Shown here in pieces: positions 1-64,000 of a stretch of DNA of 64,000 nt. Both the position numbers and the translations under genes were made by a program. This DNA is from Sphaerotilus uruguayifluvii (GTDB lineage: Bacteria; Pseudomonadota; Gammaproteobacteria; Burkholderiales; Burkholderiaceae_C). Under the pieces are notes generated by a model. It was not told the DNA's origin and ran no database searches. It worked only from the letters and a program-made list of their open reading frames with translations. Each line of letters starts with the position of its first letter. The first letter of the stretch is position 1. Where the stretch lies: the NCBI RefSeq assembly GCF_013294065.1, contig NZ_JABSNM010000013.1:21941-85940 (forward strand). The letters run 5' to 3'.

Positions 1-85
<85 letters not shown>

Positions 86-138
86 CTTGAAATCCTTGAC
101 TACGAACGATGACCCGGATCTCGAAGATCATCGCAAGA

Positions 139-223
<85 letters not shown>

Positions 224-306
224 CTTGAAATCCTGATTACGAGCACGGACCTGGATTTCAAAGGTCTGTGCAAGTTTTGGAATCTCGCGTATGCTGGATT
301 CGCTGT

Positions 307-391
<85 letters not shown>

Positions 392-435
392 TCTTGCGCT
401 GTTTCGAAATTTTGTTCCGATCAGCGAAGAACGAC

Positions 436-465
436 AGTGTAGCATGAGAAAAATTCGATCCGCAA
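436..465 (-). promoter_or_regulatory. Candidate sigma70 promoter of the tRNA-Leu cluster
   Basis: On the minus strand a TTGCGG (460-465) and a TACACT (436-441) are separated by 18 nt and lie about 45 nt upstream of the first tRNA-Leu gene. The spacer is AT-rich, unlike the surrounding DNA. Placement fits a stable-RNA promoter, but it rests on motif resemblance only. Confidence 0.5.
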
Positions 466-486
466 GCGTTTTGAGAAGGAATTTCG

Positions 487-2778
487 TTGAACAGCACGCT
501 GATGAGTGAAGTGGAAGGCACGGTGCAAGGCCACCGTGACGGTCACGGCTTCGTGGTGGTGGAGGGCGGCGAGGCCGACATCTATCTGGCGCCGCAGGAG
601 ATGAGGGCGGTGCTGCATCGCGATCGGGTCCGGGTGCGCATCGTGCGCTACGACCGCAAGGGCCGCCCGGAAGGGCGGGTGCTCGAGATCCTGGAGCGGC
701 GGCGCGCGCCGATCATCGGCCGGCTGCTGCTGGAGAACGGCGTCTGGATCGTCGCGCCGGAGGACAAGCGCTATGGCCAGGACATCCTGATCCCGAAGAA
801 CGCCACCGCGAAGGCCGAGGCCGGCCAGGTGGTCGCCGTCGAGCTGACCGAACCGCCGTCGCTGCATTCGCAGCCGGTCGGGCGCATCACCGAGGTGCTC
901 GGCGACATCGACGATCCCGGCATGGAGATCGAGATCGCGGTGCGCAAGTACGAGGTGCCGCACCGCTTCTCGCCGGAGACGCTGGCGCAGACCGGCAAGC
1001 TGCCCGACCGGGTGCGCGCGGCCGACATGAAGCAGCGCATCAACCTGACCGACGTGCCGCTGGTGACGATCGATGGCGAGGACGCGCGCGACTTCGACGA
1101 CGCGGTCTACTGTGAGCCGGCCAAGGTCGGTCGGCGCAAGGGCTGGCGGCTGGTGGTGGCCATCGCCGACGTCAGCCACTACGTCAAGCCGGGCGACCCG
1201 CTCGACGACGATGCCTACGAGCGCGCGACCTCGGTCTATTTCCCGCGCCGCGTCATCCCGATGCTGCCGGAGAAGCTCTCGAACGGGCTGTGCTCGCTCA
1301 ATCCCGAGCAGAACCGGCTCTCGATGGTCTGCGACATGCTGGTCGATGCCACCGGCGAGGTCGCGGCCTACCAGTTCTATCCGGCGGTGATCTGCTCGCA
1401 TGCGCGGCTGACCTACACCGAGGTCGCCGCGGTGCTGTCGAACACCCGCGGCCCGGAGGCGCAGCGCCGTGCCGACCTGGTGCCGCACCTGCTGCACCTG
1501 CACGAGGTCTACCGCGTGCTGCTCAGGCAGCGCGGCACGCGCGGCGCGATCGACTTCGAGACCACCGAGACGCAGATCGTCTGCGACGACAACGGCCGCA
1601 TCGAGAAGATCGTGCCGCGGGTGCGCAACGAGGCGCACCGGCTGATCGAGGAGGCGATGCTGGCGGCCAATGTCTGCGCGGCCGACTTCATCCAGGCGGC
1701 CAAGCATCCGTCGCTGTACCGGGTCCACGAAGGGCCGACGCCCGAGAAGCGGGTGGCGCTGCAGGCCTACCTGCGCAGTCTGGGCCTGAACCTGTCGATC
1801 AGCGACGAGCCCAGGCCGGCCGAGCTGCAGGCGCTGGCGCAGCAGACGCGCGACCGGCCGGATGCGGCGCAGATCCACTCGATGCTGCTGCGCTCGATGC
1901 AGCAGGCCATCTACACGCCGATCAACAGCGGCCACTTCGGGCTGGCCTATGACGCCTACACCCACTTCACCAGCCCGATCCGGCGCTATCCGGACCTGCT
2001 GGTGCACCGGGTGATCAAGGCGATCCTGGGCAAGCGCAAGTACGCGCTGGTGGTGAAGTCCTCGATCCCGGGTGCGGCCCAGCCGCTGCGTCGCCGCCCG
2101 GGTGCCGAGGGCCGGCCCATGCCGAAGATGGAGGGCATCGCGCCGCGCGACCTGGAGGCCTGGGAGGCGGCCGGCGCGCACTGCAGCGCCAACGAGCGCC
2201 GCGCCGACGAGGCCTCGCGCGATGTCGAGGCCTGGCTGAAGTGCAAGTTCATGCGCGACCGCCTCGGCGAGGAGTATTCCGGCACCGTGAGCGCCGCGAC
2301 CAGCTTCGGCCTGTTCGTGCAGCTCGACGAGCTCTATGTCGAGGGCCTGGTGCACATCACCGAGCTGGGCGGCGAGTACTTCCGCTACGACGAGGTGCGC
2401 CAGGAACTGCGCGGCGAGCGCACCGGCGTGCGCTACGCGGTGGGCGTGCGCATCCGGGTGCAGGTCAGCCGGGTCGATCTGGACGGTCGGCGCATCGACT
2501 TCCGCCTGGTGCGCGATCCGCTGGCACCGGCGCTGCCGCCGGCCGCGCCGGCCGGCAAGGGCGGGCGCGAGCGCGCCCCGTCCCGGGCGCAGGACGAGCT
2601 GCAGTCGGTGACCGAGGCCGACCGCGCGGTGCGCCGCGCCGCATCGCGCGAGCGTGACCGCTCGAACAGCGCGCGGCCCTCGCGCAAGGCGGCCAAGCGT
2701 GCAGCCAAGTCGGCGACGAAGACGGCCGCCAAGAGCGGTGCGGGTGGCGCCGGCGGCGCGCCGAAGCGCCGGCGCTGA
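487..2778 (+). CDS. rnr: Ribonuclease R (3'-5' exoribonuclease)
   Basis: This 763-residue protein is an RNB-family exoribonuclease that degrades structured RNA from the 3' end. An N-terminal cold-shock-like OB region is followed by the RNB catalytic domain with the Asp-rich metal site GEDARDFDDAVY near residues 197-208, then an S1 domain at about 595-675, and a Lys/Arg/Ala-rich tail from about 700, as in RNase R and unlike RNase II. The TTG start at 487 is chosen because AGAAGGA (474-480) lies 6 nt upstream; ATG 502 is the alternative and would remove only five residues. It faces nnr with 10 nt between the stop codons. Confidence 0.95.
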   Translation: MNSTLMSEVEGTVQGHRDGHGFVVVEGGEADIYLAPQEMRAVLHRDRVRVRIVRYDRKGRPEGRVLEILERRRAPIIGRLLLENGVWIVAPEDKRYGQDILIPKNATAKAEAGQVVAVELTEPPSLHSQPVGRITEVLGDIDDPGMEIEIAVRKYEVPHRFSPETLAQTGKLPDRVRAADMKQRINLTDVPLVTIDGEDARDFDDAVYCEPAKVGRRKGWRLVVAIADVSHYVKPGDPLDDDAYERATSVYFPRRVIPMLPEKLSNGLCSLNPEQNRLSMVCDMLVDATGEVAAYQFYPAVICSHARLTYTEVAAVLSNTRGPEAQRRADLVPHLLHLHEVYRVLLRQRGTRGAIDFETTETQIVCDDNGRIEKIVPRVRNEAHRLIEEAMLAANVCAADFIQAAKHPSLYRVHEGPTPEKRVALQAYLRSLGLNLSISDEPRPAELQALAQQTRDRPDAAQIHSMLLRSMQQAIYTPINSGHFGLAYDAYTHFTSPIRRYPDLLVHRVIKAILGKRKYALVVKSSIPGAAQPLRRRPGAEGRPMPKMEGIAPRDLEAWEAAGAHCSANERRADEASRDVEAWLKCKFMRDRLGEEYSGTVSAATSFGLFVQLDELYVEGLVHITELGGEYFRYDEVRQELRGERTGVRYAVGVRIRVQVSRVDLDGRRIDFRLVRDPLAPALPPAAPAGKGGRERAPSRAQDELQSVTEADRAVRRAASRERDRSNSARPSRKAAKRAAKSATKTAAKSGAGGAGGAPKRRR

Positions 2779-2788
2779 GCGGCGGTTC

Positions 2789-4408
2789 TCAGCCGTCCTG
2801 TCCGTCGGGCACGATGCGGCTGGCCACCAGCGCGCTGCCGCCTGCGGCCAGGCGCTCGGCGCGGCGGCCATGCAGCCAGACGCCACGGCGTGCCGCCAGT
2901 TCGGCTTCGTCCAGCGCGGCCTCTGCGCCGGTCGCGCGGCCGCAGGCGATCTGGCCCCACAGGCCGGCGATCCAGCCGGCCAGCACGTCGCCGCTGCCGG
3001 GCGTGGCCAGCGCGGCATTGCCGCTGGCGTTGATCCAGGGCGCGTGATGCGGCCCGGGCCGGCCGATCAGCGTCCCCGAGCCCTTCAGCACCACCGCCGC
3101 GCCGCTGCGCGCGGCCAGCTCGCGCACCGCGCGCAGCCGGTCGGCCTGCACCTCGGCGGCGCTGCAGCCGAGCAGGCGCGCGGCCTCCAGCGGATGCGGC
3201 GTCAGCAGCGTCGGCCCGCCTTCGGCGCCGCGCCGGTGCAGCGCCTGCATCAGTCGCGCATCGGCCGCCAGCGCGTTGAGCGCGTCGGCATCGAGCAGCA
3301 GCCGGCCGGCCTGCGCCAGCAGCGGCGCCAGCCGCGCGGCCACCGCCTCGCCGCCGCCGCAGCCGGCCACCACCGTGCTGGATGCCAGGCGCTCGTCCGC
3401 CGGGGTCGGCGCGAACATCAGTTCCGGATGCACCGGGTCCAGACGCGGCGCGCCTTCGTCGAGCAGGTCGACCCAGACACGACCGGCGCCGGCCCCCAGC
3501 GCCGCGCGCCCGGCCAGCAGCGCCGCGCCGCCCATGGAGCCGGCGCCGCCGAGAATGCGCACGTCGCCGAAGCTGCCCTTGTGCTGCGCATGACGCCGTG
3601 CCGGCCACAGCGACTGCAGCCCGGCCGCGCCCTGCAGTCGCGCCGCCGGCGCAGGAAAGTCCGGGTGCGCGAGCTGCACGCCGAGCTCGTCCCACCAGAT
3701 CTCGCCGGCCTGGTCGCGGCCGTGTGCGGTCAGCAGGCCCGGCGCCAGCGACAGCAGCGCCAGCGTCCAGCGCGCCTGCACGCAGGCGGCGCCGACCTCG
3801 AGCGCGCCGGTGTCGCCGGGCAGGCCCGAGGGCAGGTCGACTGCCAGCACCGGCACGCCCGAGCCGTTGCACAGCCGGATCGCGTCGGCGACCGGGCCGC
3901 TGGCCGGGCGCGCCAGGCCGCGGCCGAGCAGCGCGTCGATCACCAGGTCGGCGCCGCCGAGCGCCTGCGGCGCCAGCCCGGCGACGATGGCCACGCCGCC
4001 GAGCTCGGCCTGCCGGCGCGAGGCGGCGGCATCCGGCGGCCAGGCCTGGGCGCGGCCGTCGTCGCTGTCGCGGCCGATCACGTGCAGCCGCACCTCGCGG
4101 CCGGCGCGGAGCAGGTGCAGCGCGGCCTCGAAGCCGTCTCCGCCGTTGTTGCCATGGCCGGCCAGCACATGGATGCGGCGCGCATGCGGCGCCAGCGCCA
4201 TCGCCAGCCGTGCCACCGCCAGGCCGGCGCGCTGCATCAGCGCGTGCGCAGGCAGCGCCTCGGCCGCCAGCGCATCCAGCGTGCGCGAGGCGGCCGCGTC
4301 ATGCAGCGGCCACGGGCCCGGTCGGTGCTCGAGCCGCTCGCTCAGCCGCACCGGCCGGTGGTCCGCAGGCAGGACGGGCAGGGCGCGGGCGGCGGTCGAT
4401 GCGGTCAT
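2789..4408 (-). CDS. nnr: Bifunctional NAD(P)H-hydrate epimerase / ADP-dependent NAD(P)H-hydrate dehydratase
   Basis: A 539-residue metabolite-repair enzyme. The N-terminal YjeF_N epimerase has GHGNNGGDG near residue 80; the C-terminal ribokinase-like dehydratase has TPHPLEAARL and the GSGDVLAGW loop near residue 465. Together they convert hydrated NADH/NADPH (NAD(P)HX) back to usable cofactor in the cytoplasm. The reading frame stays open 57 codons upstream, but ATG 4408 is chosen because it overlaps the stop of the PIN gene as ATGA, has AGGAGA just upstream, and matches the family N-terminus. It is the last gene of a three-gene overlapping operon. Confidence 0.93.
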   Translation of the reverse strand: MTASTAARALPVLPADHRPVRLSERLEHRPGPWPLHDAAASRTLDALAAEALPAHALMQRAGLAVARLAMALAPHARRIHVLAGHGNNGGDGFEAALHLLRAGREVRLHVIGRDSDDGRAQAWPPDAAASRRQAELGGVAIVAGLAPQALGGADLVIDALLGRGLARPASGPVADAIRLCNGSGVPVLAVDLPSGLPGDTGALEVGAACVQARWTLALLSLAPGLLTAHGRDQAGEIWWDELGVQLAHPDFPAPAARLQGAAGLQSLWPARRHAQHKGSFGDVRILGGAGSMGGAALLAGRAALGAGAGRVWVDLLDEGAPRLDPVHPELMFAPTPADERLASSTVVAGCGGGEAVAARLAPLLAQAGRLLLDADALNALAADARLMQALHRRGAEGGPTLLTPHPLEAARLLGCSAAEVQADRLRAVRELAARSGAAVVLKGSGTLIGRPGPHHAPWINASGNAALATPGSGDVLAGWIAGLWGQIACGRATGAEAALDEAELAARRGVWLHGRRAERLAAGGSALVASRIVPDGQDG

Positions 4409-4908
4409 GGCAGGAGATCCGGAGGGCGTAGGGCGGAGCGGCTGTCGGCCGTGGCCCAGCCTTCCGGCGTGACCACCGCGACGCCGAAGGCGCGCGCGCG
4501 ACGGGCCAGCCGCCGCAGCGCGTGGTCGCGGGTGATCAGCCAGGGCGTGCGGCGCGACACGGCCAGGTCGATGAAGCACTGGTCGTCGGGATCGGTGCAG
4601 CGCAGGCGCTGCGGGTGCGGCAGCGGGCCCGGCGCGCTGACCGGCTGTGCCAGCCGGGCGACTTCGCGGCTGGCCGGCGCGTGCCGCTCGGCCCAGCGCA
4701 TCAGCGTGGGCAGGTGCAGCAGGCGGCCCAGCACGTCGGTCAGCTCCTCCTGCATCGCCGGGCTGACGATCCAGCGCAGCCGTCCGGCCTCGACGGCCTC
4801 GCCGATCGCCAGGCCGCTGGCGTGCCGGAAGACCAGCCAGTCGAGCACGACATTGGTGTCGAGGATGACGTCGACCGCTCCGACCGCCTCGGGCGTCGCG
4901 GCGCTCAT
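4405..4908 (-). CDS. PIN-domain protein, putative toxin-type endoribonuclease
   Basis: A 167-residue single PIN-domain protein. The acidic metal-binding residues are visible: D17 in ILDTN, E54/E55 in MQEELTDVL, D108/D109 and D114 in TDPDDQCFIDLA, and D128 in ITRDHA. This pattern matches the family called putative toxin-antitoxin component, PIN family. No small antitoxin gene lies beside it. Instead it sits inside an operon, sharing ATGA overlaps with the amidase upstream (4905-4908) and nnr downstream (4405-4408), so its translation is probably coupled to both. Whether it is a toxin or a housekeeping RNase cannot be told from sequence. Confidence 0.85.
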   Translation of the reverse strand: MSAATPEAVGAVDVILDTNVVLDWLVFRHASGLAIGEAVEAGRLRWIVSPAMQEELTDVLGRLLHLPTLMRWAERHAPASREVARLAQPVSAPGPLPHPQRLRCTDPDDQCFIDLAVSRRTPWLITRDHALRRLARRARAFGVAVVTPEGWATADSRSALRPPDLLP

Positions 4909-6251
4909 CGTGCGGTCTCCCTGGCGGACTTCAGCGCGGCCTCGATCTGCAGCGCCAGCGACAGCAGCCGGTCGTCGCGTCCGCCCAGGCTCCAGGCCAT
5001 CAGGCCCACGGGCGCGGTGCCCGGCGCGTGGCAGGGCAGGCTGATCGCGCAGCCGTCGAGCAGGTTGACCACCGAGGGGTTGCGCAGCAGCCGCGCGTTG
5101 ACCTCGAAGAAGGCGGCGTCGTCGGCCAGCAGCGGCGCCAGCGGCGGCGGGGTCATCGGTACCGTCGGCGACAGCACCGCGTCGAAGCCTGCCAGCGCGG
5201 CCGACATGCGGCCGATCCAGTCGGCGCGCGCGGCGTGCAGCGCCGCCAGCGCCTCGGGCGTGATCGCCGCGCCGCGGCGGATGCGCGCGGCCACCCGCGG
5301 GTCGTAGCGCGCGCCGTCGCGCGCCAGAAGCTCGCGGTGCCAGGCCCAGCTCTCGGCGGCGGGCAGGCCGCCGTCCTGCGTCAGGCGCGGCAGCTCGTCG
5401 AGCAGCGGCAGGTCGATGGACTCGATCTGCGCCCCGGCCTGCGCGAGGGTCTGCAGCGCGAGCTCGAAGGCCGCGGCGACCGGCGCCTCCAGCGCGTCGA
5501 GCATCAGTGTGCGCACCACCGCGAACCGGCGCGCGGCCAGCGGCACCGCGTCCAGGCGCACGATGCGGTCGGCCAGGATCTCGTGCAGCAGCACCGCGTC
5601 GCGCACGCTGCGGGTGATCGCGCAGACGGTATCGAGGCTGGGCGCCAGCGGCACGGTGCCGGCAGCGGGCGTCAGCGCCTGGGTGTTCTTGAAGCCGACC
5701 AGGCCGTGCAGCGCCGCCGGGATGCGGATCGAGCCGCCGGTGTCGCTGCCCAGTGCCGCCACCGCGGCCCCCGCCGCCACCGAGACCGCGCCGCCCGAGC
5801 TCGAGCCGCCGGGCACGCAGGCCGGCGCGGCCGGATCGAGCGCGGCCATCGCCACGTTGGCCGGCGTGCCGTGGTGCGGGTTGATGCCGACGCCGGAGAA
5901 GGCGAACTCGGTCATCTGCGTGCGGCCGATCAGCGCGGCGCCGGCCGCGCGCAGCCGGGCGACGGCCGGCGCATCCGCCAGGGCCGCGGGCTGGTCCGCC
6001 AGCACGACGGAGCCCGCGGTCGTCACCTGACCGGCGATGTCGTAGAGGTCCTTGATGCTGACCGGCAGCCCGGCGAGCGCGCCGGTGCGTCCGGCCGCCG
6101 CCGCGCGCGCGCCCTGCTCGTCGATCGAGACGAAGGCGTGTGCGCAGCGCGGCGAGCGGGCCGCGGCGAGGGCCTGGTCGAGCAGGGTCAGGGCATCGGC
6201 TGCGCCCTCGTCGAGCTGCTCGCGCAGCGTGTGCAGGTCGGGGGTGTGCAA
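4905..6251 (-). CDS. Amidase of the amidase-signature family
   Basis: A 448-residue amidase-signature hydrolase. The Ser-cis-Ser-Lys catalytic set is visible: the Lys in SIKDLYD near residue 66, the GGSSSGG motif near 148-154, and [12 protein letters not shown] near 165-176. Substrate is unknown; annotation as the GatA subunit of the amidotransferase is unlikely because gatB and gatC are absent. The frame opens with TTG at 6251 and no clear Shine-Dalgarno, so the true start is uncertain. Its stop overlaps the PIN gene start. It is divergent from rpsB. Confidence 0.85.
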
Positions 6252-6258
6252 GGCTTGC

Positions 6259-6264
6259 TATACT
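6259..6264 (+). promoter_or_regulatory. Candidate -10 element of the rpsB promoter
   Basis: TATACT at 6259-6264 lies about 200 nt upstream of rpsB in otherwise GC-rich DNA. This would leave a long rpsB leader (about 6270-6462). A long, structured leader used for S2 autoregulation is known for rpsB in other proteobacteria; here that is inference. No good -35 is visible. Confidence 0.4.
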
Positions 6265-6462
6265 CTCGGGGTTTGTCCGGTGCCGCGTCGAATCGCGGTG
6301 TCCTTCCTGCGCGCGGTGCGCTGGAGCCGACCCCGGTGTTCGGGACGGATGAATCAATCCCGGATCCGACTGGCTGAAGGTGTTGCAGCGAGCTGCGCCC
6401 GAGCGGTGCATTTCGCCTGCGATCCGAGTCGGATTCTAGATCCAACCTTTAGGAGTGATCTC

Positions 6463-7206
6463 ATGTCCTTCACGATGCGCGACATGCTCGAAGCAGGCGT
6501 CCACTTCGGCCACCAGACCCGTTTCTGGAACCCGAAGATGGCTCCGTACATCTTCGGCCATCGCAACAAGATCCACATCATCAACCTCGAGAAGACCGTT
6601 CCGCTCTTCGAGGAAGCCACCAAGTTCGCCCGCCAGCTGGCGTCCAAGCGCGGCACCATCCTGTTCGTCGGCACCAAGCGCCAGGCGCGCGAGATCGTCG
6701 CCGAGGAAGCTGCCCGCGCCGGCATGCCCTTCGTCGACCAGCGCTGGCTGGGCGGCATGCTGACCAACTTCAAGACCGTCAAGGGTTCGCTGAAGAAGCT
6801 CAAGGACATGCAGGCCCAGGTGGAAGCCGGCCTCGAGTCGATGAGCAAGAAGGAAGGCCTGCTGTTCCAGCGCGAGCTGGCCAAGCTGGAAAAGGACATC
6901 GGCGGCATCCAGGACATGGCTGCCCTGCCTGACGCGCTGTTCGTGATCGACGTGGGCTTCCACAAGATCGCCATCGCCGAAGCCAAGAAGCTGGGCATCC
7001 CGGTCATCGGCGTGGTCGACACCAACCACAACCCGGACGGCATCGACTATGTCATCCCCGGCAACGACGACTCGGCCAAGGCCGTGGCGCTGTATGCCCG
7101 CGTGATGGCTGACGCCGTCCTGGAAGGCAAGAACAACGCCGTCAGCGAAGTCGTCGAGGCCGTCGCCGGCTCGGACGAATTCGTCGAGGTCAGCGACGCC
7201 GCCTGA
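6463..7206 (+). CDS. rpsB: 30S ribosomal protein S2
   Basis: A 247-residue S2 protein recognised along its full length: N-terminal [22 protein letters not shown], the region [11 protein letters not shown], and [21 protein letters not shown] with [19 protein letters not shown]2 binds late to the head-platform junction of the 30S subunit. The ATG follows AGGAG at 6451-6455. It is followed by a terminator-like hairpin and then tsf, the conserved bacterial arrangement. Confidence 0.98.
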
Positions 7207-7226
7207 GTCCGCGCGACTCGGCTTGC

Positions 7227-7252
7227 AAGGGGCTGATTCAGCCCCTTTTTTT
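7227..7252 (+). terminator. Intrinsic terminator/attenuator between rpsB and tsf
   Basis: AAGGGGCT (7227-7234), a five-base loop, and AGCCCCTT (7240-7247) continue into a T run ending at 7252. Because tsf follows within 27 nt without an obvious promoter of its own, this probably lowers tsf expression relative to rpsB by partial termination. Confidence 0.85.
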
Positions 7253-7278
7253 CAAGTTTCAGGTTTAGGAGAGTTTCA

Positions 7279-8175
7279 ATGGCTGCGATTACCGCCAAGA
7301 TGGTTGCCGATCTGCGCGCGAAGACCGACGCGCCGATGATGGAGTGCAAGAAGGCCCTGACGGAAGCCGACGGCGACATCGTGCGCGCCGAAGAGATCCT
7401 GCGCGTCAAGCTGGGCAACAAGGCGGGCAAGGCCGCCTCGCGCGTGACCGCCGAAGGCGTGGTCGCCGCGGCCGTCAACGGCACGACCGGCGCCATGGTG
7501 GAAGTCAACTGCGAGACCGACTTCGTCTCGAAGAACGAGATCTTCCTGTCCTTCGTGCAGTCCTGCGCCAACCTGGTGGCCGAGCACAACCCGGCCGACG
7601 TCGAGGCCCTGTCGGCCCTGCCGCTGGCCATGGAAGACTTCGGCCCGACGGTCGAGGACGTGCGCAAGGGCCTGATCGGCAAGATCGGCGAGAACATGAC
7701 CATCCGCCGCTTCAAGCGCTACGAGGGTGGCGGCGCGCTGGCCCACTACCTGCACGGCGTGCGCATCGGCGTGATCGTCGAGTACACCGGTGACGCCGTC
7801 GCCGCCAAGGACGCCGCGATGCACATCGCCGCGATGAAGCCGGCGGCCCTGTCGTCGGCCGAAGTCTCGGCCGAGCTGGTCGAGAAGGAGCGCAAGATCG
7901 CCGCCGAGAAGGCTGCCGAGTCGGGCAAGCCGGCCGAGATCGTCGCCAAGATGGTCGAAGGCTCGGTGCAGAAGTTCCTGAAGGAAGTCTCGCTGCTGGA
8001 CCAGGTCTTCGTGAAGGCCGCCGACGGCAAGCAGACCGTGGGCGCCTACCTGAAGAGCGCCGGCACCACGCTGGCCGGCTTCACGATGTTCGTCGTCGGC
8101 GAAGGCATCGAGAAGAAGCAGGACGACTTCGCCGCCGAAGTGGCCGCGCAGGTCGCCGCCGCCTCCAAGGCCTGA
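7279..8175 (+). CDS. tsf: Translation elongation factor Ts
   Basis: A 298-residue EF-Ts, the guanine-nucleotide exchange factor for EF-Tu. The N-terminal UBA-like module contains [19 protein letters not shown] and [20 protein letters not shown]; the core contains [14 protein letters not shown], the conserved TDFV exchange motif. The ATG is preceded by AGGAGA (7268-7273). Standard position behind rpsB and ahead of pyrH. Confidence 0.98.
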
Positions 8176-8220
8176 TCGGCCTGACGGATGCGTGCCCGGC
8201 GAGTCCGGCATGCATCCACT

Positions 8221-8254
8221 CGGGTGACGAGGGCCTGTGGCGTCTCGTCACCCG
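8221..8254 (+). promoter_or_regulatory. Inverted repeat and candidate -10 between tsf and pyrH
   Basis: A perfect 11-bp inverted repeat, CGGGTGACGAG (8221-8231) with CTCGTCACCCG (8244-8254), forms a strong hairpin downstream of tsf. It has no T tract and is followed directly by TAAACT at 8262-8267, which could be the -10 of a promoter for pyrH. It may be a processing or Rho-related end of the rpsB-tsf transcript. Confidence 0.45.
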
Positions 8255-8305
8255 GCTGCCCTAAACTCGCGAGATCGTTTTTTTCGCTTATATCGAGGTC
8301 ACTGC

Positions 8306-9016
8306 ATGCCCGCATACAAACGCATCCTTCTGAAGCTCTCCGGCGAGGCCCTGATGGGCGATGACGCCTATGGCATCAACCGCGCGACCATCGTGCGCAT
8401 GGTGCGCGAGGTCCAGGAAGTGACGGCGCTCGGATGCGAGGTGGCGGTGGTGATCGGCGGCGGGAACATCTTCCGCGGCGTGGCCGGCGGGGCGGTGGGC
8501 ATGGACCGCGCCACCGCCGACTACATGGGCATGCTCGCCACCGTGATGAACTCGCTCGCGCTGGCCGACACGATGCGCCAGGAAGGCATGACCGCGCGCG
8601 TCATGTCGGCGCTGAGCATCGACCAGGTGGTCGAGCCCTACGTGCGCCCGAAGGCGCTGCAATACCTCGAAGAAGGCAAGGTGGTCGTCTTCGCCGGCGG
8701 CACCGGCAACCCCTTCTTCACCACCGACACGGCCGCTGCGCTGCGCGGGGCCGAGATCGGCGCGCAGATCATGCTGAAGGCGACCAAGGTCGACGGCGTC
8801 TACACCGCGGACCCGAAGAAGGATCCGTCGGCCACCCGCTACGCGACCCTGACCTTCGACGAGGCGATCGGCCGCAACCTGGCCGTGCTGGACGCGACCG
8901 CGTTCGCGCTGTGCCGCGACCAGAACCTGCCGATCAAGGTGTTTTCGATCTTCAAGCCGGGCGCCCTGAAGCGGGTCGTCCTCGGCGAGGACGAAGGCAC
9001 GCTGGTCCACGTCTGA
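8306..9016 (+). CDS. pyrH: Uridylate kinase (UMP kinase)
   Basis: A 236-residue hexameric bacterial UMP kinase of the amino-acid-kinase fold, phosphorylating UMP to UDP. Visible motifs are [14 protein letters not shown] at the N-terminus, [10 protein letters not shown] in the nucleotide site, [19 protein letters not shown], and [18 protein letters not shown]. The frame is open further upstream, but ATG 8306 gives the family N-terminus and has GAGG at 8295-8298. It feeds the pyrimidine pools used by the following cdsA (CTP) step. Confidence 0.97.
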
Positions 9017-9049
9017 GTCTGAGCCGCCCCAGGCTTCCGGAGCAAAACG

Positions 9050-9610
9050 ATGAGCATTGCCGACATCAAGAAGAACGCCGACGCCAAGATGGCCAAGTCC
9101 ATCGAGGCCTTCAAGAACGAACTGCAGAAGATCCGCACCGGCCGTGCCCACCCGGGCATCCTGGACCAGGTGCACGTCGAGTACTACGGCTCGATGCTGC
9201 CGATCAGCCAGGTCGCCAACGTCTCGCTGATCGACGCGCGCACCATCAGCGTCCAGCCCTGGGAAAAGGGCATGGGCGGGAAGATCGAGAAGGCCATCCG
9301 CGAGTCGGACCTGGGCCTGAACCCGTCGTCGATGGGCGACCTGATCCGCGTGCCGCTGCCGGCGCTGACCGAGGAGCGCCGCAAGGAGCTGACCAAGGTG
9401 GTGCGCCATGCCGGCGAGGATGCCCGTGTTGCCGTGCGCAACCTGCGCCGCGACGCCAACGAGCAGGCCAAGAAGCTGCTGAAGGACAAGCTGATCTCCG
9501 AGGACGAGGAGCGCCGCTCCAACGACGACATCCAGAAGCTGACCGACCGCACGATCGCCGAGATCGACAAGCTGGTCCAGGCCAAGGAAGCCGAGGTCAT
9601 GGCGGTCTGA
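9050..9610 (+). CDS. frr: Ribosome recycling factor
   Basis: A 186-residue RRF of standard length, which splits post-termination ribosomes with EF-G. It contains [15 protein letters not shown] near residue 25, the central [22 protein letters not shown] segment, and [20 protein letters not shown]. It ends 4 nt before uppS, in the conserved pyrH-frr-uppS order. Confidence 0.98.
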
Positions 9611-9614
9611 CGCG

Positions 9615-10379
9615 ATGGCTGCCGCGTCGAAGACCGCCGGGCCGGCCGTGCCGCGCCACATCGCCATCGTCATGGACGGCAACGGGCGCTGGGCCAACAA
9701 GCGCTTCATGCCGCGCATCGTCGGCCACAAGTACGGCGTCGATTCGCTGATCCGCGCGATCAATGCCTGCGCCGACCGCGGCGTCGAGTACCTGACGGTC
9801 TTCGCCTTCTCGTCGGAGAACTGGAAGCGTCCCGACGAGGAGGTCTCCGGCCTGATGAACCTGGTGCTGACCGCGGTGGCGAAGTACCTGGCGAAGCTGG
9901 CCGCGCTGGGCGTGCGCATCCGCATCATCGGCGACCGGGCCGCGGTGTCGGAGAAGGTGCGGGCGGCCTGGGAACATGCCGAGCGCACCACCGAGGCCAA
10001 CACCCGCATCACGCTGTCGGTGGCCTTCAACTACGGCGGCCGCTGGGACATCGTGCAGGCGGTGCGCCAGGCGGTGGCCTCCGGGGTGCAGGCCGATCAG
10101 GTCGACGAGGCGCTGCTGTCGCGCCACATGGCGATGGCCTATGCGCCCGATCCGGACCTGTTCATCCGCACCGGCGGCGAGGTGCGCATCTCGAACTTCC
10201 TGCTCTGGCAGATCGCCTACTCGGAGTTCCACTTCACCGACTGCCTCTGGCCGGACTTCGACGAGCGCGAGATCGACCGGGCGATCGCCGCCTTCGCCGC
10301 GCGCGATCGCCGCTACGGCGGCGTGAAGACCGACATCTCCGCCTCCGGCGAGAAGATCACGCTGGCCCCGGACGCCTGA
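9615..10379 (+). CDS. uppS: Undecaprenyl diphosphate synthase (cis-prenyltransferase)
   Basis: A 254-residue UPP synthase that condenses isopentenyl units onto farnesyl diphosphate to make the C55 lipid carrier for peptidoglycan and O-antigen. The N-terminal catalytic motif HIAIVMDGNGRWAN contains the essential Asp; also visible are YLTVFAFSSENWKRP, SVAFNYGGRWDI, and the C-terminal DLFIRTGGEVRISNFLLWQ. The N-terminus has about ten extra Ala/Gly-rich residues, so a slightly later start cannot be excluded. Confidence 0.97.
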   Translation: MAAASKTAGPAVPRHIAIVMDGNGRWANKRFMPRIVGHKYGVDSLIRAINACADRGVEYLTVFAFSSENWKRPDEEVSGLMNLVLTAVAKYLAKLAALGVRIRIIGDRAAVSEKVRAAWEHAERTTEANTRITLSVAFNYGGRWDIVQAVRQAVASGVQADQVDEALLSRHMAMAYAPDPDLFIRTGGEVRISNFLLWQIAYSEFHFTDCLWPDFDEREIDRAIAAFAARDRRYGGVKTDISASGEKITLAPDA

Positions 10380-10422
10380 GTCCCGGCGCCCGCCCCGACC
10401 CTCCGACACTGTCGCTCCCCGC

Positions 10423-11259
10423 ATGCTCAAGCAGCGCATCATCACCGCAGTGCTCATGCTGCTGGTGCTTCTTCCTGCGCTGTTCGCGCAGGCCCCGTGG
10501 CCCTTCGCGCTGCTGACGCTGGTGATGATCGCCGCGGCCGGCTGGGAGTGGTTCCGCCTGAACGGCGCGCCCGGTGCGCCGGCGCTGGCCGGCGGCGCGG
10601 TGGTCGCGGCCGGTTCGGCCGCGATGTGGCAGGCCGGCTGGATCGGCCACACGCCGACCGTCATCTGGCAGCTCGCGCTGCCGCTGTGGGTGCTGGGCGG
10701 TGCCTGGGTGCTGCGCCGCGGCGTCGCGTCCTGGCCGCAGGCGCCCGCCGCGCTGCGCCTGGCCGGCGGCGTGCTGCTGCTGTGGCTGGCCTGGCTGGCG
10801 ATCGCCGAGGGGCGCACCCGCGGCCTGAACTTCCTGCTGTCGGTCTTCTGCCTCGTCTGGATGGCCGACATCACCGCCTACTTCAGCGGCCGGGCCTTCG
10901 GCCGGCGCAAGCTGGCGCCCTCGATCAGTCCGGGCAAGAGCTGGGAGGGCGTCTGGGGAGGCATGGCCGGCGTGGTCGCGCTGGCGCTGGCCTGGATCGC
11001 CTTCGACCGCCAGGGCCTGGCCGACGGGCCGAGCCTGTACACGCTGCTGCTGGCTCGCGGCGGCCTGCCCGGCCTGGTCGTCTCCTGCCTGTTCCTGGCC
11101 GCGCTGAGCGTGGTCGGCGACCTGTTCGAATCCCTGGTCAAGCGCAGCGCCGGCGCCAAGGACAGCAGCGCGCTGCTGCCCGGCCACGGCGGCGTGCTCG
11201 ACCGCATCGATGCCCTGCTGCCGGTGTGTCCGCTGGCGCTTGCCCTGATCTCCGCATGA
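10423..11259 (+). CDS. cdsA: Phosphatidate cytidylyltransferase (CDP-diacylglycerol synthase)
   Basis: A 278-residue integral inner-membrane enzyme making CDP-diacylglycerol from phosphatidate and CTP. Several hydrophobic helices occupy residues 5-190, and the CdsA signature is at the C-terminus: [27 protein letters not shown], shown here as [10 protein letters not shown] and [11 protein letters not shown]. Its TGA overlaps the dxr ATG as ATGA. Confidence 0.97.
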
Positions 11260-12482
11260 CCGCATCCCTGAACGCTCCGGCCGCTCCGGCGGGCGCACCG
11301 CGCCACCGCGTCACCGTGCTCGGCTCGACCGGCTCGATCGGCACCAACACGCTCGACGTGCTGGCCCGCCATCCCGACCGCTACGAGGTCTTCGCGCTGA
11401 GCGCGCACAGCCGCGTGGACGAGCTGGCGGCGCAGTGCGCGCGCTGGCGCCCGCGCTTCGCGGTGATGCCGACGGCCGAGCTGGGTCGTGCGCTCTCCGA
11501 GCGCCTGCGCGCCGAGGGGCTGGCCACCGAGGTGCTGACCGGCGCGGCCGCGCTCGAGCAGGTGGCGGCGCATCCGGAGGTCGACAGCGTGATGGCGGCC
11601 ATCGTCGGCGCGGCCGGCCTGTCGCCCTGCCTGGCGGCGGCGCGCGCGGGCAAGCGGCTGCTGCTGGCCAACAAGGAGGCGCTGGTCGTCGGCGGCCAGC
11701 TCTTCATGGACGCGGTGCGCGAGGGCGGCGCCATGCTGCTGCCCATCGACAGCGAGCACTCGGCCATCTTCCAGTGCCTGCCCGAGGATCGCGCGAGCTG
11801 GGCGCAGCGCATCGACCACATCGTGCTGACCGCCTCGGGCGGTCCGTTCCGCCAGCGCGACCCCGCCACGCTGCGCGAGGTCACGCCCGAGCAGGCCTGC
11901 GCGCATCCGAACTGGGTCATGGGCCGCAAGATCTCGGTCGACTCGGCCACGATGATGAACAAGGCGCTCGAGGTGATCGAGGCGCGCTGGCTCTTCGACC
12001 TGCAGCCGCGGCAGGTGAGGGTGGTGATCCACCCGCAGAGCATCATCCACTCGATGGTGGTCTGCCGCGACCGCTCGGTGCTGGCGCAGCTGGGCACGCC
12101 TGACATGCGCGTGCCGATCGCCTACGGCCTGTCCTGGCCGGAGCGCATCGAGTCCGGTGCCGAGCTGCTCGACTTCCTGGCGCTGAAGGCGCTGACCTTC
12201 GAGGAGGCCGACGCCGCGCGCTTCCCCGGCCTGCAGCTGGCCTGGACGGCGCTGGAGGCCGCCCCCGGCAGCACCGCGGTGCTCAACGCCGCCAACGAGA
12301 TCGCGGTCGAGGCCTTCCTGGCCGGTCGGCTGCGCTTCGACCGCATTCACGCGGTCAATGCCGGCACGCTGGAGTCGATGTCGATTCCCGCCGGCGCGGC
12401 CGGCTCGCTCGAGGGCCTGCTGGCGCTCGACGCGCAGGCGCGTCGTCATGCCGCTGAACTCGCCGCCCGTCTGGGCGTCTGA
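11256..12482 (+). CDS. dxr: 1-deoxy-D-xylulose 5-phosphate reductoisomerase
   Basis: A 408-residue DXP reductoisomerase, the committed NADPH-dependent step of the MEP isoprenoid pathway. The NADPH-binding loop is [17 protein letters not shown]; the metal and substrate site shows [22 protein letters not shown], and [20 protein letters not shown]; the C-terminal [12 protein letters not shown] matches the family. The start overlaps the end of cdsA, so the preceding open frame is not used. It supplies isoprenoid precursor for uppS upstream. Confidence 0.98.
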
Positions 12483-12488
12483 GTCCGC

Positions 12489-13853
12489 ATGAACACCCTG
12501 ATCGCCTTCCTCGTCACGCTCGGCGTGCTGATCGTCGTCCACGAATGGGGCCACTACCGCATGGCCCGGGCGTGCGGCGTCAAGGTCCTGCGCTTCTCGA
12601 TCGGCTTCGGCAAGACGGTCTGGGAGCGCCGCATCGGCGAGACCGAGTGGGCGCTGGGCCTGCTGCCGCTGGGCGGCTACGTGCGCATGCTCGACGAGCG
12701 CGAGGGCCCGGTGGCCCCGCACGAGCTCGACCGCGCCTTCAACCGCAAGCCGCTGGGCCAGCGTGCCGCCATCGTCGCGGCCGGCCCGCTGGCCAACCTG
12801 GTGCTGGCGGTGCTGCTGTACGCGGCCTCGTCGTGGATCGGCACGCAGGAGCCGCGCGCGGTGGTGGGCACGCCGCCGGCCGGCAGCGTCGCGCTGCAGG
12901 CGGGGCTGCATGCCGGCGACTGGGTGCGGCGCTGGTCCTCGGCCGACGCCGCCGACTGGCGCGACATCGACTCGCTCAACGACCTGCGCTGGCAGGCCAC
13001 CAGCGCGGCGCTGGACCGCCGCGACCTGCGCCTGGAGATCACGAACGCCGACGGCGGCGGCCGCCGCGAGCTGCTGCTGCCGCTGGCCGGGCTGGAGGCC
13101 GCCGAGGCCGATGCCGCGCTGGTGCGTCGCATCGGCATCGGCGCGGCCTATTCCGAGCCGCTGATCGGCGAGGTCGCCTCGGCCGGTCCGGCCGCGCGCG
13201 CCGGGCTGATGCGCGGCGACCGCGTCATGCGCGTCGACGACCGCGAGATCGCCGACGCGGCGGCGCTGCGTGCGCTGATCCGCGATTCGGGCAGCCTGGC
13301 CGATCCGGCGCCGCAGCGCTGGCTGGTCGAGCGCGCCGGGCGGCGCCTGGAGCTGACGGTGCGTCCGGCCCGGGTCGAGGAGCGCGGCGTGGCCTTCGGC
13401 CGCATCGAGGCGGTGGTGGGCTCGCGGCCGCAGACCGACCTGGTGCGGCTGGACCTGCTCGACGGGCTGGCGCGCGGCGTCGAGCGCACCTGGGAGATGT
13501 CGACGATGTCGCTGGCGATGTTCGGCCGCATGATCGTCGGCGAGGCCTCGCTGAAGAACCTGAGCGGCCCGCTGACGATCGCCGACTACGCCGGCCAGTC
13601 GGCCGAGCTCGGGCTGGCCTACTACCTGGGCTTCCTGGCGGTGGTCAGCGTCAGTCTCGGGATCCTGAACCTCCTGCCGCTGCCGATGCTCGACGGCGGA
13701 CACCTCCTGTATTATCTGATCGAGGGTGCCATCGGTCGCCCGATCCCCGACGTGTGGATCGCGCGGCTGCAGCGCGGGGGCCTGATGGTGATCCTGCTGA
13801 TGATGTCGCTCGCCCTGTACAACGACGTGGCCCGCTACCTGGGCCTGCACTGA
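12489..13853 (+). CDS. rseP: Site-2 protease RseP (regulated intramembrane metalloprotease)
   Basis: A 454-residue M50 zinc metalloprotease of the inner membrane that cleaves anti-sigma factors and signal-peptide remnants. The zinc-binding HEWGH is at H18, E19 and H22 in the first helix, and the second metal-site motif NLLPLPMLDGGH is near residues 394-405. Two PDZ-like regions lie between them (VVGTPPAGSVALQAGLHAGDWV and VASAGPAARAGLMRGDRV). It precedes bamA, as usual for this envelope-stress locus. Confidence 0.97.
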   Translation: MNTLIAFLVTLGVLIVVHEWGHYRMARACGVKVLRFSIGFGKTVWERRIGETEWALGLLPLGGYVRMLDEREGPVAPHELDRAFNRKPLGQRAAIVAAGPLANLVLAVLLYAASSWIGTQEPRAVVGTPPAGSVALQAGLHAGDWVRRWSSADAADWRDIDSLNDLRWQATSAALDRRDLRLEITNADGGGRRELLLPLAGLEAAEADAALVRRIGIGAAYSEPLIGEVASAGPAARAGLMRGDRVMRVDDREIADAAALRALIRDSGSLADPAPQRWLVERAGRRLELTVRPARVEERGVAFGRIEAVVGSRPQTDLVRLDLLDGLARGVERTWEMSTMSLAMFGRMIVGEASLKNLSGPLTIADYAGQSAELGLAYYLGFLAVVSVSLGILNLLPLPMLDGGHLLYYLIEGAIGRPIPDVWIARLQRGGLMVILLMMSLALYNDVARYLGLH

Positions 13854-13857
13854 CCGC

Positions 13858-16167
13858 ATGCGCGCTCCCTCCTTTTCCCCTGTCTTCTCTCCCCGTGCCT
13901 GTGCCGCGGCCATGACCGTGGCGATCGCCGGCACGGCGCTGCCCGCGCTGGCGGTCACGCCCTTCACGCTGAAGGACATCCGCGTCGAGGGCCTGCAGCG
14001 CACCGATGCCGGCACGGTCTTCGCGTCGCTGCCCTTTCGCGTCGGCGACACCTACAGCGACGAGAAGGGAGCGGCGGCGCTGCGTGCGCTGTTCGCCACC
14101 GGCCTGTTCAAGGACGTGCGCATCGAGATCGACGGTCCGGTCGCCGTCGTCGTCGTCGAGGAGCGCTCGGTCATCGGCAAGGTCGACTTCACCGGCACCA
14201 GCGAGTTCGACCGCGACACGCTGCTGAAGGCGCTCAAGGACATCGGCGTCGGCGAGGGCCAGCCCTTCGACAAGGCGCTGGCCGACCGCGCCGAGCAGGA
14301 GCTCAAGCGCCAGTACCTGACCCGCAGCCTCTACGGCGCCGAGGTGGTCACGACGATCACGCCGGTCGACCGCAACCGCGTCAACGTGACCTTCGCGGTC
14401 TCCGAGGGCGGCGTGGCGCGCATCCGCGAGATCCGCATCACCGGCAACGAGGCCTTCTCCGAGGGCACGCTGCTCGGCCAGCTCGACCTGACCACCGGCG
14501 GGCTGATGACCTGGTACACGAAGAGCGACCGCTACTCGCGCACCAAGCTCAACGCCGACCTGGAGACCCTGCGGGCCTGGTACCTGAACCGCGGCTACCT
14601 CGAGTTCAACGTCGACTCGACCCAGGTCGCGATCTCGCCGGACAAGCAGGACATCTCGATCACCATCAACATCCGCGAGGGCCGGCGCTACACCGTGACC
14701 GGCGTGAAGCTCTCGGGCGACTACCTCGGCAAGGACGAGGAGTTCCGCTCGCTGGTGTCGATCCGCCCGGGCGAGCCGTACAAGGCCGAGGACGTGGCCG
14801 CGACCCAGAAGGCCTTCACCGACCGCTTCGGCCTGTTCGGCTACGCCTTCGCGCGCGTCGAGCTGGTGCCGCGCATCGACCGCGACACCGGCCGCGTCGA
14901 GATCCAGCTCAACGCCGATCCGGGCCGGCGCGTCTATGTGCGCCGCATCAACGTCGCCGGCAACACCAAGACGCGCGACGAGGTGGTGCGCCGCGAGTTC
15001 CGCCAGTTCGAGTCGGCCTGGTACGACGGCCAGCGCATCAAGCTCTCGCGCGACCGGGTCGACCGCCTGGGCTACTTCAGCGAGGTCGACGTCGAGACGC
15101 AGGAGGTGCCCGGCACCGCCGACCAGGTCGACCTGACGATCAACGTCAAGGAGAAGCCCACCGGCAGCCTGATGGTCGGGGCGAACTTCTCCAGCGCCGA
15201 CAAGCTGGCCTTCACCGGCTCGATCAAGCAGGACAACGTCTTCGGCTCGGGCAACTACCTCGGCATCGAGCTCAACACCAGCAAGTCCTCGCGCACCCTG
15301 GTGCTGTCGAGCGTCAACCCGTACTTCACGCAGGACGGCGTGTCGCGCTCGCTCGACGTCTACTACCGCACCAACAAGCCGCTCAACAGCCAGGGCGAGG
15401 CCTACGAGCTGGTCACGCCGGGCGCGGCGGTGCGCTTCGGCGTGCCGTTCTCGGACTACGACACGGTGTTCTTCGGCATCGGCGCCGAACGCACGACGAT
15501 GCGCTCGGCCACCGCGCTGCCGGAGGCCTTCTACCGCTACCGCTCCACCTACGGCACCTCCAGCACCTCCTTCCCGCTGACGCTGGGCTGGCAGCGCGAC
15601 GGCCGCGACAGCTCGCTGGTGCCCAACGAGGGCCGCTACCAGCGCGTCAACATCGAGTGGGCCGCCTTCGGCGACACCCGCTACATGCGCAACAACTACC
15701 AGATCCAGCAGTACTTCCCGCTGAGCAAGAAGCTGACGCTGGGCCTGAACGCCGAGGTCGGCTATGCCAAGGGCCTGGGCGGGCGCGACTACCCGGTCTT
15801 CAAGAACTTCTACGGCGGCGGCCTCGGCACGGTGCGCGGCTTCGACCAGAACTCGCTCGGCCCGGTCGACGTGACCGGCGCCTACCTCGGCGGCACGCAG
15901 CGGCTCAACCTCAACGGCGAGCTGTATTTCCCCTTCCCCGGCGTCGGCAACGACCGCACGCTGCGCATCTTCGGCTACCTCGACGCCGGCAACGTCTGGG
16001 GCGAGGACGAGACGCCGACCGTCGCCTCGCTGCGCTCCTCGGTGGGCCTGGGCCTGTCGTGGATCTCGCCGATCGGCCCGCTCAAGCTCAGCTGGGGCCA
16101 GCCGGTGCGCAAGTTCGCGCAGGATAGAATCCAGCGCTTCCAGTTCCAGATCGGTACCGCATTCTGA
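13858..16167 (+). CDS. bamA: Outer membrane protein assembly factor BamA
   Basis: A 769-residue Omp85-family protein, the central subunit of the BAM complex that inserts beta-barrel proteins. The N-terminal signal peptide (about residues 1-32, ending near ALA) is followed by five POTRA repeats ([20 protein letters not shown] opens the first) and a C-terminal 16-stranded barrel from about residue 420. The conserved VRGF loop motif is near residue 660, and the protein ends in the aromatic beta-signal FQIGTAF. Stop and skp start share one base. Confidence 0.98.
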
Positions 16168-16718
16168 TGATGAATTCACACTTCCGCCCGATGATCGCCC
16201 GCCTGTCCGCCGCCGCAGCCGCTGCGGCCGCCGCGACGGCCCTGCTTGCGGCGCCGGCCGGTGCGGTCGCTCAGGAGCTCAAGATCGGCTATGTCAACAG
16301 CGACCGCATGCTGCGCGACGCCGCGCCGGCCAAGGCCGCGCAGGCCAAGCTGGAAGGCGAGTTCGGCAAGCGCGAGAAGGAGCTCAACGATGCCGCCGCG
16401 CGCCTGAAGGGCGCGGCCGACAAGTTCGAGAAGGACCAGGTCACGCTGGCCGAGTCCGAGCGCGCCCGCCGCCAGCGCGATCTGGTCGAGCAGGAGCGCG
16501 ACCTGCAGCGCAAGCGCCGCGAGTTCCAGGAAGACCTGAACCAGCGCAAGAACGAGGAGCTCGCCTCGGTGGTCGACCGTGCCAACAAGGTCATCAAGCA
16601 GATCTTCGACAGCGAGAAGTACGACCTGATCCTGCAGGACCCGGTGGTCTTCGCCGGTCCGCGCGTGGACATCACCGACAAGGTGATCAAGGCCCTGAAC
16701 GCCGCGCCGGCCAAGTGA
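16167..16718 (+). CDS. skp: Periplasmic chaperone Skp/OmpH
   Basis: A 183-residue OmpH-family chaperone that escorts unfolded outer-membrane proteins to BAM. The signal peptide is Ala-rich and ends near AVAQE; the mature part begins with [18 protein letters not shown] and continues into a long charged coiled-coil (tentacle) region of about 90 residues rich in E, K, R and Q. Two ATG codons are adjacent (16167 and 16170) and either may be used. Confidence 0.95.
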
Positions 16719-17776
16719 ACCCGAACTTCTCCGTGCGCCTGCACGAGCTGCAGGCCGGGCTCGGGGGAGAACTCGTCGCCGACGCCTCGGTGCCTGAACC
16801 GGGCGAGCGGCTGATCCGCCGCATCGGCCCGCTGCAGGGTGCCGATGCCGGCACGATCAGCTTTCTCGCCAATCCGCGCTACCGCGCCCAGCTCGCCGAC
16901 ACCGACGCCGGCTGCGTCATCGTCTCCGAGGCGGCGCGCGAGGCGGTGCGTCCGGGCTGCGTCGCGCTGGTCGTGCCCGATCCCTACCTGCATTTCGCGC
17001 GGCTCACCCAGTGGTGGGCGGCGCGCACGCGTGCGCCCGCCGCGGCCGGCGTGCATCCGAGCGCGGTCGTCGCGCCGGATGCGGTGCTGGGCGAGGGCGT
17101 CTCGATCGGCGCCCAGGCGGTGGTCGAGTCCGGTGCGGTCCTCGGCGAGGGGGTGGTCGTCGGCGCGCTGGGCTTCGTCGGCGCGGGCGTCGTGGTCGGT
17201 GCGCGCACGCGGCTGGCGCCGCGGGTCACGCTGATGCCGGGCACGCGCCTGGGCACGGACTGCCTGCTGCACAGCGGTGTGGTGCTGGGCGCCGACGGCT
17301 TCGGCTTCGCGCCGAACCAGGGGGCCTGGGAGAAGATCGAGCAGCTCGGCGGCGTCGTCATCGGCGACCGCGTCGAGATCGGCGCCAACACCTGCATCGA
17401 CCGCGGCGCGCTCGACGACACCGTCATCGGCGAGGGCGTCAAGCTCGACAACCTGATCCAGATCGGCCACAACGTGCGCATCGGCGAGCACACCGCCATG
17501 GCGGGCTGCACCGGCGTCGCCGGCAGCACCCGCATCGGGCGGCGCTGCGCGATCGGCGGTGGCGCCAACATCATCGGCCATCTGGAGATCGCCGACGGCG
17601 TGACCGTCTCGGCCACCAGCGTGGTCACGCACAGCCTGCGCAAGCCCGGCCACTACAGCGGGATCTTCCCGATCGACGACAACGCCTCGTGGGAGAAGAA
17701 CGCCGCCACGCTGCGGCAGCTGCACACCCTGCGCGAACGCATCCGCGCCCTCGAGAAGCAAAGCAAGACATCATGA
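16715..17776 (+). CDS. lpxD: UDP-3-O-(3-hydroxyacyl)glucosamine N-acyltransferase
   Basis: A 353-residue lipid A enzyme adding the N-linked hydroxyacyl chain to UDP-3-O-acyl-glucosamine. After an N-terminal uridine-binding domain ([22 protein letters not shown]) comes a left-handed beta-helix of hexapeptide repeats and the active-site region [22 protein letters not shown]. Start is a GTG overlapping the skp stop. The stop overlaps fabZ as ATGA. Confidence 0.97.
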
Positions 17777-18270
17777 GCACGACGATCCCGTCCGACGAGT
17801 CCCCCGCCGCGCCGCAGCGCACCCCGATCACGATGGACATCCATCAGATCATGAAGAAGCTGCCGCACCGCTACCCGATCCTGCTGGTGGACCGGGTGCT
17901 CGACATCGAGCTGCACAAGAGCATCCGCGCGATCAAGAACATCACCTTCAACGAGCCGATCTTCACCGGCCACTTCCCGCGCCGCCCGGTGTTTCCCGGC
18001 GTGCTGATCCTGGAGGCGCTGGCGCAGACCTCGGCGCTGCTGTCCTTCACCTCGATGGGCGAGCAGCTCACCGAGGACATGGTGGTCTACTTCGCCGGCA
18101 TCGACGGCGCGCGCTTCAAGCGTCCGGTCGAGCCGGGCGACCAGCTCATCCTCGAGTCGACGGTCGACCGCGTGCGTGCCGGCATCTACAAGTACAGCGC
18201 CCGCGCCACCGTCGACGGCGTGCTCGCCGCCGAGGCCGAGCTGATGTGCACGATGCGTCGCGTCGGCTGA
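17773..18270 (+). CDS. fabZ: 3-hydroxyacyl-[acyl-carrier-protein] dehydratase FabZ
   Basis: A 165-residue hot-dog-fold dehydratase of type II fatty-acid synthesis. The catalytic His and Glu are in [20 protein letters not shown], and [15 protein letters not shown] and [11 protein letters not shown] are also diagnostic. It has a roughly 20-residue N-terminal extension typical of long FabZ forms. Sitting between lpxD and lpxA, it competes with LpxA for 3-hydroxyacyl-ACP, a conserved arrangement. Confidence 0.97.
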
Positions 18271-18284
18271 GGCGCCTGCTCTCC

Positions 18285-19073
18285 ATGACGCAGATCCATC
18301 CCACCGCGGTGGTCGATCCGGCGGCACGGCTGCACGAGTCGGTCGTCGTCGGCCCCTACACGATCATCGGTCCCCACGTCGAGATCGGTGCCGGCACCAC
18401 CGTCGGCCCGCACTGCGTGATCGAGGGGCACACGACGATCGGGCGCGACAACCGCATCTGGCAGTTCTGCTCGCTGGGCTCGGACCCGCAGGACAAGAAG
18501 TACGCCGGCGAGCCCACGCGGCTGGAGATCGGCGACGGCAACACGCTGCGCGAGTTCTGCACCATCTCGACCGGCACCGTCCAGGACGAGGGCGTCACCC
18601 GCATCGGCGACGACAACTGGATCATGGCCTACGTGCATGTCGCGCACGACTGCCGCATCGGCAGCCACACGATCATGGCCAATGTCACCACGCTGGCCGG
18701 CCATGTGCGGGTGGGCGACTGGGCGATCCTCGGGGGACTCACCGGGGTGCACCAGTTCAGCCGCGTCGGCGCGCACGCGATGGCGGGATTCGCCTCGCGC
18801 ATCGCGCAGGACGTGCCGCCCTTCGTGATGGTGGCGGGCAATCCCTGCGAGGCGCACGGCTTCAACCAGGAAGGCCTGAAGCGCCGCGGCTTCGGCCCGG
18901 AGCGCATCCTGGCCGTCAAGCAGATGTACCGCGCGCTCTACCGCAAGGGCCTGACGCTGGAGGCCGCACGCGCCGAGATCGAGGCCCTGCGCGCCGAGCA
19001 TCCCGAGGCCGAGGCCGACATCGCGATGATGCTCGACTTCCTGGCCTCGGCCGGCCGGGGCATCGTGCGCTGA
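18285..19073 (+). CDS. lpxA: UDP-N-acetylglucosamine O-acyltransferase
   Basis: A 262-residue acyltransferase for the first step of lipid A synthesis. It begins [13 protein letters not shown] and carries hexapeptide repeats through to the active-site stretch [17 protein letters not shown] (catalytic His in AHDC), then [17 protein letters not shown] and the C-terminal helical domain with [12 protein letters not shown]-type sequence. The frame is open 13 codons upstream; ATG 18285 gives the family start. Confidence 0.97.
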
Positions 19074-19091
19074 CGGATCGACGGGTTGACG

Positions 19092-20240
19092 ATGACGACG
19101 AGCGATCCGCGCCTGGGCATGGTGGCCGGCGAGCCCTCCGGCGACCTGCTGGCTCGGCTGCTGCTGGGCGGGCTGAAGCAGCGCTGGCCGGCGCTGCAGT
19201 CCTTCGGGCTGGGCGGCCCGCAGATGGAGACCCAGGGCTTCGAGGCCTGGTGGAACTATGACCTGCTGGCGGTGCACGGCTACAGCCTGGAGCTGCTGCT
19301 GCGGCTGCGCAGGCTGTTCGCGCTGCGCGCCGAGCTGGGCGACCGGCTGCTGAAGGAGCGCCCCGACGCCTTCATCGGGGTCGACGCGCCCGACTTCAAC
19401 CTCGGCCTGGAAGCCCGGCTGAAGAAGGCCGGCACCAAGACCATCCATTTCGTCAGCCCGTCGATCTGGGCCTGGCGGGGCGGGCGGATCCACAAGATCC
19501 GCGAGGCGGTCGACCATGTGCTGTGCCTGTTCCCCTTCGAGCCGGAGATCTACCAGCGCGCCGGCATCGCCGCGAGCTATGTCGGCCATCCGCTGGCCGA
19601 CGCGATCCCGTTGGAGGTGCCGCGCGAGGCCTCGCGGGCCGCGCTCGGGCTGCCGCCCGACGCGCGCGTGATCGCGCTGCTGCCGGGCAGCCGGCGCGGC
19701 GAGGTGCGCCACATCGCGCCGAGCCTGCTGGGCGCGGCGGCCCTGCTGGCGAAGCAGAACCCGGGCCTGCGCTTCGTGCTGCCGGCGATGCGCGGCGTGC
19801 GCGACCTGCTCGATCCGATGGTGGCGAAGTTCGCCGGCCAGTTCGAGCTCGAGGTGCTCGACGGCCGCTCGCACGAGGCGCTGGCCGCCTGCGACCTGAC
19901 GCTGATCGCCAGCGGCACCGCCACGCTCGAGGCGGCGCTGTTCAAGCGGCCGATGGTCATCACCTACAACATGCACTGGCTGTCGTGGATCCGGATGCAG
20001 CGCATGGCCTACCAGCCCTGGGTCGGCCTGCCCAACATCCTGCTGCGCGGCTTCGTCGTGCCGGAGCTGCTGCAGGACTCCTGCACGCCCGAGGCGCTGG
20101 CGCAGGCCGCGCAGCAGTGGCTCGACAGCCCCTCGCGCTGCGAGGGCGTCGGCCAGCGCTTCACCGAGCTGCACCAGCTGCTGCGCCAGGACACGGCGCG
20201 CCGGGCCACCGATGCCATCGCGCAGGTTCTCGGCCGCTGA
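19092..20240 (+). CDS. lpxB: Lipid-A-disaccharide synthase
   Basis: A 382-residue GT19 glycosyltransferase that joins lipid X to UDP-2,3-diacylglucosamine. Diagnostic segments are [14 protein letters not shown] at the N-terminus, [54 protein letters not shown] and the nucleotide-sugar site [15 protein letters not shown] 19092 is preferred over the in-frame TTG two codons earlier. It overlaps the next gene, rnhB, by 29 nt. Confidence 0.97.
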
Positions 20241-20868
20241 GGGCGCGGCGGCGCCCGAGCCGGCGCAGTTCGCGTTCAGCTTCGACCGACCCGGCCTGGT
20301 GGCCGGGGTGGACGAGGCCGGCCGCGGGCCGCTGGCCGGACCGGTCGTCGCCGCGGCCGTCATCCTGGACGAGCTGCAGCCCATCGACGGCCTGGGCGAC
20401 TCCAAGGCGCTGACCGCGCGCCGGCGCGAGCGCCTGTTCGACGAGATCCGCGCCAAGGCGCTGGCCTGCTGCATCGCCGAGGCCAGCGTCGAGGAGATCG
20501 ACCGGCTCAACATCCTGCACGCGACGATGCTGGCGATGCGCCGTGCGGTCGAGGGCCTGCGCCTGCGGCCGGTCAAGGTGCTGGTCGACGGCAACCGCAT
20601 CCCGACGCTGCGCATTCCCGCCGAGGCCATCGTCAAGGGCGACGCGAAGGTCGCCGCGATCTCGGCCGCCTCCATCCTGGCCAAGGTCCATCGCGACCGG
20701 CTCTGCGCCGAGCTGCATGCCCTCCACCCCGGCTACGGCTTCGATGTCCACAAGGGCTATCCGACCGCGGCCCACCTCGACGCGCTCCATCGCCTCGGGC
20801 CCTGCGAGCAGCACCGCCGCTCCTACGCCCCGGTGCGCCGCGCCGAGCTCGAACACGCTTCCCGATGA
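20212..20868 (+). CDS. rnhB: Ribonuclease HII
   Basis: A 218-residue RNase HII that nicks RNA-DNA hybrids and removes misincorporated ribonucleotides. The acidic active site is visible in [14 protein letters not shown] (D, E), VLVDGNRIP (D) and [19 protein letters not shown] (D). The ATG lies 29 nt inside lpxB; a later start would remove part of a non-conserved Ala-rich leader. Stop overlaps the next ATG. Confidence 0.96.
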
Positions 20869-21644
20869 AAGAACCCCGCCTCATCAGCTCGCGCGCGCAT
20901 GCGCTGGTCAAGACGCTGCACCGGCTCGCGCGCGATCCGGCGGCCGCGCGTCGCCTCGGCCAGGTCTGGCTCGAGGGCGATCACCTCGCCCGGGCCTTTC
21001 TTGCCCGGGGCGGCCGCGCGGCCTGCGCGGTCGTCGGGGCCTCGGCCTGGCTGCAGCCGGGGCCGCGCGAGCTGGCGCTGCAGGCCGGCGAGGTGGTGGT
21101 GGTCGACGACGCGCTGCTGCCCGAGATCAGCTCGCTGGAGTCGCCCGCGCCGATCGGCTTCCTGATCGACCTGCCCTCAAGCGGCCAGCAGCCGCTGCTC
21201 GGCGTGGCGACCGTGGTGCTCGACCGGCTGCAGGACCCCGGCAACGTCGGCACCATCCTGCGCAGCGCTGCGGCGCTGGGCGTGCGCCAGGTGCTGGCGA
21301 TGAAGGGCAGCGCGGCGCTGTGGTCGCCGAAGGTGCTGCGCGCCGGCATGGGCGCGCACTTCGCGCTGCATCTGGTCGAGGGTCTGGCGCCGGCCGACCT
21401 GGACGCGCTGGCGGTGCCGCTGGTGGCCACCAGCTCGCATGCCGAGGCCGCGATCGACCGGCTGGCGCTGCCCGCGCCCTGCGCCTGGGTCTTCGGCCAC
21501 GAAGGGCAGGGCGTCGGCCCCGAGCTGATGGCGCGCTGCGCGCTGACGGTGACGATCCCTCAGCCCGGCGGCGAGGAGTCGCTCAACGTGGCCGCGGCCA
21601 CCGCGATCTGCCTGTACGAGTCGGCGCGCCAGGTGCGCCGCTGA
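20865..21644 (+). CDS. TrmH/SpoU-family RNA 2'-O-methyltransferase
   Basis: A 259-residue SPOUT-class SAM-dependent methyltransferase. SpoU motif 1 is [21 protein letters not shown], motif 2 [15 protein letters not shown], and motif 3 [22 protein letters not shown]. The N-terminal substrate-binding region begins [19 protein letters not shown], like proteins that modify 23S rRNA or tRNA. Which nucleotide it methylates cannot be told; the RlmB-type assignment is possible but not demonstrated. It overlaps rnhB by ATGA and ends the long envelope gene run. Confidence 0.9.
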
Positions 21645-21662
21645 GCGGGGCGCTCCCGACGT

Positions 21663-22484
21663 TCAGTAGATCAGCCGGTCCGGCCGGATGTCGCGCAGGA
21701 TGGTCGTGGCGATCTCCTCGATCGACTTGTGCGTCGACGACAGCCAGGAAATGCCCTCGCGCTTCATCATCGCCTCGGCCTCGTTGATCTCGTAGCGGCA
21801 GTTCTCCAGCGCGGCGTACTTGCTGCCCGGGCGGCGCTCGTTGCGGATCTGGCTGAGCCGGTCGGCGTCGATCGTCAGGCCGAAGCACTTGTGGCGGTGC
21901 GGCAGCAGCATCGAGGGCAGCTTGCCGCGCTCGAAGTCGTCGGGAATCAGCGGGCAGTTGGCGGCCTTGATGCCGTGCTGCATCGCCAGGTAGAGCGAGG
22001 TCGGCGTCTTGCCGCAGCGGCTCACGCCCACCAGGATCACGTCGGACTCGGCCAGGTTGCGCGCCGACTGGCCGTCGTCATGCGCCAGCGAGAAGTTGAT
22101 CGCCTCGATGCGGTCGTGGTACTCCTGGCTCTTGGCGACGTCGGAGAAGCGTCCGACGCGGTGGTTGCTCTTCACGCCCAGCTCGGCCTCGATCGGCTCG
22201 ACGAAGGTGCGGAACATGTCGAGCACCAGCGCGTTGGCGTCCGAGGTCAGCCGCTCGCGCACCAGCTCGTTGGCCAGCGTGATGAAGACGATCGGGCGCA
22301 CGCCCTCCTGCGCGAAGGTCATGTTGATCTCGCGCACCACCTGCTCGGCCTTGTCCTCGGTGTCGATGAAGGGGCGCCGGACATGGCGCGGCTTGGTCGC
22401 GAACTGGGCCAGGATCGACTTGCCGAAGGTCTCGGCGGTGATCCCGGTGCCGTCGGAGACGAAGAAGACTGTGCGGTTGGGCAT
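21663..22484 (-). CDS. ppsR: PEP synthase regulatory protein (bifunctional kinase/pyrophosphorylase)
   Basis: A 273-residue DUF299 protein. This family inactivates phosphoenolpyruvate synthase by ADP-dependent Thr phosphorylation and reactivates it by Pi-dependent phosphorolysis. It starts TVFFVSDGTGITAET and has the P-loop-like VGVSRCGKTPTSLYLA near residue 150. It is transcribed divergently from its presumed target ppsA, with about 250 nt between start codons, which supports the PEP-synthase rather than the PPDK form of the regulator. Confidence 0.95.
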   Translation of the reverse strand: MPNRTVFFVSDGTGITAETFGKSILAQFATKPRHVRRPFIDTEDKAEQVVREINMTFAQEGVRPIVFITLANELVRERLTSDANALVLDMFRTFVEPIEAELGVKSNHRVGRFSDVAKSQEYHDRIEAINFSLAHDDGQSARNLAESDVILVGVSRCGKTPTSLYLAMQHGIKAANCPLIPDDFERGKLPSMLLPHRHKCFGLTIDADRLSQIRNERRPGSKYAALENCRYEINEAEAMMKREGISWLSSTHKSIEEIATTILRDIRPDRLIY

Positions 22485-22545
22485 GAGCAGGTGCGTATTG
22501 ATGCTTAAGGGTACAAGTCAGGTACATGATAGGCCGGGATGACCC

Positions 22546-22551
22546 TAGAAT
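22546..22551 (+). promoter_or_regulatory. Candidate -10 element for ppsA
   Basis: TAGAAT within CCCTAGAAT lies about 185 nt upstream of ppsA in the ppsR/ppsA divergent region. The same CCTAGAAT string precedes tctB (49458-49465) and the His-rich peptide gene (58272-58279). No convincing -35 is visible, so this is a weak call. Confidence 0.35.
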
Positions 22552-22734
22552 GGCCGCCAATTCGCTTCCCCTGCCGATGCTGCGCCGCCCCGCCCACGCC
22601 CGCCCGGAACGACGACAAGTGCGTCGGGTGACAGGCCGCGCCGCCACCGCTCCCGTCTGCCCTGGCTGCCTTCTGCGCCGCGGGGACCGGTCCGGCCCGG
22701 AAGCTCCGGTTTTTCTACATCATGGAGCTTTGTC

Positions 22735-25134
<2,400 letters not shown>

Positions 25135-25165
25135 TCCCGTTCCCGACCCGGGTCCCGCGGCACGA

Positions 25166-25197
25166 GGGGGCCGCCCGCAAGGGCGGGCCCCTTTTGC
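25166..25197 (+). terminator. Intrinsic terminator of ppsA
   Basis: A GC-rich stem GGGGCCGCCC / GGGCGGGCCCC with a GCAA loop (one bulged base) is followed by CTTTTG at 25191-25196. It lies 32 nt after the ppsA stop. Confidence 0.8.
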
Positions 25198-25312
25198 CTT
25201 CCTGACCCGCGCGCTGCGGGGGCGGTCCCCGGTGCAGGTCGCCCCTGGTGTCACTCCCGTGGTACCGGTGCAGGCATGCGCGCACAATTCACGCCAGAGG
25301 TGACCTGATGTG

Positions 25313-25597
25313 ATGGAAGAGACGACAAGCGCGACGGCGACCGAGGCCGTGGTCACGCGCTACTGGCGCAGCGTGCGCCTGTGGACGCTGCTGGGACTGC
25401 TGGTCTGGTTCGGAGTCACCTTCGGCGTGTCATGGTGGGCGCCGGTGCTCGATGCCTGGCGCATCGGCCGCATGCCGGCCGGCTACTGGTGGGCCACGCA
25501 GGGCGCGATCGGCGTGTACCTGCTGATCATCGTCGTGCACGGGCGGATCATGGACCGGCTCGAGCGCCAGGACGCGGCCGGCTCCGACCAGCCATGA
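25313..25597 (+). CDS. DUF4212 small membrane subunit of a sodium:solute symporter
   Basis: A 94-residue protein with two hydrophobic helices (LWTLLGLLVWFGVTFGVSWW and the ATQGAIGVYLLIIVVHG segment) and the family core YWRSVRLWTLL...WWAPVLD. DUF4212 proteins are regularly encoded just upstream of VC_2705-type symporters and are thought to be their small subunit. ATG 25313 is preferred; a GTG one codon earlier is also in frame. Its stop overlaps the symporter ATG as ATGA. Confidence 0.9.
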   Translation: MEETTSATATEAVVTRYWRSVRLWTLLGLLVWFGVTFGVSWWAPVLDAWRIGRMPAGYWWATQGAIGVYLLIIVVHGRIMDRLERQDAAGSDQP

Positions 25598-27705
25598 CCG
25601 ATCGCTCCGGACCGGCGTCCGACGAGACGCGCGTCTTCACGCGCACGCTGAACCGCCGCTACGGCCTGTACACGCTGGGCGTGCTGGTCTTCGTCGGTGC
25701 GCTGGCGGCGCTGGAGCGCGCCGGCTGGCCGCGCGGCTGGATCGGCGGCACCTTCCTGATCGCCACCGTCGCGGTCTACGCGGCCATCGGCCTGATGTCG
25801 CGCACCACCGACGAGGCCGAGTACTACGTCGCCGGCCGGCGGGTGCCCGCCATCTACAACGGCATGGCCACCGCGGCCGACTGGATGTCGGCGGCCTCCT
25901 TCATCGGCACCGCCGGCGTGCTCTATCTGCAGGGCTTCGCCGGCCTGGCCTACATCCTGGGCTGGACCGGCGGCTACTGCCTGGTCGCGCTGCTGCTGGC
26001 GCCCTATCTGCGCCGGCTCGGCTTCTTCACCGTGCCCGAATTCCTGGGCGCACGCTACGGCGGCACCTGGCCGCGGCTGGTCGGCGTGATCGCGGTGGCG
26101 CTGGTGTGCTTCGTCTACGTGGTGGTGCAGATCTACGGCGTCGGCCTGATCACCTCGCACCTGACCGGCTTCAGCTTCGAGATCGGCATCTTCGTCGGGC
26201 TGGGCGGCGTGCTGGTGTGCTCCTTCCTGGGCGGCATGCGCGCGGTGACCTGGACGCAGGTGGCGCAGTACATCGTGCTGATCATCGCCTACCTGACGCC
26301 GGTGGTCTGGCTGTCGCTGAACCAGACCGGCAGCCCGTTTCCGCTGTTCTCCTACGGCCAGCAGCTCGAGCACGTGACGCTGCGCGAGCAGATGCTCAAG
26401 GACGATCCGGCCGAGCTCGAGGTGATCCGCCAGCTCGGCGTGCGCGCGGCCGACGCGCGCCACAAGCTCGACGACGTGCGCCAGGCGATGATCGACGACG
26501 TCGAGACGCTGACGGCGCGCGCGCGCGCGCTGCAGGCGGCCGAGGCGCCGCCCTCGCAGATCCAGCAGGTCGAGCGCCGGCTGCTGAACCGGCCGCAGAC
26601 CGAGGCGCAGGCACGCGAGTTCTACCGCCGCGAGTACGAGGAGGCCGCGCAGCGTGCTCGCCCGCTGGGCGGCCTGCCGCCGCAGGCGCTGCCGCTGGCT
26701 GCCGGCGACCCCGGCGGCGACGCGCAGGCGCAGCGGGACTACGAGCTGGGCCGGCGCAACTTCCTGGCGCTGGTGCTGTGCCTGATGCTGGGCACCGCGG
26801 CGATGCCGCATGTGCTGACGCGCTACTACACCACGCCCTCGGTCAGCGAGGCGCGCCGCTCGGTGGGCTGGTCGCTGTTCTTCATCGCGCTGCTGTACCT
26901 GGCCGCGCCGGCGCTGGCGGTGATGGTCAAGTACGAGGTCTTCACCAATCTGGTCGGGCTGCCCTTCGACCAGCTGCCCGGCTGGATCCGGCGCTGGGCC
27001 AAGCTCGATCCGGCGCTGGTCTCGGTCGAGGACATCAACGGCGACGGCCTGCTGCAGCTCGCCGAGCTGCACCTGGGCGGCGACGTCATCGTGCTGGCCG
27101 CCCCCGAGATCGGCGGCCTGCCGCTGGTGGTGACCTATCTGGTGGCCGCCGGCGGGCTGGCCGCGGCGCTGTCGACCGCCGACGGGCTGCTGCTGACGAT
27201 CTCCAACGCGCTGTCGCACGACCTGTACTTCCGCTTCGTCAACCCGCGCGCGCCGGCGATGCGCCGGGTGATGCTGTCGAAGTTCCTGGTGCTGGTGGTG
27301 GCGCTGATGGCGGCCTTCCTGGCCTCGATGCGCTTCGCCGACATCCTGCAGTTCGTCTCGGCGGCGTTCTCGCTGGCGGCCGCGGCCTTCTTTCCGGCGC
27401 TGGTGCTGGGCATCTTCTGGCGCCGCGCCAACCGCACCGGCGCGGTGCTGGGCATGATCACCGGGCTGCTGGTGTGCGTGTACTACATGGTGACCAACCA
27501 CGAGGTGCTGCGGCGTCTCTTCGGCATCGCCCGGCCGCTGGCCGACTGCAGCTGGTGGGGCATCGATCCGGTGGCCGCGGGCGTGTTCGGCGCGCCTGCC
27601 GGCGCCGCGGTGCTGGTGCTGGCCAGCCTGCTGAGCGCGCCGCCGGGGCCGCAGGAGCAGGCGGTGATCGACCGGCTGCGCCGCCCCCTTTCCCAGGCGG
27701 ACTGA
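25594..27705 (+). CDS. Sodium:solute symporter, VC_2705 / ActP-like subfamily
   Basis: A 703-residue SSS-family permease, probably for acetate or another short organic acid. Family core is clear: EAEYYVAGRRVPAIYNGMATAADWMSAASFIG, LGGMRAVTWTQVAQYIVL, GGLAAALSTADGLLLTISNALSHD. Two unusual hydrophilic parts: residues about 265-375 form a long charged, probably coiled-coil loop, and near residues 480-492 is an EF-hand-like loop DINGDGLLQLAE with D, N, D, G and E at the Ca-binding positions. Similar loops occur in related beta-proteobacterial symporters as far as I recall. Substrate unproven. Confidence 0.9.
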   Translation: MTDRSGPASDETRVFTRTLNRRYGLYTLGVLVFVGALAALERAGWPRGWIGGTFLIATVAVYAAIGLMSRTTDEAEYYVAGRRVPAIYNGMATAADWMSAASFIGTAGVLYLQGFAGLAYILGWTGGYCLVALLLAPYLRRLGFFTVPEFLGARYGGTWPRLVGVIAVALVCFVYVVVQIYGVGLITSHLTGFSFEIGIFVGLGGVLVCSFLGGMRAVTWTQVAQYIVLIIAYLTPVVWLSLNQTGSPFPLFSYGQQLEHVTLREQMLKDDPAELEVIRQLGVRAADARHKLDDVRQAMIDDVETLTARARALQAAEAPPSQIQQVERRLLNRPQTEAQAREFYRREYEEAAQRARPLGGLPPQALPLAAGDPGGDAQAQRDYELGRRNFLALVLCLMLGTAAMPHVLTRYYTTPSVSEARRSVGWSLFFIALLYLAAPALAVMVKYEVFTNLVGLPFDQLPGWIRRWAKLDPALVSVEDINGDGLLQLAELHLGGDVIVLAAPEIGGLPLVVTYLVAAGGLAAALSTADGLLLTISNALSHDLYFRFVNPRAPAMRRVMLSKFLVLVVALMAAFLASMRFADILQFVSAAFSLAAAAFFPALVLGIFWRRANRTGAVLGMITGLLVCVYYMVTNHEVLRRLFGIARPLADCSWWGIDPVAAGVFGAPAGAAVLVLASLLSAPPGPQEQAVIDRLRRPLSQAD

Positions 27706-27712
27706 AACGCGC

Positions 27713-27718
27713 TACAAT
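27713..27718 (+). promoter_or_regulatory. Candidate -10 of the rpsF operon promoter
   Basis: TACAAT sits directly after the symporter stop and 81 nt upstream of rpsF, in an A-rich patch. No clear -35 is seen. Position is appropriate for the S6-PriB-S18-L9 operon. Confidence 0.4.
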
Positions 27719-27798
27719 CGCAGGCTTTTCCCTTGCTGCACTCGTGTCTTGACGCCACGGGGCGGCTTTCCGTCAACGGAAATCCTCAAGGAGTCTTC

Positions 27799-28161
27799 AT
27801 GCGTCACTACGAGATCGTGCTGCTCGTCCATCCGGACCAGAGCGAGCAGGTTCCGGCGATGCTGGAACGCTACAAGGGTCTGGTCACCGCTTCGGGCGGC
27901 CAGGTCCACCGTGTCGAGGACTGGGGTCGCTTCCAGCTCGCCTACCTGATCAACAAGCTGGCCAAGGCGCACTACCTGTGCCTGAACATCGAGTGCAGCA
28001 AGGAAACCCTGGCTGAAATCGAGACCGGCTTCCGCTTCAACGACGCGATCCTGCGCCACCTGACGGTGCGTCGCGACAAGGCCGAGACCGGCTCGTCGTC
28101 GATGATGAAGCGCGTCGAGAAGGAAGAAGCGCGCAAGTCCCAGCAGGAAGCGAGCGCCTGA
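27799..28161 (+). CDS. rpsF: 30S ribosomal protein S6
   Basis: A 120-residue S6 protein: [50 protein letters not shown]. It pairs with S18 on the 30S platform. AAGGAG at 27789-27793 precedes the ATG. First gene of the conserved rpsF-priB-rpsR-rplI operon. Confidence 0.98.
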
Positions 28162-28190
28162 TCACGGGCTGACGCCCGCGCCCGACCGCG

Positions 28191-28499
28191 ATGAACCAGC
28201 TTCTGCTGCAGGCCACCGTCGTCGAGCGCGCCGCGCTGCGCCATACCCCTGCCGGTCTGCCGGCGCTTGATGTCCGCCTGGCGCATGCCTCGCGGGTCGA
28301 GCATGCCGGAATGCCTCGGCAGGTCGCGCTGGAGATCCACGCGACCGCCATCGGCGAGACGGCCGGGCTGCTCGGGCAGCTCGGGGTGGGCCAGGAGGCG
28401 CTGTTCCGGGGTTTCCTCGGCAAGCAGCGCAGCGGCCGCGGCGTCATGTTCCACATCAGCTCGTTCGAACCCGTCCCTCACACATCCGCATCGAACTAG
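28191..28499 (+). CDS. priB: Primosomal replication protein N (PriB)
   Basis: A 102-residue single OB-fold protein, which stabilises PriA on ssDNA in replication restart. It starts NQLLLQATVVERAALRHTPAGLPALDV and ends GVMFHISSFEPV, the family pattern. Position between rpsF and rpsR is diagnostic for beta- and gamma-proteobacteria. Confidence 0.95.
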   Translation: MNQLLLQATVVERAALRHTPAGLPALDVRLAHASRVEHAGMPRQVALEIHATAIGETAGLLGQLGVGQEALFRGFLGKQRSGRGVMFHISSFEPVPHTSASN

Positions 28500-28508
28500 G
28501 AGGTCATC

Positions 28509-28793
28509 ATGCCCCCGCCGCGTAGCAAGTTTTCGAAGGACCGCAAGGTCAAGCGCAACCAGCAGTCCCTGCTGTTCAAGCGCAAGCGTTTCTGCCGCTT
28601 CACCGTCGCCGGTGTCGAGTCGATCGACTACAAGGATCTGGACATCCTGCGTGACTTCGTCGGCGAGAACGGCAAGATCACGCCGGCCCGTCTGACCGGC
28701 ACCCGCGCGATCTACCAGCGCCAGCTGACCGTCGCGATCAAGCGCGCCCGTTTCCTGGCGCTGCTGCCGTACAGCGACCAGCACAAGGTCTGA
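28509..28793 (+). CDS. rpsR: 30S ribosomal protein S18
   Basis: A 94-residue S18: [43 protein letters not shown] is the family core, followed by the basic [24 protein letters not shown] at 28499-28504 gives a near-perfect ribosome binding site. It partners S6 on the 30S subunit. Confidence 0.98.
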
Positions 28794-28804
28794 GGAGAAG
28801 CACG

Positions 28805-29257
28805 ATGCAAGTGATCCTGCTCGAGAAGGTCGCCAACCTGGGCACGCTGGGTGATGTCGTCAAGGTCAAGGACGGCTACGCTCGCAACTTCCTGATCCCG
28901 ACCGGTGCCGCTCGTCGTGCCACCGAGAAGGCCATCAAGGAATTCGAGGCCCGTCGCGCCGAACTGGAAAAGGTCCAGGCCGAGAAGCTCGCCGCCGCCC
29001 AGGCGCAAGGCGAGAAGCTGGCTGGCAAGACCGTCACCATCGCGCAGAAGGCCGGCGTCGACGGCCGCCTGTTCGGCTCGGTGACCAACGCCGACGTCGC
29101 CGAGGCGCTGAAGTCGCAGGGCTTCGAGATCGTCAAGGCTCAGGTCCGCCTGCCCAACGGCCCGCTGAAGGTCGTCGGCGAGCAGGCCGTGTCGGTCGCC
29201 CTGCACCACGATGTGGTGGTGGACGTGACCGTCGCCGTCGTCGGCGAGACCGACTGA
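28805..29257 (+). CDS. rplI: 50S ribosomal protein L9
   Basis: A 150-residue L9: N-terminal domain [32 protein letters not shown], long connecting helix from about residue 40 to 75, and a C-terminal rRNA-binding domain with [16 protein letters not shown]. Last gene of the operon, followed by a terminator. Confidence 0.98.
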
Positions 29258-29295
29258 TCGGCGGATTCCGGAGCCTGATCCGGAATCGCACCCAG

Positions 29296-29320
29296 AAAGG
29301 CCGGCCTTCGCCGGCCTTTT
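29296..29320 (+). terminator. Intrinsic terminator of the rpsF-rplI operon
   Basis: AAAGGCCGGC, loop CTTC, GCCGGCCTTTT: a 9-10 bp stem followed by T residues, 38 nt after the rplI stop. Confidence 0.88.
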
Positions 29321-29360
29321 GCATTTTCGGCCGTTCTTCCGTCGCTCCGGAGTCCGTCCC

Positions 29361-30245
29361 ATGTCCCGTCCCGACAGCGCGCCGGTCTGGCGCACCACCC
29401 GCCACGCGATCGATCTCGGCCGCGTGCGCATCATGGGCATCGTCAACGCGACGCCCGATTCCTTCTCGGACGGCGGCCGCGACCTGCAGGCCTCGCTGCG
29501 GCATTGCGAGACGCTGCTGGGGCAGGGCGCCGACATCCTGGACATCGGCGGCGAGTCGACCCGGCCCGGATCGGAGCCGGTGCCCGAGGCCGAGGAGTGG
29601 GCGCGCGTCGAGCCGGTGCTGCGCCATGCGCTGACGCTGGGCGTGGCGGTCTCGGTCGACACCTGCAAGCCGGGCGTGATGCGCCGGGCGCTCGACCTGG
29701 GCGTGGACATCGTCAACGACGTGGCGGCGCTGCGCGCGCCCGGCGCGGTCGATGCGGTCGCGGCCCATCCGTCCTGCGGCCTGTGCCTGATGCACATGAC
29801 CGGCGAGCCGCGCACGATGCAGCACGCGCCGCACCACGACGATGTCGTCGCCGAGGTGGCCGCGCATCTGGCCGGCCGCGTGGCCGAGCTGGAGGCGCGC
29901 GGCGTGGGCCGCGCGCGCATCGTGCTCGATCCGGGCATCGGCTTCGGCAAGCGGGTCGAGGACAACTTCGCGCTGATCCGCGGCCAGCAGGCACTGCTCG
30001 CGCTGGGCCTGCCGGTGCTGGCGGGCTGGTCGCGCAAGTCCTCGCTGGGCGTGGTGACCGGCGGACGCCCGGTGGGCGAACGCATGGTCGCCAGCGTCGC
30101 GGCCGCGCTTGCGGCGGCGCACTGCGGCGCGCGGGTGGTGCGCGTGCACGACGTGGCCGAGACGGCCGACGCGCTCAAGGTGTGGACTGCGGCCGGATTG
30201 CTGCCCGGATCGCCGGATCAATTGCAACCAGCTGCAGTCAATTAA
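29361..30245 (+). CDS. folP: Dihydropteroate synthase
   Basis: A 294-residue folate enzyme condensing p-aminobenzoate with hydroxymethyl-dihydropterin diphosphate; the sulfonamide target. TIM-barrel motifs are IMGIVNATPDSFSDGG, ADILDIGGESTRPGSEPV, SVDTCKPGVMRRAL, IVLDPGIGFGKRVEDN, and GWSRKSSLGVVTG. ATG 29361 is chosen over an in-frame upstream ATG inside the terminator region. It is followed by glmM 124 nt later, the usual folP-glmM pairing. Confidence 0.97.
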   Translation: MSRPDSAPVWRTTRHAIDLGRVRIMGIVNATPDSFSDGGRDLQASLRHCETLLGQGADILDIGGESTRPGSEPVPEAEEWARVEPVLRHALTLGVAVSVDTCKPGVMRRALDLGVDIVNDVAALRAPGAVDAVAAHPSCGLCLMHMTGEPRTMQHAPHHDDVVAEVAAHLAGRVAELEARGVGRARIVLDPGIGFGKRVEDNFALIRGQQALLALGLPVLAGWSRKSSLGVVTGGRPVGERMVASVAAALAAAHCGARVVRVHDVAETADALKVWTAAGLLPGSPDQLQPAAVN

Positions 30246-30369
30246 GGAAAGCCGGTCGTCTGCGGGTAATCTCCGAGGCGAAAATCCGGGTGTCGCCCTG
30301 TAAGCGAATGTGTACCGCTGGTCGGTGGGGCGACGGGAGAGGCACTGGATTCCAGGACTGAATCGAGAC

Positions 30370-31710
<1,341 letters not shown>

Positions 31711-31763
31711 CCCGGCGCTCCGGCTCCCGCGAGGGAGCCCGGAGGCGTCCGGAGCCGGACGTG

Positions 31764-31800
31764 ACGAGGGGCGATTCCGCAAGGAATCGCCCCTCGTTCC
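31764..31800. terminator. Strong hairpin between convergent glmM and the fasciclin gene
   Basis: A perfect 15-bp stem, ACGAGGGGCGATTCC (31764-31778) with GGAATCGCCCCTCGT (31783-31797), capped by a GCAA tetraloop. Only a short T/C tail follows, on either strand. It lies 53 nt after glmM and 68 nt after the stop of the converging gene, so it could end transcription from both sides. Confidence 0.7.
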
Positions 31801-31868
31801 TGGTGCCTCGTGCGGCGGCCGGTGCGGCCCGGAGCCGTTCCCGGCGCCCGGTCACGGCCCGTGCGGCG

Positions 31869-32363
31869 TCACTTCTTCGGCGGCATCAGCACGCGGTCGA
31901 CCTTGTCGACCAGACCGTTGCGCGCGGGCAGGTCGGCCTGCACGATCAGCGCCTCGTCGAGCGCGACGAAGTCGCCGGTGCGCGACACGGCCAGCTCGGC
32001 GCCGGCGCGGGTGCGCACCTTGCCCTTCATCTCGGCAGCCGGGGTGCGGCCGTCGACCAGATGGTTGCTCACCACCGCGCGGGCCCGCGCCGGGTCGGCG
32101 CCGATCTCGTCGAGCGTGCGCTGCGGCAGCGCGCGGAAGGCCTCGTCGCTGGGGGCCAGCACCGTCAGCGCGGCCTCGCCGCGCAGCGCCTCCTCCATGC
32201 CGGCGCGCTGCACCAGGCGGGAGAAGGTGCTCAGCTCCGGGTCCTGGGCGATGCGCTCGCCCAGCGTCGGTGCCGGGGCCAGCGCGGCGCAGCCGGCGCT
32301 GCTCAGCACGATGGCGGCCAGCAGGCCGCCGAAGAACACGCGCCTGGTGCTCGGGATGCTCAT
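31869..32363 (-). CDS. Fasciclin-domain (FAS1) lipoprotein
   Basis: A 164-residue secreted protein. The N-terminus has basic residues, a hydrophobic stretch and a plausible lipobox (LSSAGC) around residue 25, so it is likely a lipoprotein. The remainder is a single FAS1 domain with its H1 and H2 motifs: TVLAPSDEAFRALPQ and VSNHLVDGR, ending VDKVDRVLMPPK. FAS1 domains mediate adhesion or matrix interaction; the specific role is unknown. ATG 32363 is used rather than an upstream in-frame start because it gives the signal sequence and follows GAGAGA. Confidence 0.87.
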   Translation of the reverse strand: MSIPSTRRVFFGGLLAAIVLSSAGCAALAPAPTLGERIAQDPELSTFSRLVQRAGMEEALRGEAALTVLAPSDEAFRALPQRTLDEIGADPARARAVVSNHLVDGRTPAAEMKGKVRTRAGAELAVSRTGDFVALDEALIVQADLPARNGLVDKVDRVLMPPKK

Positions 32364-32472
32364 TCGTTTCTCTCCACGATCGGATTCGGGTGCAGGGGAT
32401 GTCGTGACGTGGAGTGTCCGCACCGCGCGTGACCGATTCGTGACATCGTGGCGCCGAGGCTGTCGCCGCTCG

Positions 32473-32506
32473 TCGTCACGAGAGTGTCACAGACGACTCC
32501 TAGGAT
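32473..32506 (+). promoter_or_regulatory. Pho box and -10 element of the pstS promoter
   Basis: Two 7-bp half-sites, TCGTCAC (32473-32479) and GTGTCAC (32484-32490), are separated by 4 nt as in PhoB-binding Pho boxes (CTGTCAT-like repeats). TAGGAT at 32501-32506 lies 10 nt after the second half-site, the spacing expected when a Pho box replaces the -35. The phoB gene in the same operon would supply the activator, so the operon should be induced by phosphate starvation and autoregulated. Confidence 0.75.
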
Positions 32507-32563
32507 CCGCTCCGAGCGGTTTCGGGCCGCACCATCCGCAACAGAAGTCACTGAGGACACGTC

Positions 32564-33601
32564 ATGAATTCGAGCGCTTTCGGTCAGGGTCTCTTCGCCT
32601 TCGCGCTGCTGGCCGCAGCGTCGCTGGCCTCGGCCCAGGACGCCACCGGCGCAGGCGCCACCTTCCCGGCGCCGATCTACGCGAAGTGGGCCGATGCGTA
32701 CAACAAGGCCACCGGCGCGAAGATCAACTACCAGTCGGTGGGCTCGGGCGCCGGCATCAAGCAGATCAAGTCGAAGACGGTCGACTTCGGTGCGTCCGAC
32801 ATGCCGCTGAAGGACGAGGAACTGGCCGCCGACGGCCTGGTGCAGTTCCCGACCGTCATCGGCGGCGTCGTGCCGGTGGTCAACATCAAGGGCATCCAGC
32901 CTGGCCAGATCAAGCTGACCGGCCAGGTGCTGGGCGACATCTACCTCGCCAAGATCACCAAGTGGAACGACGCGGCGATCGCCGCGCTGAACCCGGGCGT
33001 GCCGCTGCCGGATGCCGCGATCTCGGTCGTGCGCCGCGCCGACGGTTCGGGCACCTCGTTCATCTTCACGAACTACCTGTCGAAGGTGAACGCCGACTGG
33101 AAGGCCAAGGTCGGCGAGGGCACCGCGGTCAACTGGCCGACCGGCGCCGGCGGCAAGGGCAACGAGGGCGTGTCGGCCTTCGTGATGCGCCTGCCCAACT
33201 CGATCGGCTACGTCGAGTACGCCTATGCCAAGCAGAACAAGATGTCGCATGTCCTGCTGAAGAACAAGGACGGCCAGTTCGTCGCGCCGGATGACGCCAA
33301 CTTCAAGGCCGCCGCCGCCGGCGCCGACTGGAGCCGGTCCTTCTACCAGGTGCTGACCGAGCAGGCCGGCAAGGAAGCCTGGCCGCTGACCGGCGCGACC
33401 TTCATCCTGATGCACAAGAACCAGGACAAGCCGGCGCAGGGTGCCGCCTCGCTGAAGTTCTTCGAGTGGGCCTACGCCAACGGCGACAAGATGGCTGCCG
33501 ACCTCGAGTACGTCTCGCTGCCGGACGCGGTCAAGTCGCTGGTGCGCAAGCAGTGGGGCGACATCAAGGACGGCTCGGGCAAGGCCGTCGCCTACAAGTG
33601 A
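32564..33601 (+). CDS. pstS: Periplasmic phosphate-binding protein PstS
   Basis: A 345-residue ABC-transporter substrate-binding protein. A signal peptide of about 22 residues ends near ASLASAQ. The mature protein starts [16 protein letters not shown] and has phosphate-binding segments [35 protein letters not shown] and [15 protein letters not shown]. It delivers phosphate to PstCA. A 161-nt gap separates it from pstC. Confidence 0.98.
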
Positions 33602-33762
33602 TCCCCGGGGCCGGCGGTGCCGGCGCGTGTGCCTGAGACGGGCACGCCGTCGCGATCCCGGTCCTCCGCGCCTTCCGTGCCAGGGCGAGCCGCGCTGCCG
33701 TCGCAGCCGCGCTCGCCCTCGGCCTGTCAAGACCCCATGCTTTCCACAGAGGAGAGGGAACC

Positions 33763-34779
33763 ATGGCCGCTACACTGCCGGCAGATCCTTCGCAACCTGC
33801 ATCCCTGAAGATGGCCAAGAGTTCCGGCTCCGGAGGCCCGCGCCCGGTCACCCGGGCGGCCTGGGCCGACCCCCTGTTCGCGCTGCTGGCGCGTGGCAGC
33901 GCGCTGCTGACGCTGGCGCTGCTGATCGGCATCATCGTGTCGCTGATCGGCGGCGCGATGCCGGCGATCCGCGAATACGGCCTGTCCTTCCTGTGGCGCA
34001 GCGAATGGGATCCGGTCGAGAACCGCTACGGCGGCCTGGTGATGATCTACGGCACGCTGATGACCTCGGCCATCGCGCTGCTGATCGCCGTGCCGGTGAG
34101 CTTCGGCATCGCGCTGTTCCTGACCGAGCTGTCGCCCTCGTGGCTGAAGCGCCCGCTGGGCATCGCCGTCGAGCTGCTGGCGGCCGTGCCGTCGATCGTC
34201 TACGGCATGTGGGGCCTGATGATCTTCGGCCCGATCCTGTCCGAGTACGTGCAGATGCCGCTGCAGGGCTTCTTCAGCGGCGTGCCCGGCCTGGGCGAGC
34301 TGTTCTCCGGCCCGCCGGTGGGCATCGGCATCCTGTCGGCCGGCATCATCCTGGCGATCATGATCATCCCGTTCATCGCCTCGGTGATGCGCGACGTGTT
34401 CGAGGTCACGCCGCCGATGCTCAAGGAATCGGCCTACGGCCTGGGCTCGACCACCTGGGAGGTGGTCTACAAGGTGGTGCTGCCCTACACGAAGACCGGC
34501 GTCATCGGCGGGGTCATGCTCGGCCTGGGCCGCGCGCTGGGCGAGACGATGGCGGTCACCTTCGTGATCGGCAACATGAACCAGCTCAACTCGCTGTCGC
34601 TGTTCGAGGCGGCCAACAGCATCACCTCGGCGCTGGCCAACGAGTTCGCCGAGGCCGGCGAGGGCCTGCACCAGGCCTCGCTGATCTACCTGGGCCTCGT
34701 GCTGTTCTTCATCACCTTCGTCGTGCTGTCGCTGTCGAAGGTCCTGCTGGCCCGCCTGAAGAAGGGCGAGGGACGCTGA
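33763..34779 (+). CDS. pstC: Phosphate ABC transporter permease PstC
   Basis: A 338-residue inner-membrane permease with about six helices. The conserved EAA-like cytoplasmic loop region reads [56 protein letters not shown] lies upstream of the ATG. One nucleotide separates its stop from pstA. Confidence 0.97.
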
Positions 34780-34780
34780 C

Positions 34781-35647
34781 ATGACTTCCTCCTCCCTGCT
34801 CGAGTCGCGCGCGGCGATGCATGGCCGCCGCAAGTGGGTCAACCGCGTCGCGCTGGCGATGTCGATGGCGGCGATGGCCTTCGGCGTGTTCTGGCTGATC
34901 TGGATCCTGTTCGAGACGGTGCGCATGGGCCTGGGCGGCCTGGCCCTGTCGACCTTCACCGAGATGACGCCGCCGCCGCAGGCGGAGGTCGGCGGCCTGG
35001 CCAACGCGATCTTCGGCTCGCTGCTGATGGTGGGCCTGGCCACGCTGATCGGCACGCCGATCGGGGTGATGGCCGGCGTGTACCTGGCCGAGTACGGCCG
35101 CTCCGGCTGGCTCGGCAGCACGACGCGCTTCATCAACGACATCCTGCTGTCGGCGCCGTCGATCGTCGTGGGCCTGTTCATCTATTCGGTCTGGGTCAAC
35201 CGGGTCAAGAACTTCTCGGGCTTCGCCGGCGTGCTGGCGCTGGCGCTGATCGTCATCCCGGTGGTGATCCGCACCACCGAGAACATGCTCAGCCTGGTGC
35301 CCAACGCGATGCGCGAGGCCGCCTACGCGCTGGGCACGCCGAAGTGGAAGGTCATCCTGACGATCACGCTGAAGTCGGCCCGCGCCGGCGTCATCACCGG
35401 CGTGCTGCTGGCGGTGGCACGCATCTCCGGCGAGACCGCGCCGCTGCTGTTCACCGCGCTGTCGAACCAGTTCTGGACCTCGAACCTGAACGAGCCGATG
35501 GCCAGCCTGCCGGTGACGATCTTCAAGTTCGCGATGAGCCCGTACGAGAACTGGCAGAAGCTGGCCTGGGCGGGGGTCTTCCTGATCACCGTCGGCGTGC
35601 TCGCCCTGAACGTCGTCGCGCGGACCTTCCTGCGCAACAAGCACTGA
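34781..35647 (+). CDS. pstA: Phosphate ABC transporter permease PstA
   Basis: A 288-residue second permease subunit with about six helices. The EAA-type loop is [46 protein letters not shown]; the start region [21 protein letters not shown] is polar. It forms the channel with PstC. pstB follows after 28 nt. Confidence 0.97.
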
Positions 35648-35675
35648 TACCGCACTGATTTTCCGAGGTACCCCC

Positions 35676-36461
35676 ATGGACGCCCAAGTCGCCATGCCGA
35701 CGACCGAGAAGGTCAAGCTGTCGGTCCGCAACCTGAACTTCTACTACGGCCAGTTCCACGCGCTGAAGAGCATCAACATGGACATTCCCGAGAAGAAGGT
35801 CACCGCCTTCATCGGGCCGTCCGGCTGCGGCAAGTCGACGCTGCTGCGCACCTTCAACCGCATGTTCGAGCTCTATCCGGAGCAGCGCGCGCAGGGCGAG
35901 ATCCTGCTCGACGGCCAGGACATCCTGACCAGCAAGGAAGACATCTCGCTGATCCGCGCCCGCGTCGGCATGGTGTTCCAGAAGCCCACGCCCTTCCCGA
36001 TGTCGATCTACGACAACATCGCCTTCGGCGTGCGCCTGTTCGAGAACCTCTCGCGCGTCGAGATGGACGAGCGCGTGGAGTGGGCGCTGAAGAAGGCCGC
36101 GCTGTGGACCGAGGTCAAGGACAAGCTCGACAAGAGCGGCGCCGGCCTGTCGGGCGGCCAGCAGCAGCGCCTGTGCATCGCGCGCGGCATCGCGATCAAG
36201 CCCGAGGTCCTGCTGCTCGACGAGCCGTGCTCGGCGCTCGATCCGATCTCGACCGGCAAGATCGAGGAGCTCATCGACGAGCTGAAGTCCGACTACACGG
36301 TGGTCATCGTCACCCACAACATGCAGCAGGCCGCGCGCTCGTCGGACTACACCGCCTACATGTACCTGGGCGACCTGATCGAGTTCGGCCCGACCTCGGA
36401 CATCTTCATGAAGCCGCGCCGCAAGGAGACCGAGGACTACATCACCGGCCGCTTCGGCTGA
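35676..36461 (+). CDS. pstB: Phosphate ABC transporter ATP-binding protein PstB
   Basis: A 261-residue ABC ATPase. Walker A is GPSGCGKST, the Q-loop [15 protein letters not shown] is the PstB signature, the ABC motif is [16 protein letters not shown], Walker B is [13 protein letters not shown], and the switch His is in [10 protein letters not shown]. It powers the PstCA channel and contributes to phosphate sensing with PhoU and PhoR. Confidence 0.98.
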
Positions 36462-36489
36462 CCCCGCCCCCGCCACGAGGACTTCCGCG

Positions 36490-37194
36490 ATGGACAAGCA
36501 TCTTTCCAGCCAGTTCGACGCCGAGCTCAGCGGCATCTCCACCCGCGTGCTCGAGATGGGTGGCCTGGTCGAGTCGCAGGTGGCCCAGGCCATCATGGCG
36601 CTGGCCCAGTTCAGCACCGAGACCGCCACGCAGGTGATCCGCATCGAGGAGCGGGTCAACCAGATGGAGGTCGAGATCGACCGCGACCTGTCGTCGATCA
36701 TCGCGCGGCGCCAGCCCACCGCGCGCGACCTGCGCCTGCTGATCGCGATCTCCAAGACGATCGGCAACCTCGAGCGCGTCGGCGACGAGGCCGCGCGCAT
36801 CGCCCGCACCGTCCAGGGTCTGGTGAGCACCGGGGTGTCGAGCCGCCTGCGCTTTCCGGTGAGCGATGTCTCGCACGAGGCCAGCCTGGCGACCAACCTG
36901 CTGCGCAAGGCCCTCGACGCCTTCGCGCGGCTGGACACGCTGCAGGCGCTCGAGGTGATCCGCCAGGACAACGAGATCGACCGCGAGTTCGACGGCCTGA
37001 TGCGCAAGCTGATCACCTACATGATGGAGGATCCGCGCACCATCTCGGCGGCGATCGACCTGGTCTTCGTCGCCAAGGCGATCGAGCGCGTCGGCGATCA
37101 CGCGAAGAACCTGGCCGAGCAGATCATCTACATCGTCAAGGGCACCGACGTGCGTCACAGCCCGCCCGACGCGGTGGCCGATCTGGTCAAGTGA
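36490..37194 (+). CDS. phoU: Phosphate transport system regulator PhoU
   Basis: A 234-residue all-helical protein made of two PhoU three-helix repeats; conserved E/DXXXD-type metal sites are seen in RVNQMEVEIDRDLSSIIARRQPTARDLR and DNEIDREFDGLMRKLITYMMEDPR. It links PstSCAB activity to PhoR and keeps PhoB off when phosphate is plentiful. phoB begins 1 nt after its stop. Confidence 0.97.
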   Translation: MDKHLSSQFDAELSGISTRVLEMGGLVESQVAQAIMALAQFSTETATQVIRIEERVNQMEVEIDRDLSSIIARRQPTARDLRLLIAISKTIGNLERVGDEAARIARTVQGLVSTGVSSRLRFPVSDVSHEASLATNLLRKALDAFARLDTLQALEVIRQDNEIDREFDGLMRKLITYMMEDPRTISAAIDLVFVAKAIERVGDHAKNLAEQIIYIVKGTDVRHSPPDAVADLVK

Positions 37195-37195
37195 C

Positions 37196-37897
37196 GTGAC
37201 GCGCTGCCTGATCGTCGAGGACGAGCCGGCGATCGCCGAGCTGATCGCCGTCCACCTGCGCCACGCCGGGCACGAGGTCGCCCTCGCGGCGACCGTGCCC
37301 GAGGCCCGGGCGGCGGTCGACGCGGTGCTGCCCGACCTGGTGGTGCTGGACTGGATGCTGCCCGGCGGCACCGGGCTGGAGCTGGCGCGCCACTGGCGGG
37401 CGGCGGCACGCACCCGCGAGCTGCCGATCCTGATGCTGACCGCGCGCAGCGACGAGGCCGACATGATCGCCGGACTCGACGCCGGGGCCGACGACTATCT
37501 GGTCAAGCCCTTCTCGCCGGGCGCGCTGATGGCGCGCATCCGTGCGGTGCTGCGCCGGCGCGCACCGGCGGCGCTGGGCGAGGGCCAGCTCCAGGTCGGC
37601 CCGATCCGGCTCGACCAGGGCGCGCACCGGGTCGAGGTCGACGGGCGGACGCTGCGGCTCGGGCCGACCGAGTTCCGGCTGCTGCAGCACCTGATGGCGC
37701 ATCCGGAGCGGGTGCACAGCCGCTCGCAGCTGCTCGACCGGGTCTGGGGCGATCATGTCTTCATCGAGGAGCGCACCGTCGATGTCCACATCAAGCGCCT
37801 GCGCGAGTCGCTGGCGCCGGCCGATGCCGGGCGGATGATCGAGACGGTGCGCGGGGCCGGCTACCGCCTTCTGCGCGACCGGCCGGCGAGCGACTGA
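37196..37897 (+). CDS. phoB: Phosphate regulon response regulator PhoB
   Basis: A 233-residue OmpR-family response regulator. The receiver domain has the acidic pocket VEDEP, phospho-acceptor D52 in LVVLDWMLPG, and the conserved Lys in YLVKPF near residue 103. The C-terminal winged helix contains LGPTEFRLLQHLMAHPERVHSRSQLLDRVWG and RTVDVHIKRLRESL. It starts with GTG. It should bind the Pho box upstream of pstS. Confidence 0.95.
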   Translation: MTRCLIVEDEPAIAELIAVHLRHAGHEVALAATVPEARAAVDAVLPDLVVLDWMLPGGTGLELARHWRAAARTRELPILMLTARSDEADMIAGLDAGADDYLVKPFSPGALMARIRAVLRRRAPAALGEGQLQVGPIRLDQGAHRVEVDGRTLRLGPTEFRLLQHLMAHPERVHSRSQLLDRVWGDHVFIEERTVDVHIKRLRESLAPADAGRMIETVRGAGYRLLRDRPASD

Positions 37898-37913
37898 ACC
37901 ACACGGGAACATC

Positions 37914-39269
37914 ATGAGTCTGGCGCTCAAGCGCCTGCTGGTCCTGCTGCGTGACCTCAGCCTGCTGGCGATGCTGGGGGGCGTGGCCGGACTGAAGCTG
38001 GGAGCCCCGGTGCTCGGCACCTGGATCGGCGCGCTGCTCGGCGCGGCCTGGGCCGGATGGCGCGACGCGCGCCGCGCCGGCCGGCTGATGCGCTGGATGC
38101 GCGGCGACATGGAGGCGGCGGCGCCGCGCGACGGCGAGCTCTGGGGCGAGCTGGCCTACCGCACCGAGCGCGCGCTGCTGCTGCGCGAGCGGGCGCTGCA
38201 GGCCGAGCGCGAACGCCTCGCCGAATTCCTCAGCGCGATCGACGCCTCGCCCAACGGCGTGCTGCTGCTGGGCGCCGACGAGCAGATCGTCTGGCTCAGC
38301 CAGGTGGCGGCCGTGCACCTCGGACTGGACCGCGAGCGCGATCTCGGCCAGCGCATCACGAACCTGGTGCGCGCGCCGGCCTTCGTCTCGACGCTGCAGT
38401 CCGGCAGCGCCGAGCCGGTGCTGATGAACGGCCGCGCGCTGCAGCAGATGCTGTCGGTGCTGGTGCGGCGCTACGGCCAGGGCCAGTGCCTGGTGCTGAC
38501 CCAGGACGTGACCGAGCGGCTGCGCAACGAGGCGATGCGACGCGACTTCGTCGCCAATGTCTCGCACGAGATCCGCACGCCGCTGACGGTGCTCGGCGGC
38601 TTCGTCGAGACGATGGCGACGCTGCCGCTCGGCGAGGAGGAGCGCGCGCGCATGCTGACGATGATGTCGCAGCAGACCGCGCGCATGCAGACGCTGGTGG
38701 CCGACCTGCTGACGCTGGCGCGGCTGGAGGGCAGCCCGCAGCCGCCGCCGGGCGACTGGCATGCGGTGGCCGACCTGCTCGAGCGCATCGGCATCGAGGT
38801 CGAGGGCCTGTCGCGCGGCCGCCACCGCCTGGTGCTGCCCGACCCGGAGGACGCGGCGCTGCAGGGTGTCGAGATCGCCGGCAGCCTGGGCGAGCTGATG
38901 TCGGCGATGACCAACCTGGCGAGCAACGCGGTGCGCTACACGCCCGATGGCGGGCGCATCGAGATCGCCTGGACCTGCCGCGAGGGCGGCGGCGCGGTCT
39001 TCGAGGTGCGCGACAGCGGCATCGGCATCGCGCCGGAGCACCTGCCGCGGCTGACCGAGCGCTTCTACCGCGTCGACGGCAGCCGCTCGCGCGAGACCGG
39101 CGGCACCGGCCTGGGCCTGTCGATCGTCAAGCATGTGGTGCAGCGCCACGGCGCGGAGCTGACGATCGACAGCCAGCCCGGCCAGGGCTCGACCTTCCGC
39201 ATCCTGTTCCCGGCGTCGCGCGTGCACTGCCGCGCCGCCGCGCCGGCCCTTCAGGACGCGCGGCGGTAG
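37914..39269 (+). CDS. phoR: Phosphate regulon sensor histidine kinase PhoR
   Basis: A 451-residue membrane histidine kinase: two closely spaced N-terminal helices (about residues 10-50), a PAS domain, HisKA with phospho-acceptor His218 in FVANVSHEIRTPLTVL, and HATPase motifs N-box (NLASNAVRYTPDGG), G1 (DSGIGI) and G2 (GGTGLGLSIVKHVV). No large periplasmic domain, as is typical of PhoR, which senses phosphate through PstSCAB/PhoU. Its 3' end overlaps the converging membrane-protein gene by 19 nt. Confidence 0.96.
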   Translation: MSLALKRLLVLLRDLSLLAMLGGVAGLKLGAPVLGTWIGALLGAAWAGWRDARRAGRLMRWMRGDMEAAAPRDGELWGELAYRTERALLLRERALQAERERLAEFLSAIDASPNGVLLLGADEQIVWLSQVAAVHLGLDRERDLGQRITNLVRAPAFVSTLQSGSAEPVLMNGRALQQMLSVLVRRYGQGQCLVLTQDVTERLRNEAMRRDFVANVSHEIRTPLTVLGGFVETMATLPLGEEERARMLTMMSQQTARMQTLVADLLTLARLEGSPQPPPGDWHAVADLLERIGIEVEGLSRGRHRLVLPDPEDAALQGVEIAGSLGELMSAMTNLASNAVRYTPDGGRIEIAWTCREGGGAVFEVRDSGIGIAPEHLPRLTERFYRVDGSRSRETGGTGLGLSIVKHVVQRHGAELTIDSQPGQGSTFRILFPASRVHCRAAAPALQDARR

Positions 39270-40924
39270 ATCAGGATCACCTCGTCGCGGTCGGTCGGCC
39301 GGCGCACCCGCGCCTGCAGCGTCCAGCCGGGCACCTGCGGCGAGCGCTGGCGCGTCTCGGGCGTGCCGATGCGCTCGTGGTGGTCGAGCACCATCCAGCG
39401 GCATTCGAGGCGGCGCGGGTCGCGCGACAGCGTCCAGTGGCCGTGCACCTCGAGCGCGGCGAGCTGGCTGCGGCTGAAGCCGGGCGCGACGAGGCAGCCG
39501 CCTTCGGGCAGATGGCGCGCGAGCTGGGTCACCATCGGCCGGTAGCTGCGCGCGTAGTCGAGCACCGGCAGCCACAGCGTCATCAGCAGCAGCCAGCCCA
39601 GCGCGACGCCGCCGGCCGGCAGCACCAGGCTCTTCCACAGCGCCTGGCGGTGCCGCCCGGTGCGCCAGCGCACCAGGGCCAGCCAGGCCAGCGTGCCGGC
39701 GGCGGCCAGCGCCAGCGCCAGCGGCTGGAAGACCGGCACGAAGCCCGGCGCCAGCCGCGCGATGTTGATGGCCGGCTGCGCCGGCACGCCGGTGTGCATC
39801 GACAGGTAGATGATCCAGATCGTCAGCGCGCTGGCGCTGAAGAAGAAGACCGAGAACCAGTCGATCGCCGCGCTGACGCTGCGCCTGAGCGTGGGCAGCG
39901 CGAAGGCGGCCATGATCGCCAGCGCCGGCAGCGCCAGCATCAGCGCGCGGTCCGAGCCGCCCATGCCCAGGCTGGCCGCCAGCGCGATCAGCAGCACCGC
40001 CAGCGGCACCGACAGGTGGCGCTTGAGCAGCTGGCGGCGCCAGCGCCACAGCGTCCAGGCCGCCATCGGGCCGATCGGCCAGGTGAACCACAGCAGCAGC
40101 TGCAGCGTGCCGCCGGGGTCTTCCGGCGCCTGCAGGCGCCAGATCCACGCCTGCAGCACGGTGGCGGTGGCGACCTCGAGCACGGCGCCGGCCAGCAGCC
40201 AGGGCACCAGCCGTCGCGCGTCGGCATAGCTCGAGCGCAGGCTGATCAGCATGCCGGCCAGCGCCAGCAGCAGCCCGGTCGTGGCCGCGCCGCTGGCGGC
40301 CATCAGCATCGGCGCCAGCAGCACCGCCAGCCGTGCGTGCCAGGGCCGGTAGGGGCTGGCAGCCAGGCCGTAGAGCATCACGGCCGTCGCGGCCAGCTGC
40401 ACCAGCTCCGGCGTCGTCTCGTGGCCGAGCTGCAGCAGGCCCAGCGGCGCGATCAGCGCCAGCAGCGCGCCGTCGGCGATCGCGCGGGCGTAGTCGACCG
40501 GATGGGCCTCGCCGCCAAAGGCGAAGGCCACCGGCTGGGCGGCCTCGGTGCGCGCCAGGTGCAGCGTCGCGTACCACACCAGCGCCATCGTCGCGGCCAG
40601 CAGCAGCGCGAAGGGAATGCGCGCGGCCAGCGCCGGATCGAGTCCCAGCGGCGACAGCAGCGCCATCGCGGCCGCGCCGATCCAGTAGGGCAGCACGCTG
40701 CCGTCGCCGGGCAGGCCGGCGATCGACGGGTGCAGCCAGCCCGACTCGCCGCGCAGCAGGCTGGTCATGTAGCCGTAGGCGGTGATGTCGGCGTTCTTCC
40801 ACGGGTCGCGGCCGAACACCCCCGGCAGCAGGTAGGCGGCGCACAGCAGCAGCAGCCCCAGCCGTGGCAGGCGCTCCACGGCACGTTGAGGCACCAGTGC
40901 GGGTGTGGGTCGGGTGTCGGTCAC
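39251..40924 (-). CDS. Polytopic membrane protein, GT-C / ArnT-like glycosyltransferase candidate
   Basis: A 557-residue protein with roughly 11-12 hydrophobic helices and a C-terminal soluble tail of about 100 residues. The first periplasmic loop, GRDPWKNADITAYGYM, has the Asp and general layout of GT-C (ArnT/PMT-like, GT39/GT83) enzymes, and later residues LPEGGCLVAPGFSRSQLAAL resemble the soluble domain of such proteins. Lipid-linked sugar transfer to an envelope acceptor is the best inference; acceptor and sugar are unknown. It lies downstream of rpmE across a terminator and has no close partner gene. Confidence 0.65.
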   Translation of the reverse strand: MTDTRPTPALVPQRAVERLPRLGLLLLCAAYLLPGVFGRDPWKNADITAYGYMTSLLRGESGWLHPSIAGLPGDGSVLPYWIGAAAMALLSPLGLDPALAARIPFALLLAATMALVWYATLHLARTEAAQPVAFAFGGEAHPVDYARAIADGALLALIAPLGLLQLGHETTPELVQLAATAVMLYGLAASPYRPWHARLAVLLAPMLMAASGAATTGLLLALAGMLISLRSSYADARRLVPWLLAGAVLEVATATVLQAWIWRLQAPEDPGGTLQLLLWFTWPIGPMAAWTLWRWRRQLLKRHLSVPLAVLLIALAASLGMGGSDRALMLALPALAIMAAFALPTLRRSVSAAIDWFSVFFFSASALTIWIIYLSMHTGVPAQPAINIARLAPGFVPVFQPLALALAAAGTLAWLALVRWRTGRHRQALWKSLVLPAGGVALGWLLLMTLWLPVLDYARSYRPMVTQLARHLPEGGCLVAPGFSRSQLAALEVHGHWTLSRDPRRLECRWMVLDHHERIGTPETRQRSPQVPGWTLQARVRRPTDRDEVILIYRRAS

Positions 40925-40954
40925 GGGCAGGCGGCGCGGCCGGACCGCGCAGGC

Positions 40955-40981
40955 AATAAAAAAGGCAGCCCGGGCTGCCTT
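40955..40981 (-). terminator. Intrinsic terminator of rpmE
   Basis: On the minus strand AAGGCAGCCCGGGCTGCCTT, a perfect palindrome, runs into TTTTATT. It lies 65 nt after the L31 stop and 30 nt before the next minus-strand gene, which would therefore need its own promoter or read-through. Confidence 0.9.
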
Positions 40982-41045
40982 CGTGGCGCGCGGCCCGCGC
41001 AGTGGCCGGCCGTGCTTCGATTCCGGTGGCCCGGAGATCGGGAGA

Positions 41046-41303
41046 TCAGCGCTTGATGCCGACCTTGAACTTGTTGCGGAACTTCTCGACGCGACCGCCC
41101 AGGTTGTCGACGCTCTTCTGCTGGCCGGTGTAGAACGGGTGCGTCTCGCTGGTGGTTTCCAGCTTGAACAGCGGCAGCTCGCGGCCGTCTTCCAGCGTGA
41201 TCTTTTCCTTGGTCGGAGCGCACGAACGCGTCACGAACTGGAAGCCGTTGGACAGGTCGACGAAGCAGACGTCGCGGTAGTTCGGGTGGATGCCGTCTTT
41301 CAT
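41046..41303 (-). CDS. rpmE2: 50S ribosomal protein L31, type B (zinc-independent)
   Basis: An 85-residue L31. It starts [20 protein letters not shown] and has the type B insertion [33 protein letters not shown]; the CxxC zinc-ribbon of type A L31 is missing, although two isolated cysteines remain. Type B paralogues elsewhere replace the zinc form under zinc limitation. No Zur-box-like sequence was recognised upstream. ATG 41303 is chosen from the family start. Confidence 0.95.
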
Positions 41304-41380
41304 GGGGATGCTCGCTGTGGTGCCGGGAGCCACCGCCCGCACCATGCGTAGCAGCACTTTCCGACAGCGGAAAAACCTCG

Positions 41381-41408
41381 ATTATAGCCCGTGCCCGGCG
41401 GGCACGGG
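41381..41408 (-). promoter_or_regulatory. rho terminator-like hairpin overlapping the rpmE2 promoter
   Basis: On the minus strand, CCCGTGCCCGCCGGGCACGGG (plus-strand positions 41388-41408) forms a GC-rich hairpin 20 nt after the rho stop, and the perfect -10 hexamer TATAAT follows 1 nt later (41381-41386). The hairpin occupies the place of a -35 element. The TATAAT most likely starts the L31 transcript about 70 nt upstream of its ATG. Confidence 0.55.
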
Positions 41409-41428
41409 AAGGGCGCGCGCGAGCGGTC

Positions 41429-42691
41429 TCAGCCGCCGCGGCGCATCAGGTCGAAGAAGTCCAGGTTGCTCTTCGTCGACTTCATCTTGTTGAGGATGAA
41501 CTCCATCGCCTCGATCTCGTCCATCGGGTAGAGCAGCTTCCGGAGGATCCAGGTCTTCTGCAGGATCTCGGGCTTGAGCAGCAGCTCCTCGCGGCGCGTG
41601 CCCGACTTGTTCAGCAGGATCGACGGGTAGACGCGCTTCTCGGCCATGCGGCGGTCCAGGTGGATCTCGCAGTTGCCGGTGCCCTTGAATTCCTCGTAGA
41701 TCACCTCGTCCATGCGGCTGCCGGTGTCGACCAGCGCGGTGCCGATGATGGTGAGCGAGCCGCCTTCCTCGACGTTGCGCGCCGCGCCGAAGAATCGCTT
41801 GGGGCGCTGCAGCGCGCCCGCGTCGACGCCGCCGGTCAGCACCTTGCCCGAGGAGGGCAGCACGTTGTTGTAGGCGCGCGCCAGGCGGGTGATCGAGTCC
41901 AGCAGGATGATCACGTCCTTGCGCAGCTCGACCAGGCGCTTGGCGCGCTCGATCACCATCTCGGCGACCTGGACGTGGCGGGCGGCCGGCTCGTCGAAGG
42001 TCGAGCTGATGACCTCGCCGCGCACGGTGCGCTGCATCTCGGTCACTTCCTCGGGACGCTCGTCGACCAGCAGCACGATCAGGTGCACGTCGGGGTTGTT
42101 CGCCACCAGCGCGTGCGCCAGGTGCTGCATCATCACGGTCTTGCCGCTCTTCGGCGGCGCGACGAGCAGCGCGCGCTGGCCTTTGCCGATCGGCGCGATC
42201 AGGTCGATGATGCGGCTGGTGATGTTCTCCTCGCCGCGGATGTCACGCTCGAGCCTGAACTGTTCCTTGGGGAACAGCGGGGTCAGGTTCTCGAACATGA
42301 TCTTGTTCTTCGATTCCTCCGGCGTCAGGTTGTTGACGCGGTCGACCTTGACCAGCGCGAAGTAGCGCTCGCCGTCCTTCGGCACGCGCACCTCGCCCTC
42401 GATCATGTCGCCGGTGTGGAGGTTGAAGCGGCGGATCTGGCTGGGCGACAGGTAGATGTCGTCGGTCGACGCCAGGAAGCTGGTGTCGGGCGAGCGCAGG
42501 AAGCCGAAGCCGTCGGGCAGCACTTCGAGCACGCCGTCGCCGAAGATCTGCTCGCCCTGCTTGGCGCGCTTCTTCATGATCGCGAACATCAGCTCCTGCT
42601 TGCGCAGGCGGCTGGCATTCTCGATCTCGAGCGTCTCCGCCATCCGGACGAGCGCCGAGATGTGTTGAGCCTTGAGTTCGGAAAGGTGCAT
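41429..42691 (-). CDS. rho: Transcription termination factor Rho
   Basis: A 420-residue RNA-dependent hexameric helicase. The N-terminal helical domain [19 protein letters not shown] leads to the RNA-binding CSD with [29 protein letters not shown]; the ATPase has Walker [13 protein letters not shown], Walker [17 protein letters not shown], the Q-loop [17 protein letters not shown], and the R-loop [27 protein letters not shown]. Family length. It lies between trxA and rpmE2. Confidence 0.98.
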
Positions 42692-42913
42692 AGGGTCGGG
42701 CCCTGAAATCAGGCCTTGCCGGTGCCAGCCGGACAGGCCGAAGGGGTCGGACCCCTCCGGATCCTGCGGCTCGCCGAGGACCGCGGCCGCATCGGATCGC
42801 GATGCGGCATGCGGACGGTGAGGGGGCTGGGGAGGGGGCCGACGCTGCGCGCTCCAGCGTCTGCGTCAGGGGCAGCAATCCGGGCTGGACCGGCGCGCAG
42901 TGGCATTCGTCAT

Positions 42914-42979
42914 GTCTGCAGCAGCGGGCGCTGCTGCAGACCGGACGAATTATAGGTTGGACTTGATGAAATCGGTCAA
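42914..42979 (-). promoter_or_regulatory. Candidate rho promoter and leader hairpin overlapping the trxA end
   Basis: On the minus strand a perfect TATAAT (42949-42954) includes the TAA stop of trxA. TTGACC (42974-42979), inside trxA, is 19 nt upstream. Immediately downstream is a 12-13 bp hairpin, GTCTGCAGCAGCG / CGCTGCTGCAGAC (42914-42941), which may terminate trxA or structure the 220-nt rho leader. Long leaders with autoregulation are known for rho in enterobacteria; here that is inference. Confidence 0.5.
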
Positions 42980-43279
42980 CTGCGCCTTGTTCAGCGCGCC
43001 GACCTTGGTCGCGGCGAGCTCGCCGCCCTTGAAGATCATCAGCGTCGGGATGCCGCGGATGCCGAAGCGCGCCGGCACGTCGCGGTTGTCGTCGACGTTC
43101 ATCTTGGCGACGACCAGCTGGCCGTTGAACTCGCCTGCCACCGCATCGAGCACCGGCGCGATCGCCTTGCACGGGCCGCACCACTCGGCCCAGTAGTCGA
43201 CCAGCACCGGCTTGTCGGCATTGAGCACGTCGGCTTCGAAGGAGGCATCGGAGATGTGTTTGATGAGGTCGCTGCTCAT
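42950..43279 (-). CDS. trxA: Thioredoxin 1
   Basis: A 109-residue thioredoxin, the cytoplasmic disulfide reductant. The active site WCGPCK is at residues 33-38 with redox cysteines C34 and C37; the cis-Pro loop is [15 protein letters not shown]. The stop codon forms part of the likely rho -10. The order trxA-rho is conserved in proteobacteria. Confidence 0.98.
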
Positions 43280-43551
43280 GGGAATTCCGTCGAGGGACAG
43301 AGAAGGCCGGTCCTGACGGCCGGCCGGGAAATCGATGCTGCAATTCTGGCACGAACCGGCCGGGCCCGCGTCCGACGGGCCTGCGCGAGGCGGCGCCGGA
43401 TCGCCCGGGTTTCTGCCGATCCGATCGGATTCGGTCGATCAGCAGGGGATTCACCGGGGTTTGCCGGCCATTTCCATGCATGAGAGCGTGCAGTGCCGGC
43501 GTCCAATCGGCGCATGACGAACACCGACGATCGCCCCCGATCGCAAGCATG
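43280..43551. other. Divergent intergenic region trxA / kinase-HDOD gene
   Basis: This 272-nt stretch contains no supportable gene. It carries a perfect 12-bp palindrome ATCCGATCGGAT at 43419-43430, extendable with one mismatch or bulge to CCG...CGG, which could be an operator. No confident promoter hexamers were found. Confidence 0.4.
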
Positions 43552-45303
43552 ATGACCCAGGACGCCTCCGCCGCCGCTCCGGCTCCCGACACCGATGCTG
43601 TCGCCACCGCCGCGTCGGCGTCCACCGCTGCGGCGCCCGCGGCGCCGGCCCGCAACTTCGGCCATTACGGGCTGGTGCGGCTGCTGGGCAGCAGCTCGCT
43701 GACGATCGCCTGGCTGGCGCGCGACAACCGCAGCGGCGCGATGGTGCGGCTGCTGGCGGCGCGCCAGCCGGTCAACTCCGAGACGGTGCGGGCCCGCTGC
43801 GTCGAGGAGGCGCGCCGAGCCTCGCAGCTCAACCACCCGCGGCTGCTGCCGGCGCACGAGGTGGGCTGCGTCGACCGCTTTCCCTTCGTCACCAGTGCCT
43901 GCGATCCGGCGCTGCCGCCGCAGCGGGTCGAGGAGCGCTTCTCGCCGCCGGCGCTGCGCTCGCTGATCCGCAACGGCTGCGAGATGCTCGAGGGCCTGGC
44001 CTACGCGCACGAGGCCAGCATTCCGCATGGCGACCTGGGCCTGCACACGCTGGCCTTCGACGCGAACGACCGGGTCTCGCTGTGGGGCCTGGGCCTGGGC
44101 GTGGCGATCGCCAGCACCCGACCGCAGGGCATTCCGACCGCCGGCGGGCTGGGCGGAGGCCTGCTCGGGCGCGAGATCGCCGCGGCCAGCCTGCTGATCC
44201 AGCACTGGATCCAGGGCGAGCCGCCGCACGGCGAGAGCGACATGCCGGCGCTGCTCGACCGCTGGCCGACCAGCGACCTGCGCCTGCCGCCGGAGCTGCC
44301 GATGCCGATCGCCGACTCGCTGCGGCTGCTGCTCGATCGCGCGGTCGAGACCAATCCGCAGCGCCGCTTCATCCATGCGCGCAGCTTCCACCGCGCGCTC
44401 AGCGGCTGGCACTACACCGAGTATCCGGAGGACGGCGGCCTCGACGCGATGCTGCAGGGCCTGCTGCGCCGCAACGGCCTGTTGCCGGCGGCGGACAAGC
44501 TGCGCGAGCGGGTCGCGCACATCGTCGGCATGGACAAGGGCCGGCTCGACGAGATGGTCGACTCGCTGATGCAGGACCTGGCGCTGACGATGTCGATGCT
44601 GCGCGCGGCCAATGCCAGCGAGATGGCGGTGGCCGGCGAGGGCGCGGTCGTCACCAGCCCCAAGCGGGCGATGGCGCTGCTGGGCACCGACGGCCTGCGC
44701 CGCGTCGCCGGCAGCCAGAAGCAGTGGCCGGGCACCGCCAAGCCGCATCACGCGACGCTGCTGCTGCAGGCCATCGAGCGCGCGCAGCTGGCGGCCCACC
44801 TGGCCGCCGAGGTCGCGCCGGGCGGCTCCGACGCCGAGGGCGCGATGCTGGCGGCGACCTTCCAGAACCTCGGCCAGGTCCTCGGCCTCTACCATTTTCC
44901 CGACGAGATCGCGCAGATCCAGCGCCTGGTGCTGTCGAGCCGCGGCACCGACAAGGCGATCACGCCCGATCTGGCGGCGATGTCGGTGCTGGGCGTCGAC
45001 CTGCAGACGATGGCGCTGGCCTTCATGCGGCTGTGGGGCGTGGCCGAGCCGCTGCGCCACCTGGTGCGGCCGCTGGCCGAGGATGCGGTGGTGCGCTCGC
45101 CCGAGACCCTCGAGGCCTGGTCGCGGCTGCTGGGCAGCTTCGCCAACGAGGTGGTGCGCATCACCGACCTGCCGCAGCCGAACCAGCCCGCGGCGCTGGC
45201 CACGCTGATCGGGCGCTACCATTCGACGCTCGGCCTCGACGAAGGCCAGGTGCGCGGCGCGATGCGGCGCGCCCGCGAAAAGCTCTCGCGCCACATGCGC
45301 TGA
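43552..45303 (+). CDS. Degenerate protein-kinase-like domain fused to an HDOD domain
   Basis: A 583-residue cytoplasmic protein. Residues about 35-285 follow the order of a Ser/Thr kinase (HYGLVRLLG at the glycine loop, a C-lobe, an activation segment), but key residues are altered: the glycine loop reads LGSSSLTIAWLA, the HRDLKxxN loop is HGDLGLHTL at residues 159-167, and DFG is replaced by LWGLG. It is therefore probably a pseudokinase. Residues about 325-540 form an HDOD (HD-related output) domain as found in signalling proteins. ATG 43549 is an equally possible start. Function unknown; a regulatory scaffold is the inference. Confidence 0.75.
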   Translation: MTQDASAAAPAPDTDAVATAASASTAAAPAAPARNFGHYGLVRLLGSSSLTIAWLARDNRSGAMVRLLAARQPVNSETVRARCVEEARRASQLNHPRLLPAHEVGCVDRFPFVTSACDPALPPQRVEERFSPPALRSLIRNGCEMLEGLAYAHEASIPHGDLGLHTLAFDANDRVSLWGLGLGVAIASTRPQGIPTAGGLGGGLLGREIAAASLLIQHWIQGEPPHGESDMPALLDRWPTSDLRLPPELPMPIADSLRLLLDRAVETNPQRRFIHARSFHRALSGWHYTEYPEDGGLDAMLQGLLRRNGLLPAADKLRERVAHIVGMDKGRLDEMVDSLMQDLALTMSMLRAANASEMAVAGEGAVVTSPKRAMALLGTDGLRRVAGSQKQWPGTAKPHHATLLLQAIERAQLAAHLAAEVAPGGSDAEGAMLAATFQNLGQVLGLYHFPDEIAQIQRLVLSSRGTDKAITPDLAAMSVLGVDLQTMALAFMRLWGVAEPLRHLVRPLAEDAVVRSPETLEAWSRLLGSFANEVVRITDLPQPNQPAALATLIGRYHSTLGLDEGQVRGAMRRAREKLSRHMR

Positions 45304-45357
45304 CCCTCCGGCCGATCCGGCGCCCCGCCGGTGCGGGCCGGTCACCCCCGGCCCGCG

Positions 45358-46191
45358 ATGCCCCTCTGGATCGACACCCACTGCCACCTCGACGCCCCCG
45401 AGTTCGACGCCGACCGCGATGCGGTGCTGGCGCGTGCCCGCGCAAGGGGCGTCTCCTGTCTGGTGCTGCCCGCCGTCACGGCCGACCATTTCGAGCCGCT
45501 GCGGCATCTGGCCGAGCGCACCGGCCAGCCCTACGCGCTGGGCCTGCATCCGCTGTGGACCGGCGCGGCCGAGCCCGAGGATTCGCTGGCGCGGCTGGAC
45601 GCGATGCTGGCGGCCACGCGGGACGATCCCCGCCGGGTGGCGGTGGGCGAGATCGGCATCGACGGCTTCGAGCCCGGCCTGGACGCGGCGCGCCAGCGCC
45701 ATTTCCTGGCCGAGCAGCTCAGGCTGGCGCGCCGCCATGACCTGCCGGTCATCCTGCATGTGCGCCGCTCGGCGGACGCGGTGCTGGCGCTGCTGCGGCG
45801 CCATCCGGTGCGTGGCGGCATCGCGCATGCGTTCAACGGCAGCGAGCAGCAGGCGCGCGCCTTCGTCGACCTGGGCCTGAAGCTGGGCTTCGGCGGCGCG
45901 ATGACCTTCGAGCGCGCGCTGCAGATCCGCCGCCTGGCTACGGCGCTGCCGGCCGAGGCCATCGTGCTCGAGACGGACGCGCCCGACATCCCGCCGCACT
46001 GGCTCTACCGCACCGCCGCCGAGCGCGCAGCCGGCCAGAGCAGCCGCAACGAGCCCGCCGAGCTGCCGCGCATCGCCGAGACGCTGGCCGTGCTGCGCGG
46101 CTGGAGCCTGGAGGAGACGGCCGCGATCACCCGCGCCAATGCCTGCGCCGCGCTGCCGGGGCTGGCGGCGCTGATCGGTGCGGCGACATGA
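45358..46191 (+). CDS. tatD: TatD-family metal-dependent deoxyribonuclease
   Basis: A 277-residue TIM-barrel hydrolase. Metal ligands are visible in DTHCHLDAPEF (HxH), GEIGID (Glu), LPVILHVRRS (His), GGIAHAFNG (His) and LETDAPDIPP (Asp). TatD-type proteins are 3'-5' DNA exonucleases linked to DNA repair and cell-death debris. ATG 45358 gives the family start MPLWIDTHCH. Its stop overlaps the following glycosylase gene. Confidence 0.92.
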   Translation: MPLWIDTHCHLDAPEFDADRDAVLARARARGVSCLVLPAVTADHFEPLRHLAERTGQPYALGLHPLWTGAAEPEDSLARLDAMLAATRDDPRRVAVGEIGIDGFEPGLDAARQRHFLAEQLRLARRHDLPVILHVRRSADAVLALLRRHPVRGGIAHAFNGSEQQARAFVDLGLKLGFGGAMTFERALQIRRLATALPAEAIVLETDAPDIPPHWLYRTAAERAAGQSSRNEPAELPRIAETLAVLRGWSLEETAAITRANACAALPGLAALIGAAT

Positions 46192-46706
46192 GCGGCACCG
46201 GCGCGCCCGAGGCTCTGCCGCTGGCCGGCTTCGGGCCGGTCGTGGGGCCGCGCACCCGGCTGATGGTGCTGGGCAGCTTTCCCGGCGTAGCCTCGCTGGC
46301 GCAGCAGCAGTACTACGCCCACCCGCGCAACCAGTTCTGGCCGATCCTGTCGGCGCTGTGGGGCCTCGACCTGTGGGCCTTGCCGTATCTTGACCGGCTG
46401 GAGGTGCTGCGCGAGCGCGGGCTGGGGCTGTGGGATGTCTATGCGCGGGTGCGCCGCGAGGGCAGCCTGGACAGCGCGATCGAGGCGGCCGAACTCAACG
46501 ATCTGGCCGGCCTGCGCCACATCGCGCCGGGGCTGGAGGCGGTGGCGCACAACGGCGCGGAGTCGGCGCGCACGATGCGCCGGCTGCAGGCGCTGGGCTT
46601 CGCGGTGCACCGCCTGCCCTCGACCAGCCCGGCGAACGCCGGCTGGTCCTTCGAGCGCAAGCTCGCGGCCTGGCGGGAAACATTCGCGCGCTACGATCTG
46701 GCATGA
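46188..46706 (+). CDS. DNA-deoxyinosine (hypoxanthine) glycosylase, uracil-DNA-glycosylase superfamily
   Basis: A 172-residue single-domain UDG-superfamily protein. The active-site segment LGSFPGVASLAQQQYYAHPRNQFWPIL and the second motif LPSTSPANAGWSFERKLAAW match the family 6 hypoxanthine-DNA glycosylases. These remove deaminated adenine (inosine) from DNA. It lies between tatD and a spermidine-synthase-like gene with ATGA overlaps on both sides. Confidence 0.88.
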   Translation: MSGTGAPEALPLAGFGPVVGPRTRLMVLGSFPGVASLAQQQYYAHPRNQFWPILSALWGLDLWALPYLDRLEVLRERGLGLWDVYARVRREGSLDSAIEAAELNDLAGLRHIAPGLEAVAHNGAESARTMRRLQALGFAVHRLPSTSPANAGWSFERKLAAWRETFARYDLA

Positions 46707-47539
46707 CTTCCGCTTCCCGTTCCCGCCGCCGCGACGGCGAGCTGCCTTCCGCGACGATCTCCGAGTTCGATGGCGTGCGCTACCTGCACCTGGGCGACAC
46801 GCCGTGGGTGCAGGGCGCGATGCGGCTGCGCAAGCCGCGCGCGCTCGAGCTCGACTATGTGCAGCGCATGATGGCCTGGACGCTGCTGCGCGATCCGGCC
46901 GTGCTCGACGACACCCGCGTGGTGCAGCTCGGCCTGGGCGCCGCGGCGCTGACGCGCTTCTGCCACGGCGAGCTGGGGCTGCGCACCACCGCGGTCGAGC
47001 TCAACGCGCAGGTCGTGGCGGCGTGCCGGCAGTGGTTCCGGCTGCCGGCCGACGACGAGCGGCTGTCGGTGCAGATCGCCGACGCCGGCGCCTGGGTGCA
47101 GGACGCGGCCCACCACGGCAGCGCCGAGGTGCTCAGCGTCGACCTCTACGACCACGAGGCCGCCGCGCCGGTGCTCGACGACGACGAGTTCTACCGCGGC
47201 TGCCACGACGTGCTGACGGAGGGCGGCGTGATGACGGTCAACCTGTTCGGGCGCAACGCCAGCTTCTCGCGCAGCGCGCGCCGCATCGAGGCCGCCTTCG
47301 CCGCGTCGGGCGGCACGGTGCGCATGCTCGCGCCCACGCCCGAGGGCAACACCATCGTGCTGGCGGTGCGCGCCGGAACGATTCCCGACGAGGCGGTGCT
47401 GCGCGAGCGCGCCGCCGCCGTCACCGCGCGCTGCGGCCTGAAGGCGGTGCGCTGGCTCGGGCTGATCCAGCCGCTGCCGCCGGTGCGTGCGCCCCGCAGG
47501 CCCAAGGCCGCCTCGTCCGTGGCGGAGCCGTCCGAATGA
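46703..47539 (+). CDS. Spermidine-synthase-like methyltransferase-fold protein
   Basis: A 278-residue Rossmann-fold protein related to spermidine synthases. The nucleotide-binding region VVQLGLGAAALTRFC replaces the usual LxxGGGxG, and VELNAQVVAACRQWF and DAGAWV follow the family pattern. It lacks the complete polyamine-site signature, so catalytic activity as SpeE is doubtful; many such proteins are annotated only as spermine/spermidine synthase domain. Translationally coupled to the genes on both sides. Confidence 0.75.
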   Translation: MTSASRSRRRDGELPSATISEFDGVRYLHLGDTPWVQGAMRLRKPRALELDYVQRMMAWTLLRDPAVLDDTRVVQLGLGAAALTRFCHGELGLRTTAVELNAQVVAACRQWFRLPADDERLSVQIADAGAWVQDAAHHGSAEVLSVDLYDHEAAAPVLDDDEFYRGCHDVLTEGGVMTVNLFGRNASFSRSARRIEAAFAASGGTVRMLAPTPEGNTIVLAVRAGTIPDEAVLRERAAAVTARCGLKAVRWLGLIQPLPPVRAPRRPKAASSVAEPSE

Positions 47540-49353
47540 GCGGCCCGGCGCGGCGCACGGTGCCGGCCGCCACCGAGCCGGGCGGGCCGCTCACCTGGCG
47601 CCAGATGCTGGGCTGGCTGGTCGAGGACGGCCGGGTGCGCCCGGACGAGGCGGTGCAGCTCGCGCAGCGCCTGGGCGCGGGCGACAGCGCCCAGCATCCG
47701 CTGGTGCGCCTGGCCGGGGCCAGCCTGGTCGACGCCCGCGACGGCCGCGCGCTCGACCTGGAGGCGCTGACGCGCTGGCTGGCGCAGCGCGCCGGCCTGG
47801 CCTATCTGCGCATCGATCCGCTGAAGGTCGACGTCGCGCGGGTCACCGAGGTGATGTCGGCCGGCTACGCCGAGCGGCGCCGGGTGCTGCCGGTGCAGGT
47901 CGGCGCGACCGAGGTGGTCGTCGCCACCGCCGAGCCCTTCGTCACCGACTGGGTCGACGAGATCGCGCGCCACACCCGGCGCACCGTGCGCCGGGTCGTC
48001 AGCAGTCCGCTGGAGCTGGCGCGCTACACGACCGAGTTCTACCAGCTCGCCCGCTCGGTGCGCGCCGCGCAGAAGACCGGCGAGGTCAGCGCCAGCGTCA
48101 ACTTCGAGCAGCTGGTCGAGCTGGGCAAGCACCGCCAGCTCGACGCCAACGACCAGGGCGTCGTGCAGGTGGTCGACTGGCTGTGGACCTACGCCTTCGA
48201 GCAGCGCGCCAGCGACATCCACCTCGAGCCCCGGCGCGAGCAGTGCCTGATCCGGCTGCGCATCGACGGCGTGCTGCACACCGCCTACCAGCTGCCGCAG
48301 ACCGTCATGGCCGCGGTGACCGCGCGCATCAAGCTGCTCGCGCGCATGGACGTGATCGAGCGCCGCCGGCCCCAGGACGGCCGCATCAAGACCCGCAGCC
48401 CGCGCGGCGACGAGATCGAGATGCGCCTGTCGACGCTGCCCACCGCCTTCGGCGAGAAGCTGGTGATGCGCATCTTCGACCCGGAGACGGCGGTGCAGCC
48501 GGTCGAGGCGCTGGGCTTCGGCGCGGCCGACGCCGCGCGCTGGCAGCGCCTGGTCGCGCAGCCGCACGGCATCGTGCTGGTCACCGGCCCGACCGGCAGC
48601 GGCAAGACCACCACGCTCTACGCCACGCTGCGCGCGCTGGCCACCGACGAGGTCAATGTCTGCACCATCGAGGACCCGATCGAGATGATCGAGCCGGCCT
48701 TCAACCAGACGCAGGTGCAGGCGGCGGTCGAGCTCGACTTCGCCAGCGGCCTGCGCACGCTGATGCGCCAGGACCCCGACATCATCATGGTCGGCGAGAT
48801 CCGCGACCTGGCCACCGCCGAGATGGCGGTGCAGGCGGCGCTGACCGGTCACCTGGTGTTCTCGACGCTGCACACCAACGATGCGGCCAGCGCGGTGACC
48901 CGGCTGCTCGACCTGGGCGTGCCGGCCTACCTGATCGGCGCGACGCTCTCGGGCGTGCTGGCGCAGCGCCTGGTGCGCCGGCTCTGTCCGGACTGCCGCG
49001 CGCCCGACGCGGCGCTCGCGCCCGAACTGCTCCAGGCCGCGCTGGGCCGGCTGCCGGTGCTCGAGCCCGGCGAGCCCTTGCGGCCGATGCGCCCGGTCGG
49101 CTGCCCGGCCTGCCGCCAGACCGGCTACCGCGGCCGGCTCGGCCTGTTCGAGCTGCTCGAGGTCGACGCGGCGGTGCGCTCGGCCATCGGCGCCGAGCCC
49201 GACCTGGCGCGGCTACGCCGGGCGGGACTGGCCGGCGGCCTGCAGCCGCTGCGCCGCGCCGGCCTGCGCCTGGTCGCGCAGGGCCAGACCACGCTCGACG
49301 AGGTGCTGCGCTCGACGCCGGCGTGGGAGGAGGGGGGCGGCTCGCTGCAGTGA
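47536..49353 (+). CDS. Orphan GspE/PulE/PilB-type secretion ATPase
   Basis: A 605-residue type II/IV pilus-family ATPase. An N-terminal T2SSE_N-like domain (residues about 20-180) precedes the ATPase with Walker A GPTGSGKTTTLYA near residue 351, Asp box CTIEDPIEMIEPAF, Walker B MRQDPDIIMVGEIRD, and His box STLHTNDAASAVTRLL. A zinc-binding tetracysteine is present (CPDC and CPAC). No gspF, gspG, pilC or pilin genes are nearby, so its partners must be encoded elsewhere. Last gene of the tatD operon. Confidence 0.9.
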   Translation: MSGPARRTVPAATEPGGPLTWRQMLGWLVEDGRVRPDEAVQLAQRLGAGDSAQHPLVRLAGASLVDARDGRALDLEALTRWLAQRAGLAYLRIDPLKVDVARVTEVMSAGYAERRRVLPVQVGATEVVVATAEPFVTDWVDEIARHTRRTVRRVVSSPLELARYTTEFYQLARSVRAAQKTGEVSASVNFEQLVELGKHRQLDANDQGVVQVVDWLWTYAFEQRASDIHLEPRREQCLIRLRIDGVLHTAYQLPQTVMAAVTARIKLLARMDVIERRRPQDGRIKTRSPRGDEIEMRLSTLPTAFGEKLVMRIFDPETAVQPVEALGFGAADAARWQRLVAQPHGIVLVTGPTGSGKTTTLYATLRALATDEVNVCTIEDPIEMIEPAFNQTQVQAAVELDFASGLRTLMRQDPDIIMVGEIRDLATAEMAVQAALTGHLVFSTLHTNDAASAVTRLLDLGVPAYLIGATLSGVLAQRLVRRLCPDCRAPDAALAPELLQAALGRLPVLEPGEPLRPMRPVGCPACRQTGYRGRLGLFELLEVDAAVRSAIGAEPDLARLRRAGLAGGLQPLRRAGLRLVAQGQTTLDEVLRSTPAWEEGGGSLQ

Positions 49354-49459
49354 TCGGGGGTGATCCGGCCGCGAATGGGCTGGAAATCAGGGTTTTCCCT
49401 TGTGATCTGACGTCATCCCGCTAAGTGGTCCCCACAGCTGCGCACCCCGGGAGCCTTCC

Positions 49460-49465
49460 TAGAAT
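49460..49465 (+). promoter_or_regulatory. Candidate -10 of the tctBA promoter
   Basis: TAGAAT in TTCCTAGAATCG, 37 nt upstream of tctB, after a 106-nt gap from the upstream gene. No clear -35. The surrounding 49354-49501 gap holds nothing else recognisable. Confidence 0.4.
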
Positions 49466-49501
49466 CGCGTCATCCGATTTCCAACATTGAGGAGATGACG
49501 C

Positions 49502-49969
49502 ATGAAGATAGGAAACCAGAGGGACTTCTGGTCGGGGCTGATGTTCATCGCGGTCGGAGCGGCCTTCGCCGTCGGCTCGCTGGACTACAGCTTCGGCAAC
49601 TCGGCCCGGCCCGGCCCGGCCTACTTTCCCTTCGGCCTGGGCGTGCTGATGGCCATCCTGGGCGGCGTCGTGCTGCTGGGCGCGTTCAAGGCCAGGAACG
49701 CGGACGGCAATCCGGTGGGCGCCTTTGCCTGGAAGCCGCTGCTGATCATCCTGGGCACCATCACGCTGTTCGGCTTCCTGCTGCCGCGCGCGGGCATGTT
49801 CATCACGCTGCCGATCCTGGTCATCGGCTCGGCCATGGCCAGCGACGAGTTCAAGCTGAAGGAGGCGCTGCTCAACGCCACGATCCTGACGGTGATGTCC
49901 TGGGCGGTGTTCTCGAAGGGCCTGGGCCTGACGATCCCGCTGCTGCCGGCCTTTCTCGGCGGCGCCTGA
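49502..49969 (+). CDS. tctB: Tripartite tricarboxylate transporter small permease TctB
   Basis: A 155-residue membrane protein with four hydrophobic helices and the family beginning DFWSGLMFIAVGAAFAVGS plus GPAYFPFGLGVLMAILGG. In TTT systems it pairs with TctA in the inner membrane. A GGAGATGA ribosome binding site region precedes the ATG. No periplasmic binding protein gene (tctC/bug) is adjacent. Confidence 0.93.
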   Translation: MKIGNQRDFWSGLMFIAVGAAFAVGSLDYSFGNSARPGPAYFPFGLGVLMAILGGVVLLGAFKARNADGNPVGAFAWKPLLIILGTITLFGFLLPRAGMFITLPILVIGSAMASDEFKLKEALLNATILTVMSWAVFSKGLGLTIPLLPAFLGGA

Positions 49970-50005
49970 TCCGGCCATCGAACCCCAAGAACACGGAGAC
50001 ACCTG

Positions 50006-51520
50006 ATGGACCTGATCCATAACCTGTCGATCGGCTTCCAGGCCGCTGCGACCTTCCAGAACCTGTTCTACGCGCTGATGGGCGCGATCCTGGGCACGCT
50101 GATCGGCGTGCTGCCGGGCCTCGGCCCGGTGGCGACGATCGCGATGCTGCTGCCCAGCATCTACTCGCTCGACGCCACGCCGGCGCTGATCATGCTCGCC
50201 GGCATCTACTACGGCGCGCAGTACGGCGGCTCGACCACCGCGATCCTGATCAACGTGCCGGGCGAGGCCTCCTCGGTGGTCACGGCGCTGGACGGCTACC
50301 AGATGGCCCGCAAGGGGCGTGCGGGCGCGGCGCTGGCCGCGGCCGGCCTGGGCTCGTTCTTCGCCGGCTGCGTGGGCACGCTGGTGATCGCCGCCTTCGC
50401 GCCGCCGCTGACCGAGCTGGCTTTCCAGTTCGGCCCGGCCGAGTACTTCTCGCTGATGGTGCTGGGCCTGATCGGCGCGGTGGTGCTGGCCTCGGGCTCG
50501 CTGGTCAAGGCGATCGCGATGATCCTGCTGGGCCTGCTGCTCGGCCAGATCAACACCGACGTGATCTCGGGCGTGCCGCGCTTCAGCTTCGACATTCCTG
50601 AGCTGACCGACGGCATCGGCTTCGTGACGATCGCGATGGGCGTGTTCGGCTTCGGCGAGATCATCGTCAACCTCAGCGTGCCCTCCGAGGAGCGCGAGGT
50701 CTTCACGAAGGACGTCAAGGGCCTGATGCCGACGAAGCAGGACGTGAAGGACGCCTTCCCGGCCGTGCTGCGCGGCACCGCGCTGGGCTCGATCCTGGGC
50801 GTGCTGCCCGGCGGCGGTGCGCTGCTGGCCTCGTTCGCGGCCTACACCGTCGAGAAGAAGTCCAAGGGCCGTCCGGGCGAGGTGCCCTTCGGCCAGGGCA
50901 ACATCCGCGGCGTGGCCGGCCCCGAGTCGGCCAACAACGCCGGCGCGCAGACCAGCTTCATCCCGATGCTGACGCTGGGCATTCCGCCCAACGCCGTGAT
51001 GGCGCTGATGGTGGGTGCGATGACCATCAAGGGCATCCAGCCCGGCCCGCAGGTGATGTCGAGCAACCCCGAGCTGTTCTGGGGCCTGATCGCGTCGATG
51101 TGGATCGGCAACCTGCTGCTGGTGATCCTGAACCTGCCGATGATCGGCATCTGGATCCGCCTGCTGACGGTGCCCTACCGCTTCCTGTTCCCGGCCATCC
51201 TGGTGTTCTGCTGCATCGGCCTGTACACGCTGAACAACAACAACTTCGACGTCTACGCCGCGGTGCTGTTCGGCTTCGTCGGCTATGTGTTCAGCAAGCT
51301 CGACTGCGAGCCCGCGCCGCTGCTGCTGGGCTTCATCCTGGGCCCCATGATGGAAGAGAACCTGCGCCGCGCGCTGCTGCTGTCGCGTGGCGACTGGACG
51401 ACCTTCATGAGCCGCCCGCTGTCGGCCGGCCTGCTGATCGCCGCGGCGCTGATGGTCGTGGTGGTGATGCTGCCCTCGATCAAGAACAAGCGCGAGGAAG
51501 CCTTCCAGGACGCGGACTGA
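50006..51520 (+). CDS. tctA: Tripartite tricarboxylate transporter large permease TctA
   Basis: A 504-residue permease with about 11-12 helices. Family signatures are GTLIGVLPGLGPVATIAMLLP, AGIYYGAQYGGSTTAILINVPGE, LGVLPGGGALLASF and the second GIPPNAVMALMVGAM region. Citrate or another carboxylate is the expected substrate class; the specific one depends on a TctC-type protein not in this window. Confidence 0.96.
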   Translation: MDLIHNLSIGFQAAATFQNLFYALMGAILGTLIGVLPGLGPVATIAMLLPSIYSLDATPALIMLAGIYYGAQYGGSTTAILINVPGEASSVVTALDGYQMARKGRAGAALAAAGLGSFFAGCVGTLVIAAFAPPLTELAFQFGPAEYFSLMVLGLIGAVVLASGSLVKAIAMILLGLLLGQINTDVISGVPRFSFDIPELTDGIGFVTIAMGVFGFGEIIVNLSVPSEEREVFTKDVKGLMPTKQDVKDAFPAVLRGTALGSILGVLPGGGALLASFAAYTVEKKSKGRPGEVPFGQGNIRGVAGPESANNAGAQTSFIPMLTLGIPPNAVMALMVGAMTIKGIQPGPQVMSSNPELFWGLIASMWIGNLLLVILNLPMIGIWIRLLTVPYRFLFPAILVFCCIGLYTLNNNNFDVYAAVLFGFVGYVFSKLDCEPAPLLLGFILGPMMEENLRRALLLSRGDWTTFMSRPLSAGLLIAAALMVVVVMLPSIKNKREEAFQDAD

Positions 51521-51551
51521 CACGGCGTCCCGCCCTGAGCGCATTCCTGCC

Positions 51552-51580
51552 AAGGCCCCACCCCCCGGTGGGGCCTTTTT
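51552..51580 (+). terminator. Intrinsic terminator of tctBA
   Basis: AAGGCCCCAC (51552-51561), six-base loop, GTGGGGCCTT (51568-51577), followed by TTT; 31 nt after the tctA stop. Confidence 0.9.
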
Positions 51581-51601
51581 CATTTGCATGATGTCCGCAC
51601 G

Positions 51602-53221
51602 ATGCCCCTGATCCCGAAGTCGATGCTCGACCCCGAGCGCCTGCCGCAGGCGCTGCAGCCGCTGCGCCTGCCGGTGTTCCGCATGCTCTGGCTGGCCTGG
51701 CTGGCGGCCAACCTGACGATGTGGATGAACGATGTCGCGGCCGCCTGGCTGATGACGCAGCTCACCGACAGCGCGGTGATGGTGGCGCTGGTCTCGGCGG
51801 CGTCGACGCTGCCGGTCTTCCTGCTGGGCCTGCCCAGCGGGGCGCTGGCCGACATCGTCGACCGCCGGCGCTGGTTCGCCTCCACCCAGCTGTGGGTGGC
51901 GCTGGTGGCCACGCTGCTGGCGATGCTGGCGCTGGCCGAGGGCATCACGCCGCACCTGCTGCTGGTGCTGACCTTCGCCAACGGCATCGGGCTGGCGGCG
52001 CGCTGGCCGGTGTTCGCGGCCATCGTGCCGGAGATCGTGCCGGCGGCCTCGCTGTCGGGGGCGCTGGCGCTGCAGGCGATGGCGATGAACCTCTCGCGCA
52101 TCCTCGGCCCCATCGTGGCCGGCGCGGTGCTGGCGGCCTCGGGCAGCGCGGCGGTGTTCGTGCTCAATGCGGTGCTGTCGCTGCTGGCCTTCGCGCAGAT
52201 CCTGCGCTGGAAGAGCAGCCCGCGCATCAGCGCGCTGCCGGGCGAGCGCTTCGTCGGCGCGATGCGGGTGGGCGTGCAGCATGTGGCGCAGAACCCGCGC
52301 ATGCGCGCGGTGCTGCTGCGGGTGTTCGTGTTCTTCTTCCTGAGCACTGCGCTGACCGCGCTGCTGCCGCTGGTGGCGCGCCGGCTCGGCGGCGGGGCGG
52401 GGGGCTTCACGCTGCTGATGGCCTGCATGGGGGGCGGCGCGATGACGGCCGTGATGATGCTGCCGCGACTGCGCGAGCGCCACAGCCGCGACCGCATCGT
52501 CGGCCTGGGCTCGCTGATCGTGGCGGGGATGACGCTGGTGGTGGCGTTGGCGCCCTGGCTGTGGCTGGCCGCGCTGGGCATGGCGCTGGCCGGCATGGCC
52601 TGGATCGCCACCGCCAACACGCTGACGATGTCGGCCCAGCTGGCGCTGCCCAACTGGGTGCGCGCGCGCGGCATGTCGACCTACCAGATGGCGCTGATGG
52701 GCGGCTCGGCCGCCGGCGCGGCGACCTGGGGGCATCTGGCGGGCTGGACCTCGGTGCCGACGGCGCTGATCGTGTCGGCCGCCTGCGGGCCGCTGGTGCT
52801 GCTGGCGGTGCGCGGCTTCACCGTCTCCGGCCAGGAGGCGGACCTGCGCCCGGCGCTGCCGGCGGTGCCGCCCAATCCGGCCACCGACATCGGCCCGGAC
52901 GAGGGGCCGGTGATGGTGACGGTGGAATACCTGATCGATCCGGCGCGCGCCGCCGACTTCGCCGAGGTGATGCGGCTGACGCGGCGCGCGCGGCTGCGCC
53001 AGGGGGCGCTGTCGTGGGGCCTGTTCCGGGATACCGAGCGGCCGGGGCGGTATGTCGAGTACTTCGTCGACGAGACCTGGGTCGAGCACCTGCGCCGACT
53101 GGAGCGCTTCACGGCCGACGACGTGCAGCTGCGCGGGCGGCGGCTGGCGTTTCACCTGGGGGCGGAGGCGCCGAAGGTACGGCGGTATGTGGGGGAGGCG
53201 CTGGAGGGGGTGGGGCGGTGA
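51602..53221 (+). CDS. MFS exporter (MFS_3 / EntS-like) with C-terminal ABM-like domain
   Basis: A 539-residue transporter. Residues about 20-410 contain 11-12 helices with the MFS motif [12 protein letters not shown] after helix 2. Residues about 430-539 form a soluble tail ([16 protein letters not shown] ... SWGLFRDTE ... [21 protein letters not shown]) resembling the antibiotic-monooxygenase-like tail found in this MFS subfamily. Substrate unknown. ATG 51602 is preferred to an upstream TTG. A diverged, broken copy of its 3' end is present at 56427-56690, on the other side of the integron. Its last 70 nt are unusually G-rich. Confidence 0.88.
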
Positions 53222-53228
53222 TTCAGGC

Positions 53229-53751
53229 TCAGGCCGCCAGCAGCGCATCCAGCGGGCTGCGTGTCGTGCCGGCGGCGATCTTGAGGACGTGGGTGCAGAT
53301 CATGGTCGTGCTCACGTCGCTGTGACCGAGCAGTTCCTGCACGGTGCGAATATCGGTGCCACCCTGCAGCAAGTGCCTGCTCGCGGGTATTTGCGGTCCA
53401 GTGCGTGCGGTGTTTCGACCGCGCCATCTCGTTCATCCAGGGCAAATCGACGCCGATCACCTCGCGATAGAGGAACAGCAGTGCCGACAGCGCCTGTTTG
53501 TGTGTCGAGACAGAGACCCGCCGCACGTTGGTCAGGTGGGTCAGGAACGCCTCGACCTCGGCGGCGCCCATGTCCTTGGGGTGGCGCACGCCGTGGAATC
53601 GGATGTAGGCGCGGCTCCAGGACAGGTAGGCCTCCTCGGTCTTCAGGCTGTAGTGCAGGTACCGGATGCGCTCGCGCAGCTGGTCCAGCAGGCGCTTCGA
53701 CTGCAGCGGCGGGCGGTCGGCCGACGTGCTGCGGCGAGGTGGGTGGTTCAT
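53229..53751 (-). pseudogene. Integron integrase remnant (tyrosine recombinase)
   Basis: Residues 1-114 from ATG 53751 match the N-terminal core-binding domain of IntI-type recombinases ([58 protein letters not shown]). Then most of the catalytic domain, roughly 130-150 residues, is missing. The C-terminal end reappears in another frame from about 53375 to the TGA at 53229: [21 protein letters not shown], then MICTHVLK where intact integrases have MIYTHVLK. Thus the catalytic Tyr is Cys, and box I Arg and most of the fold are lost. A short piece around 53375-53401 (LDRKYPRAG in a third frame) may be another remnant. Not functional. Confidence 0.85.
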
Positions 53752-53929
53752 GCGGGCAGTCTGGCGTGGTGGCGGCCGGAGGCCAATCGCCCTGAAGCGG
53801 GATGCGGGTGGGGGCCGGCGTGCTTTGATAGACGAAAAACGTGCTGGCGGCTATGCTGATCGGCCATGTGCAGGCGGCCTGACTGGCTGTGCTCGGTGCA
53901 GGGTTTCACGGTCCATTTAGGGGGAGGTT

Positions 53930-53962
53930 ATGCGTCAAGCTGCGGAAAAATTTCAATGCTGA
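53930..53962 (+). other. Ten-codon mini-ORF upstream of attI
   Basis: ATG at 53930 encodes MRQAAEKFQC and stops at TGA 53960-53962. GGGGGAGG (53920-53927) lies just upstream, although only 2-4 nt from the ATG. Class 1 integrons carry a comparable short ORF at attI that boosts translation of a cassette gene lacking its own ribosome binding site. Coding status here is unproven. Confidence 0.3.
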
Positions 53963-53984
53963 CAACAAATTGCGTGCCGTTCCG

Positions 53985-54049
53985 GCGCCAGGTTAGATGG
54001 CGGCGACCACGTTAGACAGCAGGGCCGTGAGGTCTAAATTACGTTAGGC
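53985..54049 (+). other. attI-like integron recombination site
   Basis: GTTAGAC (54011-54017) followed by AGCAGGGC and, 25 nt on, the crossover core GTTAGGC (54043-54049). The layout GTTA..CAGCAGGGC...CTAAA...GTTAGGC closely parallels the known attI1 sequence of class 1 integrons (GTTACGCAGCAGGGC...CCTAAAACAAAGTTAGGC). It lies between integrase remnant and cassette 1, exactly where attI belongs. The upstream limit is approximate. Confidence 0.82.
53997..54047 (+). other. Mini-ORF spanning attI
   Basis: ATG at 53997 encodes 16 residues (MAATTLDSRAVRSKLR) and ends in TAG at 54045-54047, inside the crossover core GTTAGGC. This resembles the attI-spanning ORF-17/ORF-11 of class 1 integrons in position and length. 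The ribosome binding site is weak (CCAGG 53988-53992). Translation is a hypothesis. Confidence 0.3.
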
Positions 54050-54086
54050 AGCAGAGAGATGCGCAGCTAGCCACTACGAGACGTCA

Positions 54087-54881
54087 ATGGCCTCTGTATT
54101 TCTTTGCCACGCATCGGAAGACAAACAGCAAGTAGAGGCGATGCAGCTGGCGCTCGCCAATGCAGGCGTCAATGTCTTCTACGATCAGGAGAGCCTTCCA
54201 GCCGCGGGCGACTACCAGGCTCGCATCCGCGCGGCCATCAAGCAATGCGACGTATTTGTCTTTGTCGCTTCGCCTGCATCTATCATGCCCGGCAGATTCA
54301 CCCTAACCGAACTGAAGTTTGCACGCGAGCGCTGGCCGAGCCCGGTCGCTCGGGTTCTATCAGTCACCTTGGGTGAGGTGAAGGCCGCCGAACTACCTCA
54401 GTACCTGCAGGCGGCAACCATCCTGAGCATCTCGGGCAACGCCGCCGCTGAAGTTCGCGCATCGGTCGACTCCCTACTTGGGGAGCTCAAGCGCCGTCGC
54501 CTTAGAAGGTACGCGATTGCTGCAGGCCTGATCGCACCCGCGGCGATCGCCATTCCCGCCGTGGGCATTGGCTGGCCGCCTTGGCTGCCCAGCAACAAGT
54601 GGTCGCATTTTACCTACGAGACTTTCTTCAAGGGACCAACGAGTTGGAGCGGAGAATTTCGGCGGGAGAGCAACGGACAGTGGCTGGAGTTCAATCGGGA
54701 ACATCAGACCTCCCGTCGATGGAATGAAGGAACCTCTTCGACGCTCGGTCGTATTCGCCTAACTGACGGCAACGCGATCATTGAAATCGCTCCAAAGGAG
54801 AAGACTATCTACTACACCGATGTCGGCTCACCTGGGTATCCGCTTCTGAAGCCAATATACAGAATTCTCGACGGGGCATAG
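54087..54881 (+). CDS. Cassette 1: TIR-domain protein with membrane segment and novel C-terminal domain
   Basis: A 264-residue protein. Residues 3-135 are a TIR domain: SVFLCHASEDK at the first strand, VFYDQESLPAAGDYQARIRAAI (BB-loop region), CDVFVFVASPAS, and the helix FTLTELKFARERW with Glu75 at the position of the catalytic glutamate of NAD-cleaving TIRs. Residues about 142-162 are hydrophobic and could span the membrane after an RRRLRR cluster. Residues 165-264 form a polar domain (SHFTYETFFKGPTSWSGEF, QWLEFNREHQTSR) that I do not recognise. Bacterial TIR proteins often act in anti-phage defence or NAD signalling; a defence role here is inference. Flanked by attI and attC1. Confidence 0.82.
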   Translation: MASVFLCHASEDKQQVEAMQLALANAGVNVFYDQESLPAAGDYQARIRAAIKQCDVFVFVASPASIMPGRFTLTELKFARERWPSPVARVLSVTLGEVKAAELPQYLQAATILSISGNAAAEVRASVDSLLGELKRRRLRRYAIAAGLIAPAAIAIPAVGIGWPPWLPSNKWSHFTYETFFKGPTSWSGEFRRESNGQWLEFNREHQTSRRWNEGTSSTLGRIRLTDGNAIIEIAPKEKTIYYTDVGSPGYPLLKPIYRILDGA

Positions 54882-54924
54882 GTCACGCCCCCTGCGTGTC
54901 CGCGCTGCCACGAAGCGCCCTGCT

Positions 54925-55052
54925 GCCTAACAGGTCGTTCAACCGGACGCGCTACGGCAGCCGTCGCCTGGCCGCTCCGGGCCAGGTCGGTTATCGTCCC
55001 TCCGCGGCCAGGCGCCATCTGCCTCCGCACGCCGGTTAACTCTGCGTTAGGC
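54925..55052 (+). other. attC site 1 (128 bp)
   Basis: R'' GCCTAAC at 54925-54931 and R' GTTAGGC at 55046-55052. L'' GTTCAACCGG (54937-54946) pairs with L' CCGGTTAAC (55032-55040) leaving one extrahelical C in L'', the base that fixes strand choice by the integrase. The central region carries a further imperfect stem (GCCTGGCCGC 54966-54975 with GCGGCCAGGC 55004-55013). It closes cassette 1. Confidence 0.92.
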
Positions 55053-55055
55053 GGC

Positions 55056-55637
55056 ATGATGAACGGGGTAGCGAAAGTTGCGCGCGTGATTACTTGGGGC
55101 GTCTTCCTGCTCGTTTCACTGATCACTGCTGGGCTCAGCCTCGCACCTGAAGACGAACGCCACATTGCCGGAATGTTCCAAGCGGCATTGTTCTTCTCTG
55201 GTGTTCCAGTTGTGGCGGCTGCCGAGTTCCATATACAACGGTTCGAGTTAAGGCAAGGAGCCACACCCGGCAGCCTAGTGCTTGTGCTTGGTGCGCTACT
55301 TATGAGCTATCTAGCTATCTCCGTCATGGCGGCACACTCCGAGCCCACAATGGGCTGGGGGCTTCTGTTGAGTTGGCTATTCGTCTTCGTCGGTCTAGGC
55401 TCGTTGCGCCCAAGCGCACATCTTGAGCGGCGTCTCCTCTTGGGAAGTGCGGGGTTCATCAGTTTGGGCGCTGCTTTGCTCCTACTTCTCGGTCTTTGGC
55501 TTTGGCCCGAGTTCTACTACGGCTACCTAATGCAAAGAGGACACCTTGAATGGACACCGTATTTCATGTCGTTGCTCGGCTTCGTATTCTGGGTGGCACT
55601 ATTGGCGTTTAATGTCCGGGTTAAGCGTGCCGCCTAA
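55056..55637 (+). CDS. Cassette 2: unrecognised polytopic membrane protein
   Basis: A 193-residue protein with about six hydrophobic helices (for example VITWGVFLLVSLITAGLSLAP, FQAALFFSGVPVVAAAEF, LVLVLGALLMSYLAISVMA, GWGLLLSWLFVFVGLG, GFISLGAALLLLLGLWLWP and FMSLLGFVFWVALLAF). No family is recognised. The ATG lies 4 nt after the R' core of attC1, leaving no room for its own ribosome binding site except inside attC1; ATG 55059 is an alternative. The stop TAA is part of the R'' core of attC2. Base composition is well below that of the flanking chromosome. Confidence 0.7.
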   Translation: MMNGVAKVARVITWGVFLLVSLITAGLSLAPEDERHIAGMFQAALFFSGVPVVAAAEFHIQRFELRQGATPGSLVLVLGALLMSYLAISVMAAHSEPTMGWGLLLSWLFVFVGLGSLRPSAHLERRLLLGSAGFISLGAALLLLLGLWLWPEFYYGYLMQRGHLEWTPYFMSLLGFVFWVALLAFNVRVKRAA

Positions 55638-55721
55638 CTGGTTGGTCAAGCTGACGCCAAAAGGCTCTGCCTTTTGGTGCCCTCCGCTTCGCTGCGGCGC
55701 AGCTTACCGCGGGCGTTAGGC
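55632..55721 (+). other. attC site 2 (90 bp)
   Basis: R'' GCCTAAC at 55632-55638 and R' GTTAGGC at 55715-55721. L'' GGTCAAGCTG (55644-55653) pairs with L' CAGCTTACC (55700-55708), again leaving a single extrahelical C. Inside is a small hairpin CCAAAAGG / CCTTTTGG (55657-55677) and a second GC-rich one. It closes cassette 2. Confidence 0.92.
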
Positions 55722-55727
55722 CCCACA

Positions 55728-56270
55728 TTGCGAACGAGAAGCGTCATCCTTGCTATCGCAGCCTGCGGCTTCGGCCTCTGTGCTGCGTTGCTGCTCGCGG
55801 ACGCGCCCGCACCCGCCGAAACTGCAGGAGGCCAGGTACTGGGCAATTTCAGCGTCTCCGGCGCCGCTGATCCCCCAGCGAACTTCTCGGAGAAGGCGAA
55901 TGCGTTTCGGGCAGGAGGTGCGCTCTACGTCGAAAAACTGGAGTTCTTCCACAATCCCGGTACGGTGCCCCCGGTCAAGCTGACGAAAGACGAAGGCGGC
56001 GTAGCCGTTGTTCATGTCTGGGCTCATCGACCCCTTGTCCAACTCGCAAGCACGAAATGTGAGTTCGCCAGAACCGTTCGCTTCGCAATTCCCACCACGT
56101 TGCTGGTCGGCGTTAAACGCGTACTCATCGTCAATCACGACACCGAGTCTCGACAGCTCCTATTTGAGAACGAGGAGTTGGCCAGTCTTCTACGGGAGCC
56201 GGAACCTGCCTCGGCCGCCGCTGCTTGGAAGGAGCCCTTGCCCGTGTCCGGCAATGGGTGTGGGGCCTAA
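55728..56270 (+). CDS. Cassette 3: unrecognised exported protein
   Basis: If translation starts at TTG 55728, 6 nt after attC2, the product is 180 residues with an N-terminal signal peptide (RTRSVILAIAACGFGLCAALLLADAPA) and a mature part of mostly beta-like sequence (VLGNFSVSGAADPPANFSEK, RAGGALYVEKLEFFHNPGT, VAVVHVWAHRPLVQLASTKCEF). The open frame extends upstream into attC2, so the start is uncertain. No family is recognised. The stop TAA lies in the R'' core of attC3, as in cassette 2. Confidence 0.6.
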   Translation: MRTRSVILAIAACGFGLCAALLLADAPAPAETAGGQVLGNFSVSGAADPPANFSEKANAFRAGGALYVEKLEFFHNPGTVPPVKLTKDEGGVAVVHVWAHRPLVQLASTKCEFARTVRFAIPTTLLVGVKRVLIVNHDTESRQLLFENEELASLLREPEPASAAAAWKEPLPVSGNGCGA

Positions 56271-56390
56271 CCCTTCGCTCGAGCCGACCCGCTCCGGCAA
56301 GGCACCCTGGCCGCCAAGAGCCCTTTACTATGTTGCTCTCGTCGGCCAGGGCGCCTTGCCTCCACGGTCGGCTCAGCTCAAACGTTAGGC
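56265..56390 (+). other. attC site 3 (126 bp)
   Basis: R'' GCCTAAC at 56265-56271 and R' GTTAGGC at 56384-56390. L'' GCTCGAGCCGACC (56277-56289) pairs with L' GGTCGGCTCAGC (56366-56377), leaving one extrahelical C. The centre has long complementary arms (GGCAAGGC...CCCTGGCC with GGCCAGGG...GCCTTGCC). It closes cassette 3 and marks the end of the array. Confidence 0.92.
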
Positions 56391-56426
56391 CTCGCGGGTG
56401 ACATGGCGGCTAGCCGACAGTCCTAA

Positions 56427-56690
56427 GCGGCGACCTGGGGTCATCTGGCGGGCTGGACTTCGGTCCGACCGCGCTGATGGTGTCGGCGGCCTGTGGGCCG
56501 CTGCGTCGAGTATTTCGTCGACGAGACCTGGGTCGAGCACCTGCGCCGCCTGGAGCGCTTCACCGCCGCCGACGTGCAGCTGCGCGAGCGCCGGCTGGCC
56601 TTCCACGTCGGCGGGCAGCCCCCGCGCGTCAGGCGCTATGTGGGCGAGGCGCTCGAGGGCGGGCGCGCCGCGGCCTCGCTACACTCGTGA
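56427..56690 (+). pseudogene. 3' fragment of a paralogue of the MFS exporter
   Basis: GCGGCGACCTGGGGTCATCTG onward matches the region near 52719 of the intact MFS gene ([12 protein letters not shown]), then a one-base loss shifts frame ([13 protein letters not shown]), then about 250 nt are deleted, and the sequence rejoins at [20 protein letters not shown], running to a TGA at 56688-56690. Over about 150 aligned nucleotides of the tail I count roughly 85% identity by eye, so it is a diverged paralogue, not a recent copy. The region 56391-56426 before it holds nothing recognisable. Confidence 0.82.
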
Positions 56691-56744
56691 GCGCCTTCGG
56701 GCCTTTCACTGCCGATTCCGGCGCCTTCTTCAGGAGACAGGACG

Positions 56745-57137
56745 ATGTTCAGCCATGTGATGGTCGGATCCAACGACATCGAGCGCTCGAAGCGCTTCTA
56801 CGACGCGGTGCTCGGCGTGCTCGGGGCCGGCGAGGCGATGGAGAACCGCAACGCGGCCGGCCAGATGCGCCTGTTCTACCGCCACGGCGGCTCGAGCTTC
56901 TGCGTCACCGAGCCGATCGACGGCGAGCCGGCGACCTTCGCCAACGGCGGCACGATCGGCTTCAAGTGCGAGTCGCCCGAGCAGGTCACGCAGTTCCACG
57001 ACGTGGCGGTCGCGCACGGCGGCACCTCGGTCGAGGATCCGCCGGGGCCGCGCCAGGGCGCGCTGGGCACGATGCATCTGGCCTACGTGCGCGATCCGGA
57101 CGGCAACAAGCTCTGCGCGCTGCACCGGCCGAAGTGA
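56745..57137 (+). CDS. VOC-family (glyoxalase/bleomycin-resistance fold) protein
   Basis: A 130-residue protein with the two beta-alpha-beta-beta-beta modules of the vicinal oxygen chelate fold: FSHVMVGSNDIERSKRFYDAVLGVLG at the start and LAYVRDPDGNKLCALHRP at the end. The metal-ligand pattern (His4, Glu near residue 50, C-terminal region) is partial, so the reaction is unknown. AGGAGA at 56731-56736 gives a good ribosome binding site. Composition returns to that of the core genome here. Confidence 0.88.
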   Translation: MFSHVMVGSNDIERSKRFYDAVLGVLGAGEAMENRNAAGQMRLFYRHGGSSFCVTEPIDGEPATFANGGTIGFKCESPEQVTQFHDVAVAHGGTSVEDPPGPRQGALGTMHLAYVRDPDGNKLCALHRPK

Positions 57138-57156
57138 CCGGTCCCGGGGCCTGCCC

Positions 57157-57570
57157 GTGTCCCTGTCCGTGCGCCGCCTCGCCGTTGTGCTCGTCTGCCA
57201 TCTGCTGTCGGGCTGGGCGCTGCTGGCGAGCCTGGCGCTGGCGGGCGGGCTGATGGTCATGGAGCGAAGGCAGCCGCTGGCGATGGGGGTCGGTGTGCTG
57301 GTGCTGCTGGCCTGGGTCTGCCATCTGTCGATGAGCCTGAGCTGGGTGCTGGACCGGCGCATGGGCCGCGGCGTCCCGGGGGTCGGCACGCTGGCCGCGC
57401 TGGGCAGCGCGCTGTCGTGGCCCTGGGTCTTTCCCTGGGATGCCCGCTCCGACGCGGGCGAGCTGCTGGCGGCCTCGGGCCTGGGGATCGTGCTGGCGCT
57501 GCCCAGCGTGCTGCTGGCGCTCTGGCTGCTGCGCTTTCACGTCCGGCGTCCCGGCAGGCTCGCGCGCTGA
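57157..57570 (+). CDS. Small membrane protein of unknown function
   Basis: A 137-residue protein from a GTG start 19 nt after the VOC gene, with about four hydrophobic helices (LAVVLVCHLLSGWALLASLALAGG, MGVGVLVLLAWVCHLSMSL, VGTLAALGSALSWPWVF, GLGIVLALPSVLLALWLL) and a basic C-terminus HVRRPGRLAR. No family is recognised. Hydrophobicity and in-frame codon bias favour a real gene over chance in GC-rich DNA. Confidence 0.6.
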   Translation: MSLSVRRLAVVLVCHLLSGWALLASLALAGGLMVMERRQPLAMGVGVLVLLAWVCHLSMSLSWVLDRRMGRGVPGVGTLAALGSALSWPWVFPWDARSDAGELLAASGLGIVLALPSVLLALWLLRFHVRRPGRLAR

Positions 57571-57617
57571 GCCACAATCGGCTCATTCCGCGGATTTCGC
57601 CTGCCTGTCGAGGAACC

Positions 57618-58160
57618 ATGCTGCTGCCTGTCGTCCTGCGGCCTTGCCGCGCTCCGTCCTGGCTGACCGCCGCGCTGATGCTGGCGGGCGTGCTGTCGTC
57701 CCCGCTGTCGTCCGCGCAGGCGGCGCCGCTTCTGGAGCTGCATTTTTCCGGCACGCCTGTGCCGCCGCCGAAGGGCGTGCACGTCGACGACGAGGGGCCC
57801 TGCGGCCCGGTGGTGGTGCTGCGTGTCTCGGCCATGCCCCGCAAGGCGCCGTGGTTCGTCGCCGACGAGGTCCAGGAGCTCGATGCGGCCGGCCGGGTGC
57901 TGCGCAGCTGGCGGGTGCCGCTCGATCATGTGCCGGTCGCGCTCGACGGGGACGTGCTGTCGCTGAGCGTGTGGTCGCGCAAGGATTCGATGCTGACGGT
58001 GACGCCCGACGGGCGCCTGGGCGTCAGGAAGGGCGTGCCGCCCGGCGATCTGCCGGGCGGGCGCTGCCCCGGCGCCACCGGACAGGATGATCGCTGGTGC
58101 GTGCGCATCGGGCAGGGCGCGGACCGGCATGTGCTGGCGTATCCGCCGATCTGTTCCTGA
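57618..58160 (+). CDS. Secreted protein of unknown function
   Basis: A 180-residue protein with an N-terminal signal peptide (hydrophobic WLTAALMLAGVLSSPLSSAQA, cleavage predicted near AQA-AP). The mature part has four cysteines, including GPCGPVVVLRV and the C-terminal pair GGRCPG ... RWCVRIG and PICS, so disulfides are likely. No family is recognised. ATG 57618 is chosen because it starts the signal peptide and follows GAGGA. Located 47 nt after the preceding membrane protein. Confidence 0.6.
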   Translation: MLLPVVLRPCRAPSWLTAALMLAGVLSSPLSSAQAAPLLELHFSGTPVPPPKGVHVDDEGPCGPVVVLRVSAMPRKAPWFVADEVQELDAAGRVLRSWRVPLDHVPVALDGDVLSLSVWSRKDSMLTVTPDGRLGVRKGVPPGDLPGGRCPGATGQDDRWCVRIGQGADRHVLAYPPICS

Positions 58161-58273
58161 TCCGCTGCCCTGATCTGCCACGACTTCAGGCGCCAGAGTC
58201 GGTCGTGATGCATTTCGCGTGTGTTTGGAGCGACGGCTGCGAACGGTTGCAGCTTGATGCCCCGGCTCGTCCC

Positions 58274-58279
58274 TAGAAT
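58274..58279 (+). promoter_or_regulatory. Candidate -10 for the His-rich peptide gene
   Basis: TAGAAT in CCCTAGAATG lies 61 nt upstream of the peptide ATG. TTGATG (58254-58259) is 14 nt before it and TTGCAG (58247-58252) 21 nt before it; neither spacing is ideal. The rest of 58161-58340 shows nothing else. Confidence 0.35.
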
Positions 58280-58340
58280 GCCCGATCCGTCCGGCGTGTC
58301 TGCCGGGCGGCTCACCCGCAAGCTCTCGAAGGAGATTCCG

Positions 58341-58478
58341 ATGTCCCGTTTTGTTGCCGCCATCGCCGCCGTGCTGCTGGCCACCGGTGCCCTGTCGGCC
58401 CACGCCGCCACCAAGAAGCACCACCACAAGCCGGTCCACAAGGTGGCCAAGCACGCGCACAAGCATCACGTGAAGTGA
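58341..58478 (+). CDS. Exported His/Lys-rich peptide, putative metal binder
   Basis: A 45-residue precursor: signal peptide MSRFVAAIAAVLLATGALSAHA, then a predicted mature peptide of 23 residues (ATKKHHHKPVHK followed by VAKHAHKHHVK) containing 8 His and 7 Lys and no acidic residue or Cys. AAGGAG at 58328-58333 is a good ribosome binding site. The composition suggests periplasmic binding of Ni, Cu or Zn, or interaction with anionic envelope polymers; both are inference. The reading frame is also open upstream, but only this start gives a signal peptide. Confidence 0.72.
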   Translation: MSRFVAAIAAVLLATGALSAHAATKKHHHKPVHKVAKHAHKHHVK

Positions 58479-58530
58479 TGCGCCTGCACGGTCGGCCGGT
58501 CTCCGGCTGATCCTGCGCTCCCGGGGCGAC

Positions 58531-58577
58531 CGCCGGGCGGACTCGAACATCGACTCCGTCTGCCGGTCGCCCCGGTG
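58531..58577. terminator. GC-rich inverted repeat between the His-rich peptide and RND pump genes
   Basis: CCGGGGCGACCG (58531-58542) and CGGTCGCCCCGG (58565-58576) form a 12-bp stem with a loop of about 22 nt between convergent genes. No T tract. It overlaps the region just after both stops and may end transcripts from either side; coordinates are approximate. Confidence 0.4.
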
Positions 58578-58580
58578 TCT

Positions 58581-61500
58581 TCAGGGCCGATGCGGCGTCG
58601 ATGCGGCCGCCTCGTCGGAGACTGCTCCGCCGCGGCCGCGCCGCAGCAGCCGCGCGCCCAGCGCGAGCAGGTCGTCGACCCCGGTGAACACCACCGGGAT
58701 CACCAGCAGGCTCAGGAAGGTCGAGGTGATCAGGCCGCCGATCACGACGATGGCCATCGGCGCGCGGAAGCTCGGGTCCACCCCCAGGCCCAGCGCGATC
58801 GGCATCATGCCCGCGCCCATCGCGATCGTCGTCATGATGATCGGGCGTGCGCGCTTGCGGCAGGCGTCGAGCACCGCCTCCAGCCGTCCCAGGCCGTGCT
58901 CCTTGCGCGCCAGCACCACATAGTCGACCAGCAGGATCGAGTTCTTGGTGGCGATGCCCATCAGCATGATCAGGCCGATCATCGAGGGCATCGACAGCGC
59001 CGTGTGCGTGACGAACAGCGCCAGGAAGGCGCCCGGAATCGACAGCACCAGCGCGGCCAGGATGGTCGCCGGCTGGATGAAGTCCTTCAGCAGCAGCACC
59101 AGCACGATGTAGATGCACAGCACGCCGGTGAGCATCGCCAGGCCGAAGCTCTCGAACAGCTCGGCCATCGCCTCGGCGTCGCCGACGGTGGTCTGCATCA
59201 CGCCCGGCGGCAGGTTCTTCAGGCTGGGCAGCGCCAGCGCCTGGCGCTCGACCTCGCCGAGCGGCTGGCCGTTGAGCTCGATCTCGAAGTTGACGTTGCG
59301 CTGGCGGTCGTAGCGGTCGATCTGCGCCGGGCCGCTGGAGAGCTCCAGCGTGGCCACGCTCGACAGCCTCACCGGCCCGCGTGCACCGGGCACCGGCAGC
59401 CGGCCGAGCAGGTCGAGGTCGCTGCGGGCCTCGGCGGGCAGGCGCACGACGATCGGCACCTGGCGCTGCGAGAGGTTGAGCTTGGGCAGCGACTGGTCGT
59501 AGTCGCCGCGGGTGGCGACCCGCAGCGTGTCGGCGATCGCCGCGGTGGTCACGCCGAGGTCGGCCGCGCGCACCGGGTCGGGCCGCACCAGCAGCTCCGG
59601 GCGGACCAGGCTGGAGCTGGAGGTGACGTTGCCGATGCCGGGGAGCGTGCGCAGCTCGCGCTCGACCTGGCGCGCATGCGCGGCCAGCGTCTCGCCGTTC
59701 TCGCTGGCCAGCACCAGGATGTACTTGTCGTTGGAGCCGCCGAAGCCGACCTTGATGCGTGCGCCCGGCAGCGCCTCCAGCCGCTGGCGCAGCTCGGCCT
59801 CGATGGCCTGCTTGCTCAGGCCGCGGCGCTCGCTGCGGTGGGTCATGTTGACCGTCAGCACCGCCTTGCGCACCTCGGCCGCCCCCTGCGGCGCGAACGG
59901 GTCGGCGCCGGCCGCGCCGCCGCCGATGGCGGTGTAGATCATCTTCACCTGCGGATGCGCGCCCACCAGCGCGCGCGCGCGCTCGGCCGCGGCGGTCGTC
60001 TCGGCCAGCGTCGAGCCCGGCGGCAGCGTGATGCTGACCTGGGTCTGCGACAGGTCGTCGGGCGGGATGAAGCCGGTGGGCAGCAGCGGCACCAGCATGA
60101 AGGAGCCGACGAAGAAGGCCGCGGTGGCCAGCATCGTCAGGATGCGGTGCTTCAGGCACCAGGCGGCCATCTTCAGGTAGGCGCCCATCCAGCGCGGCGG
60201 CGTCTCGGCGTGCGCGACCGGGCGCAGCAGGTAGGCGGCCATCATCGGCGTGAGCATGCGCGCCACCACCAGCGAGAAGAACACCGCGATCGCCGCGGTC
60301 CAGCCGAACTGCACGAAGAACTTGCCCGCCACGCCGCTCATGAAGGCGGTCGGCAGGAAGACGGCGATCAGCGTGAAGGTCGTGGCGATCACCGCCAGGC
60401 CGATCTCGTCGGCCGCCTCCATCGCCGCCTCGAAGGGCGTCTTGCCCATCGCGAGGTGGCGCATGATGTTCTCGATCTCGACGATGGCGTCGTCGACCAG
60501 GATGCCCACCACCAGCGACAGGCTCAGCAGCGTCACCACGTTGACGGTGAAGCCCAGCAGGTGCATCAGCGCGAAGGTCGGGATGGCCGACAGCGGCAGC
60601 GCCACCGCCGAGACGAAGGTCGCGCGCCAGTCGCGCAGGAAGAACCACACCACGATCACCGCCAGCACCGCGCCCTCGTAGAGCAGGTGCATCGAGCCCT
60701 CGTAGCCTTCCTGGACCGGATCGACGAAGTTGAAGGCCTCGGTGACCTGGATGTCCGGATGCTCGGCGCGCAGCGCCTCGAGCCGCGCGCGCACGCCGCG
60801 CGCCACGTCGACCTCGCCGGCGCCCTTGCTGCGGGTGATCTCGAAGCCGACGACCGGGCGGCCGTCGAGCAGCGCGGCCGAGCGGCGCTCGGCCACCGTG
60901 TCGCTGACGCGCGCGATCTGGTCCAGGCGCACATGGCGGCCGTCGGAGAGCACGATGTCGAGCCGCGCCAGCTCGTCGGCGCTGCCCACCGTCGCGATGG
61001 TGCGCACCGCCTGCTCGGCGCCGCCAAGATCGCTGCGCCCGCCGGGGGCGTCCTGCTGGATCTGGCGCAGCTGGCGCGAGACGTCGGAGGCGGTCGCGCC
61101 CAGCGCCAGCAGCATTGCCGGGTCGAGCTCGATGCGCACCTCGCGGCTGACGCCGCCGACCCGCGAGACGGCGCCGACGCCGCGCACCGCCAGCATCTGC
61201 TTGGTGACGGTGTTGTCGACGAACCAGCTCAGCGCCTCGTCGTCCATGTGTCCGGACGAGACGGTGTAGGTCAGGATCGGCGAGCCGGCCAGGTCGACCT
61301 TCTGCACCACCGGGTCGCGCAGGTCGCCGGGCAGGTCCGAGCGCACCCGCGCGACCGCGTCGCGCACGTCGTCGACCGCCTCCTGCGTCGGCTTCTCGAG
61401 CCGGAACTCGGCGGTGATCGTGACGGCGCCGTCCTGGACCTGGGTGTAGAGGTGCTTGAGGCCCTTGAGCGTGGCCAGCGAGTTCTCGATCTTGCGCGCG

Positions 61501-61688
61501 ACCTCGGTCTCGAGCTGCGCCGGCGCGGCGCCCGGCAGCGCGGCGCTGACGGTGACCGAGGGCAGGTCGATGTCGGGAAAGTTCTGCACCGTCATCGCCC
61601 GGAAGCCCATCAGGCCGGCGAGCGTCAGCAGCAGGAACAGCAGGATCGCGGGAATCGGGTTGCGGATCGACCAGGCGGAGACGTTCAC
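58581..61688 (-). CDS. RND-family efflux pump inner-membrane subunit (AcrB/HAE1-like)
   Basis: A 1035-residue proton-driven exporter with the RND layout: helix 1 (NPIPAILLFLLLTLAGLMGFRAM), a large periplasmic domain (PDIDLPSVTVSAALPGAAPAQLE), helices 2-6, then the repeat of both. The proton-relay Asp pair is in helix 4, GILVDDAIVEIENIM, near D398-D399, as in drug exporters. It starts at GTG 61688 overlapping the adaptor stop (GTGA). No outer-membrane channel (TolC-type) gene is adjacent, so one encoded elsewhere must complete the pump. Substrate unknown. Confidence 0.93.
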   Translation of the reverse strand: MNVSAWSIRNPIPAILLFLLLTLAGLMGFRAMTVQNFPDIDLPSVTVSAALPGAAPAQLETEVARKIENSLATLKGLKHLYTQVQDGAVTITAEFRLEKPTQEAVDDVRDAVARVRSDLPGDLRDPVVQKVDLAGSPILTYTVSSGHMDDEALSWFVDNTVTKQMLAVRGVGAVSRVGGVSREVRIELDPAMLLALGATASDVSRQLRQIQQDAPGGRSDLGGAEQAVRTIATVGSADELARLDIVLSDGRHVRLDQIARVSDTVAERRSAALLDGRPVVGFEITRSKGAGEVDVARGVRARLEALRAEHPDIQVTEAFNFVDPVQEGYEGSMHLLYEGAVLAVIVVWFFLRDWRATFVSAVALPLSAIPTFALMHLLGFTVNVVTLLSLSLVVGILVDDAIVEIENIMRHLAMGKTPFEAAMEAADEIGLAVIATTFTLIAVFLPTAFMSGVAGKFFVQFGWTAAIAVFFSLVVARMLTPMMAAYLLRPVAHAETPPRWMGAYLKMAAWCLKHRILTMLATAAFFVGSFMLVPLLPTGFIPPDDLSQTQVSITLPPGSTLAETTAAAERARALVGAHPQVKMIYTAIGGGAAGADPFAPQGAAEVRKAVLTVNMTHRSERRGLSKQAIEAELRQRLEALPGARIKVGFGGSNDKYILVLASENGETLAAHARQVERELRTLPGIGNVTSSSSLVRPELLVRPDPVRAADLGVTTAAIADTLRVATRGDYDQSLPKLNLSQRQVPIVVRLPAEARSDLDLLGRLPVPGARGPVRLSSVATLELSSGPAQIDRYDRQRNVNFEIELNGQPLGEVERQALALPSLKNLPPGVMQTTVGDAEAMAELFESFGLAMLTGVLCIYIVLVLLLKDFIQPATILAALVLSIPGAFLALFVTHTALSMPSMIGLIMLMGIATKNSILLVDYVVLARKEHGLGRLEAVLDACRKRARPIIMTTIAMGAGMMPIALGLGVDPSFRAPMAIVVIGGLITSTFLSLLVIPVVFTGVDDLLALGARLLRRGRGGAVSDEAAASTPHRP

Positions 61689-62878
61689 TGGGCGGCTCCG
61701 GTGGCGGCGGCCGGGCCGGGCGCGGCGACGATCCTGACCCGGTCGCCGTCGGCCAGGAAGCCCGCCCCCTGGCCGACGACCCGGGCCTGCGCGTCGAGCC
61801 CGTCGAGGATCTCGACGCGGTCGCCGCTGCGCCGGCCGGTGCGCACGACCGTCTCGCGCACCCGCTCGTCGCTGCCGACCTGCATGACGATGCTGCGGCC
61901 CTCGCGCAGCAGCACCGCCGACTGCGGCAGCGTCAGCGCCTCGCTCTGGCCGAGCAGGAAGGTGCCGCGCGCCAGCATGCCCGGGCGCGCGGCCGTGGCC
62001 GTCTCGCCCGAGGCGGGCGCGCCTGCGCGCAGGTCGACATGGACCAGGCCCTGGCGGGTGGCCGGATCGACCGTCGGCGCGATCTGGCGCACCCGGCCCT
62101 CGAGCACGGTGGCGGTGCCCGCCGGCGTCAGCCGCACCGCGGTGCCGGGCGCGACCCGGGCCATGTCGGCGCCGGGCAGCTCGGCGCGCCATTCCAGCCG
62201 GCCCTGGCGGATCAGCCGGAAGAGCTCCTGCCCGGGCTGGACGACCGCGCCGAGCGTGGCCGCGCGCGCCGAGACGATGCCGTCGTCGGGCGCGAGGATG
62301 CGGGTCTGCGCCAGCCGCAGCTCGTCGGCCTGCAGCCGCGCCTTCAGCGCCTGCAGCCGCGCGCGTGCGGTGTTCTCGGCCGTCTGCGTCTGCTGCAGCT
62401 GCTGCGCGCTGACGGCGCCGCCGGCCTGCAGCGCGCGGTCGCGCTCGGCCTCGAGCCGCGCCTGCGCGAGCACCGCCTCGGCCTCGGCGATCGAGGCCTG
62501 CGTGGCGGCGCGGTCGGCCGCCAGCGTGTCCGACTGCAGCCGCGCCAGCAGCTGGCCGCGGCGCACCCGGTCGCCCACCTGCACGCCCAGCTCGACCAGG
62601 CGCAGGCCCTGGGCCTCCGCGCCGATCACCGCCTCCTGCCAGGGCGCGATCGCGCCGCTGGCCTCGAGCGTGCGCGCCATCGGCTCGCGCCGCGGCTGCA
62701 CCGTGCTGACGCTCAGCGCCGCACGCGCGGCCGGGGCGGAGGCCGCCGGTGCGGCCAGGGCCGGCCTCGGCAGCGCCGCCGGCAGCAGCGCCAGGGCCAG
62801 CGCCAGCCGCAGCACGCGGCCGGGGCGCCGGACGACGACCTCGGGATCGAACGGAAAAGAAGAAGGGCGGGCACGCAT
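61685..62878 (-). CDS. RND efflux pump periplasmic adaptor subunit (membrane fusion protein)
   Basis: A 397-residue HlyD/AcrA-type adaptor. After a basic N-terminus comes a signal or anchor segment (VLRLALALALLPAALPRPALA), then the lipoyl-like half (GAIAPWQEAVIGAEAQGLRLVELGVQVGDRVRRGQLLARL), an alpha-helical hairpin rich in Ala, Gln and Arg (residues about 115-190), the second lipoyl half (TRILAPDDGIVSARAATLG), and a beta-barrel. It bridges the RND subunit to an outer-membrane channel. Translationally coupled to the pump gene. Confidence 0.92.
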   Translation of the reverse strand: MRARPSSFPFDPEVVVRRPGRVLRLALALALLPAALPRPALAAPAASAPAARAALSVSTVQPRREPMARTLEASGAIAPWQEAVIGAEAQGLRLVELGVQVGDRVRRGQLLARLQSDTLAADRAATQASIAEAEAVLAQARLEAERDRALQAGGAVSAQQLQQTQTAENTARARLQALKARLQADELRLAQTRILAPDDGIVSARAATLGAVVQPGQELFRLIRQGRLEWRAELPGADMARVAPGTAVRLTPAGTATVLEGRVRQIAPTVDPATRQGLVHVDLRAGAPASGETATAARPGMLARGTFLLGQSEALTLPQSAVLLREGRSIVMQVGSDERVRETVVRTGRRSGDRVEILDGLDAQARVVGQGAGFLADGDRVRIVAAPGPAAATGAAQ

Positions 62879-62928
62879 TCCGTGAGCTTATCAACGAATG
62901 CGGGCCCGCCCGTGGCGGAGGTTTCCAC

Positions 62929-62957
62929 CGGCCGGGGGATGGCCCCGGCCCTCATCA
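62929..62957 (-). promoter_or_regulatory. GC-rich hairpin between the TRAP permease and RND adaptor genes
   Basis: On the minus strand GGCCGGGG and CCCCGGCC with a short loop form a stem just after the TRAP permease stop; no T tract follows. It could protect the 3' end of the TRAP transcript. Only 98 nt separate the two genes. Confidence 0.35.
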
Positions 62958-62976
62958 CGGCCTCACGGCCTTGAGG

Positions 62977-64000
62977 TCACTTGGCGTCGGACGCCGCTTC
63001 CATGCCCTTGAAGGCGGCCATCGGATCGTCCTCGGCCTTGGGCGTGTCGGCCTGCATCTCGATCTGCACGTCGTCGACGTTGACCTCGGCCTTCTTGTCG
63101 AGGCCGCCCGAGACCAGGTTCGGGAAGGTGATGATCAGGCCGACCATGATGATCTGGATGAGCACGAAGGGCACCGAGCCCCAGTAGATCTGGCTCGTGG
63201 TGATCTTCTCGACCGTCTTGCCGGTGACGCGGTCCTTGTAGTCCTTGGTCGGCGCGACCGAGCGCAGGTAGAACAGCGCGAAGCCGAAGGGCGGATGCAT
63301 GAAGGAGGTCTGCATGTTGACCGCCAGCAGCACGCCGAACCAGACCAGGTCGATGCCCAGCTTCTCGGCCACCGGGCCCAGCAGCGGGACCACGATGAAG
63401 GACAGCTCGAAGAAGTCCAGGAAGAAGGCCAGCACGAACACCAGGATGTTCACGACGATCAGGAAGCCGAGCTGGCCGCCGGGCAGGCTGGTGAGCAGGT
63501 GCTCGACCCACTTCGGACCGTCGACGCCCTGGAAGGTCAGGCTGAACACCGTCGAGCCCACCAGGATGAAGACCACGAAGCACGACAGCTTCATCGTCGA
63601 GTCCATGGCCTGGCGCAGCAGGTTCATGCTCAGGCGGCCGCGGCTGACGGCCATCAGCAGCGCACCCACGGCGCCCATCGCGCCGCCTTCGGTCGGCGTG
63701 GCGATGCCCAGGAAGATCGTGCCCAGCACCAGGAAGATCAGGCCCAGCGGCGGGATCAGCACGAAGGTGACGCGCTCGGCCATCTTCGACAGCAGGCCCA
63801 GCTTCATCGTCTTGTTGATCACCGACAGCACGAAGGCCACGCCGACGCCGACGCACATCGACAGCACGATGGTCTCGTCCAGCGGGGCGCTGTCCGGACG
63901 GGTCTTGGCGAAGCCGACGGCCAGCGCGACCGACAGCGCGGTCAGCGCGCCCAGCGAGGGCAGGCCCGAGGAGCCGTTGTCCTCGCGGATCGAGCGGGCC
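62977..64000 (-). CDS. TRAP transporter large permease subunit, 3' part (5' end beyond the window)
   Basis: The frame is open from the window edge; about 340 codons are present. It is a DctM-type permease with conserved segments LIPPLGLIFLVLGTIFLGIATPTEGGAMGAVGALLMA, FFLDFFELSFIVVPLLGPVAEKLGIDLVWFGVLLAVNMQTSFMHPPFGFALFYLRSVAP (GGA and MHPPFGF are diagnostic). The C-terminus carries an unusual acidic soluble tail of about 45 residues (VNVDDVQIEMQADTPKAEDD). It belongs to the large-permease type used for carboxylates or aromatic acids; small subunit and binding protein are expected upstream, outside the window. Confidence 0.9.
   Translation of the reverse strand, partial: ARSIREDNGSSGLPSLGALTALSVALAVGFAKTRPDSAPLDETIVLSMCVGVGVAFVLSVINKTMKLGLLSKMAERVTFVLIPPLGLIFLVLGTIFLGIATPTEGGAMGAVGALLMAVSRGRLSMNLLRQAMDSTMKLSCFVVFILVGSTVFSLTFQGVDGPKWVEHLLTSLPGGQLGFLIVVNILVFVLAFFLDFFELSFIVVPLLGPVAEKLGIDLVWFGVLLAVNMQTSFMHPPFGFALFYLRSVAPTKDYKDRVTGKTVEKITTSQIYWGSVPFVLIQIIMVGLIITFPNLVSGGLDKKAEVNVDDVQIEMQADTPKAEDDPMAAFKGMEAASDAK

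Follow-up and report, generated by a model that had tools for sequence, protein, structure and literature searches.

A decayed integron and its dispersed attI relatives

The interval ~53232-56391 of the window (the whole stretch of DNA analyzed, 64,000 nucleotides, from the genus Sphaerotilus) is a chromosomal integron that consists of a shredded minus-strand integrase gene, an attI site and three cassettes. It is a decayed chromosomal platform and is not active. Several Sphaerotilus genomes carry additional attI modules elsewhere, with no adjoining integrase, and some of these modules are followed by attC-bearing cassettes. We consider it probable that the orphan attI platforms were loaded in trans by one or a few integrases.

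The integrase pieces were located by tblastn with an intact 348-aa Sphaerotilus IntI, which also served as the reference for residue numbering. On the minus strand, the C-terminal part (residues 301-348) occupies 53232..53375 (94% identity, E 2e-26; TIGR02249 positions 270-315), a short middle scrap (residues 225-239) occupies 53375..53419 (15/15 identical, E 3e-07), and the N-terminal part (residues 4-125) occupies 53407..53772 (E 2e-63). The N-terminal piece scored 153.8 bits with NF011946 and 111.8 bits with TIGR02249, far under the curated cut-offs of 435 and 265, respectively. Both families and tblastn identified the pieces as integron integrase, in agreement with the remnant proposed in the initial annotation. 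An integrase of the integron type thus stands next to attI as remnants, and a functional one is missing at this locus, which has lost residues ~126-224 and 240-300 out of 348. A profile search of the window's own genome gave zero IntI matches reaching the cut-off. Together with the loss of the two large internal parts and the presence of three real cassettes, this result upheld the earlier description of the locus as frozen.

A putative Pc-like promoter, TAGACG-17-TATGCT, was read by eye at 53829..53857 on the plus strand. The attI site follows at 53890..54043 on the same strand, with the crossover after G54043, between 54043 and 54044 (nhmmer 180 bits, the window being in the seed; alignment A1; R1 match). 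This site, earlier called attI-like, is homologous to the attI adjoining two full-length intI genes (L139, L141). The cassettes are positioned exactly at the attI crossover, with a G^TTRRRY junction, GTTAGGC, at 54043-54049.

All three cassettes are on the plus strand. Cassette 1 (54044..55046) has an ORF at 54087-54881 (264 aa) and an attC at 54925-55052 (41.0 bits). Cassette 2 (55047..55715) has an ORF at 55056-55637 (193 aa) for a hydrophobic, probably membrane protein (membrane character by eye), with an attC at 55632-55721 (41.2 bits). Cassette 3 (55716..56384) encodes a probably exported protein (signal peptide by eye; ORF from ~55728 to 56270), with an attC at 56265-56390 (56.1 bits). 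No Pfam, NCBIfam or PADLOC family matched cassettes 2 and 3. The product of cassette 1 is assigned a predicted TIR domain (PF13676, E 2.7e-15), and we claim no function beyond it. Its matches at E<=1e-10 were found in 12 of the 399 Burkholderiales genomes drawn, own genome included, the others having 35-43% identity over the TIR part. A search for it in plasmids gave zero matches, PADLOC gave weak matches (best 1.3e-08), and solved structures were matched only at E ~0.01.

An R-box and folding scan applied across the 64 kb found only these three attC sites, which fold into paired R and L boxes; the middle one was detected on one strand only and barely at the threshold. For comparison, 10 dinucleotide shuffles of the window produced one scan hit in total, and 30 shuffles of the integron region produced two, both from one shuffle. 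The attC covariance model R2, trained on 18 sites with none from the window, gave the bit scores listed above, while the next best score in the window was 10.7. The covariance-model check that the initial annotation had suggested therefore came out in favor of its three cassettes. Its remark on composition was also borne out, as the GC content in 1-kb steps was 59-60% at 54001-56000 versus 61-79% elsewhere in the window. Rfam at gathering thresholds returned tRNAs only over the window.

A single entry followed by parallel decay

The context of the locus is chromosome-like and common to relatives, one of which (L009) has the empty site. Upstream of the integron is an MFS_3 transporter gene at 51584..53221 on the plus strand (PF05977, E 4.7e-143), the last ~180 bp of which look imported. 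The identity of this gene to that of L009 is 94-98%, falling to 82-87% over the last stretch, and its tail is nearer to L011/L012 (88-89%) than to L009 (83%). Behind the array, at 56427..56690 on the plus strand, the 3' end of the native MFS gene survives in displaced form with an internal deletion (repeat 56427-56659; direct repeats of 52718-53208; PF05977 positions 472-519; 92% to L009). This repeat was absent from the initial account. The right junction GTTAGGCCTCGCGGG is identical in the window and in S. natans, which has an IS where cassettes would be. The platform entered an ancestor of the S. natans/S. sulfidivorans/window group once, between the MFS gene and the glyoxalase-like neighbor. 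The foreign-looking tail ahead, the native tail behind and the empty site in a relative fit the earlier proposal that the platform was captured and then lost its integrase.

The comparison of the locus in relatives, also suggested at the outset, found the same platform in S. natans and S. sulfidivorans with differing intI pieces. By tblastn, S. sulfidivorans retains IntI residues 4-72, 95-141, 216-228 and 340-348, S. natans retains 89-106 and 342-348, and the window retains the three parts given above; the window and S. sulfidivorans each keep parts missing from the other. Since the platform and the locus are the same and the remaining pieces differ, the integrase decayed in parallel; the gene was broken independently in each lineage after the platform entered. 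The initial annotation was right that the integron is frozen, but it missed the differing decay paths in the three species. Across the loci, intI runs from intact (L139, L141) through large pieces (window, L140, S. sulfidivorans) and scraps (S. natans, L248) to none.

Distribution of attI modules among Sphaerotilus genomes

A search for relatives of the attI module at E<=0.01 gave 39 matches, spread over 7 of the 13 Sphaerotilus genomes, with ten in one 3-contig genome and four in the window's own. The earlier interpretation is partly supported; it did not see that the platform belongs to a family of attI platforms dispersed among other loci. The remaining platforms of the own genome have no integrase alongside; one copy (C10) is a weak match (E 0.002). 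A further 28 attI loci with no integrase match were retrieved, and at the 26 with enough upstream DNA to judge, no intI scraps were found. In the remaining 6 of the 13 genomes the attI profile had no match; because several of them hold intI, attI there is perhaps too diverged for the model. Genomes G008 and G009 are fragmented, and some attI copies in them may be strain mixtures.

The orphan modules often stand immediately after a co-oriented gene and have promoter-like sequence; hexamers similar to those of the window promoter precede many of the dispersed copies (by eye). We observed the GTTRRRY crossover in 18 of the 31 Sphaerotilus loci inspected at this position, while 3 had an IS there, 1 was at a contig end, and 9 departed from the motif. 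Six of the 28 orphan loci (L192, L247, L252, L256, L258 and L259) matched the module over its front part alone and may be dead. The module often contains a short ORF of 32-35 codons ending just ahead of the crossover (exactly 35 codons at 6 loci, broken in the window). Changes in it by codon position numbered 139, 116 and 163, a slight third-position excess only. In a tree of attI copies, clustering was by locus, with support of 0.90-0.99 for five loci. The deep nodes were weakly supported. Three of the clades each had an intI-linked member.

Whole-genome attC searches, in which the best 150 candidates per genome were scored, placed attC sites behind these modules. In the ten-copy genome G006, all five attC hits among the candidates scored were 0.36-1.01 kb downstream of a same-strand attI (P 9e-14 under a simple uniform model); for one of the five, the attI ahead of it (L248) retains a scrap of intI. 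Among the best 150 candidates in other genomes, the hits within 2.5 kb downstream of a same-strand attI were 3 of 3 in G000 (two of them the window's), 1 of 1 in G007 and 1 of 2 in G012, where one attC hit (C74) had no attI within the fetched stretch. At E<=0.1, L194 had two attC hits and L264 had seven (one of which had been used for training), in line with the minimum of two attC sites for a CALIN (a cluster of attC sites lacking an integrase); other orphan loci had one or none.

Differences between orthologous arrays and alternative explanations

At orthologous loci the junction before attI is common, while the DNA beyond the crossover differs. In the 9 comparable pairs, the first 200 bp of cassette were 56-69% alike, against a baseline from 548 unrelated pairs with a mean of 62 and a 95th percentile of 68.8. 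The DNA directly before the crossover was 86-96% alike in 8 of these 9 pairs. The cleanest comparisons were the ABC-permease, TetR and L254/L260 loci. An argument for trans action from such differences presupposes that a locus was already orphaned before the species diverged, and also that the difference did not arise by homologous replacement of the array.

Alternatively, the orphan loci may all have begun as complete integrons, each loaded in cis by its own intI that was later deleted, with no trans action. The decay series from intact intI to none would suit this history, as would the intI-linked members in three attI clades. On the other hand, orthologous orphan loci share the front junction and differ in their DNA starting at the crossover; therefore, at least some exchange postdates the loss of intI. 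In addition, none of the 26 judgeable loci yielded an intI scrap. We regard cis loading as unlikely. Interspecies homologous recombination via flanking genes, instead of an integrase, could also have changed the cassettes, and the window locus itself shows an exchange of this kind in its imported MFS tail ahead and native tail behind. However, in the cleanest pairs similarity ends at the attI crossover or immediately beside it, where allelic exchange is not expected to stop, and among the loci tested a gene tail is repeated behind the array at the window locus only; such recombination seems to us a quite unlikely cause. It is highly improbable that a repeat or regulatory element with a mere likeness to attI makes up the dispersed module: the module does have a promoter-like front and frequently the open frame before the crossover, but it is homologous to attI adjoining intact intI genes, and attC sites located with a different model follow it at a frequency far above chance under the uniform model (G006).

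Under the favored reading, a distributed integron loaded in trans, an integrase encoded elsewhere would have used the orphan platforms as its attI sites, and many platforms would have depended on one or a few intI genes. Later loss of intI would have left the platforms frozen, as in the window's genome. The attI modules may have spread by homologous exchange carrying a gene tail together with the platform; another candidate is integrase-driven movement of an attI carried within a cassette.

Some leads were not sustained. A copy of the upstream-gene tail as a mark of every platform was found at the window locus only, other tested loci giving nothing or very short repeats (L195, its upstream being cut, gave a trivial self-match). 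L196 has a repeated nrdJ-like tail before its attI. L247 has ~110 bp of nrdJ-side DNA at its front behind another gene, but it could not be taken as a clean nrdJ-side platform moved to an empty site; its flanks are not adjacent in the relatives checked, and rearrangement is as likely. As candidates for an empty site at the aminotransferase locus, G001 and G003 hold 64 and 79 bp there; the locus has 0.7 to 5.8 kb of other DNA with no attI match in the eight other genomes checked. This variation makes it a general insertion hot spot, which weakens the claim that attI marks the spot.

Relation to known integron systems

Integrons are described as one integrase and one attI in cis, and integrase-less arrays are recognized by attC alone. 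One type of entry point away from attI, the attG site, was reportedly described by Loot et al. in 2024. In the passages available from PMC12901181, attG sites are chromosomal cassette entry points distant from attI, as the Sphaerotilus modules are, but diverged from it, whereas the Sphaerotilus modules are alignable with attI over ~155 bp. The same passages describe Delta-attI-type cassettes of mobile integrons, resistance cassettes within one array that end in part of an attI in place of attC. There too, parts of attI lie at a distance from intI, and IntI1 recombines them; Sphaerotilus, unlike that case, has whole attI modules heading separate chromosomal loci (PMC12901181).

As excerpted from PMC12444791, the sedentary chromosomal integron of Xanthomonas is downstream of ilvD, with intI inactivated by deletions in many strains. 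The window locus is similar, with one ancestral platform behind a core gene, a broken intI and frozen cassettes, but that account places intI of Xanthomonas at one locus per genome and makes no mention of attI elsewhere, while related attI modules are at many Sphaerotilus loci. A CALIN, in the excerpts of PMC12444791 and PMC9668308, is a cluster of attC sites lacking an integrase and is defined by attC alone. Some of the Sphaerotilus loci are like CALINs in having attC cassettes with no adjoining integrase, at positions conserved between species and probably open to a trans integrase. They differ in that a CALIN has no integron platform at the locus, whereas the orphan loci start with attI, which is able to explain both cassette entry and the conservation of position (PMC12444791, PMC9668308).

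The component parts are known already; the layout with dispersed or orphan attI was not found among the open-licence papers listed. The window locus offers a natural series of integrase loss across three species, one platform having been broken down by a different path in each. More tentatively, and at somewhat less than even likelihood, part of Sphaerotilus may run, or may have run, a distributed integron, in which a ~0.2-kb promoter-attI element stands without intI at many loci per genome and has cassettes loaded and swapped in trans by one or a few integrases. The spread of attI would then add a second axis to integron evolution, with orphan attI as a possible origin for position-conserved CALINs in other bacteria. 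Should attI platforms persist and be loaded separately from intI, tools for finding arrays would be overlooking the points where cassettes enter. There would then be an explanation for why CALINs sit at conserved positions, and one integrase could bring new genes to many promoters simultaneously.

Structure and origin of the window integron

At 53232-56391 of the window, a broken integron integrase gene (minus strand) was followed by an attI site and three cassettes (plus strand). The integrase was identified as integron-type by NF011946 (153.8 bits) and TIGR02249 (111.8 bits), both scores being far under the cut-offs; compared with an intact 348-aa Sphaerotilus IntI, residues 4-125, 225-239 and 301-348 are left. 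The attI crossover lies between 54043 and 54044. The attC sites of cassettes 1 (54044-55046), 2 (55047-55715) and 3 (55716-56384) scored 41.0, 41.2 and 56.1 bits, respectively, the next highest score in the window being 10.7 bits; the covariance model was trained on 18 attC sites, all from other loci. The order of elements proposed in the initial annotation was borne out by the integrase models, the located crossover and the attC scores. Across 54001-56000 the GC content goes down to 59-60%. Cassette 1 codes for a TIR-domain protein (PF13676) that, judged by eye, probably carries a membrane helix, and the proteins of cassettes 2 and 3 had no family match in Pfam, NCBIfam or PADLOC.

Elsewhere in the same genome we observed a second TIR-like gene (G000:C3:54982-55236; 45% identity to cassette 1 over 85 residues), with no attI detected nearby. 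The minus strand of window 1-391 carries a tandem of three tRNA-Leu(CAG) genes with equal Rfam scores.

Orthologs of the upstream MFS_3 transporter gene (MFS), at 95-96% identity, placed the genome in Sphaerotilus. In S. sulfidivorans (L008) and S. natans ATCC 13338 (L010), an attI and integrase remnants occupy the same place behind MFS; in a metagenome-assembled relative (L009) the glyoxalase-like gene directly follows MFS, leaving an empty site. This comparison agrees with the initial proposal of a captured platform that then lost its integrase. The IntI residues left are 4-72, 95-141, 216-228 and 340-348 in S. sulfidivorans, and only 89-106 and 342-348 in S. natans. Since the window and S. 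sulfidivorans each retain IntI parts missing in the other, the ancestor of the two had a more complete gene, from which parts were lost independently. The crossover in S. natans is occupied by an IS110-family element, followed by a right junction identical to that of the window, so that locus now holds no cassettes. The last MFS stretch before the integron is 83% identical to the empty-site relative and 88-89% to two other Sphaerotilus MAGs, and the displaced MFS tail behind the array is 92% identical to the empty-site relative. The simplest reading of these sequences is that the platform arrived by homologous exchange within MFS.

A dispersed family of attI sites

A DNA search with the window integron in 13 Sphaerotilus genomes recovered its attI part from many other places. 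A sequence-only attI model, built from 15 copies, had 39 matches at E<=0.01 in seven of these genomes (G006 10, G008 9, G009 7, G000 4, G007 4, G012 4, G011 1) and none in the other six. Seven matches adjoin an integrase gene or its remains (G000 C13, G007 C47, G012 C75, G008 C64 and C124, G006 2832k, G011 C453). For 30 matches, in 28 fetched loci, there was no IntI match at E<=1e-4 within the fetched stretch; 26 of the 28 were judgeable for integrase absence, as L195 (probably a continuation of L193) and L204 begin at contig ends. In six loci (L192, L247, L252, L256, L258, L259) the match is confined to the front of the module. Two weak matches, G006:706788 and G007:C14, stand outside both counts. 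The Sphaerotilus uruguayifluvii genome itself (G000) has three further attI copies (contigs C1, C6 and C10), that on C10 being weak at E 0.002. None of its IntI matches passes the cut-off. A second, separate integrase scrap lies at the start of its contig C18 (L138:95-321).

Where intI is intact, its adjacent attI could be aligned with the dispersed modules. At 31 Sphaerotilus loci the crossover read GTTRRRY in 18, was occupied exactly by an IS in 3, met a contig end in 1 and departed in 9. We also searched six whole genomes for attC, scoring the 150 best candidates in each. With a model containing no G006 site, each of the five attC matches in G006 was preceded, 360-1009 bp upstream and on the same strand, by an attI, one of which still has an intI scrap. 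Matches within 2.5 kb after attI were 3/3 in G000 (two being the window's), 1/1 in G007 and 1/2 in G012, where the sites on G000 C1 and G012 C58 belonged to the training set. G001, which has no attI match, had five attC matches, some close to its own intI remnant, and G003 had none. Given the alignment, the crossovers and the attC sites behind, we take the modules for real attI sites.

In G007 and G012, four attI copies (L211, L212, L219, L220) have an IS110-family element (PF02371 and PF01548 in L200:7303-8853) precisely at their crossover, and in G000 one directly follows GCCTAAC, an attC R''-like box (L201:9389). This element seems to target integron recombination sites. Many attI copies contain a short open frame of 32-35 codons, preceded by a purine-rich stretch and stopping just before the crossover; it is present in three attI types (copies in L141, L189-L202, L249-L260) and broken early in the window (53930-53962). 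The frame might encode a leader peptide that serves the translation of cassettes.

Setting and proposed loading of the orphan sites

By Pfam, the genes before orphan copies code for an ABC permease, TetR, GntR-FCD and LacI-type proteins, a tRNA U5-methyltransferase and a class III aminotransferase; ornithine carbamoyltransferase precedes the intI-linked argF locus. Most upstream genes are co-oriented with the cassettes, that at L254/L260 being divergent. The left edge of the common sequence varies among loci, so the module has no fixed ends. In the attI tree, copies cluster by locus at five loci (support 0.90-0.99), and two G006 copies from different loci pair with support 0.94, which suggests copying inside one genome. 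The argF locus (L139, L140, L248) showed three states across two genomes: intI intact beside one attI type, intI reduced to a remnant beside a second type, and intI almost lost. One of the two genomes is a fragmented assembly, possibly of mixed strains.

Where two species have a common orphan locus, the upstream gene and junction are alike and the DNA past the crossover is unlike. Nine of ten orthologous pairs were comparable past the crossover. The DNA 45-200 bp ahead of the module was 86-96% alike in eight of them, the exception being the intI-linked pair L139/L248, and the first 200 bp of cassette were 56-69% alike in all nine, against a mean of 62% and a 95th percentile of 68.8% for 548 unrelated pairs. 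A truncated copy occurs in L192/L198 and in L201/L256, and an IS occupies the crossover in L200, so the clean pairs are limited to three: L189/L194 at the ABC-permease locus, L190/L191 (both in G008) at the TetR locus, and L254/L260. Since the junction is common and the DNA beyond it different, the orphan state seems to predate the cassette differences. Synteny returns further downstream in four pairs (L189/L194, L196/L199, L190/L191, L200/L202). We infer that the orphan platforms were loaded in trans, by an integrase encoded elsewhere; whole arrays may instead have been swapped by homologous replacement.

In the S. uruguayifluvii genome, the first genes behind two orphan attI code for a DUF2806 protein (L202:5475-6341) and for a protein of 510 aa that weakly matches AAA ATPases (L260:4902-6434), neither with a PADLOC match at E<=0.001.

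The attI model also had matches beyond the genus. Among 200 family genomes drawn, 8 matched the attI model at E<=0.001, two being Sphaerotilus. Of the six others, one (G192) has an adjacent intI, and the fetched stretch around attI in the remaining five had none. A full-length intI lies 1.4 Mb from attI in G175 and on another contig in G145, and G171 has a broken intI elsewhere; G110 (one contig) and G059 had no intI match above the cut-off. Seven attC matches at E<=0.1, one of them a training site, follow the attI of G110.

The window integron itself is a further member of the chromosomal integrons, which are already known. With the orphan attI platforms dispersed over many loci, by whatever mechanism they spread, it represents a variant of integron organisation not found in the open-licence literature searched.
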